Virus record (IMG/VR): IMGVR_UViG_3300022934_000144
Span: 1-27,181 of that record
Length of the DNA: 27,181 bases
DNA from: a virus
Reading direction: 5' to 3' (one strand)
The stretch's first letter is position 1; every line of letters begins with the position of its first letter. The notes below the pieces were generated by a model, which saw only the letters and a program-made list of their open reading frames with translations, was not told the DNA's origin and did no database searches. This document shows positions 1 through 27,181 of the stretch, piece by piece. Made by a program: the position numbers and the translations under genes.

Positions 1-1293
1 CCCCCGCCGACGTACCGACGTAATGTAGGCGATCTCCTTGTCCGACACTTTCAACACACTCATCCACGGCGACTCCGATGTCGCGTTCAACTGGCATTTG
101 TCTTTGATGTCGTCCAGAGTATATGTGTGTTCTGGGTCTAATGATTCTAGGAGCTTGCGTCCAGATTTGGAAATAACATTTCCGCTTAGTATCTTCGAGA
201 AGTTCTTCAGTTCTGCTGCTGATAAGGACAAGCCTTTGCATAATTTTAACCATACCTCAATGCCGTTTAAAACATTTTGAGATAGGGACCATCCAGCCCC
301 CTCTCGCCAGAAGAGATAACCATCTTCCTTGAGGCGGGTGGAGATCTTATTCGCAATGTAGTTTGTCCGTGCTAGGATTAACCATTCACCACTCTCTAAG
401 TCTAGCTCCATTATATCACGGTGCCATGACAGGTTTCCCTGCCTTTCGGTGGGTTGCCAAACTTTGTTTTGTCTGATCGCAACACGGTTAACCAAGTCGT
501 TAGAAAACTGATGCACGGACAACGGTACACGGTATGATTTATCCAAGACTATCTTATGATCACTAGCATCCAAGAAGTCCGATACACGGACCCCCATCCA
601 TGAATAAATACACTGATCATCGTCCCCAGCGTAGTACACTTGCTTTGAGTTAGGCACCAATACTTCCTTAACCATGCGCCATTGCAGCGGTGCTAGATCC
701 TGTGCTTCGTCAATGATCAACAGGTCAAAATGTGGGCTTGTCCCCTGCTTAACAAAGTCTTCAATCATGTCCACAAAGTCGCGCTTGCCAAGCTGTTTTT
801 TGTATTCACGATACGCATTATCAAGAACACGAAGCTGCTGGTAGTGCAGAACACGATCCGCAGTGTCGCTAAACTGCTGTTCGATGCTTACCTCACGAAC
901 CCTAGCCATCTGAATCATCGACAGGTATTTGTCCCCGCCAGTGCCGGGGGTGAACAGCACACCTTCTGACATGTTGTTTGATGCGTTGGCACGGAAGTCT
1001 AGACCAACCAGACTGCCAAGCTCGTGATAGTCCCTGCCCTTGAACACATCTTGTGAGCGCATACCCAGCCAGCTAAAGGCCAGCGAGTGCAATGTGCGAA
1101 ACCAAACCAGATCTTTGTGGTCTACATTTAGTTCTGCAATTGCTCGTGTCTTAGCTTCTTCCGCTGCCTTCTTACTAAAGGACATGAAAGCTATGCGGCT
1201 GGGGTCCATGCCGTTAGCTATAGACTCCTTTACAATGCTTATCAGCCTTGTTGTTTTGCCCGTTCCCGGTGGGCCGAATATTGTAGTTTCCAT
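1..1293 (-). CDS. UvrD/Rep-like superfamily 1 DNA helicase, partial (C-terminus beyond window)
   Basis: ATP-dependent DNA unwinding, probably in phage replication or recombination. The 431 visible codons stay open to the left edge of the window, so the C-terminus is missing. Walker A GPPGTGKTT is at residues 7-15, motif Ia-like MSFSKKAAEEA at about 37-47, Walker B DEAQD at 195-199, and the superfamily 1 motif AGDDDQCIYSWMG from about 222. An arginine-containing stretch (DKSYRVP) follows, as in UvrD/Rep proteins. The ATG at 1293 overlaps the stop of the primase gene by one base (TAATG on the minus strand), so the two are probably translationally coupled. It is the last gene seen of a leftward replication block with SSB-like protein and primase. 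The family assignment is firm; the exact role (replicative or repair) is inferred. Confidence 0.9.
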   Translation of the reverse strand, partial: METTIFGPPGTGKTTRLISIVKESIANGMDPSRIAFMSFSKKAAEEAKTRAIAELNVDHKDLVWFRTLHSLAFSWLGMRSQDVFKGRDYHELGSLVGLDFRANASNNMSEGVLFTPGTGGDKYLSMIQMARVREVSIEQQFSDTADRVLHYQQLRVLDNAYREYKKQLGKRDFVDMIEDFVKQGTSPHFDLLIIDEAQDLAPLQWRMVKEVLVPNSKQVYYAGDDDQCIYSWMGVRVSDFLDASDHKIVLDKSYRVPLSVHQFSNDLVNRVAIRQNKVWQPTERQGNLSWHRDIMELDLESGEWLILARTNYIANKISTRLKEDGYLFWREGAGWSLSQNVLNGIEVWLKLCKGLSLSAAELKNFSKILSGNVISKSGRKLLESLDPEHTYTLDDIKDKCQLNATSESPWMSVLKVSDKEIAYITSVRRRG

Positions 1294-2828
1294 TAGAACG
1301 GCACCTCTGACTTTTCTATCTTGATGTCAGGTGTGTCCACCTCTGCTGCAAACTCCGGCACCCACCATACGCGAACCGACTTCCACTTACCGCTTGATGT
1401 CTTGAACCGCTTCACACCATGTGAGTCGTCACCTTCGTTCATCTCTTTGATGCGCTCTTGGATCTGTGCTCTGGTATAGCTATCGAACTTCTTCTGACGC
1501 AGGAATTCCATCAACGAGTCAAGCCTGAAAAAAGTGACCTGTTCTTCCGCATCAGTGTAGGGCTTGCCCAGCATGATCTCTTCGACTGTCTGAGCCTGCA
1601 CCCGTCCTGTACAGTACGACTCAAGCAGGTCAAGGAACTGGCCTTTGTATGTCAGTTCTTCTGGCACTTCGATCTGATTGCAGTTGTCCATCAGGTTGTT
1701 GATCAACACCTGCCAGTCGGCATCCTTGGCGCGTTCAGGCATGAAGTTTAACTGTTCCATGCATGACCGCTGGAACAGGCGCGGATTCTGTAGCTCATCG
1801 GTATCAAGCTCCAGCCGCCTGCCATCAATGTCCAAGAACCACAGCCGTGGCTCTGACATCACAACTGATAGACCGCTGATGGTGGGCAATGTTCCACCGC
1901 CCCCGATCCCATGCTTCAGGGTGCGACATATGTTCTTGTTGCAGTACGAAGCCATCGGCTCTTCACTGCACAGGTAGCCCCATTCTTTCTTCTCGACTTG
2001 GTTCTGTATTGTCACGATCTCTGACGCAGGAAGCGGCGGCTTGAAGTCCTTGGCATTGTGTTCTTCAAGCAAAGTCTTCCAGTTCACTTCATCATACTTC
2101 TTGAGGAAGATACCCAACTGGAATGCAAACTTGTTGCGCCCCCCTTCGGAGATACCGATAGACAGCATCTGCCTTACGCAAGGTATGTAGTCTGGGTATA
2201 GATCAACACTGCCCCCGATGGGTAGCTTCATGAATTCGTTTGGATCGATGCTGATCTCATCGACCATGTCGAGAAACTGCTCTAGTGTCGCCCCGTCCCC
2301 GTCCGGAAGAACCGCTGGGCGGAGCGTCTGTTCCGAATGAAAGTACGGAAGGTTAATAAAGTTCCCAACATCGCCACGCTCGACCAGAACCTGTTCCTGC
2401 TTCGGGAAGATTTCACACTTGCCATGCCCAAGCATAGCAGCAATTTCCGCAGCTTTGTCTCTGAATTGCCCTGCACTGAACCACTCCTTAAAGAAAAAGA
2501 ATATGTGAGCGCCGCCCGATTTAGAACGGCACACGATACACGGTACATTGTTTTCTGATAGCTGCCTGATAAGAGCAGCGTGATCTAATGGATACACATC
2601 GATATCAAGCGCACCAAATTTACACTTGTTATCTTCATTAATAGGTATGGACCCGACGCCAGTCTTGCCGTCGAGATGTTCTTGCACGAGTTCCACAGTC
2701 AAAGGTTTACGAACAACGTATGACTTGGCTTTAGTTTTTCCGGCTCTTCGTTCTTCTGATATATCTGTACGTCCATGTGCAGCGCCAAAACCAGCAAACG
2801 CCGCCATGAACCTTTCCGCAAGGGTCAT
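1293..2828 (-). CDS. Archaeo-eukaryotic primase (AEP/TOTE-type primase domain)
   Basis: Predicted to make primers for phage DNA replication. Residues 1-200 carry the AEP core: ALDIDVY with the metal-binding Asp75/Asp77, the SGGAH motif with His108, and EIFPKQ at about 139-144. This pattern is typical of primase domains found in TOTE elements and many phages. The C-terminal half has Cys216, Cys286, Cys295 and Cys300 in a spacing suggestive of an iron-sulfur or zinc site like that of primase large-subunit modules. The start is ATG 2828, with GGAG six bases upstream; an in-frame TTG at 2840 lies over that Shine-Dalgarno and is unlikely. The last residues, KSEVPF, resemble the acidic tip of SSB proteins. 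It follows the SSB-like gene and overlaps the helicase start by one base. The AEP assignment is strong; the metal site is inferred. Confidence 0.88.
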   Translation of the reverse strand: MTLAERFMAAFAGFGAAHGRTDISEERRAGKTKAKSYVVRKPLTVELVQEHLDGKTGVGSIPINEDNKCKFGALDIDVYPLDHAALIRQLSENNVPCIVCRSKSGGAHIFFFFKEWFSAGQFRDKAAEIAAMLGHGKCEIFPKQEQVLVERGDVGNFINLPYFHSEQTLRPAVLPDGDGATLEQFLDMVDEISIDPNEFMKLPIGGSVDLYPDYIPCVRQMLSIGISEGGRNKFAFQLGIFLKKYDEVNWKTLLEEHNAKDFKPPLPASEIVTIQNQVEKKEWGYLCSEEPMASYCNKNICRTLKHGIGGGGTLPTISGLSVVMSEPRLWFLDIDGRRLELDTDELQNPRLFQRSCMEQLNFMPERAKDADWQVLINNLMDNCNQIEVPEELTYKGQFLDLLESYCTGRVQAQTVEEIMLGKPYTDAEEQVTFFRLDSLMEFLRQKKFDSYTRAQIQERIKEMNEGDDSHGVKRFKTSSGKWKSVRVWWVPEFAAEVDTPDIKIEKSEVPF

Positions 2829-2847
2829 AGCAATCTCCAAAAAGGAA

Positions 2848-2899
2848 GGGGTGCCGCCGCTATGTCTTTTAGCAATTTGTCACAGAGTAGCGACACCCC
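2848..2899 (-). other. Stem-loop in the SSB-like/primase intergenic gap
   Basis: GGGGTG (2848-2853) pairs with CACCCC (2894-2899), and inside it CGCTA (2858-2862) pairs with TAGCG (2888-2892), with a small asymmetric bulge. The structure falls in the 77-base gap between the SSB-like stop and the primase start. It could stabilise the upstream mRNA end or tune primase translation. No T-tract follows it, so it does not look like an intrinsic terminator. Confidence 0.4.
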
Positions 2900-2905
2900 A
2901 ACTGG

Positions 2906-3706
2906 TTAAAACGGTACGTCAGCAGCCTTAGTTGCTTGAGCCATCTCATCGGATGTACCCGCAGCCGTTTTAATCTCTCCTTTTTTGAAGCTCTCAGCCA
3001 TCTCTTTGGCTGCAAGCATAGCCTGACCCATCTTGGAAACATCGGTCTCGCGGTTAACCTTGAAGTTATACCACGTTCCCTGATCGTTACTCTCAGACAC
3101 AGTCGTTATCCGCCACGCAGTACCATAGATAGGTAGGATAAACGGACCGTTCTTACCCACAGCGCGACAAGAAGTACGCTGAGAGTTCCACTTCTTCGAC
3201 ACCTTTAACTGTGTCTTCTTCATATCCAAAACAGCAGGATCACATTCCCCTGTTTCTTCGTTGTACACCATCACCAAATGCTGGTGACAACGCACAAGTT
3301 CATTACCCGAAGGCAGGATTTCCGCCGCGCCTTCACGGGTAGTATTCGACAGGTCAGGATCGTTATGATCCAGTTCCCTTACAAGTCCACCACCCGCAGA
3401 GCGTGGGGTAAACTCAAGATATTTCATCTCAAAAGCCACAGGAATGACAACCACACCTGTATCTTCAGAGTAGATCTCGCCCGTCACAGTGTTGAAGATA
3501 TCACCCTGTGACGCACCTTTAATATACTCAGGCTTTTCTTTATTAAGCTGCGGCGAGAGGGCTTGCAGTATCCGCACAAACGGAATCTGCATTTGCTCCT
3601 GACCGATCTTTTCAAAACCTGCACCAGCATTTTCTTCAAAGATATCCATCAAGCCTTCTGGTGCCAGACTTGTATTTGCTTTTTCTGCAACTGCTGTAGT
3701 AGCCAT
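2906..3706 (-). CDS. Phage replication protein, probable ssDNA-binding protein
   Basis: A 266-residue soluble protein with the conserved-looking stretch IPFVRILQALSPQLNKEKPEYI near residues 43-64 and a GDIFNTVTGE segment, features I associate with a common phage family often annotated as ssDNA-binding. The last residues, ATKAADVPF, form an acidic-hydrophobic tip like the C-terminal tail of bacterial SSB (DIPF). I see no classical OB-fold signature by eye. The start is ATG 3706 rather than the in-frame TTG at 3712, because AAGGG lies ten bases upstream of the ATG. It lies between a coiled-coil protein and the primase in the replication block. The ssDNA-binding role rests on the tail, family memory and context. 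Confidence 0.55.
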   Translation of the reverse strand: MATTAVAEKANTSLAPEGLMDIFEENAGAGFEKIGQEQMQIPFVRILQALSPQLNKEKPEYIKGASQGDIFNTVTGEIYSEDTGVVVIPVAFEMKYLEFTPRSAGGGLVRELDHNDPDLSNTTREGAAEILPSGNELVRCHQHLVMVYNEETGECDPAVLDMKKTQLKVSKKWNSQRTSCRAVGKNGPFILPIYGTAWRITTVSESNDQGTWYNFKVNRETDVSKMGQAMLAAKEMAESFKKGEIKTAAGTSDEMAQATKAADVPF

Positions 3707-3712
3707 AGTCAA

Positions 3713-4279
3713 CTATCCCTTCTTAATAACAGCACGGTTTCCGACATATACACCAAAGGTGTCGTAGTCGATCTCTTGTTGAGACTCGATACGATTCTTC
3801 ACCCACGACCGTAAAGTCATCGGGTGAATATGTGTTTTTTGATTTGGCTCAAGACCCTGATTACGAAGATCATCAAGCACAGCGCCAGCCATATTGTCTT
3901 GGCCCATGCCGAATGACACAACGACATCATTCTTTATTATGTCAGCCTCACCAATTGAACGCAGGAAGTTATAAGCTTCGTCTCTACGATCATCTGGAAT
4001 ACGAGCAGACACAAACTTCTCGACAGAGACTTTGTTACCATCAACTGTCAAGCTTTCAACACCAAGCTCTTGCATGAGGGCGGGGATGTCTTCCTCGTCC
4101 ACAACGCGCTTCTTGGCTTTCAGGTCTTTTAGGAATTGTTCCGTCTGTTTAATTTCATCGTCAACCTTTTGAGATTCACGAATCAAACGGGATAGGCGAG
4201 TAGTGCCTTGTTCACTAACTTGGTCAAATGCCTTGGCGTTAGCAGCCTCTTCTTCAAATAACGAAAACACATCGTTCAT
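3713..4279 (-). CDS. Conserved phage replication-module protein with N-terminal coiled coil, function unknown
   Basis: 188 residues. Residues 25-60 are heptad-like and charged (RLIRESQKVDDEIKQTEQ onward), predicted coiled coil. A small alpha/beta region with ESLTVDGNKVSVEKFV at about 74-89 follows, and the C-terminus is HPMTLRSWVKNRIE plus a beta-rich tail. I associate this architecture with a family of unknown function next to SSB-like proteins in many phages. The start ATG has AAGGAGC eight bases upstream. It sits six bases before the SSB-like start and is presumably co-transcribed with it. Gam-like nuclease inhibitor was considered because of the coiled coil, but nothing specific supports it. 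Confidence 0.75.
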   Translation of the reverse strand: MNDVFSLFEEEAANAKAFDQVSEQGTTRLSRLIRESQKVDDEIKQTEQFLKDLKAKKRVVDEEDIPALMQELGVESLTVDGNKVSVEKFVSARIPDDRRDEAYNFLRSIGEADIIKNDVVVSFGMGQDNMAGAVLDDLRNQGLEPNQKTHIHPMTLRSWVKNRIESQQEIDYDTFGVYVGNRAVIKKG

Positions 4280-4330
4280 CGTTCTTGCTCCTTGTTTAAA
4301 GTTTATCCCCTTCGGGAGTAGAGAAGTGTT

Positions 4331-4519
4331 TTACTTCGGGTCTGTGGCAAAGTCAATGGCCTCTTTTGCAAAATCGTCAAAGCTGTATGGCTTTGTGTAC
4401 GCCTTTACAATATGTGCCATCTGTCCACCTATCGTGCGCCCTTCTCTGTGCGCCAGATTCTTCAAGTCCGCGTGTACCTTATTAGGAATTGCAACTGATT
4501 TATATTTGGTATTGTCCAA
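4331..4519 (-). CDS. Small ribbon-helix-helix DNA-binding protein
   Basis: 62 residues. YKSVAIPNKVHADLKNLA followed by a second helix containing GGQMAHIVKAY has the Arc/CopG pattern: an N-terminal beta strand that pairs in the dimer, then two helices. This predicts a dimeric transcriptional regulator. The start is TTG at 4519, supported by AAGGAG six bases upstream; no in-frame ATG fits. It is divergent from the nuclease gene at 4592, and the 72-base gap holds a CTGGGATAT element, so it may regulate itself and that nuclease. Transcription continues leftward into the replication genes. Confidence 0.7.
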   Translation of the reverse strand: MDNTKYKSVAIPNKVHADLKNLAHREGRTIGGQMAHIVKAYTKPYSFDDFAKEAIDFATDPK

Positions 4520-4567
4520 CTTATTCTCCTTGTCTTACTTGGACCCTTGTGCAACACTACATCAACT

Positions 4568-4585
4568 GGCTGGGATATAAAAGGA
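4568..4585 (+). promoter_or_regulatory. CTGGGATAT-type promoter/operator element upstream of the nuclease gene
   Basis: GGCTGGGATATAAAAGGA contains a -10-like TATAAA (4576-4581) immediately after CTGGGA, and overlaps the Shine-Dalgarno of the gene at 4592. It nearly matches minus-strand elements at 11396-11418 and 13432-13453. No consensus -35 hexamer lies 16-18 bases upstream, which suggests activator help or a non-standard promoter. Confidence 0.5.
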
Positions 4586-4591
4586 TTATTT

Positions 4592-4993
4592 ATGAAAAAA
4601 CCCAACTATCGAAATGTCGAAGGTAAGCGGTGCGAACTTATAGCTGTAGACTGGCTGCTTTCTCAAGGGTGCTACACTTACACACCTACCATGGAACAGG
4701 GTCCGATTGATATTGTAGCCCTTTCCCCAAAAGGTGAGTGGTTCTACTTTGACGTAAAGAAAGCGAGTCGAAGGGATAACGGAACTATCATAAGCAGGCT
4801 TCGCACCAACAAACAAAAGAAGCTTGGCGTCCGTCTGCTCTATGTCGATCCCGAAACTGGTGAGTGCCACCTCTACCCCCATCAATTCAATCCTAACCCC
4901 CTATCAGAGACCAATGCTGCCTGCCGCAAAAATGGCGTCAAACCTCAAGCCATTTCCTCACTTCTTCACCAAGAGTCGCCCCCGCAAGATTAA
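4592..4993 (+). CDS. PD-(D/E)xK superfamily nuclease
   Basis: 133 residues. An early conserved Glu (EGKRCELIAVDWLLSQGC), then GPIDIVA with the metal-binding Asp, and FYFDVKK with the D-x-K lysine form the PD-(D/E)xK catalytic pattern seen in resolvase-like and I-Ssp6803-like enzymes. It probably cuts DNA during recombination or replication. The start is ATG 4592, with AAGGA six bases upstream; the reading frame extends further 5' but without a Shine-Dalgarno. It is a lone plus-strand gene in a minus-strand arm, divergent from the ribbon-helix-helix gene. Its 3' end overlaps the convergent SNF2 helicase by 56 bases. Its stop codon sits in the loop of a small hairpin followed by TTTT. Confidence 0.75.
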   Translation: MKKPNYRNVEGKRCELIAVDWLLSQGCYTYTPTMEQGPIDIVALSPKGEWFYFDVKKASRRDNGTIISRLRTNKQKKLGVRLLYVDPETGECHLYPHQFNPNPLSETNAACRKNGVKPQAISSLLHQESPPQD

Positions 4994-6371
4994 TCTTGCT
5001 TTTCAATGCTTTAGCTATGTTTATGTCAACTGTACCGGGCACCACTAGATCCACATACAGGACCTTATTGTGCTGACCAATACGATGACACCGATCTTCT
5101 GACTGCCACCTTGTCTCAAGGTTGTAGTCGTTGGCATAATAGATCACATTGGTTGCCGCAGTGAGCGTGAGTCCATACCCAGCAGTCTGTGGGTTGGCAA
5201 CAAAGAACCGTGCGTCACCGTGCTGGAACAACGTTATAGCGTTTTGACGTTCTTCGTCCGTTGTGTCCCCGTAATAACTGACCACGCTACACGGTCCATG
5301 GACTTTTTTTAGCTCTTGCACAATCTTTTGTATGTCGTACCTGAACCGTGACCAGATGATTACCTTGCCTGTCATCTCTTCAATGGTGTCAAGCAGGGCC
5401 TGAATCCTGTTGCTTTTTATCTCGACCAGTTCACCATCATCTGTCCTCAAGTGACCGCACAACACCTGTTGCATGCGAAGCAGTTTGGTCATGACCTCAG
5501 ATGCGGTGACCAACTCACCGTCTTCGAGCAGTGCAATAGCCGCGCCCTTCAAAGAATTGTAGTGTCTAGCCTGATCGTCTGTCAGTGCAACCTCACGGAA
5601 CGTGTATATCTTGTCCGGCAGATCCAGCGCGTCTTCCTTCGTGACACGATACGAGAATGTGGACAGCTTGTCCGATAGTTCAGGCAGGTTCCTGTAGCCC
5701 ACGACCTGAGTAAACGAGTGGTTACCCATGCGCTGAGTCCGTGTCATGGCGTATCGATTCTGGAACGACCAGAATGATTTGAAGCCAAGCAGGTCAGGGT
5801 TCAAGAATGCACACTGCGAATATAAATCAAGCGGTGATTTGGTTACTGGCGATCCAGTAAGTATCCGCTTGTATGCCGCCCGATTACCAAGCGCAAGTAG
5901 GTTCTTAGTCCTTTTGGCCTTGGGGTTCTTGATAGTCGTTGATTCGTCAACTGCAAGTAGGAAAGAACTGCCTTGTGTGAATGCATCCAGATACTTTTGG
6001 ACTTTTGATGTTGCGAAACCTTCCACATTAACCAGCAGTATGCGGAGCTTTTCACGCTCCTTAATGGCATCAGTAAGTCTTCGGGCAGCAGCTTTGTTTG
6101 GATTCGGATTCCAAACATAAACCTCATGCGGTACGGCTTCGGGAAAATGTACGGGAATCTCCGATATCTCCCAGTTTCTGTAAACCCCCTTCGGTGCCAC
6201 GATGACAGCCGTGTCAATCTTAGAGTTTTCGGATAGCCAAACAATATTGTCGATGAGAACTTTCGATTTACCACAACCCATCTCCATAAAATATGCAAAG
6301 TTAGATTTGTCGTAACTTCTTACCAACGCCTCATGCTGGTGAGCATAGGGCTGAGTCTTATAATTAAACAT
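4938..6371 (-). CDS. SNF2-like superfamily 2 helicase/translocase
   Basis: 477 residues with a complete two-lobe superfamily 2 core. Motif I is MGCGKS (31-36), motif II DEST (142-145), motif III TGSPV (172-176), motif V AGYGLTLTAA (397-406) and motif VI QSEDRCHRIGQ (423-433). The HRIGQ form marks the SNF2 group. Such proteins translocate on dsDNA; phage versions are thought to help replication, recombination or displacement of bound proteins. The start ATG 6371 has no Shine-Dalgarno; a TATATATATG stretch lies eight bases past the upstream stop, so re-initiation or coupling is likely. It is convergent with the nuclease gene. The DEST form, rather than DEAH, is a small departure from consensus. 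Confidence 0.9.
   Translation of the reverse strand: MFNYKTQPYAHQHEALVRSYDKSNFAYFMEMGCGKSKVLIDNIVWLSENSKIDTAVIVAPKGVYRNWEISEIPVHFPEAVPHEVYVWNPNPNKAAARRLTDAIKEREKLRILLVNVEGFATSKVQKYLDAFTQGSSFLLAVDESTTIKNPKAKRTKNLLALGNRAAYKRILTGSPVTKSPLDLYSQCAFLNPDLLGFKSFWSFQNRYAMTRTQRMGNHSFTQVVGYRNLPELSDKLSTFSYRVTKEDALDLPDKIYTFREVALTDDQARHYNSLKGAAIALLEDGELVTASEVMTKLLRMQQVLCGHLRTDDGELVEIKSNRIQALLDTIEEMTGKVIIWSRFRYDIQKIVQELKKVHGPCSVVSYYGDTTDEERQNAITLFQHGDARFFVANPQTAGYGLTLTAATNVIYYANDYNLETRWQSEDRCHRIGQHNKVLYVDLVVPGTVDINIAKALKSKINLAGATLGEEVRKWLEV
4984..5003 (+). terminator. Short hairpin plus T-tract after the nuclease gene
   Basis: GCAAGA (4984-4989) and TCTTGC (4994-4999) pair around a TTAA loop that contains the TAA stop codon, and TTTT follows. 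This is terminator-shaped but weak (6 bp). It also lies inside the convergent SNF2 coding sequence. Confidence 0.4.
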
Positions 6372-6378
6372 ATATATA

Positions 6379-6558
6379 TTAAAGCCAGTCTAATGCAGAT
6401 GGCGCGGATCTATCCTGCACCCATCCACCCTTGTATATAGCTTCCCTCTGCGGCGCGTCCGGATCGTCCTCGAACCGTTGTCCGTTGTATAGTTCATCAG
6501 TTTCATCAGATAACAGGAACGGGCCATGATATCCTGTGATCCACACAGACTTAGGCAA
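6379..6558 (-). CDS. Small hypothetical phage protein (start uncertain)
   Basis: In the preferred reading, 59 residues from a TTG at 6558 preceded by GGGAAC. The sequence is acidic and tryptophan-containing (KSVWITGYHGPFLLSDETDE near the start, ending SALDWL). The same frame is open further upstream, to a GTG at 6753, which would give 124 residues, but that extension lies over a different, more gene-like frame (6581-6757). Part of the extension (SLTGIPTTTIRQLSRIQKW) could be read as a helix-turn-helix, so the long version cannot be excluded. Its stop lies eight bases before the SNF2 start. No function is recognised. Confidence 0.45.
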   Translation of the reverse strand: MPKSVWITGYHGPFLLSDETDELYNGQRFEDDPDAPQREAIYKGGWVQDRSAPSALDWL

Positions 6559-6580
6559 TCGTTCCCACTTTTGTATACGA

Positions 6581-6757
6581 CTAAGCTGCCGGATCGTCGT
6601 CGTCGGTATCCCAGTCAGGGATGAAATAGAATCCGGCAAATGACTCATCTCCCACATCCTCTTCGCTACCAGCACTGCCAGATGCGGATGGTTGGGGAAA
6701 CTTGATGATGTTATTGTCAGGCTTACCGTGTACTCTGTCGTCATCTTTGTCACTCAT
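6581..6757 (-). CDS. Small acidic hypothetical protein
   Basis: 58 residues. The start ATG overlaps the end of the upstream gene (GATGAGTGA). The product is very acidic, with a DKDDD start, a NIIKFPQP stretch resembling the KVISFP start of the neighbouring upstream protein, and a DTDDDDPAA end. An alternative frame is open across the same bases, so the choice rests on composition and on start-stop coupling. No function is recognised. Confidence 0.5.
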   Translation of the reverse strand: MSDKDDDRVHGKPDNNIIKFPQPSASGSAGSEEDVGDESFAGFYFIPDWDTDDDDPAA

Positions 6758-6980
6758 CTTCCACCCCGCCCGTCATAATCCCAAAACGAGCCGCTTCCAT
6801 GTACCAAAGAATTTCGGCAGGATCGCTGACTGTTGTAATCATCTGAACCTGACCCTCATGGTTCTCACCCATAATGATAATGTCCTTGAACACCTCACTT
6901 GCGACCTCGCATACCATAGGCACAGGCTCTTGTGTCTTTTTCACACGATGCACAGGGAATGAAATTACCTTGTCCGTCAA
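6750..6980 (-). CDS. Hypothetical phage protein (KVISFP type)
   Basis: 76 residues, compact and probably globular. Notable stretches are MTDKVISFPVHRVKK at the start and DPAEILWYMEAARFGIM near the end. The start is TTG, with AAGGGGG about eight bases upstream; no better in-frame start exists. It lies three bases after the previous stop and overlaps the next gene. I associate the AEILWYMEAA pattern with small proteins in marine phages, without a known role. Confidence 0.7.
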   Translation of the reverse strand: MTDKVISFPVHRVKKTQEPVPMVCEVASEVFKDIIIMGENHEGQVQMITTVSDPAEILWYMEAARFGIMTGGVEDE

Positions 6981-6983
6981 TGT

Positions 6984-7175
6984 CTATTCCCCCTTATATA
7001 AAGCAGAACGGATGCGATAAACTTCCGATGTCGATACATTTTTGTAGAAGATCTTCGACCCTCTGCCATAGTTGTAGTTTTTCTTTTCGACAGGTCTACC
7101 CATGTTGTCAAGTTTTTTATCGACTTCTGGTATTCTCATGGCACTAACCAATTCATCCTTCGTGGGCACACCCAT
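6984..7175 (-). CDS. Small MGVP/IPEV family protein, copy 1
   Basis: 63 residues from ATG 7175, with GAGAGG six bases upstream. The start is supported by the second family member at 8545-8712, which begins with the same MGVP(S/T)KD(D/E)L. Shared features are IPEV near residue 17, a basic pair plus LD, GRP, and a Y-x-YG motif. The charged, short sequence has no known domain. An upstream in-frame ATG at 7202 is less likely because it precedes the previous gene's stop and lacks the family start. No function can be assigned. Confidence 0.72.
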   Translation of the reverse strand: MGVPTKDELVSAMRIPEVDKKLDNMGRPVEKKNYNYGRGSKIFYKNVSTSEVYRIRSALYKGE

Positions 7176-7177
7176 GC

Positions 7178-7375
7178 TCAACCTCTCATAATCCGTTTCC
7201 ATGCCGCCCAAACTTCGTAGGCTGTCTCTTCATCGACAGGTTCTGGATCATACAAGTACCCGTTCACTATCTCTTCGATGATACATACAGCGTCCGACCA
7301 GCTTATGTCTTCTGGTACTGCCGCTATGTCCTTTTCATCAGGCATTAAGTGCGTCTGCATCTCGCTCTCCGTCAT
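7178..7375 (-). CDS. Small acidic hypothetical protein
   Basis: 65 residues starting MTESEMQTHLM, with GAGG about five bases upstream. The longer frame begins upstream of the promoter element and is rejected. The protein is acidic and predicted helical (SDAVCIIEEIVNGYL, then YEVWAAWKRIMRG). It is the first gene after a promoter-like TTTACA-17-TAGCAT carrying a GGGATA inverted repeat. No function is recognised. Confidence 0.68.
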   Translation of the reverse strand: MTESEMQTHLMPDEKDIAAVPEDISWSDAVCIIEEIVNGYLYDPEPVDEETAYEVWAAWKRIMRG

Positions 7376-7388
7376 GGCTACCTCTCTA

Positions 7389-7417
7389 ATGCTATCCCGT
7401 ATGGGATAAGTTGTAAA
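7389..7417 (-). promoter_or_regulatory. Predicted minus-strand promoter with embedded inverted repeat
   Basis: On the minus strand TTTACA (7412-7417) is separated by 17 bases from TAGCAT (7389-7394). Mostly between them lies a perfect inverted repeat, TATCCC-4-GGGATA (7393-7408), overlapping the -10 by two bases. Such placement suits a repressor operator. It lies just upstream of the gene starting at 7375. The gap 7430-7568 beyond it holds no recognisable gene; an 8-bp CCATAGAT/ATCTATGG pair there (7431-7438, 7521-7528) may be chance. Confidence 0.55.
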
Positions 7418-7568
7418 GAAATGAAGCATTCCATAGATTTTCCTGTCATGAGTTTAAAGCGGTCAGGGTTGATCAAATCAGTCGCGCAACAAATCACTTA
7501 GGGGGCGCACACTGGTTGACATCTATGGCGTTGAGGGACGCTGCTTCTGACGACCCGCAAAGGAGGAA

Positions 7569-7883
7569 CTACCGCTCCCCTACAACCAATCCACATACAG
7601 AACAGTGCATGTTGCTGTCTCTTTCGACCATGTGGGTCTGAGCCTCGCACCTTGGACACTGCCCCTGTTCAATTCTTTTTTGTAACGTGCCATCTCCCAT
7701 ATGGACTATGTTCGACGGTTCACGATCCACGATTACTTCGACCATAGCCATGTCTTTTGTTTTCACATACAAGTCCGCCGGAGTCTGAGAATGTGTGTTG
7801 CCAAGACGCAACATGATCATGTCACCATCGTCCCAGACCTCGCGTATCACACGGCCTTCGAGTTTTTTTAAATCGATCTTCAT
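7569..7883 (-). CDS. Hypothetical protein with C-terminal zinc ribbon
   Basis: 104 residues. The first 60 residues look beta-rich. The C-terminal part has CPRC (about 76-79) and CSVC (94-97), a two-knuckle zinc ribbon. Zinc ribbons of this type commonly bind nucleic acid or mediate protein contacts. The start ATG overlaps the previous stop (ATGA). A gap of about 190 bases follows before the next gene start at 7375, so this may end a sub-operon. Confidence 0.72.
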   Translation of the reverse strand: MKIDLKKLEGRVIREVWDDGDMIMLRLGNTHSQTPADLYVKTKDMAMVEVIVDREPSNIVHMGDGTLQKRIEQGQCPRCEAQTHMVERDSNMHCSVCGLVVGER

Positions 7884-8083
7884 ATGAACCTGCTCCAGTA
7901 TTCACTCCATGCCTCGCCCAGCATGTCATGCTTTTCTGATAAGTCCAAATGTTTTAATTTGGCTAGATGTTTTTCCATGCGACCAGTGAACTCATCATAC
8001 GTTTCACACTCGCCTATGACCTCGGTCACCTTGTCCATGAATTCTTCTTCAAGATCCATGGCCCATGCTTTCATCTTACCCAT
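7880..8083 (-). CDS. Small acidic helical hypothetical protein
   Basis: 67 residues from ATG 8083, with GGAG nine bases upstream. The start overlaps the previous stop (TAATG) and the stop overlaps the next start (ATGA). The protein is mostly helical and charged (MDLEEEFMDKVTEVIGECE onward). No function is recognised. Confidence 0.7.
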   Translation of the reverse strand: MGKMKAWAMDLEEEFMDKVTEVIGECETYDEFTGRMEKHLAKLKHLDLSEKHDMLGEAWSEYWSRFI

Positions 8084-8274
8084 TATTCTAGTCTCCAATC
8101 TACACCCTCTTCGGTGGTCAGGCAGAAGGTGCTGTGCATTGAGTTTTCAGACTTGAACCCGCGTTGGGTGAGTGCCACATGGCACTCACTTATTGTGTCG
8201 TGTGTACTGATCACATTGACCGTACCACCATTGAAGCTGGTCATTGTGACCATGATCAGCAGATACTTACTCAT
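8083..8274 (-). CDS. Small hypothetical protein
   Basis: 63 residues, beginning MSKYLLIMVTMTSFNGGTVN. The hydrophobic start is too short and too polar to be a clear membrane anchor, and a beta strand is more likely. Start and stop both overlap the neighbours by one base (TAATG), placing it in a coupled operon. No function is recognised. Confidence 0.68.
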   Translation of the reverse strand: MSKYLLIMVTMTSFNGGTVNVISTHDTISECHVALTQRGFKSENSMHSTFCLTTEEGVDWRLE

Positions 8275-8567
8275 TAGCCCTGCTCCTCAATGTCGAGATG
8301 AAACAGCCTGCGAACTGCGTTCGCTGAGTCAATCAGCTTGTGCATTTCAGCAACGTTCACAAACTCTGGGCCGTGCCACTGAAGATCATCGCCAATACTG
8401 CTGGCAACATTAGCCAGTGCTTCCACGTTCTCAATCATCGATGGATACTTGTCGCGTAGCTGAAACAGCAGAGCCTCACGCACCATTGCTTCCTGCTCAC
8501 GTTGCTTCGCCCAATAGGCTTGTTTTTCCTCAACGGTCATTTCATCAATGCTTTTTGCTTTTCCCAT
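8274..8567 (-). CDS. Hypothetical helical phage protein
   Basis: 97 residues. Charged, helical N-terminus (SIDEMTVEEKQAYWAKQREQ), ending in HLDIEEQG. The Shine-Dalgarno AAGGAG seven to eight bases upstream of the ATG lies inside the coding end of the preceding 55-residue gene. The two genes overlap by 23 bases. No function is recognised. Confidence 0.72.
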   Translation of the reverse strand: MGKAKSIDEMTVEEKQAYWAKQREQEAMVREALLFQLRDKYPSMIENVEALANVASSIGDDLQWHGPEFVNVAEMHKLIDSANAVRRLFHLDIEEQG

Positions 8568-8712
8568 CGCTTTGCTCCTTGTTAAATTTGGGATTTAAAA
8601 TTCCATAGTTGATGTAGTTCTTAGGGATCGGGCGACCGTTCCTGTCAAGCCGCCGCCCAACCTCTGGGATTTTTAGATCTTTCAGCAGATCGTCTTTGCT
8701 AGGGACACCCAT
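8545..8712 (-). CDS. Small MGVP/IPEV family protein, copy 2
   Basis: 55 residues, starting MGVPSKDDLLKDLKIPEVGR, a clear paralogue of the 63-residue protein at 6984-7175. Shared positions include MGVP, KD, IPEV, two basic residues plus LD, GRP and a tyrosine-glycine motif. The ATG overlaps the previous stop by one base (TGATG). The last 23 bases overlap the next gene. It is easily missed because it is short, but the paralogy makes it convincing. Function unknown. Confidence 0.75.
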   Translation of the reverse strand: MGVPSKDDLLKDLKIPEVGRRLDRNGRPIPKNYINYGILNPKFNKEQSDGKSKKH

Positions 8713-8963
8713 CAATGCACGACCTCTTCATCTTCATCGTCATCATCTTCCATGATCGACTGCACAGCGGTCTGCACCCCCCCAGCCAAAATACTACTAA
8801 CCAAAAATGGGTTATCAATATTGTTACGCAGAAGCATGTTATACGCCGCCGTAATCATGACATAAGCCATCTTATTAGGATCGATATTGTTCTTTGCTAT
8901 TTTATCAATCGCTTCGTTAACGGCATCTGCCGCCTTCGCAAAACTATCAGAATCTTGGGACAT
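8712..8963 (-). CDS. Hypothetical protein with strongly acidic C-terminal tail
   Basis: 83 residues. A helical body (FAKAADAVNEAIDKIAKNNI, then a moderately hydrophobic region NMLLRNNIDNPFLVSSILAGGV) is followed by the acidic tail MEDDDDEDEEVVH. GAGGGG lies upstream of the ATG. Acidic tails like this occur in DNA-mimic and SSB-type proteins, but that is only a suggestion. Confidence 0.7.
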   Translation of the reverse strand: MSQDSDSFAKAADAVNEAIDKIAKNNIDPNKMAYVMITAAYNMLLRNNIDNPFLVSSILAGGVQTAVQSIMEDDDDEDEEVVH

Positions 8964-9120
8964 GTCTGATCCCCTCTCTTTGTTTGTTTTTTATTACCAT
9001 ATATTCACGGTGCTTCGAGTCAATCATTTCCTGATCAGCCTCATCGAAGATAAGGTCACCGAACTCACGCATGAGTCGGCGCACCTCATCATCGACATAC
9101 ACTAAATTAGAATCCTTCAT
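8947..9120 (-). CDS. Small acidic hypothetical protein
   Basis: 57 residues beginning MKDSNLVYVDDEVRRLMREF and ending GIRHVPRF. The ATG overlaps the upstream stop (ATGA), and the end overlaps the next gene by 17 bases, with that gene's Shine-Dalgarno inside it. Size, overlaps and composition fit the surrounding operon. No function is recognised. Confidence 0.62.
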   Translation of the reverse strand: MKDSNLVYVDDEVRRLMREFGDLIFDEADQEMIDSKHREYMVIKNKQREGIRHVPRF

Positions 9121-9689
9121 GGCTTCAGACCGTAGTGAAAGTCACTAATCGGAAGCGGGGTAGCGAATTCCTTGTGTTCATTTTCAGTTGACAGAAGTTG
9201 AATGCGGCAACGCTGTTCATCTTTGATACAGGCGTCCCCGAACCAGCTACCACGCCAGCATTCATCGACACTGTCGTAAACACTTATCGAACTCAACAAG
9301 ATCCCCGTCTCTGGATCATCGCTATACACAGTGTCAATCTTGCAACCCCGACCCAGATCTTCAGCGTATTCTTTTTCCCATTCAGGCCACAGCTTTCCAG
9401 CCTCGCTTTTAGTGAAGTTGCCGATCACCTCAAGAACCATGTCATCTTCATCATAGTCCCATCCATTTTCGTACAGCGTTTCAAGATATGGACTCAGTGA
9501 CTTGTCGGACTCTGGATCAAACATCAGGGCGTAGGTGCATTTCGACTCATCCCTTAACTTAGCCTCACGCTCCTGACACTTTTGAATGACCTCATGCGCC
9601 GTGTCAGCATAACCAACAAACTCCGCACTATTGTCCTGCGGTGTAGATCCATAAAAATCTGCATCCGCCCATATGTGATACCTGCTCAT
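9117..9689 (-). CDS. Hypothetical acidic phage protein
   Basis: 190 residues starting MSRYHIWADADFYGSTPQDN, with AAGGA six bases upstream. The longer open frame to 9722 covers the end of the previous gene and is unlikely. The protein is acidic and rich in Trp, Tyr and Cys (for example ENGWDYDEDDMVLEVIGNF), so probably a folded alpha/beta protein. It resembles small single-domain proteins found in runs of unknown phage early genes. The stop overlaps the next start (ATGA). Confidence 0.75.
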   Translation of the reverse strand: MSRYHIWADADFYGSTPQDNSAEFVGYADTAHEVIQKCQEREAKLRDESKCTYALMFDPESDKSLSPYLETLYENGWDYDEDDMVLEVIGNFTKSEAGKLWPEWEKEYAEDLGRGCKIDTVYSDDPETGILLSSISVYDSVDECWRGSWFGDACIKDEQRCRIQLLSTENEHKEFATPLPISDFHYGLKP

Positions 9690-9886
9690 CCCCAATCCTT
9701 CCTGTCTTGCTCGTGTTCCCAACCATATCTGTACTCAGCGATCTGCTTTTCAGACATCAACTCAACCGTGACCCGTGGATGATACGCCGTACCATTCGGG
9801 AACCAATGCGGATTGAAAGGCCGACCATAGTACCTGTCCGCCGATCCACGATCCATGGGACTGCCATGCTTTGGTAAATCAATCAT
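9686..9886 (-). CDS. Conserved phage small protein of the DRGSADxYYGRP type
   Basis: 66 residues. The pattern GSPMDRGSADRYYGRPFNPH followed by a YP-x-G segment and a C-terminal EKQIAEYRYGW is one I associate with small proteins in many phages and some bacteria, with no known function. Start and stop overlap the neighbours (ATGA). The start has GAGG about six bases upstream. Confidence 0.78.
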   Translation of the reverse strand: MIDLPKHGSPMDRGSADRYYGRPFNPHWFPNGTAYHPRVTVELMSEKQIAEYRYGWEHEQDRKDWG

Positions 9887-10143
9887 TTCGACCTCGCTGT
9901 TTTCACACTTTGTGCGATTATTTTGTTTGCAATTATGTCCCGAACATCTTCATAGGACTCAGCGACAAAGTACCCATCGTGCCGACATAGGCCATCATTG
10001 ATGACGGTCACCGTGCGTTCAATCTCACCGCACTTGATGTTTCGGGTGGTGACAGAAAACCTGTCACCGACCAAAAATATCTGATCCACATCTTTTCCGG
10101 TCATGTGGTCAACCTCTGTAAATTCAAGCGTTATCATCTTCAT
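9883..10143 (-). CDS. Hypothetical phage protein
   Basis: About 86 residues, reading MKMITLEFTEVDHMTGKDVD at the start. Two other ATGs (10146 and 10137) are close; AGGAG lies just upstream and the exact start is ambiguous. The longer frame to 10209 covers the previous small gene and is rejected. The protein is beta-rich early and ends in basic residues (KTARSK). No function is recognised. Confidence 0.62.
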   Translation of the reverse strand: MKMITLEFTEVDHMTGKDVDQIFLVGDRFSVTTRNIKCGEIERTVTVINDGLCRHDGYFVAESYEDVRDIIANKIIAQSVKTARSK

Positions 10144-10270
10144 CATTCTCCTCATCAAGAATCTCAAACAGGAACAGGACACGCATGTAACCTTCATCCT
10201 CATGGACAATGTCCCAATGATGGTCAGGGCATGTGTTCAGCCAGTCCATCAATTCTTTTCTGCTAATCAT
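10124..10270 (-). CDS. Very small acidic hypothetical protein
   Basis: 48 residues, starting MISRKELMDWLNTCPDHHWD and ending in the acidic DEENDEDDNA. GAGG lies upstream of the ATG. It fills an otherwise empty gap between the 156-residue gene and the 86-residue gene, and its end overlaps the next start, as elsewhere in this operon. Composition and context support it; there is no known function. Confidence 0.6.
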   Translation of the reverse strand: MISRKELMDWLNTCPDHHWDIVHEDEGYMRVLFLFEILDEENDEDDNA

Positions 10271-10278
10271 CACGCACC

Positions 10279-10749
10279 TCACCAACTCGCCTGATATTCA
10301 ACTGAATGCCAGTGGGACTCGCCATGCCTGTCGGACTCCGACCATTCAGCCGCACGTTCAAAAACCTCTGCATCTTCATCGGCTTCGGCGCAACATTCAT
10401 TCCACCAATCACCTTTGCCAAAGAAGAACCCATCGCATTCATGGAAGTTAGGAAAGTCCCTGTCCCGTAGCATCTGTGCTATCTTCCGGCAGTCATCGGC
10501 AGTCAGGTGGATGACCTGACACTCATCGACACCGTCTGCAAACGTATCGACAATCAATTTATGCAACGGCGCATGCTTACGCCAATAGCCCAGACTCAAG
10601 ATTTCTGACTTACGCTCAAAGCCATCGACCATCGGCACATTGATGGGGGTGATGCCCCCATCTTCAGTGCGCTCCAATTCACCAGACTCATCACGCTTGA
10701 ATTCGGTGCGCTTAAACTTGTCACCGCGCAAATACATATCTAGTCCCAT
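10279..10749 (-). CDS. Conserved phage protein of the MGLDMYL family, function unknown
   Basis: 156 residues. The start MGLDMYLRGDKFKR, the middle LGYWRKHAPLHKLIVDTF, the GVDECQVIHLTADD stretch and the FFFGKG motif identify a family widespread in phages and prophages. It is sometimes mislabelled as phosphoglycerate kinase, for which nothing is visible here. It is probably a small soluble alpha/beta protein. The ATG overlaps the previous stop by one base. Confidence 0.82.
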   Translation of the reverse strand: MGLDMYLRGDKFKRTEFKRDESGELERTEDGGITPINVPMVDGFERKSEILSLGYWRKHAPLHKLIVDTFADGVDECQVIHLTADDCRKIAQMLRDRDFPNFHECDGFFFGKGDWWNECCAEADEDAEVFERAAEWSESDRHGESHWHSVEYQASW

Positions 10750-11156
10750 TATGCTGTCTCCTTCATGCCAGTGAAAAAGTGTGGGCGATAGTCGTCAATG
10801 TCGCCAACAAACTTATGCAATAAAGCCAACTCAAACCGATCACCAATAAAGCGGATGTCCCCGACCAACTCTTCAAAGCTGGTCTTTGGTTCAATAGAGT
10901 CACCTTCTTCATTGCAACCCAACACCAACGCCTTACCAGCTAGCGGCTGGGGATAATTGCGGTGAATCCAAAAACGCTGGTTCTCAACATACAAACCCTC
11001 ATCATCAACAAAGGCCGCATCTTGGTTGCCATACAGACGCACGACATCAAAATAACCACGGCTGGCATCGATCATGCGGCTGATGCTCTGGTAGTCACCA
11101 TCATAGTCAACTGTCGTGACGTTCTGGCTAAATGGATTTATAAAGAACGCTTTCAT
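10749..11156 (-). CDS. DUF3846-like phage protein
   Basis: 135 residues from ATG 11156, with GAGGG seven bases upstream. The opening MKAFFINPFSQNVTTVDYDG and the later FVDDEGLYVEN and GKALVLGCNEEGD match the pattern I know for DUF3846-type proteins: a beta strand, a region reporting numeric input, then VxGxxxV-like strands. Function unknown. It is coupled to the following gene by TAATG, and its Shine-Dalgarno overlaps the upstream gene's end. Confidence 0.68.
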   Translation of the reverse strand: MKAFFINPFSQNVTTVDYDGDYQSISRMIDASRGYFDVVRLYGNQDAAFVDDEGLYVENQRFWIHRNYPQPLAGKALVLGCNEEGDSIEPKTSFEELVGDIRFIGDRFELALLHKFVGDIDDYRPHFFTGMKETA

Positions 11157-11160
11157 ATTT

Positions 11161-11364
11161 TTACCCTCTGACATATCTGTCCCCCTTCACATAAATAACA
11201 TCATCATACCAACCGCTAGTCACAGGCATTGCAGTCAACCCTGTACCAGCGCACTTCGTGCATGTGTCTATCTCACATTCATTCACAGGCACATAACCAT
11301 GACCCACACAGTCATCGCACACATACTGTATGTGAATGCTTGTGGTGCGTGATCCACGATCCAT
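11161..11364 (-). CDS. Small DnaJ-type zinc-finger protein
   Basis: 67 residues with CDDCVGHG (about 16-23) and CTKCAGTG (35-42), two CxxCxGxG repeats typical of the DnaJ cysteine-rich zinc domain. In isolation such proteins are common in phages and probably bind zinc and contact proteins or nucleic acid. ATG 11364 has GGAG eight bases upstream. The same frame stays open for more than 1 kb upstream, but that part lies opposite two plus-strand genes and is not coding. It is the first gene of the long leftward small-gene operon, just downstream of a CTGGGATAT element. Confidence 0.75.
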   Translation of the reverse strand: MDRGSRTTSIHIQYVCDDCVGHGYVPVNECEIDTCTKCAGTGLTAMPVTSGWYDDVIYVKGDRYVRG

Positions 11365-11395
11365 GATCCAATCTCCTTCTCTCAAGTTGTCTAGG

Positions 11396-11418
11396 AATAG
11401 TCCTATAATATCCCAGCT
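11396..11418 (-). promoter_or_regulatory. CTGGGATATTAT promoter/operator element
   Basis: Minus strand AGCTGGGATATTATAGGAC, with -10-like TATTAT directly after CTGGGA, followed downstream by TAGACAACTT (11384-11393). The same order, including TAGACAATTT, occurs at 13416-13453. It lies upstream of the zinc-finger gene (start 11364) and presumably drives the small-gene operon. The -35 region is only T-rich. Confidence 0.6.
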
Positions 11419-11493
11419 ATGTAAAGCAAAAAAATCACGTTTATATAGTTTTCCCCATATTTTTTTAATTTGATTTTTATTTTTGTAAAATAG

Positions 11494-11581
11494 GCGTAAC
11501 GAGCGTAACGGCGTAACGAGTAGCGTTAAACTGTTGTAAACATTAGACCTGCTCGTTACACTGTGGTTACACTCGTTACAC
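11494..11581 (+). repeat. Iteron-like cluster GYGTAACGAG, three direct plus three inverted copies
   Basis: Three plus-strand units (cores GTAAC at 11496, 11505 and 11513; GCGTAACGAG twice) are followed after about 40 bases by three inverted units (cores GTTAC at 11555, 11566 and 11575; CTCGTTACAC twice). The cluster sits between divergent genes, next to a very AT-rich stretch (11426-11490). This is the layout of a multi-site operator or an iteron replication origin. In the rest of the divergent gap (11365-11640) I see only the promoter element at 11396 and AT-rich DNA. Confidence 0.7.
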
Positions 11582-11640
11582 TTGTACCATCCGGAGTCTG
11601 ACTTTTCGCCGATATTTTTGTTAATATACTTTATAAAAAT

Positions 11641-12228
11641 ATGACAGACACTATAATAGCCAGCATGGAAAACACTGAAAAACGCAAGGCTGGTAAGCCC
11701 AAAGGCATGCTGACGAACCGCCAGCGTGAATTTGCAAAATACATTGTTGAGGGCATTTACTCCAACGCTGAGTGCGCTCGTAAGGCTGGTTATGCTGAAG
11801 GTCAGGCGGCTAAGACTGCCAGCCTGTTTCTGAATGGCAGAGACTTTCCGCATGTTGTCGAACTGATCAAAGACCTCAGAGAACAAAAGGAGCGTAAATA
11901 TGGCGTGACCTTGATTGGTCAGCTTAAACGCCTGTCCGACCTGTCCCACAATGCCGAAGAATCGGGGCAGTTTAGTGCGGCTATCAACGCTGAAAAGATA
12001 CGGTCTGCGCTTGGCGGCTTGACTATTGACAGGCGAGAACAAAACCACGTCCACCAGATCGACAAACTGAGCCGCGAGGAAATCATCGCCCGACTCGCTG
12101 AAATCCGAAAGCACCACCCTGCCGCATTCATAGAAGGCGAGGCCATCGAACATGCCGAAACCCGAACAGAACCTCTGGCAATCATTCAAGAAAGTCCTGC
12201 CGAAAAAATCCCATTGGAACAGGATTGA
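11641..12228 (+). CDS. Terminase small subunit-like protein
   Basis: 195 residues. LTNRQREFAKYIVEGIYSNA followed by ARKAGYAEGQAAKTAS is the N-terminal helix-turn-helix signature of small terminase subunits of the Terminase_2 type. Coiled, charged helices follow, and the C-terminus is acidic. The protein would recognise the phage packaging site and recruit the large subunit. No Shine-Dalgarno precedes ATG 11641; ATG 11665 and ATG 11707 are alternatives. A -10-like TATAAA at 11632-11637 suggests a very short leader. It is separated from the large terminase gene by about 3 kb of minus-strand genes, which is unusual. It overlaps the next gene by 77 bases. Confidence 0.75.
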   Translation: MTDTIIASMENTEKRKAGKPKGMLTNRQREFAKYIVEGIYSNAECARKAGYAEGQAAKTASLFLNGRDFPHVVELIKDLREQKERKYGVTLIGQLKRLSDLSHNAEESGQFSAAINAEKIRSALGGLTIDRREQNHVHQIDKLSREEIIARLAEIRKHHPAAFIEGEAIEHAETRTEPLAIIQESPAEKIPLEQD

Positions 12229-12565
12229 AAACCGAACAGGCACGGGCATGCCAGATGTGTATCTGGTCATGGACGGTGTCACCTGTTGGGTTGAATTGAA
12301 AATCATAAATAAAAATCGTTGCCGCATTGCACAGTCGCAAATTGCTTGGCATCTGTCGCATGCCCGATGTGGTGGCTTGTCATTCTTTTTGATGCGCGAG
12401 GCTGGAAGCAAGCTTGCGCTTTTATATCCCTCGTCCGACGTGCTTGCGCTCTGCGAGTCACGCGACAAGTGGCCTGCGCCTATCTGCTGTTGTCCTATGT
12501 CTGACATCCCTGCGGCCTTGCGATCCTATGCCCTAAATGAAAACGAAAAAAGCCAAGCGGAATAA
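12152..12565 (+). CDS. PD-(D/E)xK nuclease (VRR-NUC/resolvase-like)
   Basis: 137 residues. Catalytic pattern: an early Glu in RIENRTGTGMPDVYLV, the PD of GMPD, and WVELK with the E-x-K pair, then AQSQIAWHLSHARCGG, a typical helix of VRR-NUC-like enzymes. It probably processes branched or packaging-related DNA. The ATG is preceded by GAGG ten bases upstream, inside the terminase small subunit gene, which it overlaps in another frame. The stop codon lies in the loop of a 9-bp hairpin (12552-12575). No second nuclease domain is visible. Confidence 0.78.
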   Translation: MPKPEQNLWQSFKKVLPKKSHWNRIENRTGTGMPDVYLVMDGVTCWVELKIINKNRCRIAQSQIAWHLSHARCGGLSFFLMREAGSKLALLYPSSDVLALCESRDKWPAPICCCPMSDIPAALRSYALNENEKSQAE

Positions 12566-12575
12566 ACCGCTTGGC
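12545..12575 (-). terminator. Strong intrinsic terminator for the leftward GP88 transcript
   Basis: GCCAAGCGG (12552-12560) and CCGCTTGGC (12567-12575) form a perfect 9-bp stem with a 6-base loop. On the minus strand it is followed by TTTTTTCGTTTTC. It would end transcription from the genes at 12584-13388 before they run into the opposing nuclease gene. On the plus strand the tail is poor. Confidence 0.8.
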
Positions 12576-12583
12576 ATTGGTGT

Positions 12584-12742
12584 CTAGCTGTTTGGATTGC
12601 GAACATTGCGCCAGCCTAAAAGCTTTTGCGCCGCTCGTGATATTGGCTTTTTGGTTTTGATCACATCGCCTTTTTTATTTTTGTAAACGTACATCATGCG
12701 CCCCCCTGTCCTAGTGTTTTGGATATGATACGGTTTTGACAT
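12584..12742 (-). CDS. Small basic hypothetical protein
   Basis: 52 residues from ATG 12742 (MSKPYHIQNTRTGGRMMYVY), strongly basic (KNKKGDVIKTKK). The start overlaps the end of the GP88-like gene by 32 bases and has no clear Shine-Dalgarno. An alternative ATG near 12697, after an AGGGGGG tract, would give about 37 residues. It ends directly before the terminator. It could bind nucleic acid because of its charge; no family is recognised. Confidence 0.5.
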   Translation of the reverse strand: MSKPYHIQNTRTGGRMMYVYKNKKGDVIKTKKPISRAAQKLLGWRNVRNPNS

Positions 12743-13388
12743 CACGCGACCAGCAAGCGGTGCAATCGCCGCAAAAACCAAGCTTTAATTTGCCAAGCGT
12801 TTTGGCTTTCTTTGCCGCTTTATAGTCTGCATGGCTTACCATCTCGCCGCTTTTCTTTGTGCGGTAGGCTTCGCATAGCTTGCCAATGGCCTTGGCGGTG
12901 TCTGTTACGACCGCGCTGGATTGCGCCCATTTGCTAGGCGGCGCGGTGTCAACATTGTGAGCGGAATATCTAACGACCGCGTTATCCGGCAAGCTTTCCA
13001 TTTTTAGCGCGTCCTGCCATATACCGCGCTCTTTTGTTGGTATCCAATGCCGCTTGTGTGGTGTGGCTTTGCATACCGCAATGATTTTTAAACAATGCGC
13101 GACCGTCCGCACGTCGCCGCTATCAAACCAGCGGTGCAATTCTTTTCTGCTTTTGTTAATCTCTGCGACAATCTCAGAGACAAACTCAGGCGAATTCAAC
13201 TTGTCTTCTCTGTATTTCATCGCCTTTTTGACACTGCCCCATATATACGCGCCTTTTAACGCATAGCAATCAAAGCAAACTGTCCCCGGTATCCGGGCAA
13301 GCTTCGCGCCTGTTATGCATCCCTCTGCCGATATACTGAAGCTTGTCGCATTATTCATTTTGCTAGGTTTTGAAAGTAAATTGGTCAT
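12711..13388 (-). CDS. GP88-like phage protein
   Basis: 225 residues. NLLSKPSKMNNATSFSIS, then an ISAEGCITGAKLA region, GTVCFDCYALKGAY, the HRWFDSGDV motif and HWIPTKERGIW match the Gene product 88 family found in mycobacteriophages and marine phages. Cysteines occur as a CFDCYA cluster and a C-terminal CGDCTACW, suggesting a metal or iron-sulfur site. The biochemical role is unknown. ATG 13388 has GAGG nine bases upstream; ATG 13394 is possible but too close to it. It follows a CTGGGATATTAT element. Confidence 0.78.
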   Translation of the reverse strand: MTNLLSKPSKMNNATSFSISAEGCITGAKLARIPGTVCFDCYALKGAYIWGSVKKAMKYREDKLNSPEFVSEIVAEINKSRKELHRWFDSGDVRTVAHCLKIIAVCKATPHKRHWIPTKERGIWQDALKMESLPDNAVVRYSAHNVDTAPPSKWAQSSAVVTDTAKAIGKLCEAYRTKKSGEMVSHADYKAAKKAKTLGKLKLGFCGDCTACWSRDVKTVSYPKH

Positions 13389-13415
13389 GAACATATACCT
13401 CTATTTTGATTGGTA

Positions 13416-13453
13416 AAATTGTCTAATAAATAACAGTCCCATAATATCCCAGC
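13416..13453 (-). promoter_or_regulatory. CTGGGATATTAT promoter/operator element upstream of the GP88-like gene
   Basis: Minus strand GGCTGGGATATTATGGGAC with TAGACAATTT downstream (13416-13425). The layout matches the element at 11396, apparently a duplicated control region. The -10-like hexamer is TATTAT; the -35 area is T-rich without consensus. Confidence 0.6.
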
Positions 13454-13487
13454 CAATGCAATAAAAACATATAAAAAGAAATGCAAA

Positions 13488-13508
13488 ATATCCCCAACTA
13501 TCCCAGTT
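13488..13508 (-). promoter_or_regulatory. Second GGGATA pair upstream of the GP88-like promoter
   Basis: Minus strand AACTGGGATAGTTGGGGATA carries two direct GGGATA units ten bases apart, about 40 bases upstream of the element at 13432. It is a possible auxiliary binding site for the same factor. Confidence 0.4.
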
Positions 13509-13709
13509 TATTTGATTTTGTGCGGTTTAGCGTTTCCGCGTTTCTTGCATCATGCACCCTGTGCCATCGGTCTAAATTCATTTGCGCGTCTAGCCTGCGC
13601 CCCTTGGCTGTCAAAATTCTTTGAACCATGCGCCATGAACGGTGGTTTTCTGCGCCTTGCGGCCTTGGCCTGCGCCCCTTGGCTGTCAAGAAAAATAAAA
13701 ATGGACTCG
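13509..13709. repeat. Intergenic GC-rich repeats with a 22-nt exact direct repeat
   Basis: The gap 13395-13739 has no convincing gene. A 22-base sequence containing TGCGCCCCTTGGCTGTCAA occurs exactly at 13593-13614 and 13668-13689, a 75-base period. A 12-base unit, TGCGCCTTGCGG, at 13651-13662 recurs at 14070-14081. The GC-rich character contrasts with the AT-rich promoter side. A minus-strand frame through the area only translates the repeats. Confidence 0.7.
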
Positions 13710-13732
13710 GCACGGGCGCAATGCGCCCGTGC
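13691..13732 (-). terminator. Hairpin and distal T-tract after the 61-residue gene
   Basis: GCACGGGCGC (13710-13719) and GCGCCCGTGC (13723-13732) form a perfect 10-bp stem with a 3-base loop, eight bases after the stop of the minus-strand gene. The T-rich tract (13691-13701 on the minus strand) lies eight bases further, so the element departs from the ideal intrinsic terminator but probably acts as one. Confidence 0.6.
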
Positions 13733-13739
13733 TTCATGG

Positions 13740-13925
13740 TTATTTTTGTGGAGCATCGACCATCTCTAGGCTGTCTTTGATGAACCGCGCTTGCTGGTTA
13801 ATCACACCTGCAAACCACTCGACAGCCACCGCGTCATTGTTTTCGATATGCCCCTCTAAACAATCAAGGCATGCGCGAACATGTCTTATGGCGGAGCGTT
13901 GTATTGTTTTTTGGTTTTCAGTCAT
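13740..13925 (-). CDS. Small helical hypothetical protein
   Basis: 61 residues, MTENQKTIQRSAIRHVRACL at the start. It is mostly helical, with a buried-looking segment DAVAVEWFAGVINQQARFI. GAGGAA lies upstream of the ATG. It is followed by a strong hairpin and seems to form a one-gene transcript or the end of the transcript from 14912. No family is recognised. Confidence 0.65.
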   Translation of the reverse strand: MTENQKTIQRSAIRHVRACLDCLEGHIENNDAVAVEWFAGVINQQARFIKDSLEMVDAPQK

Positions 13926-14004
13926 GACTTATTCCTCAAGTTAAAGTTAATGGTTCGTGTATCGTAGCACATGGTACATGATCCACTGTGTCATCTGTTT
14001 GACA

Positions 14005-14064
14005 TTGACTTGCGACCCGAACCCGCGCGGGCTGGGTGGGTGGGGGGGTGCAACACGCGCCTCG
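14005..14064 (+). repeat. 60-bp G-tract direct repeat, copy 1
   Basis: Begins TTGACTTGC, contains GAACCCGCG, then GCTGGGTGGGTGGGGGGG (four G-tracts, quadruplex-compatible, 14034-14048), then GCAACACGCGCCTCG. It matches 15111-15169 in the same orientation with small differences. A short CGCA/TGCG hairpin follows. It lies in the gap between 13925 and 14144, where no gene is evident. Confidence 0.75.
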
Positions 14065-14143
14065 CACCTTGCGCCTTGCGGGCTTAAACTTCTTAATAAA
14101 TGTTTTAAAAAATAAGATAGGGCGACCGGAGCCGCCCATATCA

Positions 14144-14332
14144 TTAGCCGTGTAGTATTTCACTTAACTCGCCATCCCATGCGTCATCATTAGCGCACTC
14201 GATTGCATCACGCGGAGTCATGCCGCAGTCGTAATAGTCACGCCATGTTGCATCGGCTAGATCGTGAATGCCGAGTCCTATCATATTGGTTAGGACGCGG
14301 TTGCATTCTTTTTCAAACTGTTCATATGTCAT
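14144..14332 (-). CDS. Small hypothetical phage protein with structured leader
   Basis: 62 residues: MTYEQFEKECNRVLTNMIGL, then HDLADATWRDYYDCGMTPRD. Acidic and helical, with several aromatic residues; no known domain. The ATG has GGAG seven bases upstream, and this Shine-Dalgarno is complementary to a loop of the pseudoknot candidate directly upstream (14355-14417). Translation is therefore likely regulated. It lies downstream of the winged-helix gene within a cassette flanked by 60-bp direct repeats. Confidence 0.72.
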   Translation of the reverse strand: MTYEQFEKECNRVLTNMIGLGIHDLADATWRDYYDCGMTPRDAIECANDDAWDGELSEILHG

Positions 14333-14336
14333 AGAT

Positions 14337-14417
14337 CATCTCCAATAAAAGAGACCGCGCCACACTTGGGAGATGTCCCGTCACAGTGGCGCGGCCAGTT
14401 ACCATTATGTGACGGGA
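14337..14417 (-). ncRNA. Candidate H-type pseudoknot leader with anti-Shine-Dalgarno loop
   Basis: Read on the minus strand, starting directly after the stop of the winged-helix gene: stem 1 strand TCCCGTCACA (14417-14408), a 13-base loop, stem 2 strand CCGCGCCAC (14394-14386), then with no gap stem 1 return TGTGACGGGA (14385-14376), a 12-base loop, and stem 2 return GTGGCGCGG (14363-14355). Both stems are perfect (10 and 9 bp) and interleaved. The second loop contains CATCTCCCAA, complementary to the Shine-Dalgarno region TTGGAGATG (14345-14337) of the next gene. This is sequence-visible; the regulatory function is inferred. Confidence 0.65.
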
Positions 14418-14912
14418 TTACTTAAACGCTCGTATATCTTTCAAGTGATACTTATATTTACCTTGAGCACCGAACCGTTGACGCTTGAACTTTAACGTAT
14501 GCGGTATCTCACGCTTGACTGCTGGGATCAGAGTCGTGCGAACCGTGCCGATCTTCAACTTAACACGATTAGATAACTCACGATGTGAGAGCCAGCCACC
14601 TTGCAACAGCTCAATTGCCATGTGAACTTTGGTAGGTGATACCTTTGGACGCTGATCCGAGTTTGACCGCACAGCATTCATTGCCTTGTATGATATGGCG
14701 CGGCGCTTTTCTTCCGCAGCCGTATCGTTATTAAACACACGCTCCAAAAGCATTCCATTAGCGTGGTCAACTAACTTGTTATAGTCTAGTTGATTCGATA
14801 CAAACTGTTCGATCACGCGGACAGACTGCAACAAATCGCTGTTAGTTGGATCAGAGTTTAACATAATCACCGTCATATGGTGGCGGATATGTTCTTGTTC
14901 GTTGTGTTCCAT
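14418..14912 (-). CDS. Winged-helix DNA-binding protein, probable phage regulator
   Basis: 164 residues. The N-terminal half is helical and acidic. The C-terminal part, KVHMAIELLQGGWLSHRELS then KLKIGTVRTTLIPAVKRE and a wing-like FKRQRFGAQGKYKYHL, reads as a winged helix-turn-helix. AAAGGAG is well placed upstream of the ATG. It is the first gene of the left arm, divergent from the packaging arm. Its upstream region has TTGGAC and TGTTAT hexamers around a perfect GGGAT inverted repeat, consistent with autoregulation. It may set the early/late balance; that is inference. Confidence 0.7.
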   Translation of the reverse strand: MEHNEQEHIRHHMTVIMLNSDPTNSDLLQSVRVIEQFVSNQLDYNKLVDHANGMLLERVFNNDTAAEEKRRAISYKAMNAVRSNSDQRPKVSPTKVHMAIELLQGGWLSHRELSNRVKLKIGTVRTTLIPAVKREIPHTLKFKRQRFGAQGKYKYHLKDIRAFK

Positions 14913-14935
14913 TACGATCTCCTTTGTTAATGGCT

Positions 14936-14966
14936 ATAACAACATGGGATTTATCCCATAGTCCAA
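14936..14966 (-). promoter_or_regulatory. Predicted promoter with GGGAT inverted repeat for the winged-helix gene
   Basis: Minus strand TTGGAC (14961-14966) and TGTTAT (14936-14941) are 19 bases apart. Between them is ATGGGAT-2-ATCCCAT (14944-14959), a perfect dyad. The placement mirrors the operator at 7393-7408. The spacing is longer than optimal, so promoter strength may depend on a factor. Confidence 0.5.
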
Positions 14967-15000
14967 GCTACCAGCTTACTAGGACGCGGTCAAGCTTTTC

Positions 15001-15090
15001 GGCGCAATATATTCGCGCCACACATGCATAAAGTGAAAAATCTTTTCACTTTATGCAGTCGCCCATAGCATTTTTTTTCTAAAAAAATGC
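15001..15090. repeat. Three tandem inverted repeats in the divergent arm junction
   Basis: GGCGC-9-GCGCC (15001-15019); a perfect 15-bp dyad with TGCATAAAGTGAAAA and a 3-base loop (15025-15057); and a perfect 10-bp dyad GCATTTTTTT with a 3-base loop (15068-15090). They lie between the start of the leftward arm and the rightward terminase gene. They could be bidirectional terminators, cruciforms or part of an origin. Confidence 0.75.
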
Positions 15091-15110
15091 ATTAATTAAC
15101 AAAATATGTC

Positions 15111-15169
15111 TTGACTTGCACTCTGAACCCGCGACGCTGGGGGGGAGGGTGGGAGCAACACGCTCCTCG
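15111..15169 (+). repeat. 60-bp G-tract direct repeat, copy 2
   Basis: Second copy of the 14005-14064 element: TTGACTTGC, GAACCCGCG, GCTGGGGGGGAGGGTGGG (quadruplex-compatible, 15139-15153), GCAACACGCTCCTCG. It is followed by a CGACCC/GGGTCG hairpin (15168-15182). Together the copies bracket about 1.05 kb. Confidence 0.75.
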
Positions 15170-15182
15170 ACCCAAAGGGTCG

Positions 15183-15317
15183 GGTTACTCCGGTAGTTTG
15201 CCAATCAGATTTGACATGTTTAGAGGGGGGACCCCCTTATTTTGGGGTATAGTGTTACTGTATCCGGTATATAATACACTGATTGATAAATTCATTTAAA
15301 TATAATATCGTTGGGCC
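15183..15317 (+). promoter_or_regulatory. Probable late-operon promoter and leader region
   Basis: Part of the 405-base divergent gap. It holds two TATAAT hexamers (15270-15275 and 15301-15306), neither with a convincing -35 at 16-18 bases. A G6-A-C5 tract (15225-15236) is followed by TTATTTT and GGGG (15244-15247), giving two alternative partners for the C-tract. Transcription from the second TATAAT would start about five bases before the terminase ATG. The exact promoter is not certain. Confidence 0.35.
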
Positions 15318-16793
15318 ATGAACCTTGATGCGTTACCCAAAGAGGTGTTACAGGAAGTCTTGCTGCTTGAAGAACAGCGCAAGCGTCTGGAGACCCGTGA
15401 AAAAGCCCAAGAGCAATTCATGCCCTACGTCCATCATGTATATGATGGATTTATTGAAGGGCGGCACCATAAAATCATTGCAGAGAAGCTTGAGCGCATA
15501 GCAAGAGGCGAGTTGAAGCGCCTGATTGTGAACATGCCCCCGCGACATTCCAAGTCTGAGTTTGCTTCTTATCTTATGCCTAGCTGGTTTTTGGGCCGTA
15601 ATCCAAAGCTCAAGATCATTCAGGCTACCATGAACACAGAACTTGCTGTAAGATTTGGGCGTAAGGTTCGAGATCTTATCGCAGACCCAGTCTACCGCGA
15701 GATCTTCCCAGACACGGACCTTAAACCGGATAGCCAAGCGGCAGGTCGTTGGGAGACCAGCGCTGGTGGGGAATATTTTGCAGCCGGGGTGGGTGCTGCA
15801 ATGACTGGTCGTGGTGCAGATTTACTTATTATTGACGATCCGCATTCGGAACAGGATGCGTTGTCGCCATCTGCCTACGACAATGCATGGGAGTGGTACA
15901 CATCTGGTCCGCGTCAGCGTTTGCAACCGGGCGGCGCTATTATTATTGTCCAGACCCGCTGGTCCAAGAAAGATATCACGGGCAGGTTACTGCAATCCCA
16001 GTCAAAAGACACACTGGCTGACCAGTGGGAAGTGGTTGAGTTCCCGGCGATCATGCCGTCGGGGGAACCACTGTGGCCTGAATTTTGGAAAAAAGACGAA
16101 CTAATTAAGGTAAAAGCGTCCCTGTCGCCGGGTAAATGGAATGCTCAGTGGCAACAGAACCCCACATCTGAAGAGACTGCTATTATCAAGCGTGAGTGGT
16201 GGAACGTGTGGGAAGAGACAGATATCCCCAAACTTGACTACATAATTCAGTCATATGACACCGCGTACAGTAAAAAAGAGACGGCTGACTACTCGGCTGT
16301 TACTACATGGGGCGTGTTCCAGCCACATGCAAATGGTGACCAGCATCTGATTATGCTGGATGCGAAGAAGGGGCGGTGGAGTTTTCCTGAGTTGAAGGCT
16401 ATCGCTCTGGAAGAAAATGAGTATTGGGAACCTGACATGATGCTGATTGAGGCCAAGGCATCGGGTATTCCTCTAGCGGACGAATTACGGTTGCAGAATT
16501 TGCCTGTTACTACGTTTGCTCCCGGTCGGCGCAAAGGCGGGGGCGGCGTGGACAAAACTACACGCATGCACATGGCTGCGCCTATATTCGAGTCGGGTAA
16601 AGTGTGGTATCCTAACGAAAGGTTTGCTGACGAAGTAATTGAGGAAGTCGCATCTTTTCCCAATGGCGATCATGATGACTATTGTGATAGTATGACAATG
16701 GCTGTGATGAGGTTTCGTCAAGGCGGCTTTATCAGTTTAGACGGCGAAGAACTTGAAGACTGGGGTCCCCCGCGTAAGAGAGAATACTACTAA
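15318..16793 (+). CDS. terL: Terminase large subunit (DNA packaging ATPase/nuclease)
   Basis: 491 residues, usual length. It powers DNA packaging into the prohead and cuts the concatemer. The ATPase has the variant Walker A NMPPRHSKS (72-80), Walker B LLIIDD (169-174) and a QTRWSKKDITG coupling segment. The C-terminal RNase H-like nuclease starts with SYDTAYSKKE (first metal Asp), continues with LIEAKASG, and ends with the acidic NGDHDDYCDS. The first 35 residues are a charged coiled stretch. No Shine-Dalgarno is visible before the ATG. Its stop overlaps the next start (TAATG). The small subunit is encoded about 3 kb away in the other arm. Confidence 0.93.
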   Translation: MNLDALPKEVLQEVLLLEEQRKRLETREKAQEQFMPYVHHVYDGFIEGRHHKIIAEKLERIARGELKRLIVNMPPRHSKSEFASYLMPSWFLGRNPKLKIIQATMNTELAVRFGRKVRDLIADPVYREIFPDTDLKPDSQAAGRWETSAGGEYFAAGVGAAMTGRGADLLIIDDPHSEQDALSPSAYDNAWEWYTSGPRQRLQPGGAIIIVQTRWSKKDITGRLLQSQSKDTLADQWEVVEFPAIMPSGEPLWPEFWKKDELIKVKASLSPGKWNAQWQQNPTSEETAIIKREWWNVWEETDIPKLDYIIQSYDTAYSKKETADYSAVTTWGVFQPHANGDQHLIMLDAKKGRWSFPELKAIALEENEYWEPDMMLIEAKASGIPLADELRLQNLPVTTFAPGRRKGGGGVDKTTRMHMAAPIFESGKVWYPNERFADEVIEEVASFPNGDHDDYCDSMTMAVMRFRQGGFISLDGEELEDWGPPRKREYY

Positions 16794-19700
16794 TGGCAGA
16801 ACAAAGCATTGTTGAGCAGCGCCGTCTTTTTCGTGAAGGTTTCAAGAAGCGCATGCAGAATCTTGCCGATATTGGTGAGAGCGCGGCTGAAAAAGGCGTT
16901 GGCATAGCTACAGGCATAGCTAAAGAAGAAGTTTTTGGCATCCCCGGCATGTTCGCAGACCTATCTGGCATGGCCCAGTATGTTACCAATCCGTTCACAT
17001 ATGGTACAAATGAGGGGTTACAGAAGGCCACTGAAGACCTAATTGGCGATCTTGGTGCGACGGCCCTTGCAGCAAAGGCCGGAGTGGAACTATCCGATGA
17101 GATGTTCGATGAAGAAGGTGAGCTTCGCCCTGAAATGATCGGGCGGATGGTGGCACCGGGCGCATTATACGGTAAAACTGCTGCCCTACTTCCTGAACTT
17201 AGCGCTGGCGTACAATCTTTGGTCCGTGGACTAAAATCCGACGGCTTTTTTCCAGCAGGCGGACCACAGCCAGCCACCGTTGATGGACCGTCGCCCATGA
17301 CACAGGCTCCAGACGACGCTGGTCCACGGTCCATGGTCGTTAGGTCGGAGAGCCAAGAACCACCGACGGGTGGTACAGCGCCAGAAAAGCCATTGGTTCA
17401 GGCTGAGAAGGAAGATCGTTTCGTAAGCCCAGACAACCCAGCAGTAGATAAGCCGCCGGAGTCAGCATTGACTAAGTCCGGTGTTAGCGAAACAGGTATT
17501 TATCTACCTGTGAAGGCTGCACTTGAGAACATAGATATCCCCAAAGGCGGGATCACAGGCACGAAGCTACTTGAGAAGTTGCGTGGTCAGCCGCGCACGG
17601 GCCGGGATTTGACGGCATCGGGGTTTGCTGATTTCTTAAAAGACATAGGCGGCAACAAGATTGATAAAGATGCGGCGCTTTCTGCGTATGATGCTGTCCG
17701 CAACAAGATGGTTATTCGCACAGTTATGTCAAAAGACTTTGCTTACGACGGTGCTACAGCACCGGGTGAGAATATTAGGTTTTTAGGTATGCAGCGTCAG
17801 ATTGGTGCTAAAGATACTGAGCGTAACTACGGCGTGATGTTATTTGGGGATGAGTCGGCAAAGATAGGGGACCAGCCTTTAATAACTTTAAAACCTCACG
17901 ACTACTTCACTAACAATTTACCAACGCATTTTGGGCACATACGATTTAGCATCCAAGAGATTCTTGACCCTAAGACTAATCAGCCCATCAAAGCACTGCT
18001 AGTAGAAGAGATCCAGTCTGACTTGGTTCGTGCATTTGCTCAAGCAGAGCAGGTGCAGCGCAATGTTAAGTCCGTCGAGTCTTTAAAGAAAGCTTTGAAG
18101 AAAGACCGCCCTGATTTGGACGAAGACACAATCAATCTGATGGCTGAGAACGAACATGACCAGATGGTGTCAAATGCTGAAGTGGCTCTTGGAAGAATAT
18201 TTAATGACAAAATTCCATACGGTCCGGGTGAGCGTCTGGCTGATGCGACATTGGCAGCAAGCAAAGATGTGAAGCAGTACGACCAAATGCTCAAAGACTA
18301 CAAGTTTGCTGAAGATGCGGATGAGGTTTTGGGTAAGCCAGCAATGCTGGCTGTTGAAAAAGACAGAAACAAACTTTTTAATGAGGCGAGTAATTCAGAG
18401 GCAGAGATATCTGTAGGAAAGCTTTTTCTAACATCAGGTTTATACAAAGCTAAGTCTGCTAGCGAGGCGGAAAGGTTGGTTAACAATATTCCTGACGATG
18501 TTTTAGTAAACATGCCGCGAACAACGATCATGGCACGAACAGCAGAAAATCTTAATAATCAAGAAATTGCGGCGGAAATGAGAAAAAAGATTTTGCGTGA
18601 GTGGGAAGCAGCAGATAAAACTGCTCAACAAAAACTTAAAGACTCTCAAAAGGGGTCAATGGGAATTTTATCTAGTTTATTTAGAAAGGATGTAGAAGCT
18701 CAGTTAGCAGAGGAAAGACGCGGAAGGGCTGTTGGCATGTTATCCTTTTATGCTCGTGAAAAAGCAAAAGACATGCTAGCGCATCGGTTGTCAAAACAAT
18801 TAAAAGACGATCTGCTTAAAGCGCGGATGAAACCTGCTGGAGCAGGAGGAGAAACTGAGGTGTTTTATGACCTGCTTGATCTAGAACAAGATGCTAGAAT
18901 AGTACGCAGTGCTGAAAATGCCACGCCGACTACGGTTAGAAAATTCATCCCTGAAGCCGAACTTAATGAAATTTTAACTAAACACGCAAATTTTGTTGAC
19001 GGCGAGATTAAAGACGCTGTGGATTTATTTGCTAATGAAATAAGAAATATGAAGGACGCCGATCCCGTATTCAGTGGTGTTGAGTCGGACTATTTTAATT
19101 ATAAGTTAAATCGAGATAAGTTAATAGAAAGTTTTAGAACGTCTATGACCCAGACCAAATTATCGGGGTTTGATGCTCGACAGGTGCAACAGGCTGAGAT
19201 TTACAGGGACAACATATTTAAAAAAGTAGAAGAAGCCAAACAGAAAGCGCCGACATTGTCTGACCTTGGGGACAAAGTAGACAAGATTATTAACGATCCT
19301 ACATTTGGCTCTTTGTTTAGAGAGCGGTATGGCATAGCAGAGGGCGCAACAGGCAAGGACGTAGTCGCCAGTGGCACTGACTTCTTATCCGGCAAGGCTG
19401 CGATGAAGGCAGGGGACTATGTATCAAAGCCACCATTTGAAACACAAAATGATTTTATTCAGTTTGCTACACGAGCGTTAATGCATGAAGCCAAGAAGAT
19501 GGACATTGATGCTGTTGTTATGCCGTCTGTCGAGGAGATGATACTTGGACGGGAAGAGCATATCATGGGCGGCATGTCTCCGCTGGATAAAATTAAGAAC
19601 GTAGAGAAGATGAAGCAGGTACTAGGCGGCGAAAAGAGACTGCGTGAAATCAAATCAATGATACAAAAGCTTCCAGAAATGATTGGACGGCAGGAGCTTG

Positions 19701-20179
19701 AAGAGATAGGTGTTTTAGATGAAATGACTCGTATTTCGGGGAGTCAAGCCTTTGCTACAGGATCGTTGAGGATGAATAAGAAAGATTTACTACGCACTTT
19801 CTTTTCTCCAGATAAAATTAAAGAAATTGCAAAGATGCCCTATGGTGGAGATAGGATCCGTGATGAAAATAAATTACGGGGGCACTTTCAAAACTCTGGT
19901 GAAGCACTTGACGCTGCATTGAGTGTTTTAACCAAAGAGGGCTTTGAAGTTGAAGAGCTAGAGCGTCTGAGCGCCAAAACACAGGATGGTTCTAAGTATG
20001 TAAGCCTCGGCGGGTATGCACAGCAGGGCAAGCCAGAGCTAGCTAAATACAGAATGATTGACATTCGTAAAGGAAATAAGGGAGCCGATGTTGCTAAAAA
20101 GGTCCCTAGCGCTTACAATAAGGGCGGTCACGTCGATGTTCGCGGCGGTATTGGCGCGATGGCAAGGGAAGTGATGTAA
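16793..20179 (+). CDS. Large polyvalent-like phage protein (EIQSD motif), function unknown
   Basis: 1128 residues between terminase and portal. Residues about 385-411 read HFGHIRFS and LLVEEIQSDL, a motif I know from large polyvalent phage proteins. The matching downstream part, KPPFETQNDFIQFATRALMH then KKMDIDAVVMPS, appears only at about 878-912. The intervening 450 residues are charged and helical and look more AT-rich between 18350 and 19160, suggesting an inserted domain. The N-terminus has glycine-rich amphipathic stretches; residues 155-220 are a low-complexity Pro/Glu linker. The end, YNKGGHVDVRGGIG, recalls the Gly-Gly ends of the next proteins. It could be an ejected or internal virion protein; this is inference. 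Confidence 0.7.
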   Translation: MAEQSIVEQRRLFREGFKKRMQNLADIGESAAEKGVGIATGIAKEEVFGIPGMFADLSGMAQYVTNPFTYGTNEGLQKATEDLIGDLGATALAAKAGVELSDEMFDEEGELRPEMIGRMVAPGALYGKTAALLPELSAGVQSLVRGLKSDGFFPAGGPQPATVDGPSPMTQAPDDAGPRSMVVRSESQEPPTGGTAPEKPLVQAEKEDRFVSPDNPAVDKPPESALTKSGVSETGIYLPVKAALENIDIPKGGITGTKLLEKLRGQPRTGRDLTASGFADFLKDIGGNKIDKDAALSAYDAVRNKMVIRTVMSKDFAYDGATAPGENIRFLGMQRQIGAKDTERNYGVMLFGDESAKIGDQPLITLKPHDYFTNNLPTHFGHIRFSIQEILDPKTNQPIKALLVEEIQSDLVRAFAQAEQVQRNVKSVESLKKALKKDRPDLDEDTINLMAENEHDQMVSNAEVALGRIFNDKIPYGPGERLADATLAASKDVKQYDQMLKDYKFAEDADEVLGKPAMLAVEKDRNKLFNEASNSEAEISVGKLFLTSGLYKAKSASEAERLVNNIPDDVLVNMPRTTIMARTAENLNNQEIAAEMRKKILREWEAADKTAQQKLKDSQKGSMGILSSLFRKDVEAQLAEERRGRAVGMLSFYAREKAKDMLAHRLSKQLKDDLLKARMKPAGAGGETEVFYDLLDLEQDARIVRSAENATPTTVRKFIPEAELNEILTKHANFVDGEIKDAVDLFANEIRNMKDADPVFSGVESDYFNYKLNRDKLIESFRTSMTQTKLSGFDARQVQQAEIYRDNIFKKVEEAKQKAPTLSDLGDKVDKIINDPTFGSLFRERYGIAEGATGKDVVASGTDFLSGKAAMKAGDYVSKPPFETQNDFIQFATRALMHEAKKMDIDAVVMPSVEEMILGREEHIMGGMSPLDKIKNVEKMKQVLGGEKRLREIKSMIQKLPEMIGRQELEEIGVLDEMTRISGSQAFATGSLRMNKKDLLRTFFSPDKIKEIAKMPYGGDRIRDENKLRGHFQNSGEALDAALSVLTKEGFEVEELERLSAKTQDGSKYVSLGGYAQQGKPELAKYRMIDIRKGNKGADVAKKVPSAYNKGGHVDVRGGIGAMAREVM

Positions 20180-20394
20180 TGTCAAAAGACAAAAAGATTG
20201 ACGGTCGCACCGAAAAAGAAATCCGTATCATAGGAATTAGCGGCGATATAACAAAACTGACTGACAATCAGTATGACTATCTGAACAAGGTCATACTACC
20301 TAAAACATATGGAACAAAAAACAAACGTGATGGCGGGATGATCAAGGGGTATAGTCCTATCTCACGTCCACAGAGATTTAAAGGTGTATTCTAA
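20179..20394 (+). CDS. Small basic protein with KGVF C-terminus
   Basis: 71 residues, basic. It starts MSKDKKIDGRTEKEIRIIGI and ends SPISRPQRFKGVF. AAGGG lies upstream, and the start overlaps the large upstream gene (TAATG). The end region is one of three related junctions in this cluster. Function unknown; possibly a minor virion or head-assembly peptide given its place between terminase and portal. Confidence 0.75.
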   Translation: MSKDKKIDGRTEKEIRIIGISGDITKLTDNQYDYLNKVILPKTYGTKNKRDGGMIKGYSPISRPQRFKGVF

Positions 20395-20729
20395 TGGCAT
20401 CAAGAAAACGTATTACAAGTCACAAGAAGTCACGTCAGCAGAAAGAGTTTCGCGGTGAAGAACTCATAGATATTCCTTTTCGCGGCATAGCACAGCGTCG
20501 TGAAGAACCAAAAGTTTACGAAGCTTACCGGGACATGACACCTGCAAGAAAAGAAGCTCCAACACCTAAGGTATTGCCAAAGTCAAAGCCAAAGCCAAAG
20601 CCAAAGAAAAAATCTTCTGGTGTAAACTTTGATACTACAGGCACACTACCGGGCAAGACAATCAAAGGTAAGAAGTACGGCGGAGCTATAATGAAAGCCC
20701 GTGGCGGCACATTTAAAGGAACATTCTAA
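20394..20729 (+). CDS. Basic low-complexity protein with KARGGTFKGTF C-terminus
   Basis: 111 residues, highly basic, with a Lys-Pro repeat (KSKPKPKPKKK at about 64-74) and a flexible linker ending in GGAIMKARGGTFKGTF. It is probably unstructured and could bind DNA or an acidic partner. Its last codons and the next start form an exact 29-base repeat with the next gene's end (20703-20731 and 20930-20958). Start and stop overlap neighbours by one base. Confidence 0.75.
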   Translation: MASRKRITSHKKSRQQKEFRGEELIDIPFRGIAQRREEPKVYEAYRDMTPARKEAPTPKVLPKSKPKPKPKKKSSGVNFDTTGTLPGKTIKGKKYGGAIMKARGGTFKGTF

Positions 20730-20731
20730 TG
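20703..20731 (+). repeat. 29-nt exact repeat at gene junction, copy 1
   Basis: Contains ATTTAAAGGAACATTCTAAT, encodes the last residues GGTFKGTF, the stop, and the overlapping next ATG. AAAGGA acts as the next gene's Shine-Dalgarno. The identical copy is at 20930-20958; a diverged one is at 20376-20396. Confidence 0.85.
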
Positions 20732-20956
20732 TCTAAAACCGTAGTGCAAGGTAGTGGAACATTAACGCCCGAAGAGCATAACGCTTTACAGAATGAAGCC
20801 ATGAAGGCTTGGCAGAGTGGAAATAGGCTATCTAAGAATCTATCCATTCATAAGGCTGCATATATAAGCAGAAAAAAAGCTGAGATGCTTCGTCAAAAGC
20901 AGGACAATAGCGCTGTGATGAAGAAGCGCGGCGGCACATTTAAAGGAACATTCTAA
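20729..20956 (+). CDS. Small helical basic protein with KKRGGTFKGTF C-terminus
   Basis: 75 residues. It starts MSKTVVQGSGTLTPEEHNAL, with a helical middle containing a basic stretch, and ends in the same RGGTFKGTF as the previous protein. The two proteins are otherwise unrelated by eye, so the tail is a shared module. AAAGGA lies eight bases upstream of the ATG. It directly precedes the portal gene and overlaps its start. Confidence 0.75.
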   Translation: MSKTVVQGSGTLTPEEHNALQNEAMKAWQSGNRLSKNLSIHKAAYISRKKAEMLRQKQDNSAVMKKRGGTFKGTF

Positions 20957-20958
20957 TG
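20930..20958 (+). repeat. 29-nt exact repeat at gene junction, copy 2
   Basis: Identical to 20703-20731, including the encoded GGTFKGTF end, the stop, the next ATG (portal) and the AAAGGA Shine-Dalgarno. Confidence 0.85.
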
Positions 20959-23352
20959 GCACTACCCCCACAGATGGTTGACATGGCGATGGGTCCGGGT
21001 GGCTCATCAGAACTAATGCCTGAAGAGATGCAGATCGAATTACCTATGGGCGATGAACTGCCTGAAGGTATTGAGCTTGCTGGCGAAGAAGACGAAATGG
21101 TAATGGTCGAGGCTGAAGTCTATGACCACAATGCCAATCTAGCTGAGATCTTGGACGATAGAACTCTGGGTGAGCTATCATCTGACCTACGAGGCAAAGT
21201 CAAAGAAGACATGGAATCTCGTGATGAGTGGGAAGAAGCCATTGCCAAAGGTCTGGGGTTACTGGGGATTAACTACGAAGAGCGCAACGAGCCGTTTTTA
21301 GGGGCCAGCGGCGTACATCATCCGCTGTTGTCAGAGGCTGTAACACAGTTTCAAGCACAGGCTTACAAGGAGATGTTACCCTCTGGTGGTCCTATCAAGA
21401 CACAGGTTGTAGGTGCGCCTACCCGTGAGATTGAAGATCAAGCCAAGCGCGTAAAAGACTTTATGAACTACCAGATCACTGAGGTGATGGAAGAGTTCGA
21501 TCCAGACACAGATCAGATGCTGTACTACTTGCCACTGACTGGGTCTACATTTAAGAAGGTGTACTTCGATCCGACCAAACAACGGGCGGTATCAAAGTTT
21601 GTGCCTGCTGAAGATTTGATTGTACCGTACACCGCGTCTGACCTACGGACAGCAGAGCGGGTAACGCACATCGTGCGTATGACGGAGAACGAAGTCCGCA
21701 AACTACAGGTTGCAGGGGTATATAGGGATGTTGAATTATCTGCAAGCGACGATGCAGAAGACGAAGGCACTATCCAAGGACGTGCTAATGAGCTTACTGG
21801 CATACGTCCAAACTATGGTGACGATGTCTATACATTATATGAAATCCACGTTGACTTGGATCTGGAAGGGTTTGAAGACGTTGGAGCCGATGGTGAAGAT
21901 ACGGGCATTAAGCTGCCGTATATTGTCACTCTTGATGAAGCTTCTGGCGAAATTCTTAGCGTGGTTAGAAGCTATAGAGAGGCGGATCCGCTAAAGCGTC
22001 GTCGTCAGTTCTTTACACACTTTAAGTTTTTACCCGGTTTTGGTTTCTATGGCTTTGGTTTACTACATACAATAGGTGGACTTTCTCGTGCAGCAACCTC
22101 AATCCTCAGACAACTTATCGACGCAGGCACCCTCTCGAATCTCCCGGCTGGCTTCAAAGCTCGTGGAGTTCGTATCAGAAATGATGACGAGCCGCTTTCT
22201 CCCGGCGAGTTTCGTGATATTGATGCTCCCGGCGGTGATCTTCGGGGTTCTATTATTCCCCTACCATACAAGGAGCCTTCTGGTACGCTTGCTCAACTCC
22301 TCGGGGTGGTTGTTGATTCGGGCAGACGATTTGCACAAGTCGCTGATGCTAAGATCGCAGATGTCAACTCCCAAGCTCCCGTGGGAACGACAGTTGCACT
22401 GATCGAACAAGGCTCGAAGATTATTTCGAGCATTCACAAGCGTCTGCACTATGCACAGAAGAATGAGTTCCGCATGCTGGCGGAGATCTTTGCAGAGAAC
22501 CCAGTACCGTATCCCTATTTTGTAGGTGCGAACATTCCTGCTGAGATCATGGCGCAGGACTTTGACGGGCGTATTGACGTACTGCCTGTGTCAGACCCGA
22601 ACATCTTTTCGATGTCACAGCGCATGTCACTGGCCCAAACTCAATTGCAATTGGCACAGGCCGCACCACAGATGCACAATCTGTATGAAGCCTACCGCCG
22701 GATGTATGATGCGTTGGATGTCAAGAACATCGACGACATCTTGCCTGCACCACAGCCGCCACAGCCTATGGATCCGGCAACGGAGAACGGCAACGCGCTG
22801 AAGGGTATGCCATTGCAGGTATTCCCGCAGCAGGATCACGAAGCGCATCTCAAGGTTCATGTCATGGCGCTGAAGAGTCCAGCCGCGCAGATGAACCCGC
22901 AAGGCTACATGATGATGCACTCACACTTGCAAGATCACGTTGCTGCATTGGCGCGGGATCAGGTCAAGATGTTCTTTGAGAAGCTGAACGAAGAAGCTGT
23001 GATGAACGGTCAGCCACCAGCGGCTATTGCTAACGAGATGGTTGATGCTGCTATTGCCCAGCAGATTGTGAACATCATGGAGCAGATTGGTCCTGAGTTG
23101 ATGCCAGAACAGCCAGTTGATCCGCTTGTAGCTATTCGTCAGCAGGAGTTGCAAAACGACCAGATGGAAATTCAGCGTAAGATGCAGAATGATGCAATGG
23201 ACTTCCAGATCGATCAGGCCAAGCTGACACAAGCTATGCAGTTGGCACAACAGCGTATGGGCTTGCAGCAGAACATTGCTGACGACAGAAACGATGTCAA
23301 CGTATACCGCATTAACACGCAAGCTGCACTGTCAAGGAACCGTAGGCAGTGA
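20956..23352 (+). CDS. Portal protein
   Basis: 798 residues. The dodecameric head vertex channel through which DNA enters and leaves. Characteristic parts are GASGVHHPLLSEAVTQFQAQ near residues 116-135, then VKDFMNYQITEVM, YYLPLTGSTFKKVYFDP and FVPAEDLIVPY, the pattern of podovirus-like and marine phage portals. The N-terminal 60 residues are acidic and probably flexible; the C-terminal 150 residues are Gln/Met-rich and helical, consistent with an extended barrel. It lies after the terminase cluster and before the holin-like genes. The assignment rests on motif resemblance, size and position. Confidence 0.82.
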   Translation: MALPPQMVDMAMGPGGSSELMPEEMQIELPMGDELPEGIELAGEEDEMVMVEAEVYDHNANLAEILDDRTLGELSSDLRGKVKEDMESRDEWEEAIAKGLGLLGINYEERNEPFLGASGVHHPLLSEAVTQFQAQAYKEMLPSGGPIKTQVVGAPTREIEDQAKRVKDFMNYQITEVMEEFDPDTDQMLYYLPLTGSTFKKVYFDPTKQRAVSKFVPAEDLIVPYTASDLRTAERVTHIVRMTENEVRKLQVAGVYRDVELSASDDAEDEGTIQGRANELTGIRPNYGDDVYTLYEIHVDLDLEGFEDVGADGEDTGIKLPYIVTLDEASGEILSVVRSYREADPLKRRRQFFTHFKFLPGFGFYGFGLLHTIGGLSRAATSILRQLIDAGTLSNLPAGFKARGVRIRNDDEPLSPGEFRDIDAPGGDLRGSIIPLPYKEPSGTLAQLLGVVVDSGRRFAQVADAKIADVNSQAPVGTTVALIEQGSKIISSIHKRLHYAQKNEFRMLAEIFAENPVPYPYFVGANIPAEIMAQDFDGRIDVLPVSDPNIFSMSQRMSLAQTQLQLAQAAPQMHNLYEAYRRMYDALDVKNIDDILPAPQPPQPMDPATENGNALKGMPLQVFPQQDHEAHLKVHVMALKSPAAQMNPQGYMMMHSHLQDHVAALARDQVKMFFEKLNEEAVMNGQPPAAIANEMVDAAIAQQIVNIMEQIGPELMPEQPVDPLVAIRQQELQNDQMEIQRKMQNDAMDFQIDQAKLTQAMQLAQQRMGLQQNIADDRNDVNVYRINTQAALSRNRRQ

Positions 23353-23651
23353 CCAAGGTTGAAAGAGAAGTAGCTGCCAGAATGAATGACAGCACGGAAA
23401 TTACAATACCTTTGCGTAATCTCGTATCAATGATAGCTGCCGCAAGTATTGCTACTTGGGCGTACTTTGGTTTGACTGAACGTATTAGTTTTCTGGAACA
23501 CAACCTTGAGTTGACTATGCAAGAGGTTGAAGAAAACGATGACTGGATCGACAACTTTGAGCCACCGCAGACTGTGCAGGACACAGTAAGAAGGGTGCAT
23601 CAGTTAGAACTGGAGATAGCTAGAATTAAACTGTTGTTGGGAGATAAGTAA
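23349..23651 (+). CDS. Single-TM coiled-coil membrane protein
   Basis: 100 residues from a GTG start overlapping the portal stop (GTGA), with AAGGA ten bases upstream. A hydrophobic helix at about 24-42 (LVSMIAAASIATWAYFGL) is followed by a heptad-like helix (ISFLEHNLELTMQEVEEN and VRRVHQLELEIARIKLLL). One membrane anchor plus a coiled coil, next to holin-like genes, suits an inner-membrane spanin or lysis accessory, but no spanin partner is seen. A structural anchor is also possible. Confidence 0.72.
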   Translation: MTKVEREVAARMNDSTEITIPLRNLVSMIAAASIATWAYFGLTERISFLEHNLELTMQEVEENDDWIDNFEPPQTVQDTVRRVHQLELEIARIKLLLGDK

Positions 23652-24046
23652 TGCTTCAAGCTTTGATTGGGCCAGTTACAGGGCTGCTAGATAAGTTTAT
23701 TGAAGATAAAGACCAGAAGAACAAGCTGGCACACGAAATAGCCACGATGGCTGAAAAGCAAATGCACGAGCAGGTAATGGGCCAGCTAGAGGTGAATAAG
23801 GCCGAGGCCCAGCACCGTAGTATATTTGTGGCGGGTTGGCGTCCCTTCATCGGCTGGACATGTGGCATTGCGTTGATGGCGCACTTTGTTTTATTTCCGG
23901 CGACAGACTTTGTTGTGGCTTATATGGGCTACGAGATACCACCAATGCCTGCCTTTGATATGGAAAGCTTGATGACTGTGTTGTTGGGCATGCTCGGCTT
24001 GGGTGGAATGCGTAGCTTTGAAAAGTTCAAGGGAGTATCTAAATGA
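23651..24046 (+). CDS. Three-TM phage holin-like protein (Holin_3TMs family)
   Basis: 131 residues. An amphipathic helical N-terminus (residues 1-55) is followed by the RPFIGWTCGIALMAHFVLFP signature (about 63-82), a VVAYMGYEIPP turn and a final hydrophobic segment near 105-120 ending in MRSFEKFKG. The W-RPF-GW pattern is typical of the three-TM holin family present in GTAs and many phages. It would form membrane lesions at lysis. The Shine-Dalgarno GGGAG is well placed; the stop overlaps the next start (ATGA). Confidence 0.8.
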   Translation: MLQALIGPVTGLLDKFIEDKDQKNKLAHEIATMAEKQMHEQVMGQLEVNKAEAQHRSIFVAGWRPFIGWTCGIALMAHFVLFPATDFVVAYMGYEIPPMPAFDMESLMTVLLGMLGLGGMRSFEKFKGVSK

Positions 24047-24249
24047 CCGTTGCTATGGAAAGAATTCTAGCGTGGAAGCTACTACCTAGAGCTATGATGC
24101 TGGCTATGACATTAATGGCCTATCAGGTTGTACAGTGGTTCATGGATCTTGGTCCAGCGGCTACGACACAGCAGACTGCTTTTGTGTCTACGGTAGTTGG
24201 TGCAATGACAGGTGCCTTTGCTGTGTGGATGGGCCATGAAACAAAGTAA
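24043..24249 (+). CDS. Small two-TM membrane protein, possible second holin or antiholin
   Basis: 68 residues, with hydrophobic helices at about 16-34 (AMMLAMTLMAYQVVQWF) and 46-63 (AFVSTVVGAMTGAFAVWMG). AAGGGAG is seven bases before the ATG. Its place directly after the three-TM holin-like gene suggests a partner in lysis timing. No specific family is recognised. Confidence 0.72.
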   Translation: MTVAMERILAWKLLPRAMMLAMTLMAYQVVQWFMDLGPAATTQQTAFVSTVVGAMTGAFAVWMGHETK

Positions 24250-24355
24250 GAGCCCTTGTGTTGGGATTTGTGTCTTAGACGAAGATCGTATAAGATGTAT
24301 CGGGTGCGGTAGAACAATCGAAGAGATTATTAGTTATGGCAAGACCAAGAGTTAA
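24236..24355 (+). CDS. DUF1289 family micro-protein
   Basis: 39 residues: MKQSKSPCVGICVLDEDRIR then CIGCGRTIEEIIS. The SPC-x-G-x-C and C-x-GC-x-RT-x-x-E signature is that of DUF1289, a four-cysteine metal-binding family common in proteobacteria. The gene overlaps the previous stop and the next start and otherwise fills an 86-base apparent gap. The motif makes it convincing despite its size. Its role is unknown; zinc or iron-sulfur binding is inferred. Confidence 0.8.
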   Translation: MKQSKSPCVGICVLDEDRIRCIGCGRTIEEIISYGKTKS

Positions 24356-24761
24356 TCAGTTTGCAAAAGACATGGGTTTGAGCCGTAATCAGGCACAGAA
24401 ACTTATTAGTGAGGGTCGTCGCCGCAAAGACGGTGGCTCTGAAATATTAGACAGTTATTCCCCAGAGCTACGTCAAAGGATGCAGCGCTACGAGGATGCA
24501 GAGCGCATATTCACCGAAGACACAAGGATTGGTACGATGTCTGACAAGAAGAAAATGAAACTACCCAAGCGGTCACCTGTCAGGAAGAAAAAAATAGAAG
24601 ACAGGGATAGAAAAGCCAAGCAGGATCAAACTGAAAATCCCGGCACACTTCCAGTTAGAGAAGCTAGTGAAGACCAGCTAAGAGCTATGGGTATTCTGGA
24701 ACAGCGTTCCCGTGGCGGTGGCATTGCTATTCAAGGCATGAAGTATACAGGGTGTAAGTAA
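24336..24761 (+). CDS. Hypothetical protein with N-terminal HTH-like segment and RGGG tail
   Basis: 141 residues. VNQFAKDMGLSRNQAQKLI at about 6-24 reads as a helix-turn-helix; the middle is lysine-rich and disordered; the end SRGGGIAIQGMKYTG resembles the Gly-Gly tails of the proteins before the portal. The start overlaps the DUF1289 gene and has a weak Shine-Dalgarno. Its place in the structural operon argues for a virion or assembly role. Confidence 0.72.
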   Translation: MARPRVNQFAKDMGLSRNQAQKLISEGRRRKDGGSEILDSYSPELRQRMQRYEDAERIFTEDTRIGTMSDKKKMKLPKRSPVRKKKIEDRDRKAKQDQTENPGTLPVREASEDQLRAMGILEQRSRGGGIAIQGMKYTGCK

Positions 24762-25303
24762 TGGGTGATGCAGCCGAAGCACATGGCGGTCCGCAGGGTG
24801 GTCCCGGCACCGAAGGAAACGTAGACGATACCGGGTATGGTTATGGGTCGCATGACACAGATGTTGCTACCGCAGCCCCAGATGATACGGGGTTGTTCGG
24901 CGGTATCGCAGACTTTGTAGCCGAAAATCCTCAGTCTCTTTTAGGGTTTATTTCTCCAGCCTTTGGTTTTGCTACTATGGCTACAAGCATAGGAAAAGCA
25001 TTTGGAGCAGAAATAGGCCCTGCCGATGTAGTGGGACCCGACGACGGAGACGGCCCAGAAATTGCACAAGTACAGCAGATTGTACCACCAGCATTTAACC
25101 CAATCGAAGATATGGTTGGTTCTGAATATGTGGCATATGGCGGTGTTGGGGCAGATCAGTTAAGGAAACAACTGTTTCCGTACATGAACTTTAACCAGCC
25201 TACACAGCCGGGTGTTACAGGATTGATGGGACAATATGCGGGTGCTGGTCAAGGTACAGGATTAATGACAGGGCCATTTGGCATGTCGAACACACAGGTG
25301 TAG
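24761..25303 (+). CDS. Glycine-rich hypothetical structural-region protein
   Basis: 180 residues. Gly/Asp-rich and probably disordered at the start, then a hydrophobic segment near 55-80 (SLLGFISPAFGFATMATSIG), then Pro/Gly-rich to the end. It could be a membrane-active or internal virion protein because of the single hydrophobic stretch, but no motif is decisive. TAATG coupling to the previous gene. Confidence 0.65.
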   Translation: MGDAAEAHGGPQGGPGTEGNVDDTGYGYGSHDTDVATAAPDDTGLFGGIADFVAENPQSLLGFISPAFGFATMATSIGKAFGAEIGPADVVGPDDGDGPEIAQVQQIVPPAFNPIEDMVGSEYVAYGGVGADQLRKQLFPYMNFNQPTQPGVTGLMGQYAGAGQGTGLMTGPFGMSNTQV

Positions 25304-25305
25304 AT

Positions 25306-25707
25306 ATGAAGATTGAAATCAAACTTATTCCAGATGGTATAGACTTGAGCAAAGCTATTCAGGATGGCATGCCTGTTGAGAAAATGGAAGAAGCCTGCCC
25401 GATTGCTACGCAAGATGTGGAGACAAACGAAGAGAACCGTCGTCTTGCTGTGAAAGAAAATCAGTATGGCCCAGCAATCAACCCAGAAGAAAGCTGTGGA
25501 ACATGTTCCGTGTTCAATATTACAGAGCATATGCAGCAATGCATGAAGGATGAGTCTGGTGAAGTTGGCTATTGTCAGTTGCTAAAGTTTATGTGCAGTG
25601 CTAAGAACAGTTGTGCAGAGTGGGCTGAAGGCGGTCCGATGTCGGATTTGCCGGGTGAAGAAGGCCCATGTGACTGCGGGAAACCTGATTGCAACTGTGG
25701 TATGTAA
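25306..25707 (+). CDS. Cysteine-rich protein with HiPIP-like cluster motif
   Basis: 133 residues. SCGTCSVFNI, then CMK, GYCQLLKFMC and NSCAEWAEGG match the order C-x2-C...C...C-x-x-W of high-potential iron-sulfur proteins. A second cysteine cluster, CDCGKPDCNC, ends the protein. The N-terminal 50 residues have no cysteine except one and look like a flexible arm. Bacterial HiPIPs carry a 4Fe-4S cluster; here no signal peptide is seen, so an intracellular or virion location is likely. An electron-transfer role is not claimed. Confidence 0.68.
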   Translation: MKIEIKLIPDGIDLSKAIQDGMPVEKMEEACPIATQDVETNEENRRLAVKENQYGPAINPEESCGTCSVFNITEHMQQCMKDESGEVGYCQLLKFMCSAKNSCAEWAEGGPMSDLPGEEGPCDCGKPDCNCGM

Positions 25708-25917
25708 ATGGATGTAGTTTCTTTTGTCTCAAGGTATCAAAAAGCCTTGAGAAATCGTGTAGATGACATTAGTTTATCTATTACGAGTGGTGGTGCTTCC
25801 GACTGGGAAGACTACAAAGCAAGGATAGGTGAGATACAGGGACTCACTTACGCCCTTGACGAACTTCAAACCCTGCTAAAAAAGGCTAACTATGACGAAG
25901 ACTCTCTTAGTACCTGA
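25708..25917 (+). CDS. Small helical hypothetical protein
   Basis: 69 residues: MDVVSFVSRYQKALRNRVDD, then a SGGASDWEDYKARIGEIQGL turn-helix and a C-terminal helix. It begins immediately after the previous stop. It overlaps the co-chaperonin gene by 26 bases, whose start and Shine-Dalgarno (AAAGG) lie inside it. Small proteins of this type often sit in head-assembly operons; function unknown. Confidence 0.7.
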   Translation: MDVVSFVSRYQKALRNRVDDISLSITSGGASDWEDYKARIGEIQGLTYALDELQTLLKKANYDEDSLST

Positions 25918-26326
25918 CTATATTCTTGAGCAGCAACGCGCTAAAAAACAGGCCGAAGAAGCTGCAAAATCCAAATCCATAGCAGAACGAGTACCGCAGC
26001 CTACAGGCTGGCGGCTTCTTGTTATGCCATATATGGGTAAATCAAAAACTGACGGCGGCGTTTACATTCCTGATGCCGCTCGTGAAAAAGAAGCCCGTGC
26101 GACAACCGTAGCTTATGTCGTAAAGGTCGGCCCTTTAGCATATCAAGATCCTAACAAGTTCGGCGACGATTGTGAGCCGTGGTGCAAGGAAGGTGATTGG
26201 GTGTGTATTGGGCGCTACGCTGGATCTCGCTTCAACATTGAAGGTGGCGAGGTTCGTATTATCAATGACGACGAAGTCATTGCCACCATCATCGACCCAG
26301 ATGATATCAAAACATACGGAGTTTAA
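25892..26326 (+). CDS. GroES-like co-chaperonin (phage Cpn10)
   Basis: 144 residues. A charged 30-residue N-terminal extension precedes the Cpn10 fold: PTGWRLLVMPYMGKSKTDGG, a mobile-loop-like GGVYIPDAAREKEA in place of the GroES loop, VVKVGP, and the final beta strands INDDEVIATIIDPDDI. It probably pairs with host GroEL to help fold the capsid protein, as T4 gp31 does. The location just before the scaffold gene fits. The loop keeps a hydrophobic triplet (VYI) where GroES has IVL. Confidence 0.82.
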   Translation: MTKTLLVPDYILEQQRAKKQAEEAAKSKSIAERVPQPTGWRLLVMPYMGKSKTDGGVYIPDAAREKEARATTVAYVVKVGPLAYQDPNKFGDDCEPWCKEGDWVCIGRYAGSRFNIEGGEVRIINDDEVIATIIDPDDIKTYGV

Positions 26327-26328
26327 GT

Positions 26329-27181
26329 ATGCCTGATTTAGCAGAAAAAGAAGAACTCGAAGTCATTGAGACTGAGGATGAGGCCCAAGAGGTCGAGACT
26401 CAGGAAGTTGACACAGAGTCCGAGGAGCCAGAGCAGAAGGCTGATAACGATGATGACGAACTCGCATCGTATTCGGAATCTGTTCAGCGCCGTATTCGCA
26501 CACTTACTGGTAAATACCGGGAAGAAGAGCGGCAACGTCAAGCAGCGCTAGAGTATGCTGAAGGCGTAAAAAAGCAAAACGAAGAATTACAGGCTCGGCT
26601 AAACAAGTTAGATGAGTCTTATGTAGGTGAGTTTGGCACTCGACTAGAGTCTCAAGTAATCGCTGCTAAAGAAGCATACAAGAAAGCATATGACGAAGGT
26701 GATGCTGATGCCATGTTTGAGGCCCAGCAGAACATTAGTCGGCTGGCTATGGAGCAGGCAAAGTACGATCAGATCAAAGAGCGTGGTCAACAGCAGGTAC
26801 AACAGCCCGTTGGAGCACCACAAGCTGCCCCGCAACAGCAGGCACCAGCTAAACCTGATCCGAAAGCCGAAGCTTGGGCATCGAAGAATGAATGGTTTGG
26901 CGCTGATCAGACCATGACATATGCTGCTTTTGGTATCCATAGGCAACTAATTGAGGATGAGGGGTTTGACCCAACGTCCGATGAGTATTATACTGAGCTA
27001 GATAGACGTGTCCGTACTGAGTTCCCGCACAAGTTTAAGGAAGCAGTTCGTGACGCAGGACCCCGAGTCGCTTCTGCGGAGTCCACGGCTTCTAAGTCGT
27101 CTAAAAAGGGGCGCAGAACAGTCAAACTTACGCCTTCGCAAATTGCCATTGCGAAACGCTTGAATGTTCCGCTTGAAGAAT
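26329..27181 (+). CDS. Scaffold-like head assembly protein, partial
   Basis: At least 284 residues, cut by the window end. The first 50 residues are strongly acidic (ETEDEAQEVETQEVDTESEE), then a long coiled-coil region (about 70-155), a Gln/Pro linker, and a helical part with KNEWFGADQTMTYAAFGIH and EYYTELDRRVRTEFPHKF. A basic stretch (KSSKKGRRTVK) follows. This layout fits a head scaffold whose coat-binding end would be further right. The ATG has GGAG seven bases upstream. No protease domain is visible so far. Confidence 0.72.
   Translation, partial: MPDLAEKEELEVIETEDEAQEVETQEVDTESEEPEQKADNDDDELASYSESVQRRIRTLTGKYREEERQRQAALEYAEGVKKQNEELQARLNKLDESYVGEFGTRLESQVIAAKEAYKKAYDEGDADAMFEAQQNISRLAMEQAKYDQIKERGQQQVQQPVGAPQAAPQQQAPAKPDPKAEAWASKNEWFGADQTMTYAAFGIHRQLIEDEGFDPTSDEYYTELDRRVRTEFPHKFKEAVRDAGPRVASAESTASKSSKKGRRTVKLTPSQIAIAKRLNVPLEE

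Follow-up and report, generated by a model that had tools for sequence, protein, structure and literature searches.

When two perfect inverted repeats interleave directly 3' of a stop codon, in the gap before the next gene of an uncultured marine or estuarine phage, what do they encode? The window, by which we mean the whole stretch of DNA analysed, is a 27-kb IMG/VR record (27,181 nucleotides). Its terminase is closest to those of pelagiphage HTVC027P, phage DSL-LC04 and phage 023Pt_psg01 (about 60-62% identity), and the window phage therefore belongs to that broad clade. A preliminary description of the locus read the repeats as a minus-strand pseudoknot and as a riboswitch or protein-controlled switch, in which one loop pairs with the Shine-Dalgarno (SD) sequence of the next gene. 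We favor another role. The element, which lies in the 3' untranslated region of a winged-helix gene, is probably an intrinsic terminator or attenuator between two cistrons that takes the form of an H-type pseudoknot and is tied to the ribosome via its first stem, a reading to which we give a probability of roughly 0.55.

Layout of the element

On the minus strand the order from 5' to 3' is TAA, followed by TCCCGTCACA-TAATGGTAACT-GGCCGCGCCAC-TGTGACGGGA-CATCTCCCAAGT-GTGGCGCGGTC-TCTTTTATT-GGAGATGATCT-ATG. Stem A joins the 5' arm TCCCGTCACA (14417-14408) to the 3' arm A', TGTGACGGGA (14385-14376), both identified in the sequence and by covariation. The interleaved order A-B-A'-B' of perfect stems, all of their minus-strand coordinates, the 10 bp of stem A, the absence of any base between B and A' and the loops of 13 and 12 nt were found as first described. 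The nine perfect pairs of stem B (CCGCGCCAC, 14394-14386, with GTGGCGCGG, 14363-14355) are also present, but they understate its length: with a GG/UC extension the stem has 11 bp (GGCCGCGCCAC, 14396-14386, with GTGGCGCGGTC, 14363-14353), and this extension covaries across alleles as GG/UC, GA/UC and AG/CU. Loop L1 has 13 nt (TAATGGTAACTGG) if stem B is counted as 9 bp and 11 nt (14397-14407) if it is counted as 11 bp, and loop L3 is CATCTCCCAAGT (12 nt, 14375-14364). Directly 3' of stem B there is a terminator-like U-tract, UCUUUUAUU (14352-14344), and then the GGAG core of the downstream SD (14343-14340). The whole window has just one site where perfect stems, each with 9 bp or more, interleave; 200 dinucleotide shuffles contained on average 0.01 such pairs, and any such pair appeared in 0.5% of them.

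Three features were absent from the preliminary description, namely the abutting stop codon, the U-tract directly behind B' and the compensatory changes in relatives. The stop codon (TAA, 14420-14418) adjoins stem A and belongs to P0002, a gene of 164 aa (14418-14912, minus strand) with a winged-helix, DNA-binding-like C-terminal domain, as judged from its translation, an alignment of relatives, AlphaFold and Foldseek. In the AlphaFold model of the homologue from allele L007, this domain has the order H-H-H-E-E with pLDDT of about 80-94, and Foldseek matched the model to ArsR/MarR-type winged helices at E of about 5e-3. The downstream gene, P0001 (62 aa, 14144-14332, minus strand), is DUF5419-like (phrog_519).

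Across alleles the loops (L1 10-11, L2 0-1 and L3 11-13 nt) are compatible with simultaneous formation of both stems. Folds without a pseudoknot, in which stem B encloses a small inner hairpin, have an energy similar to that of the pseudoknot. Loop L1 contains an AUG in all eight alleles (14405-14403 in the window) with no evident SD. A leader peptide starting there was rejected, because the reading frames behind it differ among alleles owing to loop indels. We also considered a 5' hairpin in which the A arm and L1 would pair as CCAU/AUGG; seven alleles seemed to keep it, but it was discarded because L190 has lost it.

Conservation and covariation in relatives

Alleles were collected from relatives of the downstream 62-aa protein, from two degenerate DNA scans and from a stem descriptor scan of the fetched loci. 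They gave eight distinct alleles, all from one phage group: the window (identical to L002), L007 with its identical copies, L012, L013, L020, L021, L034 and the more divergent L190. Standard pairs occupy 158 of the 160 pair cells of both stems, and six pairs are changed on both sides (positions 4, 5 and 7 of A, and 1, 2 and 8 of B). The compensatory changes that the preliminary description proposed to look for in homologues are thus present in both stems, three doubly changed pairs in each. When the alignment was restricted to six alleles without gap problems, all pair cells (100%) were standard. Five pairs had changed on both sides in this set, compared with 1.9 on average after shuffling (2/500 shuffles), and controls in which the partner was displaced by 1-3 columns had 0-1. 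Because the eight alleles keep both stems in this way, we consider the H-type pairing to be real, and its conservation in evolution as A-B-A'-B' is well supported. The covariation supports both stems, but it cannot show that A and B form simultaneously.

G-U wobbles occur in both stems and fit minus-strand RNA only, which identifies that RNA as the functional molecule; plus-strand RNA was rejected because the wobbles would turn into A-C mismatches. Over the 78 nt from the stop codon, the window is 73-87% identical to the other alleles, and the coding DNA just upstream is 52-58% identical. The upstream protein is very different among the window, L190 and the remaining alleles, with about 25-33% identity between the window and the L007-type alleles. 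The stop codon abuts stem A in 8/8 alleles, the sequence of L013 being cut off after a few codons.

Neither the element nor the upstream protein had a match among isolated phages. Besides the same phages, loose pattern scans gave chance matches only, both in IMG/VR and, among the matches listed, in GTDB genomes. Rfam 15 had no match at the gathering score; up to E = 10 there were two chance matches, far below the gathering score, and none to SAM-II or preQ1. The element is a small RNA that is absent from Rfam.

Evidence for a proposed role in transcription termination

In all eight alleles a U-rich tract, interrupted in most of them, lies directly 3' of the GC-rich stem B. The tail is UCUUUUAUU in the window and UUUUUAUA in L190, where CUUUUUUAUA makes it stronger. 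A GC-rich stem of 11 bp followed by at least 6 T in 8 was found at a rate of 0.005 per shuffled window. Further evidence comes from L034. Behind the DUF5419-like gene of the window there is an ordinary terminator, GGGCGGCTCCGGTCGCCC plus TATCTTATTT (14120-14137, minus strand). In L034 the two U-tracts are joined, and that of the element leads directly into the sequence that follows this ordinary terminator in L012, L190 and the window, so that the pseudoknot sits where the ordinary terminator was. The junction is best explained by a deletion between two similar U-tracts, after which no structure other than the pseudoknot would precede the next conserved, promoter-like region. Both this junction and the U-tract that immediately follows stem B point to transcription termination. 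To judge from the sequence, some transcripts probably end at the U-tract.

Some features count against termination. The tail is interrupted and short before the SD in 6/8 alleles (UCUUUUAUU), and the 21-24 nt between the arms of B are long for a terminator. A tail of the UCUUUUAUU type could instead be a U-rich translation enhancer, and in L021 a similar U-tract precedes an SD without any hairpin.

According to the mechanism that we propose, the minus-strand RNA would fold from the stop codon onward into an H-type pseudoknot with stems of 9-10 bp (A) and 11 bp (B). Stem B and the U-tract would act as an intrinsic terminator or a partial attenuator; some transcripts would end behind the winged-helix gene, and others would read through into the small downstream genes. 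When a stop codon occupies the A site, the ribosome covers about ten further nucleotides. Since stem A starts at the stop codon and this footprint is about as long as the A arm, a terminating ribosome should open stem A by covering the 9-10 nt of that arm. With the ribosome in place, stem B could form nonetheless and enclose a GGG/CCC hairpin; in the absence of the ribosome the full pseudoknot would form. Opening of stem A, itself deduced from the layout, may raise or lower termination. A stronger version of this idea, which we regard as speculative and a good deal less probable than termination as such, is that the element is a ribosome-sensing attenuator. The terminating ribosome would itself be the signal; by occupying stem A exactly it would select between the pseudoknot and a plain terminator hairpin that contains an inner GGG/CCC helix, and so couple translation of the regulator to downstream transcription without a leader peptide or a ligand. 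If termination is true, a terminator with a pseudoknot fold beginning at the stop codon would tie downstream transcription to upstream translation in a compact manner.

Alternative roles

The switch proposed at first, in which L3 pairs with the downstream SD in competition with stem B, perhaps under the control of a ligand or a protein, now seems unlikely. Its central observation was confirmed: CATCTCC (14375-14369) is complementary to GGAGATG (14343-14337) over 7 bp. The complementarity is also 7 bp in L013 and L021 (one G-U in the latter) and 6 bp in L190, but just 5 bp in L007, L020 and L012, and the first position past the fixed core matches in 4/7 alleles, which is chance level (permutation P = 0.11). 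Among the eight alleles we did not find the pairing kept by compensatory change wherever the element occurs. The interpretation as a riboswitch or SD switch does not fit L034, where both stems and the TTCTCCC loop are kept and neither an SD nor a gene follows. When the pseudoknot stems were masked and topology was ignored, L3 paired with the SD at P of 0.9-1.0 in 6/7 alleles, so energy alone does not exclude the pairing. However, every nested ensemble gave a P(L3:SD) of 0.000, in L190 the value was 0 despite masking of the stems, and displacing the 11-bp stem B would cost about 24-26 kcal/mol. The TCTCCC of L3 is identical in 8/8 alleles, including L034 with no SD. Within the loop of B it is able to pair with the GGG of A', as seen in minimum-energy folds, and this predicted GGG/CCC pairing can explain its invariance in a way other than SD pairing. 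The SD itself also occurs apart from the element, since GGAGATGAT precedes the DUF5419-like gene in L021/L200, which have no pseudoknot there; the presence of this TTTTATTGGAGATGAT site indicates that it was inherited with that gene.

About as doubtful is a role as a 3'-end element, which would protect the 3' end of the winged-helix mRNA or yield a stable small RNA and take no part in termination or translation. The fold is compact and stable, and it is always found at the upstream stop codon, whichever downstream gene follows and even where there is none. That gene is DUF5419-like in the window, L007, L012 and L013 and another small gene in L020, L021 and L190, and L034 has none; the element thus travels with the stop codon of the upstream gene and not with one downstream gene. 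Pure protection, however, needs no conserved U-tract.

Still less probable is that a protein of the phage or of the host binds the element, for instance the upstream product in autoregulation of the T4 gene 32 pseudoknot kind. There is a phage precedent in gp32, which binds a pseudoknot upstream of its own ribosome-binding site (PMC3014915), and both L1 and L3 have conserved residues. The element accompanies a gene that lies 5' of it, not 3', which counts against this role. The upstream protein, at about 25-33% identity for the window against the L007-type alleles, is also far less conserved than the RNA region (73-87%), which does not suggest co-evolution of the two.

Recoding at the abutting stop by readthrough or frameshift is very improbable: readthrough signals usually are laid out, as here, with a pseudoknot right behind a stop codon, but there is no spacer, an SD and a start codon belong to the next gene itself, and a second in-frame TAA three codons past the stop, inside A/L1, excludes readthrough in four alleles (L007, L020, L021 and L190) and so largely refutes this possibility.

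Comparison with known systems

The terminator that we prefer resembles ordinary intrinsic (Rho-independent) terminators in that a GC-rich 11-bp stem is followed by a U-rich tail between genes on the same strand, and in that it occupies the place of an ordinary terminator in L034. Unlike them, it has a hairpin loop linked to an upstream arm whose first base adjoins the stop codon, which makes it an H-type pseudoknot; the 21-24 nt between the arms and the interrupted U-tract are further differences. A limited open-access literature search found no pseudoknotted intrinsic terminator of this layout described, which is weak evidence of novelty. To our knowledge, pseudoknots supported by covariation are rare in mRNAs of dsDNA phages.

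With the T4-type gene 32 pseudoknot the element shares the H-type fold, the dsDNA phage mRNA and a position upstream of a ribosome-binding site. The T4 pseudoknot, however, lies in the gene 32 5' leader, 67 nt before the start codon, and is followed by A+U-rich repeats bound by gp32, and a 2010 review considered that T4-type knots are possibly the only viral ones used in translational autoregulation (PMC3014915). Our element follows a stop codon, has a U-tract and lacks the constant downstream gene before which an operator of the gene 32 type would lie: the gene differs between alleles or is absent. SAM-II and preQ1 riboswitches have a similar H-type topology near an SD, but the pseudoknot here does not include the SD, one allele has no SD at all, and there is no Rfam match. 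The activating pseudoknots of timP and IncI repZ are likewise tied to the translation state near a ribosome-binding site. In IncI repZ, translation of the gene that follows depends on the pseudoknot. The same requirement has been reported for timP (PMC11228461). Our element, in contrast, survives without any following gene (L034). In type III toxin-antitoxin systems (ToxI-like RNA), too, a small gene is preceded by a pseudoknotted RNA and a terminator. Their antitoxins consist of pseudoknots repeated in tandem, and this candidate was rejected because there is one element copy per contig (the exception being G005, with a 19-nt tail/SD repeat) and the downstream gene is DUF5419-like, not a ToxN-like endoribonuclease.

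Neighboring and similar structures

In relatives that lack the pseudoknot, plain hairpins precede the same downstream gene, with a U-tract in L204, L205 and L210. The hairpins of these three are terminator-like and stand at the corresponding position, for example CCGGGCCAGC TTGC GCTGGCCCGG TTTCGTTT; in L205 and L210, TTTCTCCCG lies just 3' of the stop codon. L021 has a second TTTTATTGGAG before its DUF5419-like gene.

Junctions of gene loss or gain fall in a shared TTTTATT(GGAG) motif, as seen in L034 (1500-1560) against L012, L190 and the window (14140-14100), and in L021 (3000-3060). In L034 the small gene or genes between two U-tracts were seemingly lost. Judging by such junctions, the terminator-like tails look like recombination sites for small gene cassettes, and hence like places of small-gene swap or loss in these phages.

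Behind the operon there is a conserved intergenic stretch (window 14070-13940, minus strand; L190 about 2860-2960; L034 about 1570-1700), which contains GTCAATGTCAAAC..TTGACAC and CATGTGCTACGATACACG. In L190 it has two copies of the palindrome GTCAAACGTTTGAC. It is possible that this stretch is a promoter or operator, perhaps a target of the winged-helix protein.

Elsewhere in the window (2899-2848, minus strand) there is another GC-rich 11-bp stem with a long loop, followed by a T-rich tail. At 3514-3460 (minus strand), interleaved perfect 8-bp stems (CGTCACAG/CTGTGACG and TATCTTCA/TGAAGATA) lie inside a coding gene (phrog_2402); any pair of this kind appeared in 2.5% of shuffles.
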